64,000 nt of DNA, taken from an uncultured Ruminococcus sp. (GTDB lineage Bacteria; Bacillota; Clostridia; Oscillospirales; Acutalibacteraceae). A program made the position numbers and the translations under genes. Below are positions 1 to 64,000 of the stretch, piece by piece. Under the pieces are notes generated by a model, which was not told the origin of the DNA, made no database searches, and saw only the letters and a list, made by a program, of their open reading frames with translations. Each line of letters opens with the position of its first letter. Position 1 is the stretch's first letter. The stretch covers positions 62,001 to 126,000 of the forward strand of contig CADBCC010000001.1 of NCBI GenBank assembly GCA_902793125.1. The letters run 5' to 3'.

Positions 1-479
1 GCGAATTTCATAATCTCGGAAGCCTGGATATTAATAGGCCCGACTTCAATCCATCTGTGTACGTTTCCGGGCAGGAATAGTACAACAACCAAAGTAAGAT
101 ACGCAAACCCCAAAATCAGAGGCGCGACCTTATGCAGTTTATTATAATTAAAAAACGATATTCCTATCATCGCCGCAAGTCCGATTACCGCGTAGATAAG
201 CTGACGTCTTACGTAAAAATAGCTGTCGTTAAGCTTATAGTACGCCGAGGGATAACTCGCAGAAAACATCATTATCATTCCGATAATTACAAGTACAAGA
301 ACTAAAAGCAAAAACGGTAAATCAAGCCCCATACCTCTTTCAAGAAGAGGACGGTGCACCTTTTTTTTGCGCTCAGGCTGTTGTTTTTCGGGGCGCCTGC
401 CGCGACGTCGGTTATTAACTTTTTCGTCATAAAGTTTGTTTACGTCGGCGCGACGCATTACTTCAACCTGTGGCTGCAT
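1..479 (-). CDS. ftsW: FtsW, SEDS peptidoglycan glycosyltransferase (partial, C-terminus off the left edge)
   Basis: The first 159 residues of a SEDS-family protein, the membrane glycan polymerase of the divisome that works with a class B PBP. A basic cytoplasmic N-terminus (about 50 residues, rich in Arg/Lys) leads into a hydrophobic segment followed by MMFSASYPSAYY, then further membrane helices. The family signature RWIEVGPINIQASEIMKFA lies at the truncated edge. The ATG at 479 is preceded by GAGGAG, which belongs to the terminal hairpin of the upstream intergenic repeat. It is the last visible gene of the division/wall cluster. The murD that usually lies between mraY and ftsW is absent. 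RodA/SpoVE paralogs look alike, but the cluster position favours FtsW/SpoVE. Confidence 0.93.
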   Translation of the reverse strand, partial: MQPQVEVMRRADVNKLYDEKVNNRRRGRRPEKQQPERKKKVHRPLLERGMGLDLPFLLLVLVLVIIGMIMMFSASYPSAYYKLNDSYFYVRRQLIYAVIGLAAMIGISFFNYNKLHKVAPLILGFAYLTLVVVLFLPGNVHRWIEVGPINIQASEIMKF

Positions 480-487
480 TTTTTATT

Positions 488-681
488 CTCCTCGTCAAAC
501 AGGTAGTTTCTATCTTAATTTCATATCCCCCGTTCCTTTAGTTCATTATGAAGTTTTGGATACTTGGGAAAAGTTCATCTTTGTTACTTCAATGTCAAAC
601 AGGTAGTTCCTATCTTAATTTCATATCCCCACACCATTAATTCTATATCAAGTTTTAGCGGCTTGGGGAAAGTTCATCTAT
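488..681 (-). repeat. Two tandem copies of the ~96-bp intergenic repeat, upstream of ftsW
   Basis: Read on the minus strand, copy one is 681-593 and copy two is 580-488, about 104 bp apart. Both share ATGAACTTT, an AAAAC stretch, GGGGATATGAAATTAAGATAG and ACTACCTGTTTGAC. In copy two TATCC can pair with GGATA around an inner TTCAT/ATGAA hairpin, and its 3' end, GACGAGGAG, serves as the ftsW ribosome binding site. Copy one is more diverged in the stem region. See the copies at 1776-2077, 38084-38160, 53393-53686 and 54712-54906. Confidence 0.8.
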
Positions 682-688
682 ACAATTT

Positions 689-723
689 CTAACTCTTAAC
701 TATCAGCTGTCAACTGTTATCAG
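689..723 (-). repeat. Degenerate heptanucleotide tract directly after the mraY stop
   Basis: On the minus strand, starting at the mraY stop codon, the sequence runs in 7-bp steps: TAACAGT, TGACAGC, TGATAGT, TAAGAGT, TAGAAAT. The same kind of tract follows the stop codons of pbp, proS and sigF, and each time it precedes a ~96-bp repeat array. It resembles short tandemly repeated heptamers known from other bacteria, notably cyanobacteria. Confidence 0.6.
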
Positions 724-1748
724 ACTCCAAAATACACCAAACAGAACGAGATAATTCCGAAAACAAGCGTAACCGCGCTGAAAACGGCGACAATTTTAAT
801 CTCGGACCATCCGCACATTTCAAAATGGTGGTGAATCGGGCTCATTTTAAACAGACGCTTTCCGTGGGAAAGTTTAAAATACGCAACCTGGAGCACAACG
901 GAAAACATCTCGCACAAATAAACAATTCCGAGGGGTAAAAGAAGAATCGGCATATTTACGGCGAACGCTAAAGCGCATACAATTCCGCCTAAGAACAGCG
1001 AACCCGTATCGCCCATAAACACCTTTGCGGGGTGAAAATTCCAAATCAGGAATCCCAAACATCCGCCCGCTACGGAAGCAGCCATAAATCCAACTCCCAT
1101 ATAGCTCAAAAGGCTTGAGATAAGCATAAAGAACATCGCTACAAAAAATGTAAGCGAGCCGTCAAGTCCGTCAATTCCGTCGGTAAGATTAACGGCGTTT
1201 ACAATTCCCACAATTACAATAGCGGAAATCACATAATAGAACCAACCTAAATCAACCTGGCCTACGAAGGGAATAATCGTGGTTGTGTGGTAGCCCATAA
1301 ATCCGAGCACAGCAAGGTAAGCTATAGTTACCGCGAACTGTAAAACAAGTTTCTGGATTGCGGTAAGTCCTAAGTTGCGCTTTTTAACAACCTTAATATA
1401 ATCGTCAATAAATCCGATAGCTCCGTGGCCCAGAGCGAGACCGAGGCCGGCGAAAACGAATGTCACGCAACGGCTCGGATCCTGCTGAAAGGCTCCGACA
1501 AAGCTGTTGCCGAATATACTGTAAAGAATTACGCTTACGGAAGTTACAACCGTTATTCCGACAATAAACATAATTCCGCCCATTGTGGGAGTTCCCTGTT
1601 TCTCTTTATGCCATTTCGGGCCGATTTCAAGAATAGTCTGGCCGAAATTCACTTTATGAAGAAAAGGGATCAGGAATTTTCCGATTAAGGCAGTCAGCGC
1701 GAATGACAAAAGCGCCGATAAAAAAGTCCATATTCCGAATACTGTCAT
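720..1748 (-). CDS. mraY: MraY, phospho-N-acetylmuramoyl-pentapeptide-transferase
   Basis: Transfers phospho-MurNAc-pentapeptide from UDP to undecaprenyl phosphate to make lipid I at the inner face of the membrane. At 342 residues it has family length and about ten membrane helices. The hallmark residues are present: the DD pair at 115-116 (FIDDYIK), NLTDGIDGLDG at 187-197, MGDTGS at 245-250 and the HHH motif at 306-308 (SPIHHHFE). The ATG at 1748 follows an AAAGGA. It sits between two repeat arrays instead of the usual murE/murF and murD neighbours, so it may have its own expression control. Confidence 0.97.
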   Translation of the reverse strand: MTVFGIWTFLSALLSFALTALIGKFLIPFLHKVNFGQTILEIGPKWHKEKQGTPTMGGIMFIVGITVVTSVSVILYSIFGNSFVGAFQQDPSRCVTFVFAGLGLALGHGAIGFIDDYIKVVKKRNLGLTAIQKLVLQFAVTIAYLAVLGFMGYHTTTIIPFVGQVDLGWFYYVISAIVIVGIVNAVNLTDGIDGLDGSLTFFVAMFFMLISSLLSYMGVGFMAASVAGGCLGFLIWNFHPAKVFMGDTGSLFLGGIVCALAFAVNMPILLLPLGIVYLCEMFSVVLQVAYFKLSHGKRLFKMSPIHHHFEMCGWSEIKIVAVFSAVTLVFGIISFCLVYFGV

Positions 1749-1775
1749 AACTTCAATTCATCCTTTCTTTTTTAA

Positions 1776-2077
1776 TGTCCTCGTCAAGCTTGGACGTTCC
1801 TATCTTAAATGTGATGTCCCCCGTACGTTTTAAGCTCTATCAGGTTTTGGATAGATAGGAGAGGTTCTGCTATACGGTTTATGTAATTACGAATTGCTTT
1901 ACGCATTACGAATTAACTATGTACCTCGTACGTTTATGCCCTATCAGGTTTTGGATAGATAGGAGAGGTTCTGCTATGCGGTTTATGTAATTACGAATTG
2001 CATTACGCATTACGAATTAACTATGTACCTCGTACGTTTATGCCCTATCAGTTTTTGGACAGATAGGAGTCTTCTGC
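1776..2077 (-). repeat. Three-unit repeat array (one full, two partial copies) between pbp and mraY
   Basis: Read on the minus strand, two partial units (2077-2025 and 1974-1921, 104 bp apart) are followed by a full unit (1870-1776). The full copy has CCTATCT pairing with AGATAGG as the outer stem, ATCCAAAACCTGATAG, CGTACGGGGGACATCACATT, and ends in GTCC...GACGAGGAC. The partial units keep the 5' half through CGTACG and then break into AT-rich spacers (around 1877-1918 and 1981-2020) built of 7-bp steps such as AATTCGT and AATGCGT. This 350-bp gap holds no gene. Confidence 0.8.
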
Positions 2078-2079
2078 AA

Positions 2080-2104
2080 ACCGCGAACTGACAACTGTGA
2101 ACTA
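2080..2104 (-). repeat. Heptanucleotide tract directly after the pbp stop
   Basis: On the minus strand the stop TAG is followed at once by the 7-bp steps CAGTTGT, CAGTTCG and CGGTTTG, then GCAGAAG, which opens the repeat array. It is short and degenerate; the same arrangement at three other loci is what makes it credible. Confidence 0.5.
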
Positions 2105-4354
2105 ATCGTGTACTACCGTACCACCGGAGAATTCAACGGTAACAACCGTACCCTCATCAACTTTTTCACCGGGGCTTATACTCTGAGTTTTCGAAACGGC
2201 GCTCGAGCTCGACGTTACGCCTGTGAAACTGATATTCAGTCCCGCGGAAGCCGCTATCGAGTTAACGGTAGAAACGGAATAACCTTCCAATTCGGGAACG
2301 GTAACTTTATTTTTCTTCGATTCTTTATCTGTATAGAGCACAACATTTCCGTCTACGGGAATCTTGGTTGCGGATGACGGCATCTGGGCGATAACCGTTT
2401 TACCGCTACCCTTAACGGTAGTTGTAAAGCCGTCTTTTTTAGCCGCGGATTTCGCCTTTTTAACGGAAAGTCCGACGTACGAGCCCGCAACGGTATCAAC
2501 ATATTTTTTCTCGCCGCCCGAGTAAGCCGCCTGAATCTCAAGGTAAGGAAGAACCTCGCTCATTATATTAACAAATACAGGAGCCGAAACCTGGCTTCCG
2601 TAGTAGGAAGCGCCTCGGGGCGTATCAAAGAATACAAGACACGCTACCTCGGGTTTATCCGCGGGAGCAAATCCGCAGAATGACGCGATATAGTCCTCGT
2701 ATCCGTGCTGGGACTGTCCGATTTTCTCGGAAGTACCCGTTTTACCGCCTACGCGGTAGCCCGAAATATATCCGTTATTCACGCCGCCCTTGGTTGTATT
2801 CTGTTCGAGGAAGCTGCACATCTGCTTGCTTACGTCGGTAGAAATAACCTGGCGTTTAACTGTGGTTTCAGTATTTTTAACAACATTTCCGTCGGCGTCG
2901 GTAATCTTCTGCACAACGTAGGGCTGAAGAACTTTTCCGCCGTTAGCGACAGCCGCGCAGGCTGTAACCATCTGAATCGGAGTAATCGAGAAGTTCTGTC
3001 CGAACGACGCAACCGCAAGGTCGGTCTGCGACATTGTTCCGTCCTCGTTAAAGAAGAGGTCATCCGACTCGCCGGGCAGGTCAATTCCCGTAGGCTCGGA
3101 AAATCCGAAAGCCTGGTAATATTTATAGAACTTGCTCGCGCCCACTCTCGCGCCTATATCAATAAAGGCGGGGTTGCAGGAGTTCGCGATTGCCTGGAAA
3201 AGGTTCTGGCCGCCGTGGCCCGATTTAAAGTGGCAGTGAATTGTATGGTCATAAATTGATACCGAACCGCTGCAGTAAAAATGCGAGTTCGGGTTTACAA
3301 CGCCCTCGTTTAAAGCCATTGACGCCGTACACATTTTGAATACGGAACCGGGATAATATGTATCCGCAATAGCTTTATTTCTCCACATAGCTCCGAGCGC
3401 CGCGCTTTCGGCGGTGGCGCGTTTTTTCTCGGGCAGAGCTTTAATAGAAGCGAGGTCGGTTTCCGACAAATCGTAGGGGTTGTTAAGGTCATAGCCGTCA
3501 ACCGTTACCATAGAAAGGATCGCGCCCGTATTAACATTCATTATAATACAAACGCCGCGGTTAACAACCTCGTTGTCCGCAAGACCTTTTTTCATATATT
3601 TTTCGGCTACGGACTGGATAGTTTCGTCGATTGTAAGAGTGATATTATCACCGTCTTTAGCGGCGACATTCTGCTCATACTGGAAAGGCATATCGGTCTG
3701 GTTTGCGTTGCGGGCGGTAATAATACGTCCGGGTGTGCCCGTAAGGTATTTATCGTACTGGAACTCAACGCCCTCAAGTCCCTGGTCGTCCGAACCCGTA
3801 AAGCCTATTACCGACGACGCTAAGTCGTTATACGGATAATAGCGGCGGTAATCGTCAAACAGGGTTATAACATTGCTCAGACCGTCAAATTTTTTATTTA
3901 TTTCTTCGCAAAGAGCGAGGATTTTTTCGCGTTCGTCGCTTTCAATCTTACGTTTTAAAACAACATAATATGTTTTCTGCTTAGTCTTTTTATAAACGTC
4001 CTTATATTTTAAATCAAGTATTTTAGAGAGGCGCTCGGCTACAAACTCTCTCTGCTCTTTTGTTTCCATATACGCGGGAGCTAAAACTACCTTCCACACC
4101 GACGCGCTCTGGGCAAGCACCTTGCCTTTTGCGTCGTAAATTGTTCCGCGCTTGGAGTTTACGGTTGTATCAACGAGCTGTTGTTCAACGGCTTTTTCCT
4201 GCAGATAGGTTCCCTGTACAAGCTGGAGGTACGCAAGCCTTACGCTTACCGCGCCGAAACCGATAACTAAAATCAAAAGAATCAGTATAGTTGTTCTCAT
4301 TCTGAGTACCTGGGAAATACCTTTATCCGTTCTTTTTCGTCTTTTTTTCGCCAT
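2102..4354 (-). CDS. Class B penicillin-binding protein with two PASTA domains (PBP2B/SpoVD type)
   Basis: DD-transpeptidase that cross-links septal or spore-cortex peptidoglycan with FtsW/SpoVE. The 750 residues hold a basic tail, one membrane anchor (about 21-44), a dimerisation domain beginning at the KRGTIYD motif, and the transpeptidase with SVFK (S337/K340), the SCN triad near 392 and KTGT at 538-541. Two PASTA repeats follow (about 617-676 and 683-746). Two PASTA domains resemble B. subtilis PBP2B more than SpoVD, which has one, so I assign no symbol. The ATG at 4354 is preceded by AAAGGAGAGG. It lies downstream of the FtsL-like gene. Confidence 0.93.
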   Translation of the reverse strand: MAKKRRKRTDKGISQVLRMRTTILILLILVIGFGAVSVRLAYLQLVQGTYLQEKAVEQQLVDTTVNSKRGTIYDAKGKVLAQSASVWKVVLAPAYMETKEQREFVAERLSKILDLKYKDVYKKTKQKTYYVVLKRKIESDEREKILALCEEINKKFDGLSNVITLFDDYRRYYPYNDLASSVIGFTGSDDQGLEGVEFQYDKYLTGTPGRIITARNANQTDMPFQYEQNVAAKDGDNITLTIDETIQSVAEKYMKKGLADNEVVNRGVCIIMNVNTGAILSMVTVDGYDLNNPYDLSETDLASIKALPEKKRATAESAALGAMWRNKAIADTYYPGSVFKMCTASMALNEGVVNPNSHFYCSGSVSIYDHTIHCHFKSGHGGQNLFQAIANSCNPAFIDIGARVGASKFYKYYQAFGFSEPTGIDLPGESDDLFFNEDGTMSQTDLAVASFGQNFSITPIQMVTACAAVANGGKVLQPYVVQKITDADGNVVKNTETTVKRQVISTDVSKQMCSFLEQNTTKGGVNNGYISGYRVGGKTGTSEKIGQSQHGYEDYIASFCGFAPADKPEVACLVFFDTPRGASYYGSQVSAPVFVNIMSEVLPYLEIQAAYSGGEKKYVDTVAGSYVGLSVKKAKSAAKKDGFTTTVKGSGKTVIAQMPSSATKIPVDGNVVLYTDKESKKNKVTVPELEGYSVSTVNSIAASAGLNISFTGVTSSSSAVSKTQSISPGEKVDEGTVVTVEFSGGTVVHD

Positions 4355-4400
4355 ACAACCTCTCCTTTCGTAAAGTTTTGTTCACATATAATATAGCCAA

Positions 4401-4435
4401 AATAAGAGTTAAGATTACACATCCTAACTCTTATT
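4401..4435 (-). terminator. Hairpin between the ftsL-like gene and pbp
   Basis: Perfect 11-bp arms AATAAGAGTTA / TAACTCTTATT flank a 13-nt loop, followed on the minus strand by TTTTGG. The T-run is short, so it may be an attenuator or processing site within the operon rather than a full stop. Confidence 0.5.
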
Positions 4436-4469
4436 CATTCATAACATATTTATTAAGTTAGCCCGAATG

Positions 4470-5000
4470 TTATGACCAAAGTCCTGTAATTGCGTCTATC
4501 ATTTTCTGGAAGAAGTTTTTGTTCGCGTCTCCCGCGATTTCGGCTTTATCGCCTTTCGAAAGAGATACAAACTCTTTTTGCGCGTTTTCGGCTTTGCTCA
4601 TACCAAGCTTGTCCTTAGCGAAGTTTTCGATATCGGTAGTAGAATGATTAGACTGAATGGCCATCTGGTTCTGTGTATAAGTACTCTGGGCATTATTGAG
4701 CTGCGCTCTTTTGTTAATTATCTGCTGGTTAAGCTCTGTAAGCTGAACCTGGCCGATTATAATTACGGCAACCGCGAAAGTCACCGCGAGCCCAACCGCG
4801 GAACCGATAAAAAGCTTAAAAGGATTATGCTTTCTTCTGCGGATTTTAACGATTTCGTCCTGTGGGATGGATACTACCTTATTTTTATCAGCTTGTTTAG
4901 CTGTCTTTTCAGTTTTTCTTTTCGGGAGCTTCTTAGCGGTACTGTCTTTAAATGTATTAAAGTCGTACGCGGCTCCTGTGTTATCATATGTCATTGTCAT
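4470..5000 (-). CDS. FtsL/DivIC-like septum protein
   Basis: Small bitopic protein of 176 residues: a long basic cytoplasmic part (1-60, ending KIRRRKHNPFK), one membrane helix (about 62-84), then a coiled coil rich in Gln/Asn (LTELNQQIINKRAQLNNAQ) outside. This is the FtsL/DivIC layout. The position between rsmH and the class B PBP is that of ftsL, which recruits the PBP-FtsW pair. Sequence identity in this family is low, so the call rests on topology and synteny. The ATG at 5000 follows TTGAGGT; a second in-frame ATG lies two codons downstream. An AT-rich 250-bp gap without a gene separates it from rsmH. Confidence 0.8.
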   Translation of the reverse strand: MTMTYDNTGAAYDFNTFKDSTAKKLPKRKTEKTAKQADKNKVVSIPQDEIVKIRRRKHNPFKLFIGSAVGLAVTFAVAVIIIGQVQLTELNQQIINKRAQLNNAQSTYTQNQMAIQSNHSTTDIENFAKDKLGMSKAENAQKEFVSLSKGDKAEIAGDANKNFFQKMIDAITGLWS

Positions 5001-5251
5001 AATTTTACCTCAACGGTTATCTATCATACACCAAAAATATAGTCTTATAATTCTATAATCTAAAATAATTACAGTTTTTTAATTTTTCTTTAATTCATAT
5101 ACGGAAATATCTTACAATGTTTTTATATTCTTATGGAGAATAATACAGAATATTGTGATTATTTGCCGGATTCGACACAACTTATTGTGTTTTTTAGTTT
5201 TTACATTTCTGTTATATTTTACTACAGATTGTAACGAATGTCTACCCTATA

Positions 5252-6187
5252 TCAAGAATTTTCAAGTATTTTTTCACAAATTCTTAGTTTTGCACTCCTC
5301 GAGCGCGGATTTGTGGATAATTCTTGTGAATTTGCTACAATGGGTTTGCGTGTAACGGGTTTTGCCTTGGGTTTATTACCGCAAACACACACCGGAAAAT
5401 CCTTCGGGCAGGTGCATCCCTGATACCAGGAAGTCATTTTTTTCTTTACAATACGGTCTTCAAGCGAGTGGAAAGTTATTACAGCGAGCCTTCCGCCCTT
5501 GCAAAGCAGCTCAAAAGCCTCGTCAAGACCTTTTTCCAAAGCGTCGAGTTCGCCGTTGACCTCAATTCTAAGCGCCTGAAATGTTTTTCTTGCGGGATGT
5601 CCGGCTCTGCGGACGCGTTCGGGAACGCTGTTCCTTATAATATCGGCTAACTCAAAAGTGGTTTCAATCGGTTTTTCTTCGCGATATTTTACAATCGCCT
5701 TCGAAATTGAGTCGGCGTATTTTTCCTCGCCGTAGGTGTAAATAATCTTAGAGAGCTCTTTTTGGGAAAGATTATTAACCAGATCCGCCGCGCTTGCGCC
5801 CGACTGCGACATTCTCATATCGAGCGGCGCGTCCTCGTGAAAGGAAAATCCGCGTTCGGCGGTATCAAGCTGGTGCGACGAAACGCCGATATCGAGCAGC
5901 ACACCGTCGACCTGGCGTATTCCTCTTTGAAGAAGCAGGCTTTTCATATCGGAATAGTTGCCTTTAATTACTATTGAGTTTTCGTTTTCCTTAAACCTCT
6001 GCCTAACTGTTTCTATAGCGTCGGGATCCCGATCAATTGAAATAAGTTTTCCTGTTTTAAGTTTTTTTAGAATTTGCGAGGAATGTCCTCCGCCTCCGGC
6101 TGTACCGTCGACGTAAATACCGTTCGGGCGAATATTAAGACCGTCGATAGTTTCGTTAAGCAGTACGGGAATGTGAGAAAATTCCAT
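5252..6187 (-). CDS. rsmH: RsmH, 16S rRNA m4C1402 methyltransferase
   Basis: SAM-dependent methyltransferase that N4-methylates C1402 of 16S rRNA (formerly MraW). The 311 residues start with FSHIPVLLNET, carry the glycine-rich SAM loop VDGTAGGGGHS (27-37), FSFHEDAPLDMRM, and the late FHSLEDR motif. The C-terminal NPRSRSAKLR is typical. The ATG at 6187 lies 9 bp after mraZ ends and follows AGGAGTATG, so it is cotranscribed with mraZ. Confidence 0.97.
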   Translation of the reverse strand: MEFSHIPVLLNETIDGLNIRPNGIYVDGTAGGGGHSSQILKKLKTGKLISIDRDPDAIETVRQRFKENENSIVIKGNYSDMKSLLLQRGIRQVDGVLLDIGVSSHQLDTAERGFSFHEDAPLDMRMSQSGASAADLVNNLSQKELSKIIYTYGEEKYADSISKAIVKYREEKPIETTFELADIIRNSVPERVRRAGHPARKTFQALRIEVNGELDALEKGLDEAFELLCKGGRLAVITFHSLEDRIVKKKMTSWYQGCTCPKDFPVCVCGNKPKAKPVTRKPIVANSQELSTNPRSRSAKLRICEKILENS

Positions 6188-6196
6188 ACATACTCC

Positions 6197-6613
6197 TTAC
6201 AGATTCAAAAGCTCTAAAGCCGCTTCAACGTTTTCTTCGTTCTGAGCGAGCATTTCGTTGAACTTATCTTCGTTCCATATTTCAATTCGGTTATCCATAC
6301 CGACTACGGTGGCTGACTTTTCAAGCCCCGCCGCTTTCCTCAGATTCGCAGGGATAGAAACCCTCCCCTGCGAATTCGGAGAAACTTCCACAGCGGTCGC
6401 AATAATCTTGTATTGCATGCTCAGCGCCATACGCGCGGGCATTTCCTTAATATTTTTTCTTAAACCTTCAAATTCGGGGATAGAGAGCACCTGTACGCAG
6501 TCAAAAAAGCCTTTAGCTATTATAAAGGTTTCTCCTAACTCTTCCCTGAAGCGAGCCGGCAAAACGATTCTGCCCTTGGAGTCGATGTTGTGTGTAGTTG
6601 TCCCGGTGAACAT
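6197..6613 (-). CDS. mraZ: MraZ, transcriptional regulator of the division cluster
   Basis: DNA-binding ring-forming protein made of two SpoVT/AbrB-like halves, each with the SKGRI / SQGRV motif. It represses its own dcw operon. I take the ATG at 6613 (138 residues, starting MFTGTTTHNIDSKGR) because it is preceded by AAAGGAGGTGG at ideal spacing and matches the family start. A 20-residue upstream extension to 6673 lacks a site. A consensus promoter and three 10-bp-spaced TGNCN boxes lie just upstream. Confidence 0.95.
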   Translation of the reverse strand: MFTGTTTHNIDSKGRIVLPARFREELGETFIIAKGFFDCVQVLSIPEFEGLRKNIKEMPARMALSMQYKIIATAVEVSPNSQGRVSIPANLRKAAGLEKSATVVGMDNRIEIWNEDKFNEMLAQNEENVEAALELLNL

Positions 6614-6667
6614 TTTGCCACCTCCTTTTAATACTTTGCACCTTAATGTCACAAAATAAGCGTTTAA

Positions 6668-6692
6668 AGCCACTTTATGACACTAATTGCCA
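6668..6692 (-). promoter_or_regulatory. Candidate MraZ operator (three boxes at 10-bp period)
   Basis: On the minus strand TGGCA, TGTCA and TGGCT start exactly 10 bp apart, between the -10 element and the mraZ gene. Known MraZ operators are tandem TGGGN boxes with 5-bp spacers; these are near matches with the same spacing and position. Confidence 0.6.
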
Positions 6693-6703
6693 CCGTTGTA
6701 ATT

Positions 6704-6732
6704 ATTATACCCTATGTTATACGAAATTGCAA
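6704..6732 (-). promoter_or_regulatory. mraZ operon promoter
   Basis: On the minus strand TTGCAA (6732-6727), a 17-bp spacer and TATAAT (6709-6704). It lies 90 bp upstream of the mraZ start, immediately before the candidate MraZ boxes. Confidence 0.8.
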
Positions 6733-7009
6733 GAAAAAAGTTACAGCAATTTTACCAAACATCCGACATCATTTTTTAGCAATTTAGACAAAAACAGGCA
6801 TAATGCCTCATAATAAGACACTACGCCTGTTAGCTGTGTGTATTTGTCACTTTTACACCTGTTAAAAATCAGCAGGTTTTAGGGGTTAGAAAAAATCTTA
6901 CCGCTTGCCATTTAGTTCTCGGTAATTCTTTATTCAACATGATGAATATCATTTTGCCAGCGAAATTTTATAACAGACTAATTTAAAGCAAATACTTATT
7001 TATACCTGC

Positions 7010-7038
7010 TTTACAAGCGCTATAAATAATGATATTAT
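7010..7038 (+). promoter_or_regulatory. Promoter of the T5orf172/DUF4357 gene
   Basis: TTTACA, a 17-bp spacer, TATTAT; 57 bp before the start codon. The rest of the 480-bp gap (6614-7094) holds the mraZ promoter and AT-rich sequence with short inverted repeats such as AGGCAT-A-ATGCCT; I see no gene in it. Confidence 0.6.
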
Positions 7039-7094
7039 AAAACATATCTACGAAGACTTTTACAGTTTATAGAGAATAATGTTGAGGTGTAAAT

Positions 7095-7772
7095 ATGGCA
7101 AAAGGCATAATTTACTGTATGACCACAATTGTACCCGGTCTTGTGAAAATAGGTAAAACCGGAATCAATAATTTTGAACAAAGAATGTACCATTTAGAAC
7201 GTAATGGATACGTTAATGTAGTCGGTTTAAAACGCCGATTCGCTATTGCTGTTGAGGACTATGATGAAAAAGAAGCACTCCTTCACGATATTTTTAGCAA
7301 GAGTAATATTGAAAATACAGAATTATTTGCAATAGATATTGACCTTGTAGTGCAGCTATTATCTTCATTTGAAGGAAATCAGGTTTATCCGGAAACCATC
7401 ACTAAAGAAGAAGTTTTTGATACCGCTACAGACGAACGAACTAACGCTAATGCTGTAAATAAATATCCCATTCCTAATGGAACGTATTACCTAAACGAAA
7501 AAGCTAAAGGGTTTGGTATCGTAAAAGCTACTATGGATATTAACGAAAAAAGTTTCATTGTCAAAAAAGGCAGCCGCTGTTTGCCTTGTGAACAGGATTG
7601 GATGCCGGAAGCTCGAAAAAACGCTATCATAAAGGATGGGTTCCTTAATGAAGATATCGAGTGCCGTTCTCCCTCTACCGCCGGTTGGGTAGTTTTGGGA
7701 CACGCCAATAACGGTTGGAAAATTTGGAAAAATAATAACGGTGAACCCATTGATATTTATCGAAAAAAATAA
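7095..7772 (+). CDS. T5orf172 (GIY-YIG-like) / DUF4357 protein
   Basis: The 225-residue protein begins with a T5orf172/Mug113-type domain of the GIY-YIG nuclease superfamily (IIYCMTTIVPGLVKIGKTG at residues 5-23, then the R-x-L/E segment and a paired alpha-helical part to about 95). It ends with a DUF4357-like module (about 140-222: SPSTAGWVVLGHANNGWKIW). The fusion is known from phage-like and restriction-associated proteins and is presumed to act on nucleic acid; no substrate can be named. It stands alone between opposed operons, with its own promoter, an AGGTG ribosome binding site and a terminator. It may be a horizontally acquired morphon. Confidence 0.78.
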   Translation: MAKGIIYCMTTIVPGLVKIGKTGINNFEQRMYHLERNGYVNVVGLKRRFAIAVEDYDEKEALLHDIFSKSNIENTELFAIDIDLVVQLLSSFEGNQVYPETITKEEVFDTATDERTNANAVNKYPIPNGTYYLNEKAKGFGIVKATMDINEKSFIVKKGSRCLPCEQDWMPEARKNAIIKDGFLNEDIECRSPSTAGWVVLGHANNGWKIWKNNNGEPIDIYRKK

Positions 7773-7787
7773 ATAACATACGTAATA

Positions 7788-7817
7788 ATTAAGAGGCTCC
7801 CAAGGGAGCCTCTTAAT
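7788..7817. terminator. Bidirectional terminator between convergent genes
   Basis: Perfect 14-bp arms (ATTAAGAGGCTCCC and its complement) with a 2-base apex between the T5orf172 gene and the coiled-coil gene. Either strand gives a strong GC-centred hairpin followed by AT-rich sequence. Confidence 0.8.
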
Positions 7818-7851
7818 CTATTCCGAAAATCATAATATTAACTTTTCTTTA

Positions 7852-8328
7852 TTATTTCTTGCTGTTCTTAAAGCTCTGGCGAGCTTTGCGGATATCCTGG
7901 TCAATCGCGTTAACTTCCTTAGCGCAGGCGGATACAATCTCATCGGTACGCTTCATAATATCGTCAACGTAGTTATTCGCCGCCTTAGTGATATCGTTAG
8001 CCTTTTTCTTAGCGTCGGCAATAATCTCGCGCGCCTGAGCTTCGGCTGCGTGGGTTACCTCGTGCTCGCTTACCATAATCTTACGGCGTTCCTCAGCCTG
8101 GCGAATAATATCCTCGCCGTTGGATTTAGCTTCCGCTAAAATCTGCTCGCGGTCGGCTACGATATTCTTTGCCTGGCGGATTTCGCTGGGAAGAGTGTCC
8201 TCGATTTCGTCGAGAATATCAAAAACTCTCTCGCCGGAAATAAGAACTTTCTTATCCTTGGAAAGCGGCATAGCTCTCGCGTTGTTTACCATGTCCTGTA
8301 ATTCTAAAATTAAATCGTCTACTCTCAT
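7852..8328 (-). CDS. Coiled-coil protein of unknown function (V-ATPase subunit H-like / DivIVA-like helix)
   Basis: 158 residues, almost wholly helical and charged, with no membrane segment or signal. The start RVDDLILELQDMVNNARAMPLS is followed by long heptad-patterned stretches (AKNIVADREQILAEAKSNGEDIIRQ and on). Such proteins are often labelled ATPase or ATP synthase B/E-like because of the helix pattern; I see no catalytic motif. It begins 22 bp after coaD ends and has GGAGAGAG before its ATG, so it is the last gene of the uvrC-rsmD-coaD operon. Its role is unknown. Confidence 0.75.
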   Translation of the reverse strand: MRVDDLILELQDMVNNARAMPLSKDKKVLISGERVFDILDEIEDTLPSEIRQAKNIVADREQILAEAKSNGEDIIRQAEERRKIMVSEHEVTHAAEAQAREIIADAKKKANDITKAANNYVDDIMKRTDEIVSACAKEVNAIDQDIRKARQSFKNSKK

Positions 8329-8350
8329 TTTTCTCTCTCCATTATCTAAT

Positions 8351-8833
8351 TTATTTTTTTAACCTTTGTAAAATTTTATCATGCACGCACTCGGGCACAA
8401 ACGAGCTTATGTCTCCGCCTAAAGCGGCAACCTGTTTTACCATACTTGAGCTGAGGTACATAAAGTCAGCCTTGCAGGTAAGGAAAACCGTTTCGAGCTC
8501 GGGGTTAAGCTTTTTGTTGGTGAGCGCCTGCTGAAATTCATATTCAAAGTCCGATACCGCTCTCAGTCCCTTTACAATCGCGGTAACGCCTTTTTCCTTA
8601 GCGTAGTAGGCAAGCAGTCCGTCGAAGCCTACTATCTCGACATTATCAAGCCCGCTCGTCGCTTCTTTAAGAAGCCCGATTCTTTCCTCGGTAGTAAAGC
8701 TCGGAGTTTTCTCCGCGTTTTTAAGAACACCCACAATTACGTGGTCGAACATTTTTGAGGCTCGGGTAATAATATCAATATGCCCTAATGTAACAGGATC
8801 AAAGCTGCCGGGACAAATTACCTTTGTTTCCAT
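8351..8833 (-). CDS. coaD: CoaD, phosphopantetheine adenylyltransferase
   Basis: Penultimate step of coenzyme A synthesis: 4'-phosphopantetheine plus ATP to dephospho-CoA. The 160 residues match the family length. The nucleotidyltransferase motif GSFDPVTLGHIDII is at 9-22 with the TxGH histidine at 18, KGLRAVSDFEYE (substrate loop) follows, and YLSSSMVKQ replaces the usual ISSTxVR. It follows rsmD by 11 bp, a common Firmicutes pair. Confidence 0.97.
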   Translation of the reverse strand: METKVICPGSFDPVTLGHIDIITRASKMFDHVIVGVLKNAEKTPSFTTEERIGLLKEATSGLDNVEIVGFDGLLAYYAKEKGVTAIVKGLRAVSDFEYEFQQALTNKKLNPELETVFLTCKADFMYLSSSMVKQVAALGGDISSFVPECVHDKILQRLKK

Positions 8834-8844
8834 AACAACTTCCT

Positions 8845-9390
8845 TTAGATATAATCACTATGTCTGTACATAGATATTTTTATTTTACCATAGTGTTTCT
8901 GTCTGTCAAGCATAAATTCGCCGATTTTTTCGAAAATTTCCTCTTTTTCGGGATTTTCCGCGATAATTATACCTGTTTTTTTCACATTTTCGGCAACTAA
9001 GGGTAAAATCTCTTGCAAAATTCCCGAATTAAACGGAGGGTCAAGATAAGCAATATCGAACAATTCGCTGTTCGTTTTTAAAAATGAAAGCGCGTCGGTA
9101 TGCAGAACTTTCGCTTTTTCGTAGAAACCTGTAGTGTTTAAATTCTTCCTTATAACCTCTACGGCTTTTCTTGAGCTGTCCGCGAATACCGCGAACTCGG
9201 CTCCGCGGCTCAAGGCTTCTATGCCCATCTGGCCGCTTCCCGCGAAAAGGTCAAGAAACTTTCTTCCCTGGATATCAAATTGTATTGCCGAGAAAACCGC
9301 TTCTTTCACCTTGTCGGTAGTGGGGCGCACATCTTCGCCCTCAAGGGTTATAAGTTTTCGTCCCCGGGCTTCACCCGTAATAACACGCAT
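8845..9390 (-). CDS. rsmD: RsmD, 16S rRNA m2G966 methyltransferase
   Basis: SAM-dependent methyltransferase acting on G966 in the 30S head. The start MRVITGEARGRKL is characteristic; the SAM loop is DLFAGSGQMGIEALSRGA (about 48-65) and the catalytic tetrapeptide is DPPF near 118. 181 residues, family length. It lies 64 bp downstream of uvrC and just ahead of coaD. Confidence 0.96.
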   Translation of the reverse strand: MRVITGEARGRKLITLEGEDVRPTTDKVKEAVFSAIQFDIQGRKFLDLFAGSGQMGIEALSRGAEFAVFADSSRKAVEVIRKNLNTTGFYEKAKVLHTDALSFLKTNSELFDIAYLDPPFNSGILQEILPLVAENVKKTGIIIAENPEKEEIFEKIGEFMLDRQKHYGKIKISMYRHSDYI

Positions 9391-9454
9391 TTTAGTCCTC
9401 CAAACAGGTTCTTTTTAAACCATACCAAAAGATTGTACCACAAAGTTCCGAAAA

Positions 9455-11302
9455 TTACAAATCTCTATGGAAATAATTATACACCGCAAGCGCGCTGTCG
9501 TGCGTCATACTCGGGCAATTCTCGAGTTCGGCAAGGTCGGCTTCGCGGATATTTTTAATTGTTCTGAAGTGTTTAAGCAGAGATTTTGCCCTCACTTCGC
9601 CTACCCCGTCAATATCTGTAAGCGAGCTTTTAAACGCCGCGTTTTTTCTTCGGGTATGGTGGTAGCCGATTGAAAAGCGGTGCACCTCGTCCTGCATTTT
9701 ACTTATAAACGTAAAGACCGAACGGCGCGAGGTTATTGTAATCTCTCCACCCGAACCCGTAATCGCGCGGGTGCGGTGGCTTGAATCTTTAACCATTCCG
9801 AACAGCGGAACATCAACATTGTGCTTTTTAAGCACAGGCTCAACCGCCGATACCTGACCCTTTCCTCCGTCGAGGAGTATTAAGTCGGGAAGTCTTCCGA
9901 ATCCCTCGCCTGTATCTTTCAGTTCTTCGTATTCGGTAAAGCGTCTGTCGAGCACTTCCGCCATTGAGGCGTAGTCGTCCTGGCCTTCAAAGCCTTTTAT
10001 CTTAAATTTTTTATATGCCTTTTTAAGCGGTTTTCCGTTTTCGTAGACTATCATTCCCGCTACGTTTTCGGTACCCGCTAAATTTGAAATATCGTAAGAC
10101 TCAATATATTCGGGAATACTCTTTAAGCCGAGGATATTTTTAAGTTCCTCCAAAACCGAATATTCGCGGGAGGTTCTTCCCTTAATCTGGGCGAGCGCTT
10201 CGGCGGCGTTTTTACGGCACATACTTACAAGCTGAGCCTGTTCGCCTCTTTGCGGAAAGGTAATATACACCCGCCTGCCCAATTTTTCCGAGAGCCATTT
10301 TTCAACCGCTTCTTTATCGTCAAGCTCGCGGTCAAGCGTTAAATTACGCGGAACTTCGCGGTTCAGAGAATAATAATTTACAATAAACTGGGAAAGCTCG
10401 CCCGCTTCGCCCATAGGTGAATTTACAATAAAATTCTCGTGGTCGCAAAGCCTTCCGCCCGTAAAACGGAAAACCTGAAAACAGCCTCTTTCGCTGTCGG
10501 TAAAATACGCGATAACATCCTGGTCGGGAACATTTACCGAAACCACCTTTTGTTTATCCGACATCTTTTTAACGGCGGCGATTTTATCCCTGATTTTCGC
10601 GGCGCGCTCGAAATCTAATTTTTCGGAAGCTTCTTCCATTTGCGCAGTCAGCTCTTTTAAAGATTTACTGCTTCCGCCTTTAAGAAAGTCAAGCGCCTGC
10701 TCAACATTTTCGTTATACTCTTTAAAGCTGAGTTTTCCACGGCAGGGCGCCATACACTGCTTTATATGGAAATTAAGGCACGGTCTCGCCTTTCCGAAAT
10801 CTTCGGGGAATTTACGGTTACAGGTAGGAAGTTTAAAAATCTTATTTGCTTCCTCGACCGACTGCTTTACGTAGAAGCTGTTTTTATAAGGCCCGATATA
10901 AAGAGCGCCGTCATCCCTTTTCTGGAGCTCGTACGTAATTTTCCGCCACTTATCGGGGCTTACCCTGATATATGAATATCCCTTATCATCCTTTAAAAGG
11001 ATATTGTACTTAGGCGAATGCTGTTTAATTAAACTGCACTCCAAAATCAACGCTTCAAATTCGCTGTCGCAGATAATATACTCAAAATCGTTTACATTCT
11101 CAACCATACGCCGAACCTTTTCGGGGTGGTTGTTCTGGGAACCGAAGTATTGCGAAACACGGTTTTTAAGCGCTTTTGCTTTTCCGATATATATAATTTT
11201 TCCGCTTTTGTCGTGCATTATATACACGCCCGGCGAAAGCGGTAAAGCCATTGCTTTTTTTCGAAGCTCGTTAATTTTCACTTTAAACTCTTCATTCTTC
11301 AT
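9455..11302 (-). CDS. uvrC: UvrC, excinuclease ABC subunit C
   Basis: Makes the 3' and 5' incisions in nucleotide excision repair with UvrA/UvrB. About 615 residues: GIY-YIG nuclease at the N-terminus (SPGVYIMHDKSGKIIYIGKAK), the UVR helix pair for UvrB binding (KELTAQMEEASEKLDFERAA, about 200-235), the RNase H-like C-terminal nuclease (SYDISN, LILLDGGKGQ) and terminal helix-hairpin-helix motifs. I prefer the ATG at 11302; a TTG two codons upstream is possible. No clear ribosome binding site is visible for either, and a 6-bp hairpin (ATCCGC/GCGGAT) covers the start. A TTGCGA-17-TAAATA promoter lies close upstream, giving a very short leader. Confidence 0.95.
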   Translation of the reverse strand: MKNEEFKVKINELRKKAMALPLSPGVYIMHDKSGKIIYIGKAKALKNRVSQYFGSQNNHPEKVRRMVENVNDFEYIICDSEFEALILECSLIKQHSPKYNILLKDDKGYSYIRVSPDKWRKITYELQKRDDGALYIGPYKNSFYVKQSVEEANKIFKLPTCNRKFPEDFGKARPCLNFHIKQCMAPCRGKLSFKEYNENVEQALDFLKGGSSKSLKELTAQMEEASEKLDFERAAKIRDKIAAVKKMSDKQKVVSVNVPDQDVIAYFTDSERGCFQVFRFTGGRLCDHENFIVNSPMGEAGELSQFIVNYYSLNREVPRNLTLDRELDDKEAVEKWLSEKLGRRVYITFPQRGEQAQLVSMCRKNAAEALAQIKGRTSREYSVLEELKNILGLKSIPEYIESYDISNLAGTENVAGMIVYENGKPLKKAYKKFKIKGFEGQDDYASMAEVLDRRFTEYEELKDTGEGFGRLPDLILLDGGKGQVSAVEPVLKKHNVDVPLFGMVKDSSHRTRAITGSGGEITITSRRSVFTFISKMQDEVHRFSIGYHHTRRKNAAFKSSLTDIDGVGEVRAKSLLKHFRTIKNIREADLAELENCPSMTHDSALAVYNYFHRDL

Positions 11303-11385
11303 CCGCAAACGCGGATTTCATTAACTTTAGTTTATTTAAGTTTTCCGATAAATAATCGCAAACGGTTAAAAATATAAAAAGAAAA

Positions 11386-11401
11386 GGGCGGTTCCCCGCC
11401 C
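11386..11401 (-). terminator. Terminator of the HPr gene
   Basis: GGGCGG-GGAA-CCGCCC followed on the minus strand by TTTTCTTTTT, 22 bp after the HPr stop. Confidence 0.8.
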
Positions 11402-11423
11402 GTTAGTTTCTTCTTAGTTGTTA

Positions 11424-11690
11424 TTACTGATCAGCGAATCCTGATTCTACAAGAGCTACGAGACCGTCAACAGCTTCCTGCTCGTCAACACCGTCCGCAA
11501 TAATTTTAATCTCTGTTCCGCCGATAATGCCGAGTGAAAGTACGCCGAGAAGGCTCTTAGCGTTTACTCTTCTCTCTTCCTTTTCAACCCAAACGGTAGA
11601 TTTATATTCGTTGGCTTTCTGAATAAAGAAAGTTGCCGGACGAGCGTGTAAACCCGCCTTGTTTTCAACTAAAACATCCTTAACGTACAT
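11424..11690 (-). CDS. ptsH: HPr, phosphocarrier protein of the PTS
   Basis: 88-residue phosphocarrier that takes phosphate from enzyme I on the histidine in AGLHARPAT (about 16) and passes it to EIIA domains. The regulatory serine for HPr kinase is present in NAKSLLGVLSLG (about 46), so it can act with CcpA. Both sites intact argues for HPr rather than Crh. It is monocistronic, with its own promoter (11775-11748) and terminator, not next to ptsI as usual. AGAGAGGG precedes the ATG. Confidence 0.95.
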   Translation of the reverse strand: MYVKDVLVENKAGLHARPATFFIQKANEYKSTVWVEKEERRVNAKSLLGVLSLGIIGGTEIKIIADGVDEQEAVDGLVALVESGFADQ

Positions 11691-11747
11691 AATTTAACCC
11701 TCTCTGATTACCAAATTTGCTGCCACTCGGGCATTTCCATATTACAT

Positions 11748-11775
11748 ATTATATCATTTTTTCCGTCTACGTCAA
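11748..11775 (-). promoter_or_regulatory. ptsH promoter
   Basis: On the minus strand TTGACG, a 16-bp spacer, TATAAT, about 58 bp before the start. The leader between them contains a D-arm-like stretch (see findings). Confidence 0.75.
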
Positions 11776-11870
11776 CACTCAAAAATCAATTTTGGATTTA
11801 ATAATAATTATAACCAATTTCTTCTTTTGCTGTTTGTGCAACTTAACTAATTTTATTGTACTCTGTGAAA

Positions 11871-12608
11871 TTAATCTAATTCAAGATACTCTTTTAATAT
11901 TGATTTTTCTTCTTTCGTAAGTTGTTTTTGCTCTAAAAGGTCGGGACGCTTTAAAGCGGTATTTATAAGGCTGTGCTCGTAACGCCAGCGGTCAACCTTA
12001 GCGTGGTCTCCGCTGTAAAGCACAGGCGGTACCTCGTGTCCTCTCCACTCAATCGGTTTTGTGTACTGCGGATACTCCAAAAGACCGTTAAAATGGCTTT
12101 CTTCGGTAAAGCACTCATCGTTCGAAAGCACACCGGGAGCCAGCCTCGCGAGCGCGTCAATAAATACGAGCGCAGGCAGTTCGCCGCCCGTCAGCACATA
12201 GTCGCCTATAGAAATCTCCTCGTCAATAAATTCATCGATAACACGCTGGTCAACGCCCTCGTAATGTCCCGCAAGGACACAGATATTCTCGTATTCGGCG
12301 AGTTCTTTAAGCTTTTCCTGCGTAAGAGTTTTCCCCTGGGGAGACATATAGATAAAACGCGGTCTTTTTTCACGCTGTTTTACAATATCCTCAAAGCACA
12401 GCGCAATCGGCTCGCACTTCATCACCATTCCCATTCCGCCGCCGTAGGTTGTATCGTCAACTCGTCTGTGCTTATCAAGCGCGTAGTCGCGCAATTGGTG
12501 ACATTTAATCTCTATAGCCTCGCTCTTTTGGGCGCGTCCGATAATGCTCTCGCCGAGCACAGCCCCGCACATCTCGGGAAAAAGCGTGATTAAATCAATC
12601 TTCATCAT
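11871..12608 (-). CDS. trmD: TrmD, tRNA (guanine37-N1)-methyltransferase
   Basis: SPOUT methyltransferase that makes m1G37 next to the anticodon and prevents frameshifting. The trefoil-knot motifs are present: MSPQGKTLTQ, LAGHYEGVDQRV and SIGDYVLTGGELPAL. About 245 residues. Three start codons stand in a row (TTG, ATG, ATG); the ATG at 12608 has AAAGGG seven bases upstream. It overlaps the end of rimM by 14 bp, implying coupled translation. Confidence 0.97.
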   Translation of the reverse strand: MMKIDLITLFPEMCGAVLGESIIGRAQKSEAIEIKCHQLRDYALDKHRRVDDTTYGGGMGMVMKCEPIALCFEDIVKQREKRPRFIYMSPQGKTLTQEKLKELAEYENICVLAGHYEGVDQRVIDEFIDEEISIGDYVLTGGELPALVFIDALARLAPGVLSNDECFTEESHFNGLLEYPQYTKPIEWRGHEVPPVLYSGDHAKVDRWRYEHSLINTALKRPDLLEQKQLTKEEKSILKEYLELD

Positions 12609-13107
12609 CAAAAATCCCTTTCATAGGTCGGATAAGCACAAAACCTTCGTCAACATTTTTCTCAATCACAACGCTGTCGATTACGGGCACAAGGTATTCC
12701 CTGCCGTCTTTTTCAACCGTATAAACATCGTTAGCGCCTGTCTTAAATACGTCTTTAATTACGCCGTACTCACCATTTTTATTGTCGGCGTCAAGGACTT
12801 TACAACCGATTAAATCCTGCACAAAGTTCCTGCCCTCGGGAAGCTTAACGTCGTCACGGTTTATATACAGCACCTTTCCGCGGAACTTTTCGGCTTCCTC
12901 AACAGTAGTTACACCCTCGGCGGTCATAAGCACAATATTCTTGTGCGGACGGCATTTTACCTTTATTTTTTCAGCGCCCCCGTCAAAATAGAGCGCCTTA
13001 AAAGCTGTTAAAAAATCGGGGCTGTCGCTCCACGGATTAACCCGCATTTCACCCCTTACGCCGTGTGTTCCGACGATTTTTCCGACTTCAAGAAATTGTT
13101 TTTTCAT
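12595..13107 (-). CDS. rimM: RimM, 16S rRNA processing / 30S maturation factor
   Basis: Assists late 30S assembly and binds ribosomal protein uS19. 170 residues: N-terminal RimM beta-barrel (VGKIVGTHGVRGEMRVNP) and C-terminal PRC-barrel (DVYTVEKDGREYLVPVIDSVV). AAAAGGATAT precedes the ATG. In most Firmicutes rimM-trmD follow rpsP-khpA directly; here a deacetylase gene and a terminator intervene. A palindrome AGGCAATTGCCT lies in the short leader. Confidence 0.95.
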   Translation of the reverse strand: MKKQFLEVGKIVGTHGVRGEMRVNPWSDSPDFLTAFKALYFDGGAEKIKVKCRPHKNIVLMTAEGVTTVEEAEKFRGKVLYINRDDVKLPEGRNFVQDLIGCKVLDADNKNGEYGVIKDVFKTGANDVYTVEKDGREYLVPVIDSVVIEKNVDEGFVLIRPMKGIFDDED

Positions 13108-13198
13108 AGTTCACATATCCTTTTCGTAACAGGCAATTGCCTTTTTATGTAAATTATATTCATATCTTCACGCTCAGCGGCAACAAGATCATTTTTCT

Positions 13199-14014
13199 TC
13201 ACTTACAATAGTTTCCATACGGCTTTACTTCACAAACTGAACCGTCAATTAAAAACCACAGGCTGATATCGCTGTTGTTCTTTATACAATTTTCGGTTAT
13301 TTCGGATTTTTCCATTGCCTGTAAATACTCGACAATTTCAATTGTAGTCATAGGAAGTACATCATTTTGAGAAGATATTTTTAAAAATACGTTCTCGAAA
13401 TTATCCCACATATATTCCGCGTCAAGGTCATAGGAATGGCCTCCGATCTGGAGCAAAGCAAGCTCCTCGCCTGTTTTAATAAACCGCTGTACGATTTCAT
13501 CAAATGAGTTTCGGGGATGAAACAGCGTCGCCTTCCATTTATAGCAGTCCTTTTGAGGAGTAAAAGAATGGCTTTCTTCCGATATTCGCGCGTAGGTAAA
13601 TCCGCATTTTTTTACACAGTTTTCAATCAGTTCGCTGTAATAATGAAACGGTACGGCAAAGCCTTTAATTTCTCTGTCGAAGAGCTTTTCGAGTTTATCC
13701 TTATCGGTTTTCAGTTCATACATAATTTCTGATTCGGACAATTCATCCATATACGGATGCGTTAGAGTATGTGAGGCCACTTCGTGACCGTTATACAAAG
13801 GTACAACCTTATCTTTAGCAATACGCTTTACAGTACTTCCGTTCTTATGCGTCCATTCGAATTCGCTCTCCATCAACCCCGAATTCAGGTTAAAAGTTCC
13901 TTTCAGGTTATACTTGTTAAGCAGGTTTACAAAACGAACGTCCTGCAACACACCGTCATCAAATGTAACATTAAACGCCTTCGGTTTTCCGCCGGGATAT
14001 AGTTTACTAATCAT
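13199..14014 (-). CDS. Polysaccharide deacetylase (CE4/NodB-type) family protein
   Basis: 271 residues with a NodB-homology fold: motif 1 NVTFDDGVLQDVRF (catalytic Asp pair at 19-20) and motif 2 HEVASHTLTHP (metal-binding histidines near 80-85), then PFHYYSELI. No signal peptide or membrane helix is visible, which suggests a cytoplasmic enzyme or one acting on a soluble sugar substrate; the substrate is unknown. It has its own promoter and CGAGGAG ribosome binding site and interrupts the rpsP-khpA/rimM-trmD order, so it may be an insertion into a conserved operon. Confidence 0.85.
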   Translation of the reverse strand: MISKLYPGGKPKAFNVTFDDGVLQDVRFVNLLNKYNLKGTFNLNSGLMESEFEWTHKNGSTVKRIAKDKVVPLYNGHEVASHTLTHPYMDELSESEIMYELKTDKDKLEKLFDREIKGFAVPFHYYSELIENCVKKCGFTYARISEESHSFTPQKDCYKWKATLFHPRNSFDEIVQRFIKTGEELALLQIGGHSYDLDAEYMWDNFENVFLKISSQNDVLPMTTIEIVEYLQAMEKSEITENCIKNNSDISLWFLIDGSVCEVKPYGNYCK

Positions 14015-14063
14015 AAGCTCCTCGAAATTTTCTTCAATATAATAACCTTATTATTCGCAAATA

Positions 14064-14092
14064 ATTCTACCACGAATTTAACAATATGGCAA
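14064..14092 (-). promoter_or_regulatory. Promoter of the inserted deacetylase gene
   Basis: On the minus strand TTGCCA, a 17-bp spacer, TAGAAT, about 50 bp upstream of the start codon and downstream of the khpA terminator. Confidence 0.65.
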
Positions 14093-14129
14093 TTGTTTAT
14101 TTTACGGACTTTGCCTTAAAATAAAAAAA

Positions 14130-14143
14130 CGCCCTTTCGGGCG
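14130..14143. terminator. Terminator after khpA
   Basis: CGCCC-GAAA-GGGCG followed on the minus strand by TTTTTTTAT; T-rich on the other side as well. Confidence 0.85.
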
Positions 14144-14164
14144 AGTTTTTATTTTACTAAATAA

Positions 14165-14398
14165 TCAGTCGATTTCAACCATTACTTTCTGCTCGTTTCT
14201 AACAGCGGCAGAACGTGCGATTGTGCGGATAGCCTTAGCGATTCTACCCTGCTTACCGATGATACGTCCCATATCATCCTCAGCAACGTGGATGTGATAA
14301 ACTGTTACTTCTTCCTCGTTGGGAGCGTCAGCTGTAACCTCAACTGCGTCCGGGTTCTCTACTAAGCCTTTAGCGATAACTGTAAGTAAATCTTTCAT
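14165..14398 (-). CDS. khpA: KhpA, KH-domain RNA-binding protein
   Basis: 77-residue single KH domain that pairs with KhpB to bind RNAs linked to cell elongation and division. The RNA-contacting GxxG loop is GKQG in MGRIIGKQGRIAKAIR. I use the ATG at 14398, preceded by GAAAGGAATA and giving the usual start MKDLLTVIAKGLV; the longer upstream reading has no site. It follows rpsP after a 196-bp gap with unusual inverted repeats. Confidence 0.95.
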   Translation of the reverse strand: MKDLLTVIAKGLVENPDAVEVTADAPNEEEVTVYHIHVAEDDMGRIIGKQGRIAKAIRTIARSAAVRNEQKVMVEID

Positions 14399-14594
14399 TT
14401 TAAATATTCCTTTCCATTCTTTAATTATAAATTCTGAAACTCGAGGCATAGCCTCGGCTTTTCTTTGTCCAGCCTCGTTGAGCTCCGCTGTTCTTTAATT
14501 AGCTTCAACTCCCCAAATTTGCGCCGCAGACTTCGCTGCTTTGCTAATTAGTTGTCGTCGGTCGCTAATTAAAGGCTTCGCTCCTCGGCTTTTC
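14399..14594 (-). repeat. GC-richer structured island between rpsP and khpA
   Basis: The gap contains an exact 11-bp inverted repeat (CTTTAATTAGC at 14493-14503 and GCTAATTAAAG at 14564-14574) enclosing further copies of CTAATTAGC, GCAGCGAAG and AGCGAAGCC-like modules. A CGAGGC-TAT-GCCTCG hairpin lies nearer khpA. No gene is visible. It looks like a compound intergenic repeat unrelated to the 96-bp family. Confidence 0.55.
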
Positions 14595-14840
14595 TTAATC
14601 AATATAACCGTTCTTCTTTAACAAAGCTTTAACGGTATCTGTGGGCTGAGCGCCGTTAGCAATCCATTTTTTAACAGCGTCGCCGTCAACCTTGAACTCC
14701 GAAGGGTTCTTTAAGATATCGTATGTTCCGATTTCTTCGATAAAACGACCATCGCGGGGATATCTTGAATCGGCTACTACTACACGATAGAAAGGCGCCT
14801 TTTTAGCTCCCATTCTTCTGAGTCTGATTTTTACTGCCAT
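14595..14840 (-). CDS. rpsP: Ribosomal protein bS16
   Basis: 81-residue 30S subunit protein, whole family length, beginning [35 protein letters not shown] precedes the ATG. A hairpin with GTTTCGG/CCGAAAC arms (14874-14901) lies in the 113-bp gap after ffh and could separate or regulate rpsP. Confidence 0.98.
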
Positions 14841-14953
14841 TAAATTTCACCTCTGCTTTCGTTAATTACTCACGTTTCGGATTATAAATAAAACCCGAAA
14901 CATATGTGGGATTCTATATAAAGTTCATATTATATATGACTATTATAGATTAA

Positions 14954-16303
14954 TTAAAATCCGGGGAATCCGCCGCCCGGCATACCCGGGAAATTCATAT
15001 TGCGGCGTTTTTTACCTTTTCCGGAGAACTGTCTCATCATTTTCTGCATATCCCTGAGCTGTTTTAAAAGCCTGTTGACTTCTTCGACGCTTCTGCCCGA
15101 TCCCGCCGCGATTCTGCGCTTACGGCTCGGGTTAATAAGGTCGGGCTTTGCTCTCTCTTCGGGAGTCATCGAAAGGATAATCGCCTCGGTCCAGTCGAGC
15201 GCTCTGTCGTCAATATCGACGCCGTCAAGCTTATTGCCCATTCCGGGAATTTTAGAAAGGATACCTTTAATCGGACCCATCTTTTTAATCTGGCCGAACT
15301 GTTCAAGCAAGTCGTTGAAGTCCATTTTATTGCGCATCATTTTCTTAGCGACTTCTTCGGCTTTTTTCTCGTCTAATTTATCCTCAGCCTGCTCGATAAG
15401 AGTAAGCACATCGCCCATTCCGAGAATACGGCTCGCCATTCTGTCGGGGTGGAACTGCTCCAAATCCTCTAATTTTTCGCCCGTACCCGCGAACTTAATC
15501 GGCTTGCCTGTAACTTTCTTAACCGAAAGCGCCGCGCCTCCTCGGGTATCGCCGTCAAGCTTTGTAATAATAACGCCCGAAACTTCCAAAAGCTCGTTAA
15601 AGCTTTTCGCGACATTTACGGCGTCCTGACCTGTCATTGAGTCAATAACGAGCAGGATTTCATGCGGGTTAACCGCTTCTTTTAAATCTTCGAGCTCTTT
15701 CATAAGCTCTTCGTCGATATGAAGACGTCCCGCCGTATCTAAAATAACAACATCGTTTCCGTAGTCTTTAGCGTGTTTAATCGCTTCTTTCGCAATTTTA
15801 ACGGGCTTATCCTGCCCCATTTCAAACACGCTTACGCCCGCTTTTTCTCCGACAACTTTAAGCTGTTCAATAGCCGCGGGACGATAAACATCACAGGCAA
15901 CTAAAAGCGGTCTGTGGTTCTGGTTTTTTAGCATAAGAGCTAACTTACCGCTGTGGGTTGTTTTACCGGAACCCTGAAGTCCGCACATCATAATTACCGT
16001 AGGCGGATGCGAAGAGAACTCAATCCTCGCGGTTTCGCTTCCCATAAGTTCGGTTAACTCTTCGTTTACTATTTTAATTACCATCTGAGCGGGAGTCAGG
16101 CTTTCCATTACGTCGCTGCCGACCGCTCTCTCGGTTACTTTATTTGTAAATTCTTTAGCTACTTTATAGTTAACGTCGGCTTCCAGAAGCGCGAGTCTTA
16201 CCTCACGCATAGCCTCCTTAACGTCAGTTTCGGTTAATTTACCTTTATTTCTAAGCCGTTTAAACGCGCCTGAAAGTTTTTCGGATAAACCCTCGAATGC
16301 CAT
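14954..16303 (-). CDS. ffh: Ffh, signal recognition particle GTPase (SRP54)
   Basis: Targets ribosome-nascent chains to FtsY and the Sec translocon, with 4.5S RNA. The 449 residues comprise the N domain (1-90), the G domain with GLQGSGKTT, DTAGRLHIDEEL, TKLDGDTRGGAALS and GTGEKLEDLEQF, and a methionine-rich M domain with RKRRIAAGSGRSVEEVNRL and a short GMPGGGFPGF tail. AGAGGTG precedes the ATG. It follows ylxM by 10 bp. Confidence 0.98.
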   Translation of the reverse strand: MAFEGLSEKLSGAFKRLRNKGKLTETDVKEAMREVRLALLEADVNYKVAKEFTNKVTERAVGSDVMESLTPAQMVIKIVNEELTELMGSETARIEFSSHPPTVIMMCGLQGSGKTTHSGKLALMLKNQNHRPLLVACDVYRPAAIEQLKVVGEKAGVSVFEMGQDKPVKIAKEAIKHAKDYGNDVVILDTAGRLHIDEELMKELEDLKEAVNPHEILLVIDSMTGQDAVNVAKSFNELLEVSGVIITKLDGDTRGGAALSVKKVTGKPIKFAGTGEKLEDLEQFHPDRMASRILGMGDVLTLIEQAEDKLDEKKAEEVAKKMMRNKMDFNDLLEQFGQIKKMGPIKGILSKIPGMGNKLDGVDIDDRALDWTEAIILSMTPEERAKPDLINPSRKRRIAAGSGRSVEEVNRLLKQLRDMQKMMRQFSGKGKKRRNMNFPGMPGGGFPGF

Positions 16304-16313
16304 ATGCGCACCT

Positions 16314-16652
16314 CTATTCGTGTAAAGATTTCGCTGTATCTATAATCTTTTGTACTTTATTTTTATCGTAACCGTTTAAAAGCTCTTTAGCTGAATCTTC
16401 AATTTCCAAAAGACCTTTTTCGGTTTGCTTAAAACGCTTCAGAAGCGCTAACTTCTCCTCAAAGGAGTAAAGTGTTTTTTCGGCGCGCTTTATTGAATCG
16501 CGCACACCCTGGCGGGTTATACCGAGCTGATCGGAAATTTCCGCAAGCGAAAGGTCATCGTTGTAATACATAGCAACGGCTTTTTGCTGGCCTTCCTTTA
16601 AAAGCTGGCCGTAAAAATCAAACAGCAAAGAAATTTCAATATTCTTTTCCAT
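16314..16652 (-). CDS. ylxM: YlxM-type putative DNA-binding protein
   Basis: 112 residues with a sigma-70 region 4-like helix-turn-helix (LSLAEISDQLGITRQGVRDSIKRAE at about 35-59), the UPF0122/YlxM family. The family is always paired with ffh and is thought to affect SRP function; how is unknown. CGGAGTT precedes the ATG. A consensus promoter (16736-16708) drives ylxM-ffh. Confidence 0.92.
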   Translation of the reverse strand: MEKNIEISLLFDFYGQLLKEGQQKAVAMYYNDDLSLAEISDQLGITRQGVRDSIKRAEKTLYSFEEKLALLKRFKQTEKGLLEIEDSAKELLNGYDKNKVQKIIDTAKSLHE

Positions 16653-16707
16653 TTTAACTCCGCCTCGATCTTCTTCTGTGTAAAGTTTTTTTCTTTACAG
16701 CTAAGCT

Positions 16708-16736
16708 ATTATAATATATAGCGCCTGATTTGTCAA
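16708..16736 (-). promoter_or_regulatory. ylxM-ffh promoter
   Basis: On the minus strand TTGACA, exactly 17 bp, TATAAT: a full consensus promoter 56 bp from the ylxM start. The rest of the divergent gap to 17096 is AT-rich and holds the phoH leader. Confidence 0.85.
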
Positions 16737-17004
16737 TACTGTTTTTCAATATTATGCGGTATTATGCGTTATTTTAAGACGAATGGTAAAACAATGATTA
16801 TTTTCCGTCATTCGTTGAGCGAATTTAATCAGCTTTGCTCAAGCAAAACTACCTTTTTGCGACAAATCTAATTAAAAATCAATATTTTTTAGTCATTTTG
16901 CATACTGCAAAGACAGAATTTGCACGTTTATGCACATTATATACAAAATTTTGAAATTCTCAATTAAAATGCGATTTAGGGGTTTATTTTTTATATATAT
17001 ATGT

Positions 17005-17091
17005 TATAATAAAGTCAATATTATTCTCCAATGTTATATTGGATAATAATAATCATTTTTTAATACATACATTATTGTATTAAAAGGGGAG
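17005..17091 (+). promoter_or_regulatory. phoH leader: -10 element, two hairpins and ribosome binding site
   Basis: TATAAT at 17005-17010 (weak -35) is followed by a hairpin with 13-bp arms, one mismatch (17020-17032 / 17038-17050). A perfect 10-bp stem TTTTAATACA / TGTATTAAAA (17058-17067 / 17076-17085) follows, abutting GGGGAG at 17086-17091. The second stem ends exactly where the ribosome binding site begins, so it could limit translation. Confidence 0.6.
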
Positions 17092-17096
17092 TATGT

Positions 17097-18065
17097 ATTA
17101 CGGATAATACCTTTAGTATCGGAAGAACCGAGCACGCTGTCGCGCTTTTCGGAAGTTTTGACGAAAACATAAAACTAATCGAACGCGAATTCAACGTAAA
17201 AATCACCGTTCGTTCGGATGAACTTAAAATCAGCGGCGACGACGAAAACGTTTTTAAAACAGGAAAAGTTTTAGAAGCTCTGATGCACTTTATAAACCGG
17301 GGCGAAACCCTGAGTGAGCAGAATGTGCGTTACTGTATTGCTACGGTTAAAGACGGTACTTCCGACAGCTTCGAAAAGCTTGCCGACGATTGTATTTGTA
17401 TTACCGCGAAAGGCAAACCGATTAAACCCAAAACGATCGGCCAGAAAAAATACTGCAAGGCAATTTCCGATAACACCGTTACTTTCGGCGTAGGTCCCGC
17501 TGGAACGGGAAAAACCTACCTTGCCGTAGCGATGGCGGTTACCGCTTTCAGGAGCAAACAGATTAACCGTATTATACTTACAAGACCTGCCGTTGAAGCG
17601 GGTGAAAAGCTCGGATTTCTTCCGGGCGACCTGCAAAGTAAAGTAGACCCTTATTTAAGGCCTCTTTACGACGCGCTTTTCGATATGTTGGGTGTGGAAA
17701 CTTACCACAAATATGTTGAAAAAGGCAATATTGAAATAGCCCCTCTCGCGTATATGAGAGGAAGAACTCTCGACGACAGTTTTATCATTCTTGACGAAGC
17801 CCAGAACACTACAAAAGAACAGATGAAAATGTTCCTTACCCGTCTCGGTTTCAACAGCAAGATGGTAATAACCGGCGACATTACGCAGATTGACCTTCCT
17901 CACGGAGCCAAAAGCGGGCTTAAAGATTGTCTTAGAATACTTAGGGGAATCAACGATATCGCTCAGTGCAGCTTCAACGAAAAAGATGTCGTAAGACATC
18001 GATTGGTACAGGATATTATTAAAGCTTACGAAAAAAACGAGGTGAAAAGGAATGACAGAAAATAA
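17097..18065 (+). CDS. phoH: PhoH-like P-loop ATPase, probable ATT start
   Basis: Cytoplasmic PhoH/YbeZ ATPase, usually partnered with YbeY and Era in rRNA maturation. Walker A GPAGTGKT is near residue 133-140 and Walker B-like FIILDEAQN lies later. The first in-frame ATG (17283) would lose the conserved N-terminal KH-like domain. The reading frame continues upstream without a stop through NTFSIGRTEHAVALFGSFDE to an ATT at 17097, five bases after GGGGAG. That gives 322 residues, the family length. No ATG, GTG or TTG exists in frame nearby. The only ATG by the ribosome binding site (17093) is out of frame and stops after four codons. It overlaps ybeY by 14 bp. Confidence 0.88.
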   Translation: MTDNTFSIGRTEHAVALFGSFDENIKLIEREFNVKITVRSDELKISGDDENVFKTGKVLEALMHFINRGETLSEQNVRYCIATVKDGTSDSFEKLADDCICITAKGKPIKPKTIGQKKYCKAISDNTVTFGVGPAGTGKTYLAVAMAVTAFRSKQINRIILTRPAVEAGEKLGFLPGDLQSKVDPYLRPLYDALFDMLGVETYHKYVEKGNIEIAPLAYMRGRTLDDSFIILDEAQNTTKEQMKMFLTRLGFNSKMVITGDITQIDLPHGAKSGLKDCLRILRGINDIAQCSFNEKDVVRHRLVQDIIKAYEKNEVKRNDRK

Positions 18066-18552
18066 AATCCGAGTGATAATCACCAACAATCAGAAAGCTG
18101 TTAAAATTCCGACAGGACTGCGCATGCTGATAAGACGTTGCTGTCATGCCGTGCTTGAACTTGAAAAATTCGAGGGCCCGGCTGAAATCAGCGTTACTTT
18201 TACAGACAACGAACAAATCAAAAAGCTCAACGCTCAGTACAGAAATATTGACGCCGCTACAGACGTGCTTTCTTTCCCGATGGGAGAAAACGGCGAGTAC
18301 GACACAAATATGGAAACAGGAGCGAAAATTCTCGGAGATATCGTTATTTCAGTTGAAAAAGCCGTTGAACAGGCTGAGGCTTTCGGTCATACTTTGCAGC
18401 GCGAAGTCGCTTATCTTACAGCTCACAGCGTTCTCCATCTTTTAGGATACGACCATGTTGAGAATATGGAAAAGGTAAGAATGAGAGAAAAAGAAGAACT
18501 TGTTATGGATCAGCTCGGTCTGCCCGCTTCCTCAAGCTACATCGTAAATTGA
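18052..18552 (+). CDS. ybeY: YbeY, rRNA maturation factor / endoribonuclease
   Basis: Zinc-dependent endoribonuclease needed for 16S rRNA 3' processing and 70S quality control. 166 residues; the metal site is HSVLHLLGYDH near the C-terminus, preceded by ATDVLSFPMGE. The start overlaps the end of phoH and follows GAGGTGAAAAGG. Confidence 0.97.
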   Translation: MTENKIRVIITNNQKAVKIPTGLRMLIRRCCHAVLELEKFEGPAEISVTFTDNEQIKKLNAQYRNIDAATDVLSFPMGENGEYDTNMETGAKILGDIVISVEKAVEQAEAFGHTLQREVAYLTAHSVLHLLGYDHVENMEKVRMREKEELVMDQLGLPASSSYIVN

Positions 18553-19037
18553 AAAGCCGGATAAAAAGCTTTAAAAACGCGTTCAGCGGTATCTTCTGCG
18601 CGCTGAAAGAGGAAATCCATCTCAGGTTTCATTTTGTTGCCGCGTTTTATGTAATTGTGTTCAGCTTCTGGTTTGAATTAAGCGCGCTTAAATGGGCGGT
18701 AGTTTTACTTTTAATTTCAGGTATTATCGGCGCGGAGCTTTTTAACACAGCGATAGAAAACCTCAGCGACCGAATAACCGAAGAATACGACGAAAAAATA
18801 AAAATCGCCAAAGATACAGGCGCCGCCGCGGTGCTTGTGATGTCGGTTTCGGCAATAATTATCGCGTTTTTATTTTACTTTGACTTAGAGAAAATTTACG
18901 CTTTAGCTTTTTATTATCTGCGTAATCCCCTGCTATTGATTTTATTTATTATTTCGCTTATAATATCGGTAGTATTTATATTTGCAGGACCTACAGGGAT
19001 TAAGCGGTTTTTTACAAAGAACAAAAAGTCGGCTTAA
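18549..19037 (+). CDS. dgkA: DgkA-family diacylglycerol/undecaprenol kinase
   Basis: Small integral membrane kinase; in Gram-positives the substrate is mostly undecaprenol, recycling the wall lipid carrier. Signature residues: GAELFNTAIENLSDRI and AKDTGAAAVLVMS. 162 residues, longer than the ~120-140 of the family because a further hydrophobic segment (about 125-152) is added at the C-terminus. Start TTG at 18549 overlaps the ybeY stop as TTGA. It ends inside a terminator hairpin. Confidence 0.92.
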   Translation: MKSRIKSFKNAFSGIFCALKEEIHLRFHFVAAFYVIVFSFWFELSALKWAVVLLLISGIIGAELFNTAIENLSDRITEEYDEKIKIAKDTGAAAVLVMSVSAIIIAFLFYFDLEKIYALAFYYLRNPLLLILFIISLIISVVFIFAGPTGIKRFFTKNKKSA

Positions 19038-19050
19038 TGCCGGCTTTTTT
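19027..19050 (+). terminator. Terminator overlapping the dgkA stop
   Basis: AGTCGGC-TTAAT-GCCGGCT followed by TTTTTT; seven pairs including one G-T. The loop contains the dgkA stop codon. era begins 27 bp later, so read-through is probably partial. Confidence 0.7.
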
Positions 19051-19076
19051 GATTGAATTTTAAACGAGGTCGGATT

Positions 19077-20000
19077 ATGGACAGTAATAATAAAAACAAA
19101 AAATCGGCGTTTATCGCCATAGTCGGACGTCCTAACGTGGGCAAAAGCTCGCTTTTAAACCGTATGTTAGGCGCTAAAGTCGCGATTGTATCAAGCAAAC
19201 CGCAGACCACAAGAACCCGTATTACGGGCGTGCTTACAGAGGGCGATACACAGCTTGTTTTCGTCGACACTCCCGGTATGCACAAGCCTAAAAACAGCCT
19301 CGGAAAATATATGGTGCGTTCGGTAAGCGAAAGCGTTAACGGCGTTGACTGCTGTATGCTTGTTGTTGAAGCGGACAAGGAGCCTTCTAAGGCGGAGCTT
19401 AATCTTATTGAAAAGTTTAAAAGTATGGAAATGCCCGCGGTTTTAGCGATAAATAAAATTGATACGCTTAAAGAAAAAGACATTCTTATGAAGCAAATCT
19501 TAAACTACAGCAAGCTTTATGATTTTGAGGCTGTTGTACCTGTTTGCGCCGCCGACGGAAACGGAATTGACGAGCTTAAAGACGAGCTGAAAAAGCAGAG
19601 TATAGAGGGCGGACACTTTTTCGAGGACGATACTTTAACCGACCAACCCGAGCGGGTTTTGGCAAGCGAAATGATAAGAGAAAAAATACTCAGACTATGC
19701 GACAAGGAAATTCCCCACGGAATAGCGGTTGTAATAGAAAAAATGCGGATGCGAGAGGATAAGGAAATCTTAGACGTAGACGCGACAATTTACTGCGAAA
19801 GAGAAACTCACAAACGTATACTAATCGGAAAACACGGAAGTATGCTTAAAAAGATTTCTACCTATTCGCGTCAGGATATGGAGAACTTCTTCGGATGTAA
19901 AGTTTTTCTGCAAACCTGGATTAAGGTTAAAGAAGACTGGCGCAACAGCGTTCAGCAAATGCGTAATTTCGGATATGACGAAAACGACTTCCGTCAGTAA
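19077..20000 (+). CDS. era: Era, GTPase of 30S assembly
   Basis: Binds 16S rRNA 3' end and links ribosome assembly to growth. About 307 residues: G1 GRPNVGKS, switch TTRTRITGV, G3 DTPGMHKP, G4 NKID, then the C-terminal KH domain with IGKHGSMLKKI. ATG at 19077 is chosen because ACGAGGT stands seven bases before it and the family starts near there; the upstream TTG at 19053 lacks a site. Confidence 0.97.
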   Translation: MDSNNKNKKSAFIAIVGRPNVGKSSLLNRMLGAKVAIVSSKPQTTRTRITGVLTEGDTQLVFVDTPGMHKPKNSLGKYMVRSVSESVNGVDCCMLVVEADKEPSKAELNLIEKFKSMEMPAVLAINKIDTLKEKDILMKQILNYSKLYDFEAVVPVCAADGNGIDELKDELKKQSIEGGHFFEDDTLTDQPERVLASEMIREKILRLCDKEIPHGIAVVIEKMRMREDKEILDVDATIYCERETHKRILIGKHGSMLKKISTYSRQDMENFFGCKVFLQTWIKVKEDWRNSVQQMRNFGYDENDFRQ

Positions 20001-20083
20001 AACGCCCCGTTGGTAAAAATTACTTACCGCTGAAAATCGAATACCGCCCGCCGTTTCGAAGAACACTAATACAGGGTGAAATT

Positions 20084-20257
20084 ATGAACGAATTAGACGC
20101 GTGGAATTCTTTCTGGCACAGCGGAAGTATTTATGATTATTTAATTTACAAAAGTATTCACAACGACAGAACCGAAGACCGTTTACCGGAGAAAAAAGAT
20201 GAAATTTATAACGAACGGACTTATAATCAGGGAACAGAATATCGGGGAGAAGGATAA
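20084..20257 (+). CDS. yqzL: YqzL-like small protein
   Basis: A 57-residue ORF starting MNELDAWNSFWHSGSIYDYL, preceded by AGGGTGA at good spacing. The W-x2-F-x2-[ST]G-x3-YL pattern and the position between era and recO match the small YqzL family of Bacilli and Clostridia, whose function is unknown. The last 19 codons overlap recO in another frame by 59 bp, so the conserved part is effectively residues 1-38. Confidence 0.72.
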   Translation: MNELDAWNSFWHSGSIYDYLIYKSIHNDRTEDRLPEKKDEIYNERTYNQGTEYRGEG

Positions 20258-20948
20258 ATTAGTCACCGTACTAAGCGAAAGCCACGGCGTTATAAAGGCT
20301 TTCGCGCACGGAGCCAAAGATATCAAAAACTCCAAATCCGCCGCGACGGGACTTCTCTCCTACTCTAAACTGACTTTTCATAAGCGAAAGGAAAACTACC
20401 TTATTTCCGACGCAAAGACAGTTAAAATTTTTACGGGGCTCAGAAACAGCATTGAGAATATGTATTTGGCGCAGTATTTCTGCGAGCTTGCGGGAAACGT
20501 CTGCCCGAAAGAGCAGGAGTCGAAAGAACAGCTCAGGCTGATTTTAAACGCGCTTTATCTTTTAAGCGAAAACAAAAGAAACGCCTTGGTTGTAAAGCCC
20601 TGCGTAGAACTCAGACTTATGTGTCTCGCGGGATATATGCCCGATATTATGATGTGCTATCAATGCGGTGAATATGAAAAAGATCCTATGTATTTTTTAC
20701 CGAAAGCGGGACGCTTCATCTGCAAAGACTGTTACGAAAAAAACGAAAACACGGAATACAAAGTCAATTTAAGTCCGAGCGCGGTTACAGCTATGAGGCA
20801 TTGCTGCTACGCAGATTCGGATAAGCTTTTTTCTTTCTCGCTGCCCGAAAAAGATTTAAAAACACTCAATTTTTGCAGCGAGGAATACATAAAATTTATT
20901 TTGGAAAAAGACTTCAAAACCCTGCGTTTTTTAAAAAGCATAATTTAG
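20199..20948 (+). CDS. recO: RecO, recombination mediator
   Basis: Works with RecR to load RecA on SSB-coated DNA. 249 residues: N-terminal OB fold (GLIIREQNIGEKDKLVTVLS) and a helical C-terminal domain with a four-cysteine zinc site (CYQCGEYE ... CKDCYEK). CCGGAG precedes the ATG. mutS2 starts 7 bp after its stop. Confidence 0.95.
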   Translation: MKFITNGLIIREQNIGEKDKLVTVLSESHGVIKAFAHGAKDIKNSKSAATGLLSYSKLTFHKRKENYLISDAKTVKIFTGLRNSIENMYLAQYFCELAGNVCPKEQESKEQLRLILNALYLLSENKRNALVVKPCVELRLMCLAGYMPDIMMCYQCGEYEKDPMYFLPKAGRFICKDCYEKNENTEYKVNLSPSAVTAMRHCCYADSDKLFSFSLPEKDLKTLNFCSEEYIKFILEKDFKTLRFLKSII

Positions 20949-20955
20949 GTGAAAT

Positions 20956-23310
20956 ATGGACAGACATTATAAAGCCCTTGAACTTGATAAGATACTGAAA
21001 CTTTTGGCGGACAAAACCTCCTGCGAGGAAAGCCGTGAAAAAGCGCTTTGTATCGAACCCGAATTCAAACTCGAAAAAGCCGAACGCAATCTGAAAATGA
21101 CCGACGACGCGTATGTGCTTACGGGCAAATTCGGCGCGCCCTCTTTCGGCAATTTAAAAAACATCTCAAACGAACTGCGCAGAGGCGAGGCGGGTGGTCT
21201 TTTAAACATTAAAGAACTGCTTAAAATCGCCGAAGTTTTAAGAATTATAAGGGGCGTAAAAAGCTGGCAGGCAAAGTGCGAAAACACAAGCACAACACTC
21301 GATATGCTTTTTCAGGGGCTTGTTGTAAATAAATTTTTGGAAGATAAAATCCGCTCCTGTATAATAAGCGACGAGGAAATCGCCGACAACGCTTCCCCCG
21401 CTTTAGCTGACATAAGACGTAAAATCAAAGCAGCGACTTCCAAAGCGCGCCAGGTTCTCGAGAAAATTGTCCACAGCAGTACATACCAGAAGTATTTGCA
21501 GGATACGATTATTACCCAGCGCGACGGACGTTACGTTGTTCCGGTTAAAGCCGAGTGCAGAGGAAATATTCCCGGACTTGTACACGATACAAGCTCAAGC
21601 GGACAAACGCTTTTTATTGAGCCGATGGGCGTTGTACAGGCTAACAACGATATAAAAGTTCTTATCTCAAAAGAAGAAGCGGAAATCGAAAGAATCTTAT
21701 TTGAGCTTTCGGCTTTAGCGGGCTCATACGCCGACGTAATAATCGGAAGTTACGAGTGTCTTATCGAGCTGAACCTGATTTTCGCCAAGGCCGACCTGGC
21801 GTACTCAATGAAAGCAACTGTTCCAAAGCTCAACGACAAGGGAGTTATCGAGCTTAAACAGGCGCGCCATCCGCTTATTTCAAAAGATAAGGTTGTGCCT
21901 ATAGACGTAAATCTTGGAAAAGAATTTGACACTCTCGTAATCACAGGTCCGAATACGGGCGGTAAAACCGTTACGCTTAAAACAATCGGACTTTTAACGC
22001 TTATGGCGATGTGCGGGCTTATGATACCCGCGGGCGACAACTGTGAAATTTCAGTTTTCAGGCGAGTGCTAATTGACATCGGAGACGAGCAGAGTATCGA
22101 GCAAAGTCTTTCGACTTTCTCAGCTCATATGACAAATATTATAGAAATTCTGAAAAAAGCCAATTCATCCTCACTCGCTCTTATCGACGAGTTAGGAGCG
22201 GGCACCGACCCTGTTGAGGGCGCCGCGCTCGCGATTGCGATTCTGGAAAAGCTCAGAACCCGCGGAGCTAAAATCGCGAGTACCACTCACTACGCCGAGC
22301 TTAAAGAATTCGCGCTCAAAACAAACGGAATTGAAAACGGAAGCTGCGAGTTCGATATAAAAACTCTGCGCCCGACCTACAGGCTTTTAATCGGCGTTCC
22401 CGGAAAGAGCAACGCCTTCGCGATAAGCAGACGCCTCGGTATGGACGAGAATGTTGTTATTAGAGCTCAGGAGCTTGTAAGCAGCGACAGCAGACAGTTC
22501 GAAGACGTTGTAACGAAGCTTGAAAGCAGCCGCCAGAGCCTCGAAAAACAGCTTGAAAACGCGCAGAGACTTACCCAGAAAGCGAATACGGAAAAACAAA
22601 AAGCCGAGAACGAGCTCATAAAAGCAAAGCAGAACGCTAAAAACGAAATCGAAAGAGCTCACGCCGAAGCGGAGAAAATCGTTTCCCGCACAAAGGCTCA
22701 GGCTTACGCCCTTATGGACGAAATGGAAAAGGCGAAAAAAGCCAAAGACAATTCAAATGTACGGGCGCGCCTCAGACGCGAGATAAACAAAATGGAGGAC
22801 AGCTCCAATCCCGTTGAAACCAAAGCGGAGGAAACTGACTACAAGCTTCCGCGTCCGCTTAAAATCGGAGACGACGTTCTTATTTACGATATCGACAAAG
22901 ACGCGGTTGTGCTTGAACTTCCCGACAAAGACGATATGGTAATGGTTCAGGCGGGAATAATAAAAACGAGAGTTAAGCTCTCAAACCTAAGACTTAAAAA
23001 GTCCGAAACCAAAAAAACAAACAAAAAGAGCCGTACCCGCGGCGCTTCGGTAAACGTGGATATACGTCCGTCGACCGAAGTTGACGTAAGAGGCCAAACA
23101 GCGGTTGAGGCTATTATGGCGGTTGACTCCGCAATAGATAACGCTATTCTCGCGAACATCGAAACTCTTACTATCATTCACGGAAAAGGAACAGGCGTGC
23201 TCCGAACCGAGATTCAAAAACATCTAAGAAGCGTTAAATACGTTAAAAGCTTCCGCCTCGGAACTTTCGGCGAGGGCGAAAACGGAGTTACGATTGTAAC
23301 GCTGAAATAA
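20956..23310 (+). CDS. mutS2: MutS2, ribosome rescue / anti-recombination ATPase with Smr domain
   Basis: 784 residues. The MutS-type core and ATPase carry GPNTGGKTVTLKT (Walker A, about 333-345), ALIDELGAGTDP (Walker B) and STTHYAELK. A long coiled-coil clamp (about 520-610) and a C-terminal Smr endonuclease domain (VDVRGQTAVEAI ... IIHGKGTGVLR) follow. It lacks the MutS mismatch-recognition domain, so it is MutS2; in B. subtilis this protein splits collided ribosomes. AGGTGAAAT precedes the ATG. Confidence 0.96.
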   Translation: MDRHYKALELDKILKLLADKTSCEESREKALCIEPEFKLEKAERNLKMTDDAYVLTGKFGAPSFGNLKNISNELRRGEAGGLLNIKELLKIAEVLRIIRGVKSWQAKCENTSTTLDMLFQGLVVNKFLEDKIRSCIISDEEIADNASPALADIRRKIKAATSKARQVLEKIVHSSTYQKYLQDTIITQRDGRYVVPVKAECRGNIPGLVHDTSSSGQTLFIEPMGVVQANNDIKVLISKEEAEIERILFELSALAGSYADVIIGSYECLIELNLIFAKADLAYSMKATVPKLNDKGVIELKQARHPLISKDKVVPIDVNLGKEFDTLVITGPNTGGKTVTLKTIGLLTLMAMCGLMIPAGDNCEISVFRRVLIDIGDEQSIEQSLSTFSAHMTNIIEILKKANSSSLALIDELGAGTDPVEGAALAIAILEKLRTRGAKIASTTHYAELKEFALKTNGIENGSCEFDIKTLRPTYRLLIGVPGKSNAFAISRRLGMDENVVIRAQELVSSDSRQFEDVVTKLESSRQSLEKQLENAQRLTQKANTEKQKAENELIKAKQNAKNEIERAHAEAEKIVSRTKAQAYALMDEMEKAKKAKDNSNVRARLRREINKMEDSSNPVETKAEETDYKLPRPLKIGDDVLIYDIDKDAVVLELPDKDDMVMVQAGIIKTRVKLSNLRLKKSETKKTNKKSRTRGASVNVDIRPSTEVDVRGQTAVEAIMAVDSAIDNAILANIETLTIIHGKGTGVLRTEIQKHLRSVKYVKSFRLGTFGEGENGVTIVTLK

Positions 23311-23338
23311 AAAACATTTAATACCGCTTTAATGTCAG

Positions 23339-23367
23339 TTGAAAAATAATAAACTATATGTTAGAAT
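23339..23367 (+). promoter_or_regulatory. Promoter of the DUF1858-trmK-nif3 operon
   Basis: TTGAAA, 17-bp spacer, TAGAAT, 27 bp before the DUF1858 start. Confidence 0.65.
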
Positions 23368-23393
23368 TATGAAAAACAAACGGAGGTAAAATT

Positions 23394-23591
23394 ATGGCTA
23401 TTACTAAAGATACAATTATCGGCGATGTGCTCGATAAATATCCCGAAACCGCACCGGTTTTTTTATCAATCGGAATGCATTGTTTAGGCTGTCCCGCTTC
23501 AAGAGGAGAATCGGTAGCTGACGCCTGCGCTGTTCACGGCGTAAATCCCGATGAGCTTATCGAAAAACTCAACGCGGCAATTCCCGCGTAA
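23394..23591 (+). CDS. DUF1858 small redox-disulfide domain protein
   Basis: 65 residues, start MAITKDTIIGDVLDKYP, with the family's CxxC in GMHCLGCPASRGES and the terminal VNPDELIEKLNA. The family is annotated as a hybrid-cluster-protein-associated redox disulfide domain; its substrate is unknown. CGGAGGT precedes the ATG. Its stop overlaps the trmK start (TAATG). Confidence 0.9.
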   Translation: MAITKDTIIGDVLDKYPETAPVFLSIGMHCLGCPASRGESVADACAVHGVNPDELIEKLNAAIPA

Positions 23592-24244
23592 TGGACAAGC
23601 CGGCTCTTGACGAAAGATTAAAAATTTGCGCAAGCCTTGTACGCGAAAGTGCAAGGCTTGCTGACGTTGGTACCGACCACGCATACCTGCCTATCCGTCT
23701 TTTAAAAAGCGGGAAGATTTCGTATGCCGTTGCGTCGGATATAAACGAAAAACCGCTTAAAAGCGGCGAAAGCAACGCAAAACTTTACGGAGTAAAAAAC
23801 ATCGAGTTCCGCTTGGGCGCGGGATTAAATCCGATTAAAGCCGAAGATAAAATTACCGACATCGTAATAGCGGGAATGGGCGGCGAAATAATAAGCGGAA
23901 TTATCGGCGAAAGCCCGCTTACGAAAGATAAAAGAATCAATCTTATTCTTCAGCCGATGACCAGAAGCGAGGAGCTTATAAAATTTCTTTACAAAAACGG
24001 ATTTGAGATAGAAAAACAGAAATGCGTTATCTGCAAAGGAAAATGCTATACGGTTTTATCCGCGCGCTTTACGGAAAACAGCCCCGAAACCGACGACGTT
24101 TTCCCCTACCTCGGAAAACTCGATTTAAACGACGAAATCAACCGGATTTTCGCTCAGATTCAAATAAGAAATTTAGAAAACAAAAGCAAGGGCAACAGCT
24201 CGCTTTTACCGATTATTGAAAAAATCAAGAAGAGGTTAGTATGA
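23591..24244 (+). CDS. trmK: TrmK, tRNA m1A22 methyltransferase
   Basis: 217-residue class I SAM methyltransferase that methylates A22 in the tRNA D-loop. Motif I is LADVGTDHAYLPIRLL; VIAGMGGEIISGII and LQPMTRSEELIKFLYKNGF are family hallmarks. It has no separate ribosome binding site and probably depends on coupling with DUF1858. It overlaps nif3 by 4 bp (ATGA). Confidence 0.93.
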   Translation: MDKPALDERLKICASLVRESARLADVGTDHAYLPIRLLKSGKISYAVASDINEKPLKSGESNAKLYGVKNIEFRLGAGLNPIKAEDKITDIVIAGMGGEIISGIIGESPLTKDKRINLILQPMTRSEELIKFLYKNGFEIEKQKCVICKGKCYTVLSARFTENSPETDDVFPYLGKLDLNDEINRIFAQIQIRNLENKSKGNSSLLPIIEKIKKRLV

Positions 24245-24996
24245 AAACAATAAAAGATATAATTAACTTTACCGAAAGCTTTGCTCCGCTAAACACGGCT
24301 ATGGAATATGACAACGTCGGGCTGCTTGTCGGAAGTGAGGAAACCGAAGTAAAAAAAGTCGTTGTAGCGCTCGACATCACGGACGAGGTAATTGACGAGG
24401 CAATTGAAAATGAGGCTCAGCTTATTATCAGCCACCACCCCGTTATCTTCGACGCGCTGAAAAACATTCCCGAAAACAGCATAGTATACCGATTAATACA
24501 AAATAATTTAAGCGCGCTGTGTCTGCATACGAACCTTGATTTAAGCTCCGGGTTTGGAGTAAACACCTGTTTAGCCGAGACTGTGGGAGTTAAAAACTGC
24601 TCATTCGTCGAGGGCGAATGTCTTTACATCGGCGAGCTTGAAAACACAACTACAAATAAAGCGTTCGCCGAACAGGTAAAAACGGCGTTAAACTGCGAGG
24701 GGCTCAGATACACACTTCCCGCTCAGAACGTAAAGAAAGTCGCGATTTGCTCGGGAAGCGGCGGAGATTTAGCTCCGCTTGCAAAATCAAAAGGCGCCGA
24801 CGTGCTTTTAACAGGCGAAATTAAACACCACGATATACTCACCGCCGGCAAGCTTGAAATCGCGATAATTGACGCGGGACATTTTAAAACCGAGGATATT
24901 GTCATCACTCCGTTCACCGAAAAACTCAACAAAGAGTTTTCCGATATTGAGTTTATCCGAAGCGAAAAATGTACGGACGGAATATATTTTTTATAG
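24241..24996 (+). CDS. NIF3-like dinuclear-metal protein
   Basis: 251 residues of the NIF3/YbgI family; hexameric rings with a di-metal site and poorly known activity. Metal ligands are seen in IISHHPVIFDALK, CLHTNLDL, and the late IDAGHFKTE with its downstream Glu. trmK-nif3 is a standing pair in Firmicutes. AGAGGTT precedes the ATG. A terminator follows. Confidence 0.93.
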   Translation: MKTIKDIINFTESFAPLNTAMEYDNVGLLVGSEETEVKKVVVALDITDEVIDEAIENEAQLIISHHPVIFDALKNIPENSIVYRLIQNNLSALCLHTNLDLSSGFGVNTCLAETVGVKNCSFVEGECLYIGELENTTTNKAFAEQVKTALNCEGLRYTLPAQNVKKVAICSGSGGDLAPLAKSKGADVLLTGEIKHHDILTAGKLEIAIIDAGHFKTEDIVITPFTEKLNKEFSDIEFIRSEKCTDGIYFL

Positions 24997-25015
24997 TAAA
25001 AATTCATTTTAATAC

Positions 25016-25045
25016 GGCTGACAGTTTTTCTGTCAGTCTTTTTTT
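25016..25045 (+). terminator. Terminator after nif3
   Basis: GGCTGACAG-TTTTT-CTGTCAGTC followed by TTTTTTT. Confidence 0.9.
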
Positions 25046-25167
25046 ACCTTTAAAACAGGTTTTAAACGGATTTTTAATTCTTTTTAAGAATTATGTAACC
25101 TAATTTACAACGTTTTAATTGCGTAATAGAATTAAATGTACAAAATGTAATTATTGTAAAAAAATAA

Positions 25168-25196
25168 TTGCAATATCTGTCAGTATTTGTTATAAT
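25168..25196 (+). promoter_or_regulatory. trmB promoter
   Basis: TTGCAA, exactly 17 bp, TATAAT, 38 bp before trmB. Confidence 0.8.
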
Positions 25197-25234
25197 GAGT
25201 AATGATTATAAGTATAAGTATGTATAGGTGAAAA

Positions 25235-25906
25235 ATGCGGATTCGTAAAAAGAAATGGGCCGAGCCCGAACTTAACGCTTGCGATTTTTACGTCGCCGAA
25301 CCCGAAGCGTATAAAAACCGCTGGAAAAGTTTTTTTAAAAATGATAATCCGATAATGCTTGAGGTCGGCTGCGGCAAGGGTTCGTTCGTCGGTCAGATGG
25401 CTCTTTTAAACCCGGAAATAAACTTTATAGCGGTTGATATAAAACTGGATATGCTCGGAGTGGGACGCAGAAATATCGTAAAGCTTTTTGCCGACAGAAA
25501 CTCGGAGGTAAAAAACATCGCGCTCGTAAGATACAACGTTGAAATGCTCGATAAAATTATCGGAGCGGATGACGCTGTACAGAGAATTTACATTAACTTC
25601 TGCAACCCATGGCCGCGTGAAAAACATAAAAAACGCAGGCTTACTCATCCGAGAAAGCTTAAGCTTTATAAAAACCTTTTGGAATACGGTAAGGAAATCC
25701 ACTTTAAGACCGATGACGACGAGCTGTTTTCGGAAAGTCTCGATTACTTTAAAAGCGAAGGTTTTGAAATTGTAAAACTCACCTACGATTTACACAACAG
25801 CGATATCGATCCCGAAACCACGCCTGAAACCGAACACGAGAAAATGTTTTCAAGCGAGGGAATAAAGATAAAATATTGTATAGTAAAAAACAAAGAAAGA
25901 GATTAA
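25235..25906 (+). CDS. trmB: TrmB, tRNA (guanine46-N7)-methyltransferase
   Basis: 223 residues. SAM loop LEVGCGKGSFVGQMA, then INFCNPWPREKHKKRRLTH, the typical (F/C)NPWPKxxHxKRRL signature, and THP. ATAGGTG precedes the ATG. The lipoprotein gene starts 2 bp after its stop. Confidence 0.96.
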   Translation: MRIRKKKWAEPELNACDFYVAEPEAYKNRWKSFFKNDNPIMLEVGCGKGSFVGQMALLNPEINFIAVDIKLDMLGVGRRNIVKLFADRNSEVKNIALVRYNVEMLDKIIGADDAVQRIYINFCNPWPREKHKKRRLTHPRKLKLYKNLLEYGKEIHFKTDDDELFSESLDYFKSEGFEIVKLTYDLHNSDIDPETTPETEHEKMFSSEGIKIKYCIVKNKERD

Positions 25907-25908
25907 AT

Positions 25909-27222
25909 ATGAAATTTAAGGCAGGAATACCGGCTTTAATCCTCAGCGCCGTTATATTCTTAAGCGGATGCTCGCTCGGAATAAACGACCCAAGCCTTTT
26001 AAATCCTCCGAAAACTACAGGCAGAGAAGCTCAGCTCGAAAGCCTTATATCCGAAAATGCTAACGGTGATTATAAACTTAAATATCCCCAGAACGGAGAT
26101 TACCGCTCGGCGATTATCACCGAAGATTTAAACGGAGATAAAAAAGACGAAGCCATAGCTTTTTACCACTTAAAAAGCGAAGAAAAAAACACCTATGTAC
26201 TCGTTATGTACGATACGGGTAAAGAATGGAAAATCAGCGGAAGTTTTAAAATCAATCACGCCGATGTAGACTGCGTTCAGTTCGCCGATTATGATTACGA
26301 CGGCGTGGAGGAAATCTTTACGGGATTTTTAATTACAAACTCTCCTTATAACGAGCTCAATATTTTTGATTACAGTCCCGAAAAGCATAAATCAAACCGC
26401 ACGGACTTTTCGATAAACTATTCGAGTTTTACCACGGGCGACTATGACCGTGACGGCGGAAGCGAAATTCTTTCCTTTAACCTAAGCTCAAACGAAACCG
26501 AAGCAAGCGCCGTACTTACCGATTACGATAAAAACAAACTTTATACTCTTTCAAGCTGTCCGATGGACAGAAATGTAATAAAATTCGACAACACCGAGTC
26601 AAGTCTTATAAATAAAGACACAATGGGAGTAGCGGTGGACGGAATACTTGAAAAAGGATATAACAGCCAGGTTATTTACTATAACTCCCGGAAACAAAGG
26701 CTTTTCAATTGTCCGATGTCCACTTCTAAAAATCAGAATATTACCGTTCGCTCTGAAAAAATCCACTGCACCGATATTGACCACGACGGTTTTATTGAGA
26801 TTCCCGTAATCGCGGGAACAAAAACAGACTCAAACTCTAAGCCAATCGCCCCGCTTATAAGCTGGAGCGGTCTTAATACAAAAACAAACAGACTTATTAC
26901 AAAAGTTAAATGCATCTCTAATTTTGAGTTCGGATACTACTTTAAACTACCCGAAAACTTCTCGGATACAACAACCGCTTTTCTTTCCGACGACAGCAGG
27001 ACAATGCAAATCTATTCGGATAATTCGGGAAGTTCGGACAAGCTTATAGCTACGTTTAAAGTTTTCGACGTCGGAACCTCACCCGACGATATGAACGGTT
27101 ACTCAACTTTAGAAAGTTACAACCAATATATTTACACCTATAAAATTGAGGAAAATTCCCCTGTTTCAATATCTGGGGATTCTCTTAAAGAAAACTTTGC
27201 GCTCAACGATTTAGGCGCTTAA
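25909..27222 (+). CDS. Lipoprotein with VCBS/FG-GAP-like calcium-type repeats
   Basis: About 437 residues. A hydrophobic signal ending in the lipobox LSGC (Cys at 21) predicts a membrane-anchored extracytoplasmic protein. At least four DxDxDGxxE loops (DLNGDKKDEAI, DYDYDGVEEIF, DYDRDGGSEIL, DIDHDGFIEIP) recur through the protein, as in beta-propeller VCBS/FG-GAP repeats. Function unknown; it could be a sensor or ligand-binding partner for the two-component system just downstream. I take the ATG at 25909, since an upstream reading would overlap trmB and hide the signal. Confidence 0.78.
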   Translation: MKFKAGIPALILSAVIFLSGCSLGINDPSLLNPPKTTGREAQLESLISENANGDYKLKYPQNGDYRSAIITEDLNGDKKDEAIAFYHLKSEEKNTYVLVMYDTGKEWKISGSFKINHADVDCVQFADYDYDGVEEIFTGFLITNSPYNELNIFDYSPEKHKSNRTDFSINYSSFTTGDYDRDGGSEILSFNLSSNETEASAVLTDYDKNKLYTLSSCPMDRNVIKFDNTESSLINKDTMGVAVDGILEKGYNSQVIYYNSRKQRLFNCPMSTSKNQNITVRSEKIHCTDIDHDGFIEIPVIAGTKTDSNSKPIAPLISWSGLNTKTNRLITKVKCISNFEFGYYFKLPENFSDTTTAFLSDDSRTMQIYSDNSGSSDKLIATFKVFDVGTSPDDMNGYSTLESYNQYIYTYKIEENSPVSISGDSLKENFALNDLGA

Positions 27223-27224
27223 AA

Positions 27225-27237
27225 GGAACTTAGTTCC
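27225..27237. promoter_or_regulatory. Perfect palindrome upstream of the response regulator
   Basis: GGAACT-T-AGTTCC, 42 bp before the response regulator start and right after the lipoprotein stop. Could be an operator or a weak hairpin. Confidence 0.4.
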
Positions 27238-27278
27238 GATAAAGTTTTAGAAGTTTAAAATTCACGGAGGTCTAAACT

Positions 27279-27983
27279 ATGAAAAAGGTACTTGTTTGCG
27301 AGGATGAATCCGCTATCCGCGACTTTGTCGTAATTAACCTGCAACGTGCCGGATACGAAGTTGTCGAGGCTGACAGCGGCGAAACCGCTTTAAAACGTTA
27401 CGACGAAAACGGCGGCGATTTTGACGTTGCTATTCTCGATGTAATGCTGCCCGGTATCGACGGATTCCAGGTTTGTAAGGAACTTAGGAATAAAAACGGC
27501 GGTCTCGGAATTATTATGCTCTCGGCAAAAACCCAGGAAATGGACAAGGTTACGGGACTTATGCTCGGAGCCGACGACTATGTTACAAAGCCGTTCTCCC
27601 CTTCCGAACTTTTGGCGCGCGTTGACTCTCTGCACAGAAGAGTTTCTCTCGCACAGGCTAACGCCGAAAACAACTTTAAAGAGGAGCTTCATTCGGGAGA
27701 TTTCACCCTGAATTTAAGAAACCGCGCTCTTCTAAAAAATGACGAGGTTATAGAACTTACCCAGGTTGAGTTCCAGATTATGGAATACTTCTTCTCGAAC
27801 CCCGGCGAAACGCTTGACAGAACCGATATCTTAAGCCATGTCTGGGGCGACGCTTATGTGGGCGAGGAAAAGATTGTCGACGTTAATATAAGACGTCTCA
27901 GAATGAAGGTTGAGGACGAACCCTCCAACCCGAAATACATTGTTACCGTCTGGGGTCTTGGATACAAGTGGGACGCTAACTGA
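27279..27983 (+). CDS. OmpR/PhoB-family response regulator
   Basis: 234 residues. Receiver: acidic pair E8/D9, phospho-acceptor D54 in AILDVMLPGIDG and K104 in VTKPFSP. The winged-helix DNA-binding domain runs from about 135 and ends VTVWGLGYKWDAN. CACGGAGGT precedes the ATG. It forms a pair with the kinase 37 bp downstream. The signal is unknown; PhoP/ResD-like by architecture. Confidence 0.95.
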   Translation: MKKVLVCEDESAIRDFVVINLQRAGYEVVEADSGETALKRYDENGGDFDVAILDVMLPGIDGFQVCKELRNKNGGLGIIMLSAKTQEMDKVTGLMLGADDYVTKPFSPSELLARVDSLHRRVSLAQANAENNFKEELHSGDFTLNLRNRALLKNDEVIELTQVEFQIMEYFFSNPGETLDRTDILSHVWGDAYVGEEKIVDVNIRRLRMKVEDEPSNPKYIVTVWGLGYKWDAN

Positions 27984-28020
27984 TAACTTGAATTAAATTA
28001 TAAAAGGAGGCAGAAAGGAT

Positions 28021-29463
28021 TTGTTTAAGGGTATTACCAGACGATGGATTCTAAGCACAATGCTACTTATAGTTCTGATAATTATTCTGATTGTTACAGG
28101 TCTTATTTACGGAACTGCCTACCTTTTTAATAACGAGGTTGAAAGAACTTTATCCACGGCGGGCTCGGAACTTACAACCATTTTTCAAAACTACGAAACG
28201 GATAACTCGTCCTCATTTTCCTCGGAAGCCGCAGCTTATGTCGAAAACTTCCAGCACAAGGAACAGATGGAGGTTATGGTTATTAACTCCACAGGACGAA
28301 TCGTGCTTACGTCAACAGGTTTTTCCTACGACGAAAACGATGATATAAAAAGTTTTGAAACCGCTAAAAACAACGGCAAGGGCTACGCTTTTATAAGCTC
28401 AAAAACCAAGTCGGGCGAGCCTGTAACAAGCTATATCCGTATTATCAGCAATCGTAACGGATACGCTGTCGGCGCTATAAGATACGTTGTTTCAACCCAG
28501 AATATTTCCGGAAGAATAATCTTTATTTCAGCAATAATTATTTTTGCGGGAATGGTTATTTTATTTATCATTATTTTCTCAGGCTCGTACTTTATACGCT
28601 CAATCGTTGCGCCCGTAAGGGAACTCAGCGAAACGGCGAACAAAATCGCGCACGGCGATTTCAGTACGAAAATCGAGAAAAAATATAACGATGAAATCGG
28701 CGACCTCTGCGACGCCATTACCGATATGGCTAAAGATTTAGAGGCTACCGAACAGATGAAAAACGACTTTATCTCGCGAGTTTCGCACGAACTGCGTACT
28801 CCGCTTACGGCTATTAAAGGCTGGGCGGAAACAATGCAGCTTTCGGGCAGAAAGAAGCTTGACCGAAGAACCTTCGACAAAGGTATGGGCGTAATTATAA
28901 AGGAAAGCGGTCGCCTTACCGGAATTGTTGAGGAACTTTTAGACTTCTCGCGTATTCAGACGGGAAGAATGGTTCTTATTAACGAAAAGCTTGATATTTT
29001 AGCCGAGCTCGACGAGGTAATATATATGCTTAAAGACCGCGCCGTAAACGAGAATAAGCATCTTATTTACGACGAGCCGGTTGAGATTTTCCCGCCTGTA
29101 TACGGCGACAGAAACCGCCTTAAACAGGTATTTATCAACGTAATCGATAACGCTTTAAAATATACTCCCGAAGACGGAGTTGTAGCTATAGAGATTAAAT
29201 ACGACAAAAAAACCGACGCCGATAATATTATCATTACAATTACAGATACGGGATGCGGTATTCCCGCGGAAGATTTACCGAAGGTTAAGGAAAAATTCTA
29301 CAAAGCAAATCAGAAAGTAAACGGCTCGGGTATCGGACTTGCGGTTGCCGATGAGATTATGCAGCTGCACAAAGGAAGTCTCGATATTGAATCGGGCGTA
29401 GGCGTCGGAACTACAGTAACAATTACTATCCCTATCCTAACTGAAAACAGGGATTCAAAATAA
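28021..29463 (+). CDS. Membrane sensor histidine kinase
   Basis: 480 residues. Membrane helix about 9-34, an extracytoplasmic sensor region (35-163, Cache/PAS-like size), second helix 164-192, HAMP (193-245), HisKA with H256 in FISRVSHELRTP, and HATPase with NVIDNALKYTP, DTGCGIP and GSGIGLAVADEI. Start is TTG at 28021, set by AAAGGAGG nine bases before. It is cotranscribed with its response regulator. Confidence 0.95.
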   Translation: MFKGITRRWILSTMLLIVLIIILIVTGLIYGTAYLFNNEVERTLSTAGSELTTIFQNYETDNSSSFSSEAAAYVENFQHKEQMEVMVINSTGRIVLTSTGFSYDENDDIKSFETAKNNGKGYAFISSKTKSGEPVTSYIRIISNRNGYAVGAIRYVVSTQNISGRIIFISAIIIFAGMVILFIIIFSGSYFIRSIVAPVRELSETANKIAHGDFSTKIEKKYNDEIGDLCDAITDMAKDLEATEQMKNDFISRVSHELRTPLTAIKGWAETMQLSGRKKLDRRTFDKGMGVIIKESGRLTGIVEELLDFSRIQTGRMVLINEKLDILAELDEVIYMLKDRAVNENKHLIYDEPVEIFPPVYGDRNRLKQVFINVIDNALKYTPEDGVVAIEIKYDKKTDADNIIITITDTGCGIPAEDLPKVKEKFYKANQKVNGSGIGLAVADEIMQLHKGSLDIESGVGVGTTVTITIPILTENRDSK

Positions 29464-29472
29464 GGTGATTTT

Positions 29473-30504
29473 ATGAGAAAAACTGAAACTAAAAAGATAA
29501 CTTCAATCGGCGGTTCCGCGCTGATTGAGGGAATAATGATGCGCGGACCAAAGAAAAACACAGTAGCGGTCCGCACAGGAGACGATATTTACACAGAAGA
29601 TGTAAACATTAAATTTTTAACCGAGAGCAGTAAATTCTGGAAACTGCCTTTTATAAGAGGCGTTTCGGGAATGATTGACTCAATGCGTTTAAGCTATAAA
29701 AGCTTAATGATTTCCGCGGACAAAGCTATGGAGGCAGCCGAGGAAGAAGATAAAAAAGAAAAAGCCGAAAGTGAAGAGCCGGCTGATACCGCCGAAAATA
29801 CAGAAGTAAAAGCCGAAGAAAAAGAAGAACCCAAAAAAGAAGAAAAAGGCGTTATGATGAAAGTCCTTATGATAATTTCGAGCCTTATAGGCGTAGCGCT
29901 TGCCGTTCTTTTATTCTTCTTCCTTCCGACATGGATTTTCGGACTTTTGGGAATGGCGTTCCCCGCGCTCAACGGCGGAGATGAAGGTATAGCTTTCTGG
30001 CAGTCGGTAATCGAAGGACTTTTAAAAATCGCGATTTTCATTTCGTATATTCTTATTGTTTCGATGACGCCCGATATGAAAAGAGTTTTCCAGTACCACG
30101 GCGCTGAGCACAAAACAATTTTCTGCTACGAAAGAGAGCTTGAGTTAACTCCCGAAAACGTTATGAAGCAGAGCCGTTTCCATCCGAGATGCGGTACAAG
30201 CTTTATTCTTTTAATGCTTTTGGTAGGAATTATTATCGGTCTTTTTATTCCGAAAGGACTGTTTTTAAGACCGCTTATAAAAATTCTTTTACTCCCGATT
30301 ACAATGGGAATCGGATACGAACTTATTAAGTTCTGCGGAAAACACGATAATATATTAACAAGAATAATTGCCGCTCCGGGACTTTGGGCTCAGAGAGTTA
30401 CCACAAAAGAGCCTGACGAGAAAATGTGCGAGGTCGCTATTAAGGCGATTGAGTCCGTTATCCCCGAGGACGGCTCGGATATTGTAAAAAATGGTTGCTG
30501 TTAA
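29473..30504 (+). CDS. DUF1385 membrane protein
   Basis: 343 residues. The family signatures GGSALIEGIMMRGPKKN, FQYHGAEHKTIFCYE and RFHPRCGTSF are all present and suggest a metal-dependent activity that has not been defined. Hydrophobic segments lie at about 130-155, 180-200 and 248-275. An acidic/lysine insert (about 88-128, mostly E/K/A) separates the first signature from the membrane part. AAGGTGATTTT precedes the ATG. It overlaps prmC by 14 bp, a pairing common in Clostridia. Confidence 0.9.
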   Translation: MRKTETKKITSIGGSALIEGIMMRGPKKNTVAVRTGDDIYTEDVNIKFLTESSKFWKLPFIRGVSGMIDSMRLSYKSLMISADKAMEAAEEEDKKEKAESEEPADTAENTEVKAEEKEEPKKEEKGVMMKVLMIISSLIGVALAVLLFFFLPTWIFGLLGMAFPALNGGDEGIAFWQSVIEGLLKIAIFISYILIVSMTPDMKRVFQYHGAEHKTIFCYERELELTPENVMKQSRFHPRCGTSFILLMLLVGIIIGLFIPKGLFLRPLIKILLLPITMGIGYELIKFCGKHDNILTRIIAAPGLWAQRVTTKEPDEKMCEVAIKAIESVIPEDGSDIVKNGCC

Positions 30505-31333
30505 GTTTTTATACAATAAAGCTAAAGAGGAATTAGATAAGGCAGGAATTTCAGATCCTGCCTTTAATTCTATGTGCTTAATCGAAAAAGTTTTTAACAT
30601 AAATAAAATACAACTCAACACCGAAAACCTCATCGCCGACGATAAACAGGGGGCGTACTTCGTAACCCTTTTAGGCCGCAGATTAAGCGGAGAACCGCTT
30701 CAGTACATACTCGGCGAGTGGGATTTTTACGGCTATAAATTTAAAGTCGGAAAAGGAGTTTTGATTCCGAGGGATGATACCGAGGTGCTTTTAAGACTAT
30801 CGCTCGATTTTCTTAAAGATAAACCAAAAGCGAAAGTGCTTGATTTATGTTCGGGAAGCGGAGCTTTAGCCGTCGTAATCTCTAAAGAAACCGACGCCGA
30901 TGTTACCGCGCTCGAAAAAGAGGCGGAAGCTCTACCCTATCTCTGCGAAAACATAAGCCTCAACAACGCCGATATTAACGTTATAGCGGGTGATGTTTTT
31001 AATTGTTCCGATGAATTTGAGGACGGGGAGTTTGACCTGATTATCTCTAATCCTCCCTATATAAAAACCGACGAGATCGAAACTCTGCAAAAAGAGATTT
31101 CGTTCGAGCCGAAAGTCGCCTTGGACGGAGGCGCGGACGGGCTTAAATTCTACCGCGCCATTACAGAAGATTACACCTCTAAATTGAAACACGGCGGGAT
31201 GATGGCTTTCGAGCTCGGCGAGGGACAGTTTGAGGATGTAAAAAAACTTATGGAAACAAAAAATTATATGAATATAGATTATAAACTCGATTTAGGCAAT
31301 ATTCGGAGAGTTGTTTATGGTACTCTGATATAA
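30491..31333 (+). CDS. prmC: PrmC, release factor glutamine methyltransferase
   Basis: N5-methylates the GGQ glutamine of RF1/RF2. 280 residues; motif I VLDLCSGSGALAVVIS, catalytic NPPY in LIISNPPYIKTDEI, and EPKVALDGGADGL. The usual downstream partner prfA is missing here. The start lies inside the end of the DUF1385 gene, so translation is likely coupled. Confidence 0.95.
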   Translation: MVAVKFLYNKAKEELDKAGISDPAFNSMCLIEKVFNINKIQLNTENLIADDKQGAYFVTLLGRRLSGEPLQYILGEWDFYGYKFKVGKGVLIPRDDTEVLLRLSLDFLKDKPKAKVLDLCSGSGALAVVISKETDADVTALEKEAEALPYLCENISLNNADINVIAGDVFNCSDEFEDGEFDLIISNPPYIKTDEIETLQKEISFEPKVALDGGADGLKFYRAITEDYTSKLKHGGMMAFELGEGQFEDVKKLMETKNYMNIDYKLDLGNIRRVVYGTLI

Positions 31334-31372
31334 TTTTAGAAAATTTGTTCGAACTTTTTTAGCGCGTATATA

Positions 31373-31401
31373 TTGATTTTTTCGCGACAATAATTTATAA
31401 T
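31373..31401 (+). promoter_or_regulatory. recA promoter
   Basis: TTGATT, 17 bp, TATAAT, 40 bp before recA. A GTTCGAAC palindrome (31347-31354) stands 18 bp upstream; it is not the canonical Gram-positive LexA box. Confidence 0.75.
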
Positions 31402-31441
31402 TGGATAGTAAGATTTTTTGAATAAAACGGAGGTATTGAAA

Positions 31442-32539
31442 ATGGCAGTTGATAAGGCAAAAGCTCTTGAAACAGCGATGACTCAAATTGAAAAACAGTT
31501 CGGAAAAGGCGCGGTTATGCGTCTCGGTCAAAATCAGCATATGGCTATAGACCATATTTCAACAGGTTCGCTTTCGCTCGATATAGCGCTCGGTATAGGC
31601 GGACTTCCGAGAGGAAGAATTGTTGAAATTTACGGCCCCGAATCTTCGGGTAAAACCACTCTTTCCCTGCATTGTATAGCGGAAGGCCAGAAAAACGGCG
31701 GCAACGTCGCTTTTATAGACGTTGAGCACGCTTTGGATCCCGTTTACGCCGAGGCTTTGGGCGTGGATATTGACTCTCTTTTAGTATCTCAGCCCGATAC
31801 AGGCGAGGACGCGCTCGAAATCGCGGAAGCTCTTATCCGAAGCGGAGCGATTGACGTAATCGTAGTTGACTCGGTTGCCGCTTTGGTACCTAAAGCTGAA
31901 ATTGAGGGCGAAATGGGCGACAGCCACGTAGGTCTCCACGCGAGACTTATGTCGCAGGCGTTAAGAAAATTAGCAGGCGCTATAAACAAAAGCAACTGTG
32001 TAGCAATCTTTATCAACCAGCTCAGAGAAAAAGTCGGCGTAATCTACGGAAACCCTGAGGTTACAACAGGCGGCCGCGCGCTTAAATTCTATTCATCCGT
32101 ACGAATTGATGTAAGAAGAGTTGAAACTCTTAAACAAAACGGCGAGATGATAGGCAACCGCACTCGAGCAAAGGTAGTTAAAAATAAAATCGCTCCTCCG
32201 TTTAAAGAGGCGGAATTCGATATTATGTACGGCCAGGGTATCAGCCGAATCGGCGAGCTTGTGGACCTTGCCGTTAAAGCCGACGTTATCCAGAAAGCGG
32301 GCGCGTGGTTCAGCTACAACGGCGAACGTCTCGGCCAGGGCAGAGAAAATGTTAAAACTCTCCTTGAGGAAAATACCGAATTAGCGGATAAAATCGAAAA
32401 AGAACTCTGGGAGAATATCGATAAATTAGGCCCCCGAAAAAAAACTCCCGCAAAAGCCAAACCCGTAGCGGCTAAAGACGAACTCAAGCCCGCGGCTAAA
32501 TCCAAAAAAGCTAACATCGACGTATTAGTTGAAGACTGA
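31442..32539 (+). CDS. recA: RecA recombinase
   Basis: 365 residues. Forms the strand-exchange filament and triggers LexA self-cleavage. Walker A GPESSGKT at 65-72, [23 protein letters not shown]2 region [22 protein letters not shown]. Start at ATG 31442 is set by CGGAGGT and the conserved [12 protein letters not shown]; the longer reading from 31418 is not needed. It heads an operon with recX, rimO, pgsA and cysS. Confidence 0.98.
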
Positions 32540-33153
32540 TGACTATTACCAATATTGTTCCTAAGCGGAAAAAGCTCTCGGCGGTTTATATTGACGGCGA
32601 ATACGCCCTGAAAATAGACACCGAAACCATAATCTCCAGCCCTTACTCGGTCGGTTCGGAAATTTCGGATGACGAGCTTAAAGAGCTTGTTGAGATGTCG
32701 GGCGAAAAACGCGCCAAGGAAAAAGCGCTGTGGCTGCTATCGAACCGCGACCACAGCAAGCGCGAGCTTGAAACAAAAATCCGGAGAACCGAGGACGCAG
32801 ACGCCGCGAAAAAAGCGGTTGAGCGCATGGAAGAACTCGGACTTGTGGACGACGAAAAATTCGCTGAGAGATACGCCGAACAGCTTATAAATATAAAGCA
32901 CCTTTCGGTAAAAGGAGCGAAGTACAAGCTTCTTGAAAAAGGTATCGACAAAGACTTGGCGGACGAGATTTTGGATGAGCTTTCTCCCGATCCGAGAGAA
33001 CATATTGAAATTCTTATAGAAAGAAAGTATAAAAACAACCTTAAAGACGAAAAAGGCCGCCGCAGAACCGTAGCGGCTCTTCAGCGTATGGGTTATTCAT
33101 GGAGCGATATTAAAGCTGTAATGAGTAATTATTCAGAGGACGATTACATATGA
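32539..33153 (+). CDS. recX: RecX, RecA modulator
   Basis: 204 residues of three-helix repeats (LWLLSNRDHSKRELETKIRR, AVERMEELGLVDDEKFAERY, YKLLEKGIDKDLADEIL). Inhibits or tunes the RecA filament. The ATG overlaps the recA stop (TGATG). It ends by ATGA overlap with rimO. Confidence 0.93.
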   Translation: MTITNIVPKRKKLSAVYIDGEYALKIDTETIISSPYSVGSEISDDELKELVEMSGEKRAKEKALWLLSNRDHSKRELETKIRRTEDADAAKKAVERMEELGLVDDEKFAERYAEQLINIKHLSVKGAKYKLLEKGIDKDLADEILDELSPDPREHIEILIERKYKNNLKDEKGRRRTVAALQRMGYSWSDIKAVMSNYSEDDYI

Positions 33154-34478
33154 AATACAAAGTAGGTATTGTATCTTTAGGCTGCGCCAAAAATCAGGTC
33201 GACGCCGAGATGCTGCTCGCTAAACTTAATAATGAACAGTTCGAGATAGTTGAAGACGTCGCGATGTCCGACGCGGCAATAGTAAATACATGCGCTTTTA
33301 TTGAGCCCGCTAAGCAGGAAAGTATCGAGGAAATCCTCGAGCTTGCGAAACTCAAAGCCGAAGGAAAGATTAAATGCCTGATTGTAACGGGATGTCTCGC
33401 CGAGCGTTATCAAAAAGACGTTATGAAACAGCTTCCCGAGATTGACGCCTGTATCGGTATAGGCGCTAACGACACAATCGCTGATATTATAACCAAAACT
33501 CTTCAGGGCGAAAAACAGGAAATTTTCCCTCCGAAAAACTGTATGCAGCTTGAGGGTGAAAGAATCCAGAGTACGCCGAGACATTACGCGTATCTTAAAA
33601 TCGCGGAAGGCTGCGATAACCACTGCACTTACTGCGCTATTCCGATGATAAGGGGAAAATACAGAAGCCGTAAAATAGAAAACCTCGTAAAGGAAGCCAA
33701 GTGGCTCGCCGAGGGCGGTGTGCGCGAGCTTATTCTCATAGCTCAGGATACCTCATACTACGGAAACGATATTTACGGAAAACCAATGCTTCCGAAGCTT
33801 TTAAAAGAGCTTTGTAAAATAGAAGGGTTAAAGTGGATAAGGGTGCTTTACTGTTATCCCGAAAGAATTACAGACGAACTTATCGACGTAATCGCAAGCG
33901 AAGAAAAAATCGTAAAATACCTTGACTTACCGCTTCAGCATTGTAATAAAGACCTGCTGAAAGTTATGAACAGAAAAGGAAGCTATGACGAATTAAAATC
34001 GCTGATTAATAAGCTCAGGGAAAGAATCCCCAAAATAACTCTGCGCTCCACTTTTATAACGGGCTTCCCGGGCGAAAGCGAGGAGCAGTTCGAGGAGCTC
34101 TCAAAATTTGTTGACGAAATAAAATTCAACCGTATGGGATGTTTCCCCTATTCCCGGGAGGAAGACACCCCCGCGGCAAAACTCCCCGACCAGATTGACG
34201 AAGATATTAAACTTAAACGCGCTGAAATAATCAGCGAACAGCAGCAGCTCATTATGGAGCAGTACGCGCTCGACTCAATCGGAGACGAGGTTGAGGTGCT
34301 TGTCGAAGGATTTGACAGATACGCCGAATGCTATTTCGGAAGAAGCGCGGGAGATTGCCCCGAGGTCGACGGCAATATTTTCTTTACCGCGGGCGATATT
34401 AAACCCGTTGTCGGAAGCTTTGTAAAAGTTAAAATTACCGACAGCCTCGGAATTGACCCTGTAGGCGAAATGATATAA
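33150..34478 (+). CDS. rimO: RimO, ribosomal protein uS12 methylthiotransferase
   Basis: Radical-SAM enzyme that adds methylthio to the conserved Asp of uS12. 442 residues: N-terminal UPF0004 cluster site (Cys 12, 48, 82), radical SAM triad in CDNHCTYC (155, 159, 162), C-terminal TRAM domain. The start VGIVSLGCAKNQVDAE separates it from MiaB. GAGGACG precedes the ATG. Confidence 0.96.
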   Translation: MKYKVGIVSLGCAKNQVDAEMLLAKLNNEQFEIVEDVAMSDAAIVNTCAFIEPAKQESIEEILELAKLKAEGKIKCLIVTGCLAERYQKDVMKQLPEIDACIGIGANDTIADIITKTLQGEKQEIFPPKNCMQLEGERIQSTPRHYAYLKIAEGCDNHCTYCAIPMIRGKYRSRKIENLVKEAKWLAEGGVRELILIAQDTSYYGNDIYGKPMLPKLLKELCKIEGLKWIRVLYCYPERITDELIDVIASEEKIVKYLDLPLQHCNKDLLKVMNRKGSYDELKSLINKLRERIPKITLRSTFITGFPGESEEQFEELSKFVDEIKFNRMGCFPYSREEDTPAAKLPDQIDEDIKLKRAEIISEQQQLIMEQYALDSIGDEVEVLVEGFDRYAECYFGRSAGDCPEVDGNIFFTAGDIKPVVGSFVKVKITDSLGIDPVGEMI

Positions 34479-34494
34479 CAGAAAGCTTGATTAA

Positions 34495-35082
34495 ATGAAT
34501 TTACCCAATAAACTGACAATTTTAAGAATAGTTCTTGTCCCGTTTTTTATCGCGGCTATACTTATCCCGTTCCCGACTCATTACCTTGTAGCTTTAGCGG
34601 TATTCGGCGCGGCAAGTTTAACCGATTATTTTGACGGTAAGATTGCCCGGAAAAATAACCTTGTTACTAATTTCGGGAAGTTTTGCGACCCGCTCGCCGA
34701 TAAAATACTCGTGCTTTCGGCGCTTTTATGTTTTGTACAAAACGGACTGTGCGACGCGCTTGTTGTAATTGTCGTACTGTTCAGAGAATTCGCCGTAATG
34801 TCCGTAAGGCTGCTCGCCGCGAGCGAAGGCAAGGTTGTGGCGGCGAATATCTGGGGCAAGGTAAAAACCGTTACACAGATTATCGCGATTATAATTATAT
34901 TTGTGCTTCAGTTCGCGCTCGAGATTTTCCGTATGATACCGCTTGAGCCCGCCACTGTCACGACAATCGGATTTGTATTCTATATTATCGGTGAAACCGC
35001 GCTTTGGATTTCCACCGTATTCTGCATTATTTCAGGCATAATCTATTTAAGAGATAATAAACAATTTATCAGTATGGAGTGA
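34495..35082 (+). CDS. pgsA: PgsA, CDP-diacylglycerol-glycerol-3-phosphate phosphatidyltransferase
   Basis: Integral membrane enzyme of phosphatidylglycerol synthesis. 195 residues; the CDP-alcohol phosphotransferase motif D-x2-DG-x2-AR-x8-G-x3-D-x3-D is complete from DYFDGKIARK through FGKFCDPLADK. About five membrane helices. A recA-neighbouring pgsA is common in Firmicutes. Confidence 0.96.
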   Translation: MNLPNKLTILRIVLVPFFIAAILIPFPTHYLVALAVFGAASLTDYFDGKIARKNNLVTNFGKFCDPLADKILVLSALLCFVQNGLCDALVVIVVLFREFAVMSVRLLAASEGKVVAANIWGKVKTVTQIIAIIIIFVLQFALEIFRMIPLEPATVTTIGFVFYIIGETALWISTVFCIISGIIYLRDNKQFISME

Positions 35083-35087
35083 GCAAT

Positions 35088-36479
35088 ATGATTCTATACA
35101 ATACTTTAGGACAGAAAAAAACTGAATTTATCCCCAACACCGACGGCAAGGTAAATATGTATACCTGCGGTCCCACTGTTTACCACTACGCGCATATCGG
35201 AAATCTCCGCACATATATTATGGAGGATGTTCTTGAAAAGTATCTCCGTTATTCCGGCTACGACGTAAAACGAGTTATGAATATCACTGACGTGGGACAT
35301 CTCACCTCCGACGCCGATACAGGCGACGATAAAATGCTCGAGGGCGCTAAACGCGAACACAAAAGCGTTATGGAAATCGCGAAGTTCTATACGGACGCGT
35401 TTTTTGAGGACTGCAAAAAGCTCAATATAAAAACCCCCGATGTTGTAGAACCCGCCACAAACTGTATTGATGATTTTATTAAAATGGTCGGAACTTTAAT
35501 GGATAAGGGGTACGCGTACTTCGCGGGAGGAAACGTTTACTTCGACACATCGAAGCTCGACAATTACTATGTGTTCGGCAATATGAACGCGGACGATTTA
35601 GAGGTCGGCGTGCGTGAGGATGTCGAAAATGACGAAAATAAACGCAACAAAACCGACTTTGTGCTCTGGTTTACAAAATCAAAATTTGAGGACCAGGCGC
35701 TTAAATGGGACAGCCCGTGGGGCGTAGGATACCCCGGCTGGCATATTGAGTGTTCCTCTATAAGTATTAAGCATTTAGGCGAGCATCTTGATATTCACTG
35801 CGGCGGAGTGGACAACGCTTTTCCCCATCACACAAACGAAATTGCGCAGAGCGAGGCGTACCTCGGTCACAAATGGTGCAACTACTGGTTCCACGTTCTC
35901 CACCTCAACGATAACACAGGTAAGATGAGCAAATCAAAAGGCGAGTTTTTAACTGTTTCCCTGCTCGAAAGTAAGGGTTACAACCCGCTTGTGTACAGAA
36001 TGTTCTGCCTGCAAAGCCATTACAGAAAACCGCTCACTTTCTCCTACGAAAGCCTTGACAACACCGCCAAAGCCTACGACAAACTTGTTAAACGTATTTC
36101 CGCATTAAATAAGGACGGCGAGGTGGATAAGGCTAAGGCCGAAGAACTGAATAAGATTTTCACCGACGCGCTTGATAACGACCTCAATACCTCGCTCGGT
36201 TTAACCGCGGTTTATGATATTCTGAAAGCCGATGTTAACGACGCCACTAAATTCTATCTTATAAAACAATTTGACAAGGTTTTAGGGCTTGATTTAACTA
36301 AGGCTGAAAACGAAACCGACGACGACCTCGGCGCCGAAATTGAAACGCTTATCGCAAAGCGTCAGAAGGCGAGAGCCGATAAGGACTGGGCGACAGCCGA
36401 TAAAATCCGCGACGATTTACTCGCTAAGAATATTAAACTTATTGATACTCCGAACGGAGTAACCTGGGAAAAGATTTAA
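35088..36479 (+). CDS. cysS: CysS, cysteinyl-tRNA synthetase
   Basis: Class I synthetase of 463 residues. HIGH-type motif GPTVYHYAHIGNLRT with the zinc cysteine just before it, the further zinc ligands WHIECSS and HHTNEIAQSEA, and KMSKSKGEF. ATG at 35088 follows GGAGTGAG; a GTG overlapping the pgsA stop is possible but lacks a site of its own. Last gene of the recA operon. Confidence 0.97.
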   Translation: MILYNTLGQKKTEFIPNTDGKVNMYTCGPTVYHYAHIGNLRTYIMEDVLEKYLRYSGYDVKRVMNITDVGHLTSDADTGDDKMLEGAKREHKSVMEIAKFYTDAFFEDCKKLNIKTPDVVEPATNCIDDFIKMVGTLMDKGYAYFAGGNVYFDTSKLDNYYVFGNMNADDLEVGVREDVENDENKRNKTDFVLWFTKSKFEDQALKWDSPWGVGYPGWHIECSSISIKHLGEHLDIHCGGVDNAFPHHTNEIAQSEAYLGHKWCNYWFHVLHLNDNTGKMSKSKGEFLTVSLLESKGYNPLVYRMFCLQSHYRKPLTFSYESLDNTAKAYDKLVKRISALNKDGEVDKAKAEELNKIFTDALDNDLNTSLGLTAVYDILKADVNDATKFYLIKQFDKVLGLDLTKAENETDDDLGAEIETLIAKRQKARADKDWATADKIRDDLLAKNIKLIDTPNGVTWEKI

Positions 36480-36497
36480 AATCATATAAAAATGAAT

Positions 36498-36535
36498 AAA
36501 CGCATATAATCTATCGGTGATTATATGCGTTTTAT
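36498..36535 (+). terminator. Terminator-like hairpin containing the pdaB-like start codon
   Basis: 14-bp arms: AAACGCATATAATC / GATTATATGCGTTT with a 7-nt loop, followed by TATTATAC. The 3' arm contains the ATG at 36525 of the next gene. It may end the recA-cysS transcript and at the same time mask the start of the deacetylase gene. Confidence 0.65.
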
Positions 36536-37292
36536 TATACTTACAAAACGGTCGTTACTCATTATAATACTGTGCTTTTTACTTGGTATAGCGTCGTTAT
36601 CAATCGGATTAAACTCTGTAAGCGAAGCGGTGGCGACAGCTTCAATCGAGCGCGTTATACCGATTTACAGCGTAGATACAAAGGATAAAGTCTGCTCGAT
36701 TTCATTTGACGCCGCGTGGGGTAATGAACAGACGGAAGACCTTTTGAACACGCTGGATAAATACAATATAAAAACCACGTTTTTTCTTGTAGGTCAATGG
36801 GCGGAAAAATATCCCGACTCCGTTAAGGAAATCGCGAAACGAGGTCACGATATAGGCAACCACAGCTCAACTCACGCTCATATGCCCGCGCTCTCCGCCG
36901 AAAAAATGAAAGAGGAAATAAACGACTGCAATAACCGTATTAAAAAACTTACGGGTAAAACCCCTACCCTGTTCCGTCCGCCGTACGGCGACTATGACAA
37001 CAACGTCGTAAATATGGTAAAGTCGATGAATATGTACTGCGTCCAGTGGAATATAGACAGCCTCGACTGGAAAGATCCGAGCATAGGCAGGATTGTATAT
37101 AACTGTACCGATAAGCTGACCCCCGGCTCAATCATCCTGCTCCACAACGGCGCGACTAATACCCCGAACGCCCTGCCGAAAATTATTGAGGCTATAAGAG
37201 ATAAGGGGTATAAAATAGTCCCGATATCAAAGCTTATTCCAAAGGGTGATTATACAACAGATGTTACGGGTAAGATGATTAAGAATAATTAA
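36525..37292 (+). CDS. PdaB-like sporulation polysaccharide deacetylase
   Basis: 255 residues: N-terminal membrane anchor (about 9-30), then a CE4 domain with CSISFDAAWGNEQT, where PdaB-type proteins have the motif-1 Asp followed by AWG, motif 2 GHDIGNHSSTHAHM, and FRPPYGDYDNNV, then ILLHNG. The AAWG form (second Asp replaced by Ala) is seen in sporulation-type members and may affect catalysis. The start ATG lies in a terminator-like hairpin; the only nearby ribosome binding site is GGTGAT in the loop and stem. Confidence 0.85.
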   Translation: MRFIILTKRSLLIIILCFLLGIASLSIGLNSVSEAVATASIERVIPIYSVDTKDKVCSISFDAAWGNEQTEDLLNTLDKYNIKTTFFLVGQWAEKYPDSVKEIAKRGHDIGNHSSTHAHMPALSAEKMKEEINDCNNRIKKLTGKTPTLFRPPYGDYDNNVVNMVKSMNMYCVQWNIDSLDWKDPSIGRIVYNCTDKLTPGSIILLHNGATNTPNALPKIIEAIRDKGYKIVPISKLIPKGDYTTDVTGKMIKNN

Positions 37293-37307
37293 ATAATCAA
37301 AAGTTAA

Positions 37308-37333
37308 AGGACTGCCGAAGCAGTCCTTTTTTT
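37308..37333. terminator. Terminator between the pdaB-like gene and queT
   Basis: AGGACTGC-CGAA-GCAGTCCT then TTTTTT on the plus strand. Confidence 0.9.
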
Positions 37334-37339
37334 GCAATA

Positions 37340-37882
37340 TCATAATTCAAATTTCAGTTTTTTAAAAAGATTTGTTTTTTTAATCGCGAGTGTAAGCGGG
37401 ATTCCGAGTACGAATACCACAACCAATTCGCCGAGCGCTACGCATCCGCCCTGGATCAAGAAATCGACAAAGTTAAAATGCATACTTCCGATAAAGAAGA
37501 AGTCGATTTCAAAGCCGATAATAAGCCCGTTAAAGATAGCCGGCATTAAAAGCGCGATAAACGGGATATCCTTTATACAAACATTCCTAAGCGCCCGCAT
37601 AGATAAAGCGGCAAGCAGAGTAGCTATAGAGCCGAAAATCATATCGTAAAAGCCGAGCCCCGCCGTAACCGAGCTGATATTAGCGATAACACATCCGACA
37701 GTAAGTCCCGGGATAGCCGCGGGAGTAAAGAAAGCGAGCACCGTCAAAGCCTCGGCAATTCGAAATTGAACAGCCATAGAGGCAGTTCCCGGGAGGAGCA
37801 TATTCTGCCCTACCGTAAGCACCGCGTACAAAGCCGCGATAACAGCGCCCTGTACAATGTACAAGGTTGATTTTTTAGTCAT
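37340..37882 (-). CDS. queT: QueT-family ECF substrate-binding membrane protein
   Basis: 180 residues with about five hydrophobic segments, the S-component of an energy-coupling factor importer, predicted to bind queuosine precursors such as preQ0/preQ1. The N-terminal VQFRIAEALTVLAFFTP and IPGLTVGCVIANISS are typical. CGGAGGA precedes the ATG. The ATPase and T-components are not nearby, as usual for shared ECF modules. A leader of about 75 nt with two hairpins precedes it. Confidence 0.88.
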   Translation of the reverse strand: MTKKSTLYIVQGAVIAALYAVLTVGQNMLLPGTASMAVQFRIAEALTVLAFFTPAAIPGLTVGCVIANISSVTAGLGFYDMIFGSIATLLAALSMRALRNVCIKDIPFIALLMPAIFNGLIIGFEIDFFFIGSMHFNFVDFLIQGGCVALGELVVVFVLGIPLTLAIKKTNLFKKLKFEL

Positions 37883-37910
37883 ATTAAATTCCTCCGTAGT
37901 ATTTATTTAT

Positions 37911-37950
37911 AGTCCGGATATTGCGACGGACTCAGCGTCTTTCGGCGCTG
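37911..37950 (-). promoter_or_regulatory. Two-hairpin leader of queT
   Basis: RNA order: CAGCG-CCGAAAGA-CGCTG (37950-37933) immediately followed by AGTCCG-TCGCAATATC-CGGACT (37932-37911), then an A-rich tail ATAAATAAATAC and the ribosome binding site. queT genes are often under preQ1 riboswitches; the stem, loop and A-rich tail resemble that plan, but I cannot match the class-defining bases. Confidence 0.45.
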
Positions 37951-37956
37951 TTGACG

Positions 37957-37985
37957 ATTATAACACAGATAAATAAAAAACACAA
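37957..37985 (-). promoter_or_regulatory. queT promoter
   Basis: On the minus strand TTGTGT, 17 bp, TATAAT, ending 7 bp before the first leader hairpin. Confidence 0.7.
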
Positions 37986-38083
37986 GCGTTTTAGTTAGAA
38001 GTTTTCAGTAGAATGAAATAGGTTTTAAGAATTGTTTAGGAAAAGTTCATAATCCCTTATAACTTAAAACAGCAATTGCATAG

Positions 38084-38160
38084 ATGAACCTATCCTCCAT
38101 ATCCAAAACTTGACAGAGGCACTAAGGTTCGGGGGATAGCACATTTCATATAGGGAATGC
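38084..38160 (+). repeat. Single copy of the ~96-bp repeat, antisense to its neighbours
   Basis: ATGAACCTATCC, CATATCCAAAACTTGACAG, ACTAAGGTTCGGGGGATAG, CACATTTCATATAGGG. The outer stem CCTAT/ATAGG and the inner TATCC/GGATA are kept. It lacks a heptamer tract and the GACGAGGA end. A reversed fragment of the element's 5' end (GGAAAAGTTCAT at 38039-38050) lies upstream. The 390-bp gap 37883-38272 otherwise holds the queT leader and a terminator; no gene. Confidence 0.75.
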
Positions 38161-38192
38161 ATGTACTGACGTAGATATATAAAAGCCGAGAA

Positions 38193-38214
38193 GAGCTGCC
38201 TTATTAGGCAGCTC
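38193..38214 (-). terminator. Terminator of the small unknown gene
   Basis: GAGCTGCCT-AATA-AGGCAGCTC, about 60 bp after the stop, followed on the minus strand by TTCTCGGCTTTTATA; the T-run is imperfect. Confidence 0.55.
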
Positions 38215-38272
38215 CTCCCGGATTTAGAAGTTTTGAAATTAACGTGAAAACGTGGATGTCTGTTTAATATGC

Positions 38273-38524
38273 TTATCCGACATCTCTGAACAAATTCAGT
38301 CGGAAAAGCTTTGACTCGTCGTTCTTATTTTCGCATACGATTGATGCTTCTGCTATCCTTCCACCCTCAATTAACTGAGTTAAGCCGACGAGCTGTGAGA
38401 GTTTGCTTCGGAGGTTAAGTTTATCTCCGTCTCTGGTAACGAGAAATACGTTGCCTTCGCAGGTATCAAGCACAGCTAAGAATTCAGAAACATTGATGTC
38501 ATGCATGTTGAGAATCGGTGTCAT
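38273..38524 (-). CDS. Small conserved-looking protein of unknown function
   Basis: 83 residues from the ATG at 38524, chosen because AAAGGAGGTC stands eight bases before it; the upstream 34 codons lie in the hairpin leader. The sequence MTPILNMHDINVSEFLAVLDTC, VFLVTRDGDKLNLRSKL, GLTQLIEGGRIAEASIVCEN suggests a compact alpha/beta domain with no signal or membrane segment. Similar short proteins are common in Clostridia without known role. Strong promoter and structured leader point to regulation of this gene. Confidence 0.8.
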   Translation of the reverse strand: MTPILNMHDINVSEFLAVLDTCEGNVFLVTRDGDKLNLRSKLSQLVGLTQLIEGGRIAEASIVCENKNDESKLFRLNLFRDVG

Positions 38525-38576
38525 CGTTCTGACCTCCTTTTCAGTTTTCTGTAGCCATTTACCATTTGGCATTGTA

Positions 38577-38623
38577 TTCGGTTGCTTGTCAACCGAAACT
38601 CTCAAGTGGGAATATTCACTTGA
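38577..38623 (-). promoter_or_regulatory. Two-stem structured leader of the 83-residue protein gene
   Basis: RNA order: TCAAGTG / CACTTGA (38623-38617 with 38608-38602), then TTCGGTTG-ACAAG-CAACCGAA (38597-38577). Both stems are perfect and lie between promoter and ribosome binding site. Confidence 0.6.
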
Positions 38624-38631
38624 CAATAATT

Positions 38632-38659
38632 ATTATAGCCCATTTTTCGGAAATGTCAA
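38632..38659 (-). promoter_or_regulatory. Promoter of the small unknown gene
   Basis: On the minus strand TTGACA, 16 bp, TATAAT. The stretch from 38660 to 38930 is AT-rich, with a short direct repeat of ACAACGGTTACAA around 38757-38770, and shows no gene. Confidence 0.8.
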
Positions 38660-38930
38660 CAATTTTTAGAAACTTTCTTTGTGCATAATGACTACCAAAA
38701 AGCAAATTTAACCAACTTTATGCCATCTTATTTGTGCATTACTTACAACTAACGGTTACAACGGTTACAAGCTTCGTCAAATTATTCGTTACCACTTCGT
38801 CAAAATATACTGAGTTAAAAGCTATTGACAATAATCATTTTACAGTTTTCACAAACTTGATTTTAGCGCGCTAAATTAATATTTCATCGATAAAAAATAC
38901 CCAAAAACCCCAATAAAACGCAATTTTCGG

Positions 38931-38959
38931 TTGTTTATAGAACTTATATAGTGTATAAT
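38931..38959 (+). promoter_or_regulatory. Phosphohexomutase promoter
   Basis: TTGTTT, 17 bp, TATAAT, 34 bp before the gene. Confidence 0.7.
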
Positions 38960-38993
38960 AAACCTATAATAAAACCAAAAAAGGAAGATAAAT

Positions 38994-40493
38994 ATGCTGA
39001 ATAATACTTATAAAAACTTTAAAAGCGGTACGGATATACGCGGAGTAGCGGTTGAGGGCGTTAAAAATCAGCCCGTTAACCTTACAGACGAGGTTGTAGC
39101 AGGTATGGCGAACGGGTTTTTACTCTGGCTTTCGGAAAAAGTTAAAAAGCCTTGCGATAAACTTACCGTTTCAATCGGACGCGACAGCCGTATCAGCGGT
39201 CCGGCTATCGTTAAAACCGTATCCGGGGAATTTAAAAAGGCGGGGGCTAAAGTTCTCGACTGCGGACTCGCGTCTACTCCGTCAATGTTTATGACTACTG
39301 TTGATTTAGGATGTGACGGCGCTGTACAGATAACCGCGAGCCACCATCCGTTTAACCGCAACGGGCTTAAATTCTTTACAAGAGGCGGCGGACTTGAAGC
39401 AAGCGATATTGAGTCTATACTACAGTTCGCTCAGGATAAAAAGAAACCCGCTCAATCAGCATCGGGCTCAATAGAAAACTCCGATTATATGGAGCAGTAC
39501 AAGGCTCATTTGGAAGACATAATAAAAAAAGGCGTAAACGCAGAAGACTACGAATACCCGCTTAAAGGCTTTAAGATTGTTGTTGACGCGGGCAACGGCG
39601 TAGGCGGATTTTACGCGGATGTGCTTAAAAACTTAGGCGCCGATACAAACGGCAGCCGTTATCTTGATCCTGACGGGATGTTCCCGAACCACGTTCCGAA
39701 TCCCGAGAATAAAGAGGCTATGAAGTCAATTACCGAAGCTGTGCTTAAAAACGGCGCGGATTTGGGCGTAATCTTCGACACCGACGTTGACCGAGGCGGA
39801 GCCGTAGACAAAAGCGGAAACGAAATCAACCGCAACCGCTTAGTCGCTTTGGCCTCGGCAATCGCGCTCGAGGGCAACGACGGTGGTACAATTGTTACGG
39901 ACTCAATCACCTCAAGCGGACTGAAAGAGTTTATAGAAAACACCTTAGGCGGAAATCATTACCGCTACCGCAGAGGATACAAGAATGTAATCGACAAGGG
40001 ACTCGAACTCAACGAAAAAGGTATTAACTGTCCGCTTGCTATTGAGACCTCGGGACACGCCGCTATGAGGGAAAATTATTTCCTCGATGACGGAGCGTAC
40101 CTCTGTACAAAAATAATTATCAAAATGGCTCAGCTGAATAAAGAGGGCAAAACTCTCGAAAGCTTAACAAGCGCGTTAAAAGAACCCGTTGAGGAAACGG
40201 AAATCCGCTTTGAGATTACAGAAGAAGATTTCAGAACCTGCGGAGAACGTATTATTAACGACCTCACCGCTTATGCCGAAAAAACCGAGGGCTGGATTTT
40301 AGCCGACGACAACCGCGAGGGCGTCAGAGTATCTTTCGGCGAGAACGACGGCAACGGCTGGTTCCTTTTAAGGCTTTCGGTTCATGACCCGATTATGCCG
40401 CTTAATATTGAAAGCGACTCAAAAGGCGGAGTTGAGATAATTAAAGACAAGCTCTACGAGTTCTTAAAGACCGCAAAAGGACTTAAAATCTAA
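38994..40493 (+). CDS. Phosphomannomutase/phosphoglucomutase family protein
   Basis: 499 residues of the alpha-D-phosphohexomutase superfamily, which moves phosphate between C1 and C6 of hexose phosphates. The phosphoserine loop is TASHHPFNRNGLKFF, the metal loop is FDTDVDRGGAVD (in place of DGDxDR), the sugar loop ETSGHAAMRENYF, and a C-terminal phosphate-binding domain is present. Whether glucose or mannose phosphate is preferred cannot be told. AAGGAAG precedes the ATG; monocistronic with its own promoter and terminator. Confidence 0.9.
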   Translation: MLNNTYKNFKSGTDIRGVAVEGVKNQPVNLTDEVVAGMANGFLLWLSEKVKKPCDKLTVSIGRDSRISGPAIVKTVSGEFKKAGAKVLDCGLASTPSMFMTTVDLGCDGAVQITASHHPFNRNGLKFFTRGGGLEASDIESILQFAQDKKKPAQSASGSIENSDYMEQYKAHLEDIIKKGVNAEDYEYPLKGFKIVVDAGNGVGGFYADVLKNLGADTNGSRYLDPDGMFPNHVPNPENKEAMKSITEAVLKNGADLGVIFDTDVDRGGAVDKSGNEINRNRLVALASAIALEGNDGGTIVTDSITSSGLKEFIENTLGGNHYRYRRGYKNVIDKGLELNEKGINCPLAIETSGHAAMRENYFLDDGAYLCTKIIIKMAQLNKEGKTLESLTSALKEPVEETEIRFEITEEDFRTCGERIINDLTAYAEKTEGWILADDNREGVRVSFGENDGNGWFLLRLSVHDPIMPLNIESDSKGGVEIIKDKLYEFLKTAKGLKI

Positions 40494-40506
40494 CAGATAA
40501 AATTAC

Positions 40507-40531
40507 GAGGCTTCCGCAAATCGGAAGCCTC
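40507..40531. terminator. Terminator after the phosphohexomutase
   Basis: GAGGCTTCCG-CAAAT-CGGAAGCCTC, ten perfect pairs, then TTTATTAATTA. It lies between convergent genes and probably serves both. Confidence 0.85.
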
Positions 40532-40539
40532 TTTATTAA

Positions 40540-41334
40540 TTATTTTGATTTTGGTTTAACAAACACCGCGATACAGTAATAAATCGGAATTGTAAGATAA
40601 GCTATCCAGCTCCAACTCCAGCCGTTCAAAAGAAAGCCTGCCATAACCTGGAACACTACGCAAAGCACGGGATAAGCAAAGTGGGTAGGATTACGTTTAT
40701 ATATCGCGTCAACAAGCGAATAGTAAAGCGGAATAATCATAAAGCAAATCCACGACAGTGACCAGCCGAAACATACTCCCGAAAATCCCCATGCCAAAAA
40801 CATTCCGAGCGCGATAGCCCAAATCGGAAATTCTTTAAGAAATCTTTTTTCTTCCTTTTTGTCTTTTAGCTCCTCATCCACCATAACGTGGCCGTTTTCA
40901 TCGGTATAGGCTCTTACCTTTTCGCCGTCGTGAACATGGACGCCGTCTGTACCGACGTGGACACGGGAACCGTCTTTGGATTTTACATTTATACCATCTT
41001 TAAAACTTATATCAACATCATCTTTTCCGTCGTGGACATGTATACCTTTTTTAAAGGAAACGTGTTTATCCTCAACGTACTCAGTATTCTCGTCGGGAGC
41101 TTCGGCTTCGCTTGAATTGATATTCGGTTCACCCTCGCCTTTAAGTAAATCGTCCAGGCTCACACCGTATACGTCGGCTAATATAATAAGGTTATCGGTA
41201 TCGGGAGAAGCCTCGGCGCGCTCCCATTTCGAAACCGCCTGACGGCTTACTCCGATTTTCTCGGCGAGCTCTTCCTGGGAAAGTCCGCTCTTCTTTCTGT
41301 ACTGTAAAAGTCTGTTCGCAATTTCAATATTCAT
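40540..41334 (-). CDS. XRE-family regulator with histidine-rich repeats and C-terminal membrane helices
   Basis: 264 residues. N-terminal HTH_3 (about 5-58: LSQEELAEKIGVSRQAVSKWE, DNLIILADVYGVSLDDLL). The middle (about 88-165) has repeating short strands with GIHVHDGKD, GINVKSKDG, RVHVGTDGVHVHDGE. The C-terminal third has three or four hydrophobic helices (about 175-260, rich in Trp). This is the plan of a membrane-tethered transcription factor; the His/Asp motif repeats could bind metal, which is inference. GGAAAGGAAG precedes the ATG. Two copies of its possible operator lie upstream. Confidence 0.83.
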   Translation of the reverse strand: MNIEIANRLLQYRKKSGLSQEELAEKIGVSRQAVSKWERAEASPDTDNLIILADVYGVSLDDLLKGEGEPNINSSEAEAPDENTEYVEDKHVSFKKGIHVHDGKDDVDISFKDGINVKSKDGSRVHVGTDGVHVHDGEKVRAYTDENGHVMVDEELKDKKEEKRFLKEFPIWAIALGMFLAWGFSGVCFGWSLSWICFMIIPLYYSLVDAIYKRNPTHFAYPVLCVVFQVMAGFLLNGWSWSWIAYLTIPIYYCIAVFVKPKSK

Positions 41335-41364
41335 AGTTTTCTTCCTTTCCTGTTTTCTGCCTAT

Positions 41365-41430
41365 ATTATAGTCCGCAACCGGTAAGAAAATCTATACATT
41401 TCGGTTTTCATTTCCGCAACCGGGGGTTGC
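41365..41430 (-). promoter_or_regulatory. Promoter and candidate operators of the XRE regulator
   Basis: On the minus strand TATAAT is at 41370-41365. CCGGTTGCGGA occurs twice, at 41423-41413 and 41382-41372, the second directly against the -10. The upstream copy is also part of a perfect palindrome GCAACC-CCC-GGTTGC (41430-41416). No good -35 is visible. Confidence 0.55.
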
Positions 41431-41449
41431 ATTTCAGTATTTATGCAGG

Positions 41450-43351
41450 TTACAGGAGATTTTCGAGATTTTCGGTATCGAGCTTCGCTGTATTTAAAGC
41501 GGGCTTCGAAAGTTTTATATTCTTTCCGTTTTTTATAAACAGCGGCACTTCATTCAGAGAAATTTCGACGTAATGAAGTCCTTTTTTCATTTCCTTTTTA
41601 GTTACGTTCTCTCCGCTTAGTTTTACAAAAGTCATATCTTCGGGAAGATATACGTTACGTCCGCTTTTATTCTGTTCATATACTGGAGCAATCATACATT
41701 CCTCTCCGAGCATAAGCTGGTCCTCAACCTCGCGGGCAACTTTATCTTCGGGATATTCAAACGCCAAAGGCTTAAACATCATATCTCCGTTTTCGCTGCA
41801 ACGTCTGAATGTAGAATAAATATACGGAATTAAACGATAGCGTACCGCAAGCACGTCCGCGAAGTCTTTGCAATCGCCGAACTGATACGCTTCCTGGGCG
41901 CGTGTTCCGAGAGCGCGGTGGTTACGCATAAGCGGAGTAAAGACTCCGAGCGCAAGCCATCTGAGCAATAAATCCCGGGTGGCGTGGTTATTAAATCCGC
42001 CTAAGTCCGCTCCGCAGTAAAGGAAGCCGCACATATTAACGGACGGAAGCATTTTTAAGTTCAAAAGAATATGCTCCCACCAGCTGAAATTATCGCCGAA
42101 CCAGATTCCGCTTGTGCGGTGGGCGCCGATATAGGAAGCTCTCGAGAAAATCAGCTTTTGTTCTTTTCCGAATTCTTCCTCAAAATACTCCCCCGCCGCT
42201 TTGGTCATAAACGCGCCGTAGATATTGTGCACGTCTTTATGGCAGATTTTTTTACCGTCGGCGTTGTGGTAAAAACTGCTGTAATCCTCCATACTGTTCT
42301 GCACACCTAAAACCGCGTTTTTACTTTCAAAAAAGCCCCATATATCGACTTCTTTACTTTTAATTTCATCCAGCTTTTTAAACGCTTTTTCAAGTCCGTT
42401 TACCGAGTAAAAAATCGCGGGCTCGTTCATATCGTTCCAGAATCCGTCGATTCCCATATCGGTAAGAGCTTTGTACTTACTGCCGAACCATCGACGCGCG
42501 TCCTTATTCAGGAAATCGGGCAAGCCGACTATTCCCGGCCAGACTCCGCACTCAAATTCGTTTCCGTCCTTATCGGTACAAAAATAGCCCTTTTCGTGCC
42601 CTTCCTCATATACGAAATAGCCCTTCTCCTTTTTTACTCCCGCGTCTATAATCGGAATAAGATGGATATTGTTTTCTTTCATCTCATCAACAAAGGCTTT
42701 AAAATCGGGGAACAACTCTTTATTAACAGTAAAGTCCTTAAAACGCTCCATATAATCTATATCCATATAGATACAATCGAGCGGGAGGTTATTCTTTTTA
42801 TGGTTTTCACGGACGTTTACAAAATCCTCCTGCTTAGCGTAACCCCAGCAGCTCTGCTGGTAGCCGAAAGCCCACAGCGGAGGGATATAGCTTTTTCCGA
42901 TTATTTTTCTGAACTGTTTTACAATATCTATTTCCGATTCACCGCTGATATAATATATATCCGCGTCTTTTCCGTATATTTCAATTACAGCTTCATCGGG
43001 ATTCCGATAGCCTAAGTCCCACTCGATTTTAGACGGAAAGTCAACAAAAAGTCCGAACTTTTCCCCGCCGTTTACAACGATAAAATTGTGGGCGCCGTAG
43101 AGCGAGCGTTTATCTTCGGTGTGGTTGGTTTCATCTGAGCACCAGCTTTCATAAATCCAGCCGCGTTTGTTTATTCCGCGGACCGTCTCGCCGAGCCCGA
43201 AAATCATATCATCATTATCAAGAGAAAATTTTATTACTGTTTTTTCTCCCTCGCTTAAAGTAAGCGGAAAGCTTTTTAAGCCGCTCAGCTTTATTTCGCT
43301 TACAACCGCTTCGGTGTTAAAAGGATTTCCTAACCTGAATTTTTTAATCAT
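41450..43351 (-). CDS. Glycoside hydrolase family 31 alpha-glucosidase
   Basis: 633 residues. The nucleophile Asp307 stands in GIDGFWNDMNEPAIF, the acid/base region in RTSGIWFGDNFSWWEH, and PPLWAFGYQQSCWGYA with LDCIYMDIDYM marks the start of the barrel. N-terminal beta-domain about 1-150. No signal peptide, so cytoplasmic; substrates would be imported alpha-glucosides, specificity unknown. GGGGTGAG precedes the ATG. The XRE regulator downstream has its own promoter. Confidence 0.93.
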   Translation of the reverse strand: MIKKFRLGNPFNTEAVVSEIKLSGLKSFPLTLSEGEKTVIKFSLDNDDMIFGLGETVRGINKRGWIYESWCSDETNHTEDKRSLYGAHNFIVVNGGEKFGLFVDFPSKIEWDLGYRNPDEAVIEIYGKDADIYYISGESEIDIVKQFRKIIGKSYIPPLWAFGYQQSCWGYAKQEDFVNVRENHKKNNLPLDCIYMDIDYMERFKDFTVNKELFPDFKAFVDEMKENNIHLIPIIDAGVKKEKGYFVYEEGHEKGYFCTDKDGNEFECGVWPGIVGLPDFLNKDARRWFGSKYKALTDMGIDGFWNDMNEPAIFYSVNGLEKAFKKLDEIKSKEVDIWGFFESKNAVLGVQNSMEDYSSFYHNADGKKICHKDVHNIYGAFMTKAAGEYFEEEFGKEQKLIFSRASYIGAHRTSGIWFGDNFSWWEHILLNLKMLPSVNMCGFLYCGADLGGFNNHATRDLLLRWLALGVFTPLMRNHRALGTRAQEAYQFGDCKDFADVLAVRYRLIPYIYSTFRRCSENGDMMFKPLAFEYPEDKVAREVEDQLMLGEECMIAPVYEQNKSGRNVYLPEDMTFVKLSGENVTKKEMKKGLHYVEISLNEVPLFIKNGKNIKLSKPALNTAKLDTENLENLL

Positions 43352-43404
43352 AATCTCACCCCGTTTATATTACTATTCTACGATAAATTAATCCAAAACG
43401 CAAT

Positions 43405-43432
43405 AAGGAGCAGCTCAAAAAGTGAACCGCTC
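43405..43432 (-). terminator. Probable terminator of the aro operon
   Basis: GGAGC...GCTCC arms after the pheA stop, followed on the minus strand by TTATTG; the T-run is weak. Confidence 0.45.
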
Positions 43433-43443
43433 CTTTTAAAAAT

Positions 43444-44571
43444 TTATATTTCGTTGTAGTTTCCGAGAAAAGAGAAGTTCGGCATTTCCTCAGAAAGTCT
43501 GCAAAGAAGCCCGACCGCGTTTTCGCTGCTTGTATTGCCCGTAAAATCGAGATAGAAAAGATACTCAAAATTACTTCCCGAAATCGGTCTTGACTCAATT
43601 TTAGTAAGGTTGAATCCGAGCGAATTAAAACTGCAAAGCACGTTGTAAAGAGAGCCCGAAACATGGGGCAGGTTAAAGCACAGGCTGATTTTATCAGCTT
43701 CTTTGGGAATATAAAGCTTCTTCGAAATAATTATAAAACGAGTCATATTATCGTCGTTATCCTGCAAATGATTATCGAGTACTTTAAGCCCGTACTCCTC
43801 AGCCGCCTTATACGAGCATATCGCCGCGACGTTCAGCCTTTTTTCTTTCGCCGTATCCCGCGCGGCTACAGCCGTATTAGCGCAGGGGACCGCAGTAAAG
43901 TTATGCTTCGTAATATAATTATCGCATTGGGCGATTGACTGGGGATGAGTCCAGACTGTTTCGATATCCTCAAACTCGGATTGTCTAAGTCCGCAAAGGC
44001 AGTAATCAATCGGCAAATCCAAAGCGCCGACAATATAAAAACGATATTTTAAGATAAGGTCGTAAACCGCCGAAACCGAACCCGCGGTTGAGTTTTCGAC
44101 AGGCAGAACTCCGTAGCTTACTTCGCCGATGTCCACCGCCTTAAAGACGTCCTCGAAGCTTTTATACGGCAAAACCTCGCTTTCGGGAAATAGCTTCAGA
44201 GCCGCTTCGTGGCCGTTAGCGCCTTTTATTCCCTGGTAAGCGATTTTTAAACCCTTTTTCGGCAATTTATGTTCGGCGCTCTCTAAAACTTTTCTCAGCT
44301 TTTTTCCGCTGCCGACAATATTGTACTGAATCTCACGCGACAGCTCCATAATATTTGAATAAAGAAGCTTTGCGCAAGGTCCGTAGTCTCCGCCGTTTTC
44401 CTCGATTGTTTTTAGAATTTCCTTTTCACGTTCTTCGTTTAAGACGGCTATTTTTTTATCTTTTTTATATTCGCCTACTTCTTTAGCGCAATCCATACGC
44501 TTGATAAAAAGTTTTAAGATTTCGTCGTCTATTTCGTTTATACTTTTTCTGATTTCAGCTAAATCTCTCAT
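43444..44571 (-). CDS. pheA: PheA, bifunctional chorismate mutase / prephenate dehydratase
   Basis: About 375 residues, making phenylpyruvate from chorismate via prephenate. An AroQ-type mutase (1-85: RDLAEIRKSINEIDDEILKLFIKRM) is followed by the dehydratase (from GLKIAYQGIKGANGHEAA; PVENSTAGSV; the TRF motif as NMTRFIIISK) and a C-terminal ACT domain with ESRPISGSNFEYLFYLDF, the usual phenylalanine site. I use the ATG at 44571, preceded by AGGTGAGAG and starting 4 bp after the aroC stop. Last gene of the operon. Confidence 0.96.
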   Translation of the reverse strand: MRDLAEIRKSINEIDDEILKLFIKRMDCAKEVGEYKKDKKIAVLNEEREKEILKTIEENGGDYGPCAKLLYSNIMELSREIQYNIVGSGKKLRKVLESAEHKLPKKGLKIAYQGIKGANGHEAALKLFPESEVLPYKSFEDVFKAVDIGEVSYGVLPVENSTAGSVSAVYDLILKYRFYIVGALDLPIDYCLCGLRQSEFEDIETVWTHPQSIAQCDNYITKHNFTAVPCANTAVAARDTAKEKRLNVAAICSYKAAEEYGLKVLDNHLQDNDDNMTRFIIISKKLYIPKEADKISLCFNLPHVSGSLYNVLCSFNSLGFNLTKIESRPISGSNFEYLFYLDFTGNTSSENAVGLLCRLSEEMPNFSFLGNYNEI

Positions 44572-44575
44572 TCTC

Positions 44576-45652
44576 TCACCTGTTTTCAAGCAAATCAAAA
44601 ATAGCTAACGCCGCAACCGCCTCAACTACCGCAACCGCTCTCGGAACAATACACGGATCGTGGCGGCCTTTTACGCTGAGCTTAGCATTTTTGCCTGTCT
44701 GTAAATTTACTGTATCCTGCTCTTTTGAAACCGAGGGTGTGGGTTTTACGGCGGCTTTAAAAATTATTGGCATACCGCTTGATATTCCGCCTAAAATTCC
44801 TCCGCAGTTATTCGTTTTAGTTACAACTTTTCCGTCTTTAAACTCAAAGGCGTCGTTATTTTCGCTTGCGCGTTTTTTTGAGCCGCTGAAACCTGAGCCG
44901 AATTCAATTCCCTTAACCGCGGGAATACCGAACACCGCCTTGGAAACCGCTCCTTCAATTCCGTCGAAAAGAGGGCCGCCCACTCCTGCGGGCACACCTT
45001 TTACTATACATTCAATGGTTCCGCCGACGCTGTCGCCGTCAGCGCGGGCGCTTTCAACCGCCGAACGCATTTTCTCTTCCTTTGACTTATCAATAAGCGG
45101 AAAGCGCGAAACATTAAGCTCGTCAATCAGGCTGTCGCTTATTTCTACAGGGTTAAAAGCGGTGTCTTCAACATCGGCAATTGAGCTTATGTGAGCCGCT
45201 ATTTTTATTCCCTGCTGTTCCAAAATCTGTCTAAGAACAGCTCCCGCGAAAACAATCGGAGCGGTAAGTCTTCCGCTGAAATGTCCTCCGCCTCTTATAT
45301 CATTGTTGCCGTTGTATTTAACATAGGCTGTGTAGTCGCTGTGGCCCGGACGAGGACTATCCATAAGATTGGAATAATCGGAGCTTTTTGTATTTGTATT
45401 CTCAATTAAGCAGGCAATCGGCGCGCCTGTGGTAACGCCGTTTAAGATACCTGACTTAATATTCGGGAAATCTTTTTCAAGTCTCGGTGTAGCTGTTTTG
45501 TCTTTTCCCGGAGCTCGGCGCGACATCTGGGTTAACACCTTATCCATATCAATTTTATAACCTGACGGAACTCCGTCCAAAACCGCTCCTATCGCTTCGC
45601 CGTGGCTTTCGCCGAAAACGGTAAGCTTAATTTTTTCTCCGTAAACAGACAT
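44576..45652 (-). CDS. aroC: AroC, chorismate synthase
   Basis: FMN-dependent elimination of phosphate from EPSP to chorismate. 358 residues; start KLTVFGESHGEAIGAVLDG, then RPGHSDYTAYVKY, GGGHFSGRLTAPIV and the late GRHDPCIVPRAVAVVEA. GGAGGTG precedes the ATG, which overlaps the aroA stop. Confidence 0.97.
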   Translation of the reverse strand: MSVYGEKIKLTVFGESHGEAIGAVLDGVPSGYKIDMDKVLTQMSRRAPGKDKTATPRLEKDFPNIKSGILNGVTTGAPIACLIENTNTKSSDYSNLMDSPRPGHSDYTAYVKYNGNNDIRGGGHFSGRLTAPIVFAGAVLRQILEQQGIKIAAHISSIADVEDTAFNPVEISDSLIDELNVSRFPLIDKSKEEKMRSAVESARADGDSVGGTIECIVKGVPAGVGGPLFDGIEGAVSKAVFGIPAVKGIEFGSGFSGSKKRASENNDAFEFKDGKVVTKTNNCGGILGGISSGMPIIFKAAVKPTPSVSKEQDTVNLQTGKNAKLSVKGRHDPCIVPRAVAVVEAVAALAIFDLLENR

Positions 45653-46905
45653 CAGTAAACACCTCCTAATCTCTTATATTCCTCGAAATAATTCGGGAAA
45701 CTTTTATTTATACTTTCTTTATCGGTTACTTCCACTTTGTTTTTACTGCAAAGCGCCGCGACCGAGGCGGACATAACGATTCTATGGTCGTTAGAGCCGT
45801 TCACTTTTCCGCCGTCGAATCCGCCTGTTCCTTTAATTACAAGACCGTCGGATTTCTCCTCGGCTTTTCCGCCGATTGAGTTGAGCAAATCCGCGGTTGT
45901 TTTCAGGCGGTCGCTTTCTTTTATTCTGAGCCTTTCGGCGCCGTAGATTTCGGTAACGCCGCTTGAGTATCCGGCTAATACCGAAAGCACGGGGACCAAA
46001 TCGGGAATCTGGCGCGCGTCAATTTTTATTCCTTTTAATTTGGATTTTTTTATTCGCACGCTTTTTTCTTTAACTTCAACATCAGCGCCGAAACGCTTTA
46101 ATAAATCTACTATTTCTTTATCGCCCTGGGTTGAATTAATATCAACTCCCTGTACCTCAACGTCTCCCGAAACTGCTCCCGCCGCTAAAAAGAACGCCGC
46201 CTGCGACCAGTCGCCGTCGGTGCGGTAATTTCGGGGTTTGTATTTCTGAGCGCCTTTTATAAACCAGCCGTAATCGGTTCTTTCGGCATTTACGCCGAAT
46301 TTTTTCATACAGGCGGTTGTCATATCAACGTAGCCCTCGCTCTCGAGCTTTGTATTAAGCACAATTTTACTGTCGTCTTCAAGAAGCGGAAGCGCTAAAA
46401 GCAAGCCCGTTATAAACTGGGAACTTATATTCCCGGGGACTTCGAAAGTTCCCGCTTTAAGCCTGCCTTCTATTTTTAGAGGCAGAGTACCGCCGGTTAC
46501 ACATTCCACCCCCGCTTTCGGGAGAATATCCGCAAATAATCCAACGGGACGGCTCATAAGACTTCCCCGGCCAGTAAATTCGGTTTCAATACCTCCCGCC
46601 GCGGCAACAGGAACAAAAAACCTGAGAGTCGAACCGCTTTCTCCGCAGTTCAGCGCGGCTGTTTTTTTCTTAAAAATACCGCTTCCGTCAATTATCAGCT
46701 TATCGTCACGAAATTTCGCGGAAGCTCCGAGCGCCTCAACGCAACCGATTGTCGCCTTAATATCCTGCGACAGGGCAACAGGCTCAATATTACACACACC
46801 TCCCGACAGCGCGGCGCAAATTATAGCGCGGTGCACGTCGCTTTTCGAGGGAGGCGCGGTTACTGTTCCGTTAAGTTGTGAGGGAGATAAAACTATTTCC
46901 GACAT
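45652..46905 (-). CDS. aroA: AroA, EPSP synthase
   Basis: Adds enolpyruvyl to shikimate-3-phosphate. 417 residues. Key stretches are PPSKSDVHRAIICAAL, NCGESGSTLRFFVPVAAA, GRGSLMSRP, SSQFITGLLLALP, ERLRIKESDRL and NDHRIVMSASVAALC. The NCGESGSTLR loop (Gly in the usual place) differs from typical class I NxGTxxR by GESG. Spacing of 5 bp after aroB. Confidence 0.96.
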   Translation of the reverse strand: MSEIVLSPSQLNGTVTAPPSKSDVHRAIICAALSGGVCNIEPVALSQDIKATIGCVEALGASAKFRDDKLIIDGSGIFKKKTAALNCGESGSTLRFFVPVAAAGGIETEFTGRGSLMSRPVGLFADILPKAGVECVTGGTLPLKIEGRLKAGTFEVPGNISSQFITGLLLALPLLEDDSKIVLNTKLESEGYVDMTTACMKKFGVNAERTDYGWFIKGAQKYKPRNYRTDGDWSQAAFFLAAGAVSGDVEVQGVDINSTQGDKEIVDLLKRFGADVEVKEKSVRIKKSKLKGIKIDARQIPDLVPVLSVLAGYSSGVTEIYGAERLRIKESDRLKTTADLLNSIGGKAEEKSDGLVIKGTGGFDGGKVNGSNDHRIVMSASVAALCSKNKVEVTDKESINKSFPNYFEEYKRLGGVY

Positions 46906-46910
46906 ATTTC

Positions 46911-47957
46911 CTATCCTAAAAAACCGTTAAGCTCGTCAAGCGGAGTTTTTCTTATAAAACTATCTCCGATTTTTCTGAGCAATACTAAATTAACATTTCC
47001 GCCACCCGCTTTTTTATCGGAAGCGCAGTAGTTAATAATTTCATCTACATCGGCGTTATCCGAAACGGGGAGGTTATATTTTTTACAAAGCGAAATAATT
47101 TTTTCAAGCGTTCCTTTTTCGGTTAACCCCGCTTTTTCGGAAGCTTCGGTTATCATAACCATTCCGATTGCTACCGCCTGGCCGTGGGATAACCCCTCAA
47201 AATTATATATCTTTTCAAGGCTATGGCCGAGAGTATGTCCGAAATTTAAAAGCATACGCTCACCCGATTCTTTTTCATCGCGGTTAACAACATCCCGCTT
47301 TATACTTACGCAGCTTTCAATAACATCGTCAATTATCTCAAGCGCGTTTTTTTCTTCCAATATTTTAAAAAGGGCGCTGTCCTTAATACAACCGTATTTA
47401 ATAACCTCAGCCATACCGTCGTTTATGTAATAGTCGGGCAAAGTTGAAAGCGTATCGGGATCGATAATTACAAGAACAGGCTGGTGGAAAGCTCCGACTA
47501 AATTCTTGCCCTGGGCAATATCTACGCCTGTTTTTCCTCCGACCGAGGAATCAACCTGCGCAAGAAGAGAAGTCGGAATCTGGATAAAATCTATTCCGCG
47601 CATATAAGACGCGGCGGCAAATCCCGCCATATCTCCGCAGACTCCGCCGCCCAAAGCAACTACAATATCTTTTCTCGACATACGGAAGTCCGCCATATGG
47701 CTGTACATTTTTTCAATTGTACCGAGGTTCTTGCTCTTTTCCCCCGCTTCATAAACAAAAAGACTTGTATCAAACCCGCTGTTTTTAAGCGAGGAAACCA
47801 CGCTTTCGGCGTAATACTTTTCGACGTTTGTATCGGTAATTACCGTAATCTTTTCAGCGTCGGAAACATTTTTTACAAGAGGTCCCGCGTTTTTAATAAG
47901 CCCGCGCCCGATAAGAATATCGTAAGGAGAAGATGTATCTACTTTTACAGTTTTCAT
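46911..47957 (-). CDS. aroB: AroB, 3-dehydroquinate synthase
   Basis: NAD- and metal-dependent ring closure of DAHP. 348 residues; VALGGGVCGDMAGFAAASYMRG, PTSLLAQVDSSVGGKTGVD, GKNLVGAFHQP, and metal ligands in NFGHTLGHSLE. It overlaps the tyrA end by 4 bp. Confidence 0.97.
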   Translation of the reverse strand: MKTVKVDTSSPYDILIGRGLIKNAGPLVKNVSDAEKITVITDTNVEKYYAESVVSSLKNSGFDTSLFVYEAGEKSKNLGTIEKMYSHMADFRMSRKDIVVALGGGVCGDMAGFAAASYMRGIDFIQIPTSLLAQVDSSVGGKTGVDIAQGKNLVGAFHQPVLVIIDPDTLSTLPDYYINDGMAEVIKYGCIKDSALFKILEEKNALEIIDDVIESCVSIKRDVVNRDEKESGERMLLNFGHTLGHSLEKIYNFEGLSHGQAVAIGMVMITEASEKAGLTEKGTLEKIISLCKKYNLPVSDNADVDEIINYCASDKKAGGGNVNLVLLRKIGDSFIRKTPLDELNGFLG

Positions 47958-48784
47958 TCTCCGAGCGCCTCCTTGACGTTATGGGCTTTTTCCAAAAGCT
48001 CCTCGATTTTTTCTTTATCGTCGGCTTTTACCGCCGCCGTGATTGAGAGAATATTATCCCTTAGTATCTCAAGCTCTCTAATAAGCGGTTCCCGGTTTTC
48101 TAAAAACAGCTCGCTCCAGAGCTTCGCGTTAATATTCGCTACGCGCGAAACATCCTTATATGAACCCGCCGAAAAGCCTTTGTGATTAGGACAGCAGGGG
48201 CTCATAACGTAAGCGCAGGCGAGCACATGCGGAATCTGCGAGGTAAAAGCAATCATCCTGTCATGCTCTTCGGGAGTGGAAATTTTAATCATTCCGAATT
48301 TCATTTCAAGCGCTAAATCAGAGAGGATTTTAACCGATTTTTCATCCGCGCCGCAGGGAACAATAATATAGCTCGCTCCCTTGTATAAATCAGAATCGGC
48401 GCTCTCGTATCCGTTGGTTTCTTTACCCGCCATCGGATGACTTCCCACAAAGGTAAATCCGAACTTTTCGGAAAGCTCAACAAGCTTCGGGCAAATATCG
48501 GACTTTATTCCCGCGGAGTCGGTAACTACGGCGTTTTTATTAATATATTTTCCGTTCTTTTCGATATAATTTACCGCCGCTTCGGGATAAAGGGCAAGTA
48601 TTACAACGTCGGCTTTTTCGAGGCTTTTTTCGTTTCCCGCCTCGTCAATCGAACCGTCGGAGTACGCTTTTTCAAGCGTAGACTTCGTACGGTTTATTCC
48701 TATAACATAATGGTCCGTATATTTTTTTAACGCCTTGCAAAAACTGCCGCCGATAATTCCCAGACCTACGACTGCGATTTTCAT
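47954..48784 (-). CDS. tyrA: TyrA, prephenate dehydrogenase
   Basis: NAD(P)-dependent oxidative decarboxylation of prephenate to 4-hydroxyphenylpyruvate. 276 residues; Rossmann start VVGLGIIGGSFCKALKKY, then DSAGIKSD, FVGSHPMAGKETNGYE with the catalytic His, and SQIPHVLACAYV. No fused mutase or ACT domain, so it depends on the mutase of PheA for prephenate. AAAAGGTGAT precedes the ATG. Confidence 0.95.
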   Translation of the reverse strand: MKIAVVGLGIIGGSFCKALKKYTDHYVIGINRTKSTLEKAYSDGSIDEAGNEKSLEKADVVILALYPEAAVNYIEKNGKYINKNAVVTDSAGIKSDICPKLVELSEKFGFTFVGSHPMAGKETNGYESADSDLYKGASYIIVPCGADEKSVKILSDLALEMKFGMIKISTPEEHDRMIAFTSQIPHVLACAYVMSPCCPNHKGFSAGSYKDVSRVANINAKLWSELFLENREPLIRELEILRDNILSITAAVKADDKEKIEELLEKAHNVKEALGE

Positions 48785-48806
48785 AAAATCACCTTTTCAA
48801 ATTATA

Positions 48807-49814
48807 TTAGTCAAGCGCTTTTTTAAGATTAAAAATCTTTTTAGCCACATTATCAAACTGTTTCGGGGTAAGCGACTGGGCGCCGTCGGAAAGTGCGTTA
48901 GGGGGATCGTTATGAACTTCGATAATCAGTCCGTCTACTCCTGCCGCGACAGACGCCATCGCGAGCGGTTCAACAAGCCAGCTTTTTCCCGAAGCGTGGC
49001 TCGGGTCGGCAATTACGGGAAGGTGCGAAAGCTTCTTTACAATCGGAACCGCGGAAACATCCAATGTGTTGCGCGTATAGCTTTCGTAGGTTCTTATACC
49101 GCGCTCGCAAAGAATAACCTTTGAGTTTCCGCCCGACATAATGTATTCGGCGGACATAAGCCACTCCTCAATAGTCGCGGAAAGACCGCGCTTTAAAAGA
49201 ATGGGCTTATCTATTTTTCCGAGCTCCTTTAAAAGCTCGAAGTTCTGCATATTTCTCGCGCCGACCTGAATAATATCAACAGGCTCAAACATATCAATAT
49301 GAGAAGTTTTCATTATTTCGGTTACTATGGGAAGGCCCGTTTCCTTGCGCGCGATTTTAAGAAGATCAAGCCCTTCCGCCTTAAGTCCCTGGAAAGCGTA
49401 CGGTGAGGTTCTCGGTTTAAAGGCTCCGCCTCTGAGAAGAGTCGCTCCGCTCTTTTTAACCGACTTAGCGATTTCGACAATCTGCTCCTCGCTTTCAACA
49501 GAGCAGGGGCCCGCCATAATATTAAGGCTTCCGTCGCCGATTTTTACACCGTTTCCTATATCTATAACCGTATTCTCGGGATGGAATTTCCTGTTGGCTT
49601 TTTTATAGGGTTCCTGGACGCGCTTAACGCTCTCGACAATATCCTGAGCGTCAATATACTCTATATCAATCGTAGTTGTATCGCCCAAAAGTCCGAGGAC
49701 GGTTGAATTAACGCCCTCCCAAACATTAACTTTTACGCCATATGCCTCTTTAAGCATTTCGGAAAAAGCAAGCTGCTGTTCCTTTTTGCAATCTTGTTTA
49801 AGTACAATAATCAT
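48807..49814 (-). CDS. aroF: AroF, DAHP synthase with N-terminal ferredoxin-like regulatory domain
   Basis: First step: PEP plus erythrose-4-phosphate. 335 residues. The first ~70 residues form the ferredoxin-like domain seen in the Thermotoga-type (class I beta) enzyme, where it gives tyrosine/phenylalanine feedback. The barrel follows with IMAGPCSVESEEQI, GGAFKPRTSPYAFQG, VGARNMQN, LLKRGLSATIEEW and ADPSHASGKS. A 69-bp AT-rich gap separates it from aroK. Confidence 0.95.
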   Translation of the reverse strand: MIIVLKQDCKKEQQLAFSEMLKEAYGVKVNVWEGVNSTVLGLLGDTTTIDIEYIDAQDIVESVKRVQEPYKKANRKFHPENTVIDIGNGVKIGDGSLNIMAGPCSVESEEQIVEIAKSVKKSGATLLRGGAFKPRTSPYAFQGLKAEGLDLLKIARKETGLPIVTEIMKTSHIDMFEPVDIIQVGARNMQNFELLKELGKIDKPILLKRGLSATIEEWLMSAEYIMSGGNSKVILCERGIRTYESYTRNTLDVSAVPIVKKLSHLPVIADPSHASGKSWLVEPLAMASVAAGVDGLIIEVHNDPPNALSDGAQSLTPKQFDNVAKKIFNLKKALD

Positions 49815-49883
49815 AGTTTTTTTATTCCTTTATCTTTTTTATAATTTTTAATATATTAGCACTTTAAAGCGTTGATGTCAAGC

Positions 49884-50384
49884 TTAATATAAAATACCGA
49901 GAATTATATCCGCGACCTGTCCCGAAGTAAAATTACCGTCAACATAAACCGAAGCGGCTTTTTCATAAACAGGCGTACGTTTTTTTAGCAATTCCTTAAT
50001 TACTTCGTTGCGGTTTTCAACCTGCAAAAGCGGACGGCGGGTATCTCTTTTAAGCCTTTCGCAAAGTCTTTCGTAGCTTATGCAGATATATACAATTCTT
50101 CCCGTTGATTTTAGGATATCAATATTTTCCTGAAACGTAAGCGTACCTCCGCCCGAAGCGATTATTAAATCGGATTTTTCGGAAAGTTCCCTGCACGCTT
50201 CGGTTTCGAGCTCCCGGAATTTTTCTTCGCCGTATTTCTCAAAAATTTCCTTTACGGTCATTCCCGCTTTCTCTTCAATATACGCATCCATATCGACGAA
50301 TTCTTTTTCGGTTTTATACGAAAGCCTGCGGCCGATTGTACTCTTTCCGCATCCCATAAATCCGCAGAGTATTATATTTTTCAC
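49884..50384 (-). CDS. aroK: AroK, shikimate kinase
   Basis: 166 residues from a GTG at 50384 that overlaps the aroE stop as GTGA. This choice puts VKNIILCGFMGCGKSTIGRR at the start, the normal place for the P-loop; GGGGAG lies upstream. Shikimate-binding FVDMDAYIEEKAGMTVKEIF, EAC, and IASGGGTLTF; the lid RDTRRPLLQ follows. Confidence 0.95.
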   Translation of the reverse strand: MKNIILCGFMGCGKSTIGRRLSYKTEKEFVDMDAYIEEKAGMTVKEIFEKYGEEKFRELETEACRELSEKSDLIIASGGGTLTFQENIDILKSTGRIVYICISYERLCERLKRDTRRPLLQVENRNEVIKELLKKRTPVYEKAASVYVDGNFTSGQVADIILGILY

Positions 50385-51220
50385 GCGTTCATCATCTCCC
50401 CGGCAGCGTCCTTGCATAGCTTTTCTATATCTTTTACATCATAAATACTTTTATCCCAATGATAATGCGCGGCAACCGCCTGCCAGACTAACATCGACAT
50501 TCCGCCTTCGGCTTTGGAGCCGTTTTTTTTAGCGGTTTTAATAAGCAGGGTATCGAGCGGATTGTAAATCGCGTCAAATACATTGGCGCAGTTTTTTAAC
50601 TGAGATTCACTTACGGGCATAAATCCGCTGTTCGGCGACATTCCGACGGGAGTCGCGTTTATAAGTGTATTTATATCTCCCGAAAGCTCATCAATTTCAC
50701 AAAAACCTACTTTAGGATTTTCAAGCTTTTCATTTATCTCAGCAATAAGCTTTTTAGCTTTCGGAACACTTTTCTTCCTTACAGCAAATTCCAATTCGGC
50801 GTTTTTAAGCAGGGCTTCATACGCCATAGTGCGTGCCACTCCGCCGCAGCCGAGTATTACCACACGCCCCGAAAGAGGAATGTCCGCGTATTCGAGCGCT
50901 TTTAAAAATCCGTCGGGATCAGTTGTATAGCCTGCAAAATTACCGCCGGAATTCGCAACGGTATTTACGCTTCCGTACATTTTTGCCTTTTCATCAATCT
51001 TATCAAGAAAAGGAATTATCGCGTTTTTGTGCGGGATTGTTATATTATAGCCGTCGAGTTTTTTTAAAACTTCAGCGTAATCGTCCGCTAATTCCTCGGG
51101 AGGTATATCAATTACGCCGTAGCTTGCGTCAACGCCCGAAAGCTCAAAAAGTCTTTTATGGATAAACGGCGACATTGTGTGACCGATAGGATGGCCTATT
51201 ACCGCGTATTTTTTTTGCAT
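50381..51220 (-). CDS. aroE: AroE, shikimate dehydrogenase
   Basis: NADPH-dependent reduction of 3-dehydroshikimate. 279 residues: GHPIGHTMSPFIHKRLFE, NITIPHKNAIIPFLD with the catalytic Lys, the dinucleotide loop VILGCGGVARTMAYEAL, NATPVGMSP and GMSMLVWQA. AAGGTGT precedes the ATG. It heads the operon; no T-box or leader peptide is seen in the short divergent gap to acpP. Confidence 0.96.
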   Translation of the reverse strand: MQKKYAVIGHPIGHTMSPFIHKRLFELSGVDASYGVIDIPPEELADDYAEVLKKLDGYNITIPHKNAIIPFLDKIDEKAKMYGSVNTVANSGGNFAGYTTDPDGFLKALEYADIPLSGRVVILGCGGVARTMAYEALLKNAELEFAVRKKSVPKAKKLIAEINEKLENPKVGFCEIDELSGDINTLINATPVGMSPNSGFMPVSESQLKNCANVFDAIYNPLDTLLIKTAKKNGSKAEGGMSMLVWQAVAAHYHWDKSIYDVKDIEKLCKDAAGEMMNA

Positions 51221-51287
51221 AATTACACCTTAATTTACATAAAATCATTAAAAGAAAAAATAAAAAGTAAAATTTTTGAAATAATTA

Positions 51288-51316
51288 TTGACAAAGTGGA
51301 AATTTACTAATAATAT
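51288..51316 (+). promoter_or_regulatory. acpP promoter
   Basis: TTGACA, 17 bp, TAATAT; 109 bp before acpP. The leader contains an imperfect CAAC...GTTG inverted repeat (about 51329-51348) and no clear FapR site. Confidence 0.75.
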
Positions 51317-51424
51317 AGTTTAGTAGCAACATATTTCTAAAAGTTGTTAATACCAAAACATTGTATCAAAAAATTGCCGTTTTGTCTACGGTAAACTAAG
51401 AATTACATTTAGGAGGATATTAAA

Positions 51425-51652
51425 ATGGTATTAGAAAAAGTAAAAGCTATTTTAGCAGAACAGTTTGATGTTGAGGAAGATAAAATTACCGAGACTACAG
51501 ATCTTCAGGATGATTTAGGAGCTGATTCTCTTGACGTAGTAGATCTTCTTATGTCAATCGAGGATGAGTTCGAAATCGAAGTTCCCGACGATGAAATCGA
51601 AAACCTCAAAACTGTAGGAGCTCTTGTAAATTATATCGAAGCTAATTCATAA
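51425..51652 (+). CDS. acpP: AcpP, acyl carrier protein
   Basis: 75 residues, acidic four-helix carrier of fatty acid synthesis. The phosphopantetheine serine is in DLGADSLDVVDLLMSIEDEF (about Ser 37). AGGAGGAT precedes the ATG. It stands alone, with promoter and terminator, away from any fab genes. Confidence 0.97.
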   Translation: MVLEKVKAILAEQFDVEEDKITETTDLQDDLGADSLDVVDLLMSIEDEFEIEVPDDEIENLKTVGALVNYIEANS

Positions 51653-51664
51653 TTGAAATAAACT

Positions 51665-51692
51665 GCCTGCTCTTTTGAGCAGGCTTTTATTT
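51665..51692 (+). terminator. acpP terminator
   Basis: GCCTGCTC-TTTT-GAGCAGGC then TTTTATTTTTT. Confidence 0.92.
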
Positions 51693-51709
51693 TTTCGGAG
51701 TTCGAATGC

Positions 51710-51738
51710 TTGACTGAACCTGCTAAAAAATGTATAAT
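51710..51738 (+). promoter_or_regulatory. proS promoter
   Basis: TTGACT, 17 bp, TATAAT, 37 bp before the proS start. Confidence 0.8.
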
Positions 51739-51775
51739 AGAAATGTTATGTAATCATTATTTTTCGGAGGAAAAT

Positions 51776-53215
51776 ATGGCAAATAATAAAAAAATGGTCG
51801 AGGCTATTACAAGCCGCGACGAAGACTTTGCAAAATGGTATACCGATATTGTAAAAAAAGCGGAGCTTATTGATTATTCCAGCGTTAAAGGATGTATGGT
51901 TTTCCGTCCTTACGGCTACGCTATTTGGGAAAATATTCAGAAAGATATGGACAGCCGTTTTAAGGAAACAGGCGTTGAAAACGTATATATGCCGATGTTT
52001 ATTCCCGAGGGTTTGCTCCAGAAGGAAAAAGATCACGTAGAGGGCTTTGCGCCCGAATGCGCGTGGGTTACAATCGGCGGTCAGGAAAAACTCACCGAGC
52101 GCCTCGTTGTACGTCCGACCTCGGAAGTTTTATTCTGCGAGCATTATAAAAAGGTTGTTGAAACCTACCGTGATTTGCCTAAGCTTTACAACCAGTGGTG
52201 CTCCGTTGTAAGATGGGAAAAAACCACAAGACCTTTTCTCAGAAACTCCGAGTTTTTATGGCAGGAAGGTCATACTCTCCACGAAACCCCCGAAGAAGCT
52301 AAAGAGGAAACTCTGCGTATGCTTAAAGTTTACGAGGACTTCTACAGAGAAACTTTAGCTATTCCCGCGGTAGTCGGCGAAAAAACAGAAAAAGAAAGAT
52401 TCGCGGGCGCCGAAGCTACATATACAATCGAGCCGATGATGCACAACGGCGTTGCGCTGCAGGGCGGTACTTCGCATTACTTCGGAGACGGATTCGCCAA
52501 GGCGTTTGATATTAAATTCCAGGGACGCGATAATAAACTCCACTTCCCCCATCAGACATCCTGGGGCGTATCCACAAGAATGATCGGCGCTATTATTATG
52601 GTTCACGGAGATGACGACGGACTTATTCTTCCGCCGAAAATCAGCCCGATTCAGGTAGCCCTTATTCCTATCGCTCAACACAAGGAGGGCGTTCTTGAAA
52701 AAGCAAACGAGCTTAAAGAAAGACTCGGCAAAAAGTTCAGAGTTAAACTCGACGACAGCGATCACGCTCCCGGCTGGAAATTCTCGGAATACGAGATGAA
52801 GGGTGTGCCGGTAAGAGTTGAAATCGGACCTAAGGATATAGAAAAAGACCAGTGCGTAATCGTACGCAGAGATACAAGAGAAAAGATTTTCACTCCTTTA
52901 AGCGAGCTTGAGGAAAAGTTAGAGGAAGTCTTAAATCTTATCCACAACGATATGTACGACAGAGCGCTTAAAAATATGATGGAGAAAACCCACACCGCAA
53001 CTTCCTACGACGAATTTGTTGAGCTCGGAAAAGAGCAGGGCGGATTCATTAAGGCTATGTGGTGCGGAAACAGCGAGTGCGAAGATAAGCTCAAGGACGT
53101 TACAGGCGGAGTTAAGAGCCGCTGCATTCCGTTTAAAGAAGAGCATTTAGCCGACACCTGCGTATGCTGCGGAAAGCCCGCAAAGCATATGGTTTACTGG
53201 GGTAAGCAGTACTAA
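51776..53215 (+). CDS. proS: ProS, prolyl-tRNA synthetase (eukaryote/archaeon-like short form)
   Basis: Class II synthetase of 479 residues. ATG at 51776 is chosen by TCGGAGGA and the family start [18 protein letters not shown]; an upstream reading from 51710 overlaps the promoter. Motif 2 area [24 protein letters not shown] and motif 3 area. It lacks the editing insertion of the long bacterial form and has the zinc-like C-terminal region (CGNSECEDK ... CVCCGKPA). No T-box leader is visible. Confidence 0.95.
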
Positions 53216-53245
53216 TTGACAGTTGACAGTTGACAGTTAACAGTT
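53216..53245 (+). repeat. Heptanucleotide tract directly after the proS stop
   Basis: From the base after the stop codon TGACAGT repeats three times, followed by TAACAGT and TATTG. A second short tract (TGAGAAC, TGTGAAC, TAATGAG) at about 53375-53396 precedes the first 96-bp unit. Confidence 0.7.
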
Positions 53246-53286
53246 ATTGTCGAGAAGATAAAGCGCATTAATACAAATCGCGGATT

Positions 53287-53368
53287 CCCGACTGTATCAT
53301 AATGATATTGAAATATTAATATGGTCGGGCAGAAATGGTAACAACCTAATATAACCTGTCTGCCCGAC
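53287..53368 (+). terminator. Possible alternative hairpins after proS
   Basis: GTCGGGCAGA (53324-53333) pairs perfectly with TCTGCCCGAC (53359-53368), while its first six bases can instead pair with CCCGAC at 53287-53292. No T-run follows. It could be a terminator of proS, a processing site, or a two-state switch. Confidence 0.45.
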
Positions 53369-53392
53369 ATTTACTGAGAACTGTGAACTAAT

Positions 53393-53686
53393 GAGCGCAG
53401 AACGTATCCTCAATATCCAAAACCTGACAAAGGAACTAAGGTCAGGGGGATATCACATTTCAGGAAGGAACGTCCGCGACAAATAGCTGAGCGCAGAACG
53501 TATCCTCAATATCCAAAACCTGACAGAGAAACTAAGGTCAGGGGGATATCACATTTCAGAAAGGAACGTCCGCGACAAATAGCTGAGCGCAGAACCTATC
53601 CAATGTATCCAAAACCTGACAAAGGAACTAAGGTCAGGGGGATATCACATTTCAGAAAGGAACGACCTCGTCTGACGAGGACAATA
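53393..53686 (+). repeat. Three tandem 96-bp repeat units upstream of metA
   Basis: Units start at 53393, 53489 and 53585, exactly 96 bp apart, and the first two differ at only a few bases. Each folds as outer CCT/AGG, then ATATCC with GGATAT, an AAAA bulge, then CCTGAC with GTCAGG closing AAAGGAACTAAG. The third unit ends differently: CCTCG-TCTGA-CGAGG followed by ACAATAAAA and the metA ATG, putting the ribosome binding site GAGGA in a hairpin. No gene is in the 475-bp gap. Confidence 0.9.
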
Positions 53687-53691
53687 AAAAA

Positions 53692-54621
53692 ATGCCGATT
53701 AAAGTACAGAGTCATCTTCCCGCGATAAAGATTTTAGAAGAAGAAAATATCTTTGTAATGTCGGAAGAAAGGGCTTTAAGTCAGGATATACGACCGCTTA
53801 AGATTGTAATTTTAAATCTTATGCCGACTAAAATTGAAACAGAAACTCAGCTTATGCGGCTTTTGGGAAATACTCCCCTGCAGGTCGATATTGAGCTTTT
53901 GCAGACTGCTACCCACAACTCAAAAAACACCTCGCGCCGTCATCTTACTACTTTTTACAAAACTTTCAACGAGATAAAAGACCAGCGTTTTGACGGTATG
54001 ATTGTCACAGGCGCGCCTGTTGAACAGCTTGATTTCGAGGAAGTTGATTACTGGGAAGAGCTCTGCGAGATTCTTAACTGGGCTAAGAAAAATGTTTACT
54101 CGACTTTCTTCATCTGCTGGGGCGCTCAGGCAGGGCTTTATTACCGCTACGGCGTCAGGAAATATGAATTTAAGGAAAAGCTTTCGGGCGTATTCGAGCA
54201 CGTTATTCTTAATCCACTTCATCCGCTTCTGAGAGGTTTTGACGATTCTTTTAAAATACCTCATTCAAGATATACGGGTGTTGTTTTATCAGATATTGAA
54301 AAACATCCTAATCTTGAAGTCCTCGCAAAAAGCGACGAGGCGGGCGTTTCGATTGTATGCAGTAAAAACGGACGGGAGTTCTATATTACAGGCCACGCAG
54401 AATATGACCGCGACACGCTTGCAAGAGAGTATTTCAGGGATATTAACAAGGGGCTTGATATAAAAGTTCCGAAGCATTATTTCCCCGACGATAACCCCTG
54501 CGCTTCTCCGCCGATGAGCTGGAAAAGCTACGCGTCGCTCCTTTACTCAAACTGGCTTAACTATTACGTTTACCAGCAGACTCCGTACGACCTCGAAGAC
54601 CTTAAAAAACTTTGTGATTAA
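53692..54621 (+). CDS. metA: MetA, homoserine O-acetyltransferase (MetA type)
   Basis: First committed step of methionine synthesis. 309 residues; glutamine-amidotransferase-like fold with nucleophile Cys142 in [16 protein letters not shown] and the His/Glu pair in [12 protein letters not shown]. Residue 111 is Glu ([15 protein letters not shown]); in studied MetA enzymes Glu there goes with acetyl-CoA and Gly with succinyl-CoA, so acetyl-CoA is predicted. The start is the ATG at 53692 after GACGAGGAC, which lies in the terminal hairpin of the repeat array. Confidence 0.94.
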
Positions 54622-54631
54622 TTATATTTTT

Positions 54632-54676
54632 ATAAAGCAAAACAGCGTATCGTAAAGATACGCTGTTTTGCTTTAT
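54632..54676. terminator. Strong terminator after metA
   Basis: Perfect 20-bp arms starting ATAAAGCAAAACAGCG with a 5-nt loop; the 3' arm contains TTTTGCTTTAT. Probably bidirectional. Confidence 0.85.
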
Positions 54677-54711
54677 CCGGAGATTTATATATTAAAAAGG
54701 CAGATTTTTAT

Positions 54712-54906
54712 TGTCCTCGTCAAACGAAGCGTTCCTATATTAAATTTTATATCCCCCGTACGTTTATTATCCTATCAGGTTTTGGATAAAGAGGATAAGT
54801 TCCGCGTTTTTTCTTACGTGTCAAACGAGGGCGTTCCTATCTTAAATGTGATGTCCCCCGTACGTTTAATATCCTATCAGGTTTTGGATTAAGATAATAA
54901 GTTCCA
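54712..54906 (-). repeat. Two tandem copies of the ~96-bp repeat after sigF
   Basis: On the minus strand unit one is 54906-54819 and unit two about 54810-54712. Shared: GGAACTTAT, TAATCCAAAACCTGATAGGAT, AAACGTACGGGGGA, TTTAAKATAGGAACG. The outer stem is CTTAT/ATAGG with a G-U pair. Unit two ends CTTCG-TTTG-ACGAGG plus ACAATAAAAA as at metA, but no gene follows, only the metA terminator. The 340-bp gap 54622-54961 holds no gene. Confidence 0.8.
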
Positions 54907-54926
54907 TACTCCAAATTAAGAAACAG

Positions 54927-54962
54927 GAATTAATCACTGAGAACTGAGAGCTTAGAACCGAC
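54927..54962 (-). repeat. Heptanucleotide tract after the sigF stop
   Basis: On the minus strand shortly after TAG come TAAGCTC, TCAGTTC and TCAGTGA in 7-bp steps, then the repeat units. Confidence 0.45.
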
Positions 54963-55618
54963 TAACTTATCTCCAGTTTTTTCCGCATAAAAAGAAGTAT
55001 CTTTTTCTCGCGCCTGCTTATCTGCACCTGAGTCATATTAAGCACCTTTGCGGTTTCGCTTTGGGTTTTGCACCTGAAATAACGCAGTTCGATTATCTTT
55101 TTATCCTCGTTATCAAGCTCTTTAATAACCTGTCTCAGCGCTAACTTTTCCGTCAGCTTATCCATTATATCATCCGAGGGCAAATCAATTTGTCGGTTTT
55201 CGTCGTCGTCAAAATTATTTGTAAGCGAAAGCGGAAAGCGCGCCGAATTTATCGCGTCCGCGATTTTTTCCTTGCTTACCTCTAATTTCTCGGCAAGCTC
55301 CTCTACCGTGGGAGCGCGGTTGTGCTTTTCCCGGAAAGCTTCTGTTTCACGATTCACTTTAAGCGAAAGCTCTTTTAAACTTCGGCTCACCTTTACTGCT
55401 CCGCCGTCGCGGAAAAGCCTTTTTATCTCGCCTAAAATCACGGGTACAGCATAGGTTGAGAGTTGAAGCTTTAAATCGGGATTAAAATTCTTAACGGCTT
55501 TTACAAGTCCCATACACCCCGCTGAGTAGAGTTCCTCGTATTCAATACCGCGGTTTTTAAAACGCTTACAACACGCGTGTACCAGGGCGAGGTTGCTTTC
55601 AACCATACTATCGTTCAT
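54962..55618 (-). CDS. sigF: Sigma-F, forespore sigma factor
   Basis: 218 residues. Region 2 (EYEELYSAGCMGLVKAVKNFNP, LSTYAVPVILGEIKRLFRDGG), region 3 (KVSRSLKELSLKVNRE) and region 4 (KTQSETAKVLNMTQVQISRREKK) match sigma-F. It is about 40 residues shorter at the N-terminus than the B. subtilis protein: no in-frame start exists upstream, a stop lying eight codons back inside spoIIAB. ATGA overlap with spoIIAB. Sigma-G is similar, but the operon decides. Confidence 0.95.
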   Translation of the reverse strand: MNDSMVESNLALVHACCKRFKNRGIEYEELYSAGCMGLVKAVKNFNPDLKLQLSTYAVPVILGEIKRLFRDGGAVKVSRSLKELSLKVNRETEAFREKHNRAPTVEELAEKLEVSKEKIADAINSARFPLSLTNNFDDDENRQIDLPSDDIMDKLTEKLALRQVIKELDNEDKKIIELRYFRCKTQSETAKVLNMTQVQISRREKKILLFMRKKLEIS

Positions 55619-56049
55619 CGCACCGAAACAATCAGCTTTTCAAGAGTTACGGACGTACCTTTTCCGACGGTTGAGCTCACCTTTACTTTATCCATAAAAC
55701 TCTGCATTACGGCAAATCCGAGTCCCGCTCTTTCTTCTTCCTCAGCCGTTGTAAAAAGCGGCTGCATAGCTTTTTTAATATCCTCTATACCGATACCTTT
55801 GTCGCGTATTTTAATAATTACGCGCTTATCCTCGGTTATTTTCGCGTCTATGTACACCATACCTATTTCACGCCTATAGCCGTGTACAATACAGTTGGTA
55901 ACCGCTTCGCTCACCGCGGTTTTAATATCGGCAAGCTCGGCGATTGTCGGATCAAGTTCCAAAACAAAAGCGGATATAACGCTTCTTGCGAAAGCTTCGT
56001 TTACGCTTTTACCCGGAAACTTAATATGCATTTCATTAAGATAATTCAC
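55615..56049 (-). CDS. spoIIAB: SpoIIAB, anti-sigma-F factor and kinase
   Basis: 144 residues, GHKL-fold serine kinase that holds sigma-F and phosphorylates SpoIIAA. N-box DIKTAVSEAVTNCIVHGY, G1 IKIRDKGIGIEDIKKAMQ, G2 ERAGLGFAVMQSFMD. Overlaps its neighbours by 4 bp on both sides. Confidence 0.97.
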   Translation of the reverse strand: MNYLNEMHIKFPGKSVNEAFARSVISAFVLELDPTIAELADIKTAVSEAVTNCIVHGYRREIGMVYIDAKITEDKRVIIKIRDKGIGIEDIKKAMQPLFTTAEEEERAGLGFAVMQSFMDKVKVSSTVGKGTSVTLEKLIVSVR

Positions 56050-56348
56050 CTTAGCACCCCCAATGAAGTAACTCCGCTCAGCTCAATTATCCTCGAAAGA
56101 TTTTCGGGGATATTTTTTATTTTAAGGTCGCCGCCGATCAATCCGACAGCGCGGTAACGCCCCATAATCAGTCCTATTCCCGAACTGTCCATAAAACTGA
56201 CTTTGGAAAAATCGAGCTCGAGTCTTTTAGGCCGTATTGAATTAATCCTGCTGTCGATTGACGCGCGGATATCCGCCGCGCGGTTGTGGTCAATTTCGCC
56301 GCTGAGATAAACGGTAAGTATATTGTTTTTGTAGTCGGTTTTTATCAT
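56046..56348 (-). CDS. spoIIAA: SpoIIAA, anti-anti-sigma-F factor
   Basis: 100-residue STAS-domain protein; the phosphorylated serine is in FMDSSGIGLIMGRYR (Ser 55/56). AAAGGAAG precedes the ATG. The 68-bp gap behind the folC terminator is short for a sigma-H promoter and I could not identify one. Confidence 0.96.
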   Translation of the reverse strand: MIKTDYKNNILTVYLSGEIDHNRAADIRASIDSRINSIRPKRLELDFSKVSFMDSSGIGLIMGRYRAVGLIGGDLKIKNIPENLSRIIELSGVTSLGVLR

Positions 56349-56417
56349 TTTAAACTTCCTTTTAAAGTTTTTGTTATCGGTTTTAAATCTAATTCCCGCC
56401 TGACTCGCAAAATAAAA

Positions 56418-56447
56418 AGTCTATACCGATTTTAAACGGTATAGACT
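56418..56447 (-). terminator. folC terminator
   Basis: AGTCTATACCG arms of 11 bp around TTTAAAAT, then TTTTATTTT on the minus strand. Confidence 0.9.
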
Positions 56448-56475
56448 GAAAAAAATGTCGCTATTTAGGACCGGG

Positions 56476-57741
56476 TTATTCTTTTTTTATAAGCGGTCTT
56501 ATTTCGCCCGCAAGGTAGAGCGAACCCGCAATTACCAAAAGGCTGTCGTTTTTTTCGGCGGTTTCCAAAGCTAAGTTCAAAGCGGAATTAACATCGTCAA
56601 AAGCCCTTACCTCTTTAAAATACGGCAGGCATTTTTGCGCAAGCGTTTCCGAGCTTAATGTTCTCGGGTTATTAACGGGAACGGTAAAAACAGTATCGAA
56701 AACACCTCTGAGTAATTTTATTGAACTTTCGCTGTCCTTATCGGATAACATTCCTAAAATAAGAACGGCGGATTTTTTCGGATTGTATTTTTCTACCGCT
56801 TTTTTTAAGGCGTTAATTCCGTCGGGGTTGTGCGCTCCGTCAAGAATAATCATCGGTTTTTCCGACAACAGCTCGAATCTTGCGGGGTTGCTCGCTTTCT
56901 TAAAACCGTTTATCAAAGCTTCATCGGGAATTTCAAAAAACTTTTTAACAACCTCAATACACGAAAGCGCGGTTTTAGCGTTTTCAAGCTGATGCTCCCC
57001 TATAAACGGAAGGGTCAATTTCAGATTTTTATATTTAAAATCGGTAAACTTTATTGTTTCGTTAATTACTTCAAGCTCAACATTTTCGCTCTTTATAAGC
57101 TTTACGTTTTTTTCAAAACAGTTTTTCTCAACAACAGCCATCGCTTCTTTGCATTGAGCGGAAACCACCGCGGGTGAACCGCTTTTTATAATTCCGCATT
57201 TTTGCAGGGCGATTTTTTCGATTGTATCTCCAAGCACGGCGGTATGGTCAAGCCCGATTTTCGTTATTACCGAACACAAAGGCTCTTTTATAACATTAGT
57301 GCAGTCAAGGAGTCCGCCCATTCCCGTTTCAAGCACAACAACGTCGCATTTCGCGTTTTTGTGGATATAAAATTCAAGCGCGTTTACGTACTCAAACTCG
57401 GTTATAATACAACCCTCATCCCGAAGTTTTTCAACTATCGGAAAAGTTTTTTCCACCGCGTCTGAAAGTATTTCTTCGCTTATCATTTCACCGTTTATCT
57501 GGATACGTTCCCTGAAATCAACTATAAAAGGCGAAATAAAAAGTCCTGTCTTATATACTGCCTCGGTTAATACGGCGCTCAGAAGCGCGCAGGTCGAGCC
57601 TTTTCCGTTAGTTCCCGCGACATGGATAAAACGCAGGTCATCCTGCGGGTTGCCTAAAATATCAAGAAAAGTTTTAATCCTGTCGAGTCCCGGGCGTGAG
57701 CCGAATTTATCGAGCGAATGAATTTTCTCTAAATAATTCAT
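56476..57741 (-). CDS. folC: FolC, folylpolyglutamate synthase / dihydrofolate synthase
   Basis: 421 residues of the Mur-ligase-like family. P-loop HVAGTNGKGSTCALL, then LFISPFIVDFRERIQING, ETGMGGLLDCTNV, DGAHNPDGINALKKA. Adds glutamate to folates. AAGGAACT precedes the ATG; overlaps rsmI by 4 bp. Confidence 0.96.
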   Translation of the reverse strand: MNYLEKIHSLDKFGSRPGLDRIKTFLDILGNPQDDLRFIHVAGTNGKGSTCALLSAVLTEAVYKTGLFISPFIVDFRERIQINGEMISEEILSDAVEKTFPIVEKLRDEGCIITEFEYVNALEFYIHKNAKCDVVVLETGMGGLLDCTNVIKEPLCSVITKIGLDHTAVLGDTIEKIALQKCGIIKSGSPAVVSAQCKEAMAVVEKNCFEKNVKLIKSENVELEVINETIKFTDFKYKNLKLTLPFIGEHQLENAKTALSCIEVVKKFFEIPDEALINGFKKASNPARFELLSEKPMIILDGAHNPDGINALKKAVEKYNPKKSAVLILGMLSDKDSESSIKLLRGVFDTVFTVPVNNPRTLSSETLAQKCLPYFKEVRAFDDVNSALNLALETAEKNDSLLVIAGSLYLAGEIRPLIKKE

Positions 57742-58559
57742 ATAAGTTCCTTATAGATTTCGTTTTTCTTAAATCCGGTTACAGAGGCGATTTCCTTTGC
57801 GGCATCGCTTGTTTTTTCGCCTTTTTCAATCAGTTTTCGGGCGAGTTCAACAGCCTGTTCAAGAGAATAGCTTTCTTTTTCGTCTTCCTTTTTACCCTCT
57901 AAAACCAGAACGATTTCACCCTTTATTCCGCTGTCGGCTAATTCTTCGGCGGCGCGCTTAGTAGTTGTGCGTATGGTTTCCTCGTGGATTTTCGTAATTT
58001 CACGCACTATAGTCAGTTTTCGCTCGCCGAACGCGGAGTATAAATCTTTTAATGTACTCGGAAGTTTGTGGGGCGCTTCGTAAAAGATCATAGTTCTGCG
58101 TTCGTTTTTCAGATCTTCAAGATGTTCCTTTCGGCTTTTCTTATTGACGCTTAAAAAACCTTCGAAGCAAAATCTTCCCGTTTCAAGTCCGCTTACAGCC
58201 AAAGCCGAGATAAGCGCGCTCGGTCCGGGAACTACAATTGTTTCAATTCCCTTTTCTTCGCAAAGTTTTATAAGGTCCTCTCCGGGATCTGAAATACAAG
58301 GCATACCCGCGTCGGTAACGATCGCGCAGTCCTCGCCTGAAAGAATACGCTCGCAGATTATCTCTCCGCGTTCACGCTTATTGTGCTCGTAATAACTAAC
58401 CATCGGCTTTTTTATTCCGAAGTGATTAAGAAGTTTAAGAGTTACGCGGGTATCTTCCGCGGCAATAAAATCAACTTTCGATAAAGTTTCAACCGCTCTT
58501 TCGGACATATCGGAAAGGTTACCGATAGGCGTACCTACAACGTAAAGTTTGTTACTCAT
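57738..58559 (-). CDS. rsmI: RsmI, 16S rRNA 2'-O-methyl-C1402 methyltransferase
   Basis: Tetrapyrrole-methylase-like fold; works on the same base as RsmH. 273 residues; VVGTPIGNLSDMSERAVETL, DFIAAEDTRVTLKLLNHF, TDAGMPCISDPGEDL, GPSALISALAVSG. Two ATGs stand together; the one at 58559 has AAGGAGGG at better spacing. Overlaps trmN6. Confidence 0.96.
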   Translation of the reverse strand: MSNKLYVVGTPIGNLSDMSERAVETLSKVDFIAAEDTRVTLKLLNHFGIKKPMVSYYEHNKRERGEIICERILSGEDCAIVTDAGMPCISDPGEDLIKLCEEKGIETIVVPGPSALISALAVSGLETGRFCFEGFLSVNKKSRKEHLEDLKNERRTMIFYEAPHKLPSTLKDLYSAFGERKLTIVREITKIHEETIRTTTKRAAEELADSGIKGEIVLVLEGKKEDEKESYSLEQAVELARKLIEKGEKTSDAAKEIASVTGFKKNEIYKELI

Positions 58560-59292
58560 CATATCCCTCCTTATAGCTTCCGTAAATCTCTCTCATTTCC
58601 TCAGAGATTTTTCCGTTCTCCTCAATAAAAAGCGTAGGCTCAACAATAAGACTGCCCCTGTTTGAAGAGCGTTTTCCCTCAATTAAAAACAGCTTGGGCT
58701 TTTTATCGTGCCGCTGCTGTACAAACCTCAGTCTTTTTGGCTCAAGGCTGTTTTCGCGCATAGCTTCCATAACGTCCGCAAGCCTTTCGGGACGCTGGCA
58801 CATACAGAATCTTCCGCCGAATTGCAGAAGATTTTTCGCGGCAAATGTAATATCGGAAAGTGTACAGCTTTCCTCGTGGCGGGCTATCAGCTTTTCCGAT
58901 TCGGGATTCTTTATTCCGCTTCCGCCGAGTTTATACGGCGGATTACAGCACACGAGCTCAAAGCTCCCGAACGGCAGAACGCCCTTTAGCTGTTTTAAAT
59001 CGTTATTATATACTTTTATATTCTTAAATCCGTTAAGCTCAATTGAGCGCTCGCACAAAGCGCAGGCTTCATCCTGAATCTCCACAGCGGAGATACTCAC
59101 GCTGCGGTCGCTTCTGCTCCATAAAAAAGGAATTGTGCCGCAGCCTGTACCGAGGTCAACCGCTTTGGAGTTTTTCTTAGGTTTCGAGAAATCCGCAAGA
59201 AGTATAGTATCTGTGGAAAAATGGAACAGGTCGTTTACAAAAATTCTTACGCCGTTTCCGAGCGGTTCAAGACGAACTTTCTTTTCAGACAT
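58552..59292 (-). CDS. TrmN6-like tRNA1(Val) (adenine37-N6)-methyltransferase
   Basis: 246 residues, class I SAM methyltransferase with AVDLGTGCGTIPFLWS and the N6-adenine catalytic NPPY in FELVCCNPPYKLGGSGI. The family (COG4123) is usually encoded with rsmI in Firmicutes, as here. Target in this organism unproven. GAAAGGAGTGAG precedes the ATG. Confidence 0.9.
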   Translation of the reverse strand: MSEKKVRLEPLGNGVRIFVNDLFHFSTDTILLADFSKPKKNSKAVDLGTGCGTIPFLWSRSDRSVSISAVEIQDEACALCERSIELNGFKNIKVYNNDLKQLKGVLPFGSFELVCCNPPYKLGGSGIKNPESEKLIARHEESCTLSDITFAAKNLLQFGGRFCMCQRPERLADVMEAMRENSLEPKRLRFVQQRHDKKPKLFLIEGKRSSNRGSLIVEPTLFIEENGKISEEMREIYGSYKEGYDE

Positions 59293-59342
59293 AGGCTCAC
59301 TCCTTTCAAAATAACTAATACATTATAACACTATATATGAAA

Positions 59343-59367
59343 AACGACAAGGCTGAGCCTTGCCGTT
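59343..59367 (-). terminator. Ferredoxin terminator
   Basis: AACGGCAAGGCT / AGCCTTGTCGTT arms with a single-base apex and TTTC after on the minus strand; one G-T pair. Confidence 0.8.
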
Positions 59368-59384
59368 TCATTTGATTATATAAC

Positions 59385-59555
59385 TTATCCCTCTACGGGA
59401 GCACTTACAGGACAAACATCAGCGCAAGAACCGCAATCAACACATGTATCAGCGTCGATAACATACTTGCCGTCGCCCTCAGAGATAGCGCTTACGGGAC
59501 ACTCATCAGCACAAGCGCCGCAGCTAATGCAATCATCTGTAATTTTGTATGCCAT
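59385..59555 (-). CDS. 2[4Fe-4S] ferredoxin
   Basis: 56 residues, small clostridial-type ferredoxin and electron carrier. Two CxxCxxCxxxCP motifs: CISCGACADECP and CVDCGSCADVCP, with ADT between. AAGGAGGATT precedes the ATG. Monocistronic, with promoter TTGCAT-16-TAAAAT (59612-59585) and terminator. It was too short for most ORF cut-offs. Confidence 0.97.
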   Translation of the reverse strand: MAYKITDDCISCGACADECPVSAISEGDGKYVIDADTCVDCGSCADVCPVSAPVEG

Positions 59556-59584
59556 AATTAAATCCTCCTTGAATTATTAAGTAT

Positions 59585-59612
59585 ATTTTAACATATTTTA
59601 AATAAAATGCAA
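59585..59612 (-). promoter_or_regulatory. Ferredoxin promoter
   Basis: On the minus strand TTGCAT, 16 bp, TAAAAT, 30 bp before the gene. Confidence 0.65.
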
Positions 59613-59714
59613 TAGGTTAGTTTATGCTAAGTTATTATCAGAAATAAATTTTGTGAATAGTAACTAATTTAGAACGCCTAATATGTATAAATTACCCAAA
59701 GCTTCAGCGCTTAA

Positions 59715-61433
59715 TTATTTAACTTTAACCTTTACAACCTTACTTAATACCTTTGAATTGTATTCAGAGTTCCCTTTAGCGGTTATTTTTAATTTAATCT
59801 TATATGTTTTCTTTTTATACTTACCCTTTTTAAAAGTAACCGCGCCTGTCTTTTTATTGACTTTTATTTTCTTAAAGATTTTAGAGTCTGTACCCTTTTT
59901 AATCTTTAAAACAGTTACGTCGCCCTTTGCGTTTTTTATTGTAAGAGGCTTTACGGTCTGCTTTTTCTTTTTAAGCTTTTTCGCTTTAATTGACTTGGTT
60001 TTAGCTTTAACCGTAACAGTATTGTTTTTCTTGGTTTTCACGCTTTGGTCTGAAGAAGACGGAGTTTTTGACGAGGGGATTTTTGAATTATAGTGGATAA
60101 CCGCTTTTTCGAGATTATAGTTATCTCCCTCTATTTCAATTTTCTTCCAGCCTTCTTCGCTGCCGCCGTAATAAACGTCGGTAATTCCCGATTCGTAGTA
60201 GAAATTATGGTATCCTATTTTTGTCAGGGATTCGGGAATCTGAACCGTCTTTAAGCTTTTACATTCTTTAAAGAACTGCCGCGGAATTTCCGTAATTCCG
60301 TCGGGGAAAGCAAATTCCTTTAAGCTACCGCATTCTCTGAAAACGGAACCGTTCAACACCTTTACGGTCGAAGGTAAGTTAATTTTTTCGAGCGCTTTAC
60401 ATCCGGCGAAAGCCGAGATTCCGATTTTCTCCAGACCTTCCTCAAGGTTTATATCGGTAAGGCTTTCACAACATTCAAAAGCGCAGTCGTCTATGGTTTT
60501 TAAGGATTTCGGGAGCGTTACGGTTTTTAAAGCGGTACAATCTTCAAACGCGTCCTCGGCTATGGTCTCAACGCCCTCGCCTATTTTCGCGCTTGTGAGC
60601 GCGGTGCATCCGCCGAATGTGTTTTCGCCAATCTCTTTTACCGTACCGGGAATGTTAACGCTCTTAAGCGCCCGGCAGTTGTAGAAACAATAAACAAAAA
60701 GCTCCGTTAAAGAATTGCCTAAATTAACGCTTTCGAGAGATGTACAGAAAGAAAACGTACCGTTTCCTATTTTAGCGGAACTGTCGTTAAAAACTACTTT
60801 CTTCAGATTCGTACAGCTATTAAACGCGTAAGCGCTTACTTCCTTAACGCTTTTAGGAAATGTTATTTCCTTAAGACTCGAACATTCTTCAAACGCTTCG
60901 CTATCAATTTTCTCAAGCTTGTCGTTAAGAGTTACGGATTCAAGCGAAGAACAATTGTAAAAAGCGTATGTATTTATTGTCTTTATATCTCCTTTTAAGG
61001 TGATTTCTTTAAGCGAGGTACAATTAGCGAACAAATCGGATTCAAGCTCGGTTAAGGTTGACGGAAGCTTAACATCCTCAAGTCCCGTACAGCCCGCGAA
61101 AGCTCCGTTAATTAAACCCGTTACACCTTCGCCTATAATAAGATGCTTTATTTTTTCCTGATTATTAAAAATATTAATACCTAATCTGCAATCAACGCTT
61201 ACATCGGGGTGAGCGGTTAAGGTCAGAGTACCCGAAACATCATCAAATTTATAAGTAAGGTTTGTACCGTCTTTCGGATCGTTATAAGCGTATTCAGGTC
61301 TTTCCTCGTAATTTCCGACACATCCGCTGTCCAAAAACTCAAAATCCAAATAAGCGTCCGCGCTTAACGGAAACGCCGCAAAAACCGATACGGTTATTAT
61401 TGCTGATAAAAATACTCCTAAAATTCTTTTCAT
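59715..61433 (-). CDS. Secreted BspA-type leucine-rich repeat protein
   Basis: 572 residues. Signal peptide (MKRILGVFLSAIITVSVFAA ... SADA) then about thirteen LRR_5 repeats of 23 residues (about 80-410), each of the form L-x2-I-x4-F-x2-C-x-SL-x2-V-x-LP. A Ser/Thr/Pro linker leads to a basic C-terminal domain (about 460-572) in which lysine makes up roughly a third. Such proteins are surface or secreted, often adhesins or substrate binders; the ligand is unknown. AAGGAGGATT precedes the ATG. No sortase motif; the basic tail may bind anionic wall polymers (inference). Confidence 0.88.
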   Translation of the reverse strand: MKRILGVFLSAIITVSVFAAFPLSADAYLDFEFLDSGCVGNYEERPEYAYNDPKDGTNLTYKFDDVSGTLTLTAHPDVSVDCRLGINIFNNQEKIKHLIIGEGVTGLINGAFAGCTGLEDVKLPSTLTELESDLFANCTSLKEITLKGDIKTINTYAFYNCSSLESVTLNDKLEKIDSEAFEECSSLKEITFPKSVKEVSAYAFNSCTNLKKVVFNDSSAKIGNGTFSFCTSLESVNLGNSLTELFVYCFYNCRALKSVNIPGTVKEIGENTFGGCTALTSAKIGEGVETIAEDAFEDCTALKTVTLPKSLKTIDDCAFECCESLTDINLEEGLEKIGISAFAGCKALEKINLPSTVKVLNGSVFRECGSLKEFAFPDGITEIPRQFFKECKSLKTVQIPESLTKIGYHNFYYESGITDVYYGGSEEGWKKIEIEGDNYNLEKAVIHYNSKIPSSKTPSSSDQSVKTKKNNTVTVKAKTKSIKAKKLKKKKQTVKPLTIKNAKGDVTVLKIKKGTDSKIFKKIKVNKKTGAVTFKKGKYKKKTYKIKLKITAKGNSEYNSKVLSKVVKVKVK

Positions 61434-61460
61434 TTTAATCCTCCTTAATATAAATTCAAA

Positions 61461-61489
61461 ACCTGCCGAAGTGAAAGTTTTCGACAGGT
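61461..61489 (-). terminator. Terminator of holB-ricT
   Basis: ACCTGTCGAA / TTCGGCAGGT arms (one G-T) then TTTGAATTT on the minus strand. Confidence 0.8.
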
Positions 61490-61514
61490 AAAATTCCGTA
61501 GTAATCCGGCGGGC

Positions 61515-62384
61515 TTACTCCTCAAGGTGTTTAAGCTCGTCAATTTCCTTTTTATTTATTTTTATATATCCGTCTTTTAATATCTTTACTTCTTTTACGT
61601 TGTAACTCGAGGGAGCCGCGTCCTCGGGAGAAGAATCAAGCTTAACTTTAAGCTTTCCGGAAATTAAGTTATTCTCGACCACAAGCCCCTTTCCGTCGGG
61701 AGTTTTTACAATCGCGCCAACTTTCGGGGTACGCTTCAGAAGGTCAAGGTACGCGTCCTGCTCATATTTAAGACAGCACATAAGTCTTCCGCAGGTTCCC
61801 GAAATCTTAACGGGAGAAAGCGACAGTCCCTGCTCTTTTGCCATTTTTATTGATACGGGCTGAAAATCGCCCATATAACTGTGGCAGCAGAACGGCCTTC
61901 CGCAAACTCCGAGGCCTCCTAACATTTTCGCTTCGTCGCGGACTCCGATCTGGCGGAGTTCGATTCGGGTTCTGAATACCGAAGCCAGATCCTTTACAAG
62001 CGCTCTGAAATCAACTCGTCCGTCAGCGGTAAAGTAAAACAGGATTTTATTATTGTCGAAAGTATATTCAACATCGACAAGATTCATTTCAAGATTATGT
62101 TCCGCGATTTTCTTTTCACAGATTGAAAAGGCTTCTTTTTCGCGTTTTTTATTTTCTTCAATATGGGAAAGGTCGTTATCGTTAGCTTTGCGGATCATAG
62201 GTTTAAGAGGATGGATAAGTTCTTCTTCGGGAACTTCCTTATTGGGAAGCGCGACAACTCCGCACTCTATTCCGCGCGCGGTTTCAACGATAACTTTATC
62301 CCCTGTTTTCAATTTATTATTTTTAGGGTCGAAATAATAAATCTTTCCGACCTCTTTAAATCTTACTCCTATTACCTCTGCCAT
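61515..62384 (-). CDS. ricT: RicT/YaaT (PSP1 domain) protein
   Basis: 289 residues from the ATG at 62384, chosen by CAGGAGGAC; the eight-codon longer reading overlaps holB more. The PSP1 domain carries the iron-sulfur-type cysteines in GGLGVCGRPFCCHSYMGDF and GTCGRLMCCLKYE. In Bacillus the RicTAF complex with RNase Y affects RNA processing, sporulation and competence. Pairing with holB is standard. Overlaps holB by 13 bp. Confidence 0.94.
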   Translation of the reverse strand: MAEVIGVRFKEVGKIYYFDPKNNKLKTGDKVIVETARGIECGVVALPNKEVPEEELIHPLKPMIRKANDNDLSHIEENKKREKEAFSICEKKIAEHNLEMNLVDVEYTFDNNKILFYFTADGRVDFRALVKDLASVFRTRIELRQIGVRDEAKMLGGLGVCGRPFCCHSYMGDFQPVSIKMAKEQGLSLSPVKISGTCGRLMCCLKYEQDAYLDLLKRTPKVGAIVKTPDGKGLVVENNLISGKLKVKLDSSPEDAAPSSYNVKEVKILKDGYIKINKKEIDELKHLEE

Positions 62385-63232
62385 AGTGTCCTCCTGTATT
62401 TCGCGCACAAATCGGTCGATACAAGCTTTAATCCGACATTTTGCGTGATTTTAGTTTTTGCGTCTTTAGTTATTTCAATAAGTTCGATGTAATTCTTTTT
62501 GGTAAGCTTTTTGCAAAGCGTGCGTGCGGTATCCTCGTCAAGCTCAGCTTCACCGCCGAGATATACGGCTAAACCGTCCCGAAGAAGCATAATTATCAGC
62601 TCAAGAACGTTAAGTGATTTATTGCGCGAGTCAAGTTTATAGGTCGCTTTTAAAAGCTCCATTTCCGAGCGGGCGGTAATTCCCGTTACAATTTCTTTAG
62701 CTAAATCAAGTTCCTCTTCGTCATAGCTTATTTCGCTTTCAAGCGTAAACGAAAAAGCTCTTGAGCGTATAGTTTCAAGCAGGCTTTTCCCGCTTTCGCA
62801 CGTCATAATAAAAAGCACGTCCAAAGGGGGTTCCTCGAGAGTTTTCAGAAATATATTCTGGGAAATCACGGGGAATTTACGGTCGCATTCGGAAAGTATA
62901 TATACTTTTTTCTCAGAAATATAGGGCTTAATATAAGCGTCCTTTATAATAAAGCTCATAATATCTTTATTATATATTTCCGTTTTGCCCTCGCCTTTAG
63001 CGTAATAAATATCACTGTGGGATTTTGCTTTAGCGAGTTTACAGCCCTTGCAAACTCCGCAGGGCTTTTCTTCGTCAGACTCGCAAACAGCCCACATAGC
63101 TAAGTGGTCGGCGAGCGTTTCTCTTAACTGTGCGCTTCCGCCGTCTATAATAATCGCATGCGGCATACGGCTTTGCAGCTTAGCAAGCGATTCTTTTATT
63201 TTTTCATTTCCTTTGATTTCAGGAAAAATCAT
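62372..63232 (-). CDS. holB: HolB, DNA polymerase III delta' subunit
   Basis: Clamp-loader subunit. About 286 residues. The fold and the zinc site CGVCKGCKLAKAKSHSD plus SEC and FLKTLEEPP, TIRSRAFSF (sensor 1/SRC-like) are present, while the P-loop is degenerate (DGGSAQLRETLA), as normal for delta'. The ATG at 63232 is preferred; a TTG three codons upstream also follows CGAGG. Confidence 0.9.
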   Translation of the reverse strand: MIFPEIKGNEKIKESLAKLQSRMPHAIIIDGGSAQLRETLADHLAMWAVCESDEEKPCGVCKGCKLAKAKSHSDIYYAKGEGKTEIYNKDIMSFIIKDAYIKPYISEKKVYILSECDRKFPVISQNIFLKTLEEPPLDVLFIMTCESGKSLLETIRSRAFSFTLESEISYDEEELDLAKEIVTGITARSEMELLKATYKLDSRNKSLNVLELIIMLLRDGLAVYLGGEAELDEDTARTLCKKLTKKNYIELIEITKDAKTKITQNVGLKLVSTDLCAKYRRTLWQR

Positions 63233-63267
63233 ATTTAACAATAACCTCGAATTAAAATATCTAAATA

Positions 63268-63296
63268 ATTATAACACAAAATCGCCAGTTAATCAA
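63268..63296 (-). promoter_or_regulatory. holB-ricT promoter
   Basis: On the minus strand TTGATT, 17 bp, TATAAT, 36 bp before holB; the -35 overlaps the 3' end of the phosphodiesterase gene. Confidence 0.7.
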
Positions 63297-63765
63297 TTTT
63301 TATGTGATTAACAAGCACATTCCCTTTTTCATCAATTTCAACGGTAGCGCAGGAAGGCTCAAATCTTGAGCAGCTTCCGGGATTTATAAACCTTATATTA
63401 TCAACGGTAATATCAGTCGGATTATGGGTATGGCCGAAAAATACAAGGTCGCAGTTATCTTCAAGAGCTTTCATATAAATTCTTTCGAAGCCGTATTTAA
63501 CGCTGAACAGGTGTCCGTGGGTAATCATAATTTTTTTACCGCAGACATTAATATATTCAACTTCATTAAAGTCGCTGTTCCAGTCGCAGTTACCGCTTAC
63601 GCAAACAACATTTTTCCGGGGAAACTCCTTAACGAGCTCTTCGGCTTCTCCGCGCGGAGCATCTCCGCAATGGATAATATAGTCCGCGTTTTCTCCATAT
63701 TTTTTTACGGCAGAAAACAAAGAACGCGCGTTTCCGTGGGAATCAGACAGTAATAAAATTTTCAT
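63289..63765 (-). CDS. YfcE/MJ0936-family metallophosphoesterase
   Basis: 158 residues, calcineurin-like fold. Metal ligands in LLSDSHGN, IIHCGDAP, VSGNCDWN, ITHGHLFSV and FGHTHNP. The family hydrolyses phosphodiesters; the natural substrate is unknown. AGGTGGC precedes the ATG. It is probably cotranscribed with nothing downstream, because holB has its own promoter. Confidence 0.93.
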   Translation of the reverse strand: MKILLLSDSHGNARSLFSAVKKYGENADYIIHCGDAPRGEAEELVKEFPRKNVVCVSGNCDWNSDFNEVEYINVCGKKIMITHGHLFSVKYGFERIYMKALEDNCDLVFFGHTHNPTDITVDNIRFINPGSCSRFEPSCATVEIDEKGNVLVNHIKID

Positions 63766-63833
63766 ATTATCGCCACCTAAAATAATAATTCATAAATTTA
63801 TATAAAAAGCATATTATATACCGAGGTGATACA

Positions 63834-64000
63834 ATGAATAACGATGAACTTAAAAACCTTATTTCGGGTTTTATAAATAAAAACTATAATAATCCCGCTC
63901 AGACATCTGACGCGAAAAATAAACAAAAAGTCGAAAAAATGCTTAACAGCCTTAATGATAAACAAGCTCAGCAGCTTAAAGAAGTATTAAAAAATCCCGA
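63834..64000 (+). CDS. Unknown protein, N-terminal part (runs off the right edge)
   Basis: At least 55 codons from the ATG at 63834, preceded by CCGAGGTG at good spacing. Sequence begins MNNDELKNLISGFINKNYNN and continues with a charged, helical, Asn/Lys/Gln-rich stretch (KVEKMLNSLNDKQAQQLKEV). No family recognised. It diverges from the phosphodiesterase gene across an AT-rich 68-bp gap. Confidence 0.6.
   Translation, partial: MNNDELKNLISGFINKNYNNPAQTSDAKNKQKVEKMLNSLNDKQAQQLKEVLKNP

Follow-up and report, generated by a model that had tools for sequence, protein, structure and literature searches.

A lineage-specific dispersed repeat family with a unit of about 100 bp and an A-rich 3' end in uncultured rumen bacteria

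Described repeat families and the units of the window

Mycobacterial MIRUs are characterized by their unit size and are known from array typing as direct arrays of varying number. They are described as apparently mobile repeats that insert at start codons with little harm to the gene, which is spared because the reading frame of the MIRU is coupled to it (PMC12548453). The BOX, RUP, and SPRITE repeats of pneumococcus are reported from few related species and are usually shorter than 200 bp; BOX is composed of repeated modules, terminal inverted repeats and target duplications are features of BOX and RUP, and all three are predicted to form stem-loops and are over-represented between convergent genes (PMC3049150). 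In Beggiatoaceae, intergenic direct repeats of the heptamer TAACTGA are described upstream of start codons (PMC4679880).

The family reported here resembles MIRUs, as these are portrayed in that account, in being short repeats at start codons and in forming direct arrays of varying number, but no coupled frame is maintained and the Shine-Dalgarno sequence of the tail appears to spare the gene. Like BOX, RUP, and SPRITE as that report describes them, it consists of small interspersed repeats with a narrow range, whereas no fold is supported here and the 3' end is directed towards gene starts. It shares with the Beggiatoaceae repeats, in the form described, heptamer direct repeats upstream of start codons; unlike those, the heptamers vary in sequence and lie 5' of a separate unit of ~100 bp. 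Compared by description only, the nearest known kind appears to be the mycobacterial MIRU, from which the family differs, and we do not file it as a member.

A profile search of the 64-kb stretch of DNA analysed (the window) found 11 units at five places, in agreement with the count of an earlier note on this DNA, and the shared blocks that it had listed were recovered as ATCCAAAAC...GGGGGA...GGAAC in nine aligned units, with few exceptions. The best unit has an E value of 1.2e-22 and further matches lie on many other contigs, which excludes chance. On the reverse strand, two units (494-575 and 594-674, within 477..682) lie upstream of an FtsW/RodA/SpoVE-family gene (3-479; Pfam PF01098), whose ATG at 479 is immediately preceded by the last unit's tail, GAGGAG at 493-488. 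Three more reverse-strand units, one full (1783-1866) and two 3'-truncated (1906-1970 and 2010-2069), are located within 1759..2073 upstream of mraY, which starts at 1748 (Pfam PF00953 and the MraY signature). A native AAAGGA stands between the repeat tail and the mraY start codon in the window, and the mraY sites of genomes G091 and bin503 are without a detected unit. The single forward-strand unit at 38087-38170 (within 38083..38187) has its A-run adjoining an inverted repeat, a AGGAGCTGCC-type hairpin near 38194-38218. An array of three forward-strand units (53401-53481, 53497-53577, and 53593-53676, within 53397..53691) is directly followed by metA, the product of which is homoserine O-succinyltransferase (Pfam PF04204); the tail GAGGA is at 53677-53681 and the ATG at 53692. 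The last two units (54719-54801 and 54820-54903, within 54702..54907, reverse strand) lie where metA and a sigma-70-family gene (54962-55618, reverse strand; Pfam PF04542/PF04545) converge, in the gap between their 3' ends.

Copy number and distribution of the family

The repeats are a lineage-specific dispersed non-coding family with a unit of about 100 bp, found in a group of uncultured rumen bacteria. In the 2.0-Mb genome to which the window belongs, a 72-unit model gave 73 matches at E<=0.01, spread over many contigs (among the best 150 of 784 candidates), and a previous search gave 65 matches at E<=0.05 (among the best 150 of 385 candidates). The hundreds of copies per genome projected in the earlier note were thus not reached; the window, with 11 units in 3.2% of the genome length, is denser in units than the genome. 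Matches were found in 21 of 150 genomes of the genus and, across the order, in one of 147, the window's own, both under stricter filters and with 26 candidates scored in each genome, and weak or few copies may therefore escape. When a collection of 84,980 species, which may omit the genome of the window, was scanned for an exact pattern, 33 stretches were recovered from nine assemblies, all of them rumen-type MAGs, titled Ruminococcus (five), Clostridiales (one), Clostridia (one), and 'bacterium' (two), with red deer, goat rumen, and cattle abomasum as the sources in the titles.

On a tree of 30 metA proteins (19 from carriers and 11 from non-carriers), the carrier label changes three times compared with 9.1 times in shuffles, indicating that it follows descent. 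Missing from this tree are two of the 21 carriers: G079, with two matches on one contig and a metA that ranked too low to be among the 30, and G137, with no metA match.

The 64-kb window has no Rfam match at the gathering level, and the best sub-threshold match near the metA array has an E value of only 4.5; ten further loci gave seven gathering-level matches, named tRNA, tmRNA, and SRP RNA. A phage and plasmid search with the metA array as the query and a pattern scan of viral contigs gave no match, and phage or plasmid carriage was rejected on these results. No description of the ~100-bp repeat family appeared among the open-access papers listed in the literature searches either, and as far as these searches extend, the family is undescribed, as had been suspected.

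The 3' end, site occupancy, and flanking sequence

The most telling feature of the family, which the earlier note missed, is that its 3' end keeps a fixed place directly in front of gene starts and other signals. The 3' end reads GA[C/T]G[A/T]GGANA, followed by two or three A/T and an A-run, where the shared sequence ends sharply; of 153 distinct clusters, 141 could be anchored and give this consensus. Behind the tail stands a start codon, a native Shine-Dalgarno sequence with its start codon, a -35 box, a hairpin, or a tRNA or tmRNA. When the 169 last copies were classed by crude rules, under which some labels are wrong, 58 abut a start codon with the repeat as the only close site and 11 more precede a native site, the start-codon placement known of MIRUs; 14 stand at promoters and 23 at hairpins, and 63 are unclassified. 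Because clusters were grouped by strand, head-to-tail order within them follows from the grouping. Genomes G114 and G086 have arrays placed back to back on opposite strands (L212, L213, and L222), and their arrays are repeatedly accompanied by a short CTCCCTATCT..AGATAGGGAG-type palindrome (L213 5200-5400 and L222 9530-9700).

Further observations concern single loci. At L079 3046, L090 3282, L129 789, and L225 9741, a -35 TTGAC(A) box follows immediately on the A-run. The 3' end alone, about 30 bases, stands in tandem duplicate behind some units (L101 ~3010, L097 ~2960, and L120 ~12540). From L082 3098 onward, a unit lies upstream of what by eye is a T-box-leader-like sequence (GGTACCACC).

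Twelve comparisons of orthologous sites, picked by hand, show sites occupied in one genome and empty in relatives. At the 38083 site, the unit is absent from G091 (L194), where the downstream sequence is 93% identical. A serA-like gene has a native GGAGG-type site in bin503 (L138) and the repeat tail at its place in G000 (L068), and at two other sites the repeat tail reaches the native -35 (L139 compared with L084, and L225 compared with L197). Across their full length, the intergenic stretches of filled and empty sites cannot be aligned, and replacement is therefore not separable from insertion or from insertion plus decay; no target-site duplication was found in their flanks, which align too loosely. 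Some sites are shared by distant carriers, such as that before a triosephosphate-isomerase-like gene, as read from its sequence (L106, L108, L148, and L229). At metA the unit is patchy, being present at 4 of 19 carrier metA loci (G000, G074, G117, and G005), and the upstream gene is about 25 nt from metA in G091 compared with 476 nt in the window. G086 and G114 could be compared at about ten sites, where their arrays differ in copy number (among them 5 v 2, 5 v 3, and 4 v 1), and of the two genomes G114 alone has the site L212 at 11023 occupied. Units are more alike within an array than between loci in G000 (0.86 v 0.68), G018 (0.85 v 0.73), and G086 (0.83 v 0.73), and hardly so in G114 (0.82 v 0.79).

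Sequence with a seven-base period lies directly 5' of the arrays in 25% of 148 upstream flanks (including the malformed L164, counted as positive), compared with 1.2% of 166 downstream flanks and 1.6% of 313 control windows; the share for any other period between 4 and 12 is at most 1.4%. Counted by bases, the seven-base period covers 15.4% of the 60-nt 5' flanks, compared with 3.1% of the 3' flanks and 1.6% of the remaining intergenic sequence. Some of the stretches in both counts come from the same genome and overlap. All eight genome groups have more of it in the 5' flanks than in the remaining intergenic sequence; relative to the 3' flanks the excess is small in G114 (4.3% vs 3.5%), and G018 has more of it in the 3' flanks (36 of 230 bases) than in the 5' flanks. 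The periodic sequence differs from one site to another (for example L114 3070, L142 4021, L158 922, L132 1051, and 686-720 of the window). Since heptamer-like sequence also occurs without a unit, for example before mraY in G091 and bin503, and is uneven in G114 and G018, we treat its relation to the repeat as an association and not as a shown cause. The seven-base-period sequence may be a footprint of the insertion process of the repeat.

The tail as a probable ribosome-binding site and the alternatives

If the tail is a ribosome-binding site only next to a start codon, a better match to the anti-Shine-Dalgarno sequence is expected there. With each orthologous site entered once per genome, AGGAG is present in 29 of 58 start-abutting tails, a class that required a loose tail motif and in which at least one member (L104) resembles a promoter, compared with 6 among the 111 remaining last tails and 4 among the 99 internal ones (of these 99, six were anchored on GATAGGGAC rather than on the tail); all non-start tails together have 10 in 210. 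The start codon lies at Shine-Dalgarno distance, 9-12 nt behind the motif, in 53 of the 58 (searched range 4-16). The excess at starts holds when stratified by genome (28 observed vs 15.7 expected, chi2 30.2) and within the genome of the window (7 of 19 start-abutting tails vs 0 of 21, p=0.0027). The match also depends on the position in the array: before start codons, AGGAG is present in 29 of 58 last copies and 1 of 26 internal copies (p=1.8e-5). The corresponding difference in the remaining arrays (32 of 124 vs 12 of 107) arises from the scanned stretch extending into native sites. Half of the start-abutting tails are without AGGAG, and 18 of the 58 have T for A (GTGGA). From this comparison of sequences, we read the tail as being under selection as the ribosome-binding site of the gene that it abuts.

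The family consists of interspersed repeats that place an A-rich 3' end at the next functional element and whose tail, where that element is a start codon, is probably the Shine-Dalgarno sequence of the gene. Units of about 100 bp, in one to a few head-to-tail copies, set their A-rich 3' end against that element, and at start codons the GGA or AGGAG of the tail would act as the Shine-Dalgarno sequence used by ribosomes. In each array, selection would maintain and improve the last tail and leave inner copies to drift, and local duplication and loss would alter the array length. A role as a ribosome site would make copies hard to lose, and the copies may once have spread by transposition or gene conversion.

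The alternative that survives best is a neutral or selfish MITE-type repeat, in which the Shine-Dalgarno-like tail arose by chance, targeting of A-tracts brings the repeat to gene starts, and only harmless insertions survive. Such a repeat would explain the occupied sites that are empty in relatives, the targeting of promoters, hairpins, and RNA genes beyond start codons, and the presence of GA[CT]GNGGA in many copies without a start codon, but it does not account for the concentration of AGGAG at start codons. Nor is a terminal inverted repeat evident, since the imperfect ends GCAG..CCTATC/GATAGG..CTGC pair at the rate that column composition predicts. A Y1-type transposase gene has no match in the genome of the window and is found in 6 of 16 carriers vs 10 of 14 non-carriers, and a reverse transcriptase gene, likewise without a match in that genome, is found in 5 of 16 vs 5 of 14; both were rejected as the mover because the genes do not follow the carriers. 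The mobile element considered in the earlier note is favoured in part by the empty sites of relatives, but neither a target duplication nor a moving enzyme was found. We consider a purely neutral or selfish repeat rather unlikely.

A transcriptional element, with the A-run as an upstream promoter element or the unit as an insulator of the downstream gene, would agree with the copies whose 3' end adjoins a -35 box (14 of 169 by the crude rule, for example L139 and L225), but the identical tail also stands before start codons and RNA genes, and we regard this explanation as improbable.

Less probable again is a structured cis-regulatory RNA or riboswitch-like leader. The earlier note had proposed a structured RNA with nested stems kept through base changes, and the conserved blocks ATCCAAAAC and GGGGGA and the partly self-complementary consensus are in line with such an RNA. 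In 72 units, however, the three proposed stems have 77.0% paired cells vs 76.6% in shuffles and 6 pairs with double changes vs 6.2. Slid structures pair less (40-53%), indicating that the consensus is partly self-complementary but that pairing is not maintained. With 9 units, RNAalifold gave seven pairs, none of them with a compensatory change, and with 88 units it gave no structure; a conserved fold was rejected. The strongest coupling in 209 units outside G114 and G086, that of columns 78-97 (A-T 98, C-T 16, T-A 14), looks partly like a base pair and is the one coupled pair in favour of a fold; the other top couplings are short-range linked variants or subfamily differences. Likewise, a hairpin hiding the Shine-Dalgarno sequence, seen by eye in some G000 copies, is not supported by shuffle tests, in which, of seven pairs, G000 had two above shuffles (p 0.02 and 0.04), the genomes other than G000, G114, and G086 had one (p 0.046), and G114 and G086 had none. 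Neither the Rfam result nor the copies before promoters, which lie outside the transcripts of those promoters, fit a structured leader.

The least probable explanation is a MIRU-like unit whose small frame ends at the gene start and feeds ribosomes by translational coupling: some copies have one frame open throughout, with TAA a few bases before the start codon, but entropy is flat across codon positions in three groups and ATG-started frames ending there are not commoner at start-abutting tails (12 of 58 vs 64 of 210 elsewhere, p=0.19), and both a protein-coding unit and translational coupling were rejected.

Beyond the reading of the tail as the Shine-Dalgarno sequence of the abutted gene, we tentatively suggest, as a possibility short of the probable, that the family persists by supplying a replacement ribosome-binding site, the tail, a Shine-Dalgarno sequence with an A-rich spacer, landing exactly at a start codon, displacing the native site, and resisting deletion. 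If the reading of the tail as the gene's Shine-Dalgarno sequence is right, 19 of the 36 classified arrays in the genome of the window would supply the ribosome-binding site of the next gene, including metA and the cell-division-type gene, and translation initiation would have been rewired across the clade by a dispersed repeat, by a testable route that would be simpler than the reading-frame coupling proposed for MIRUs.
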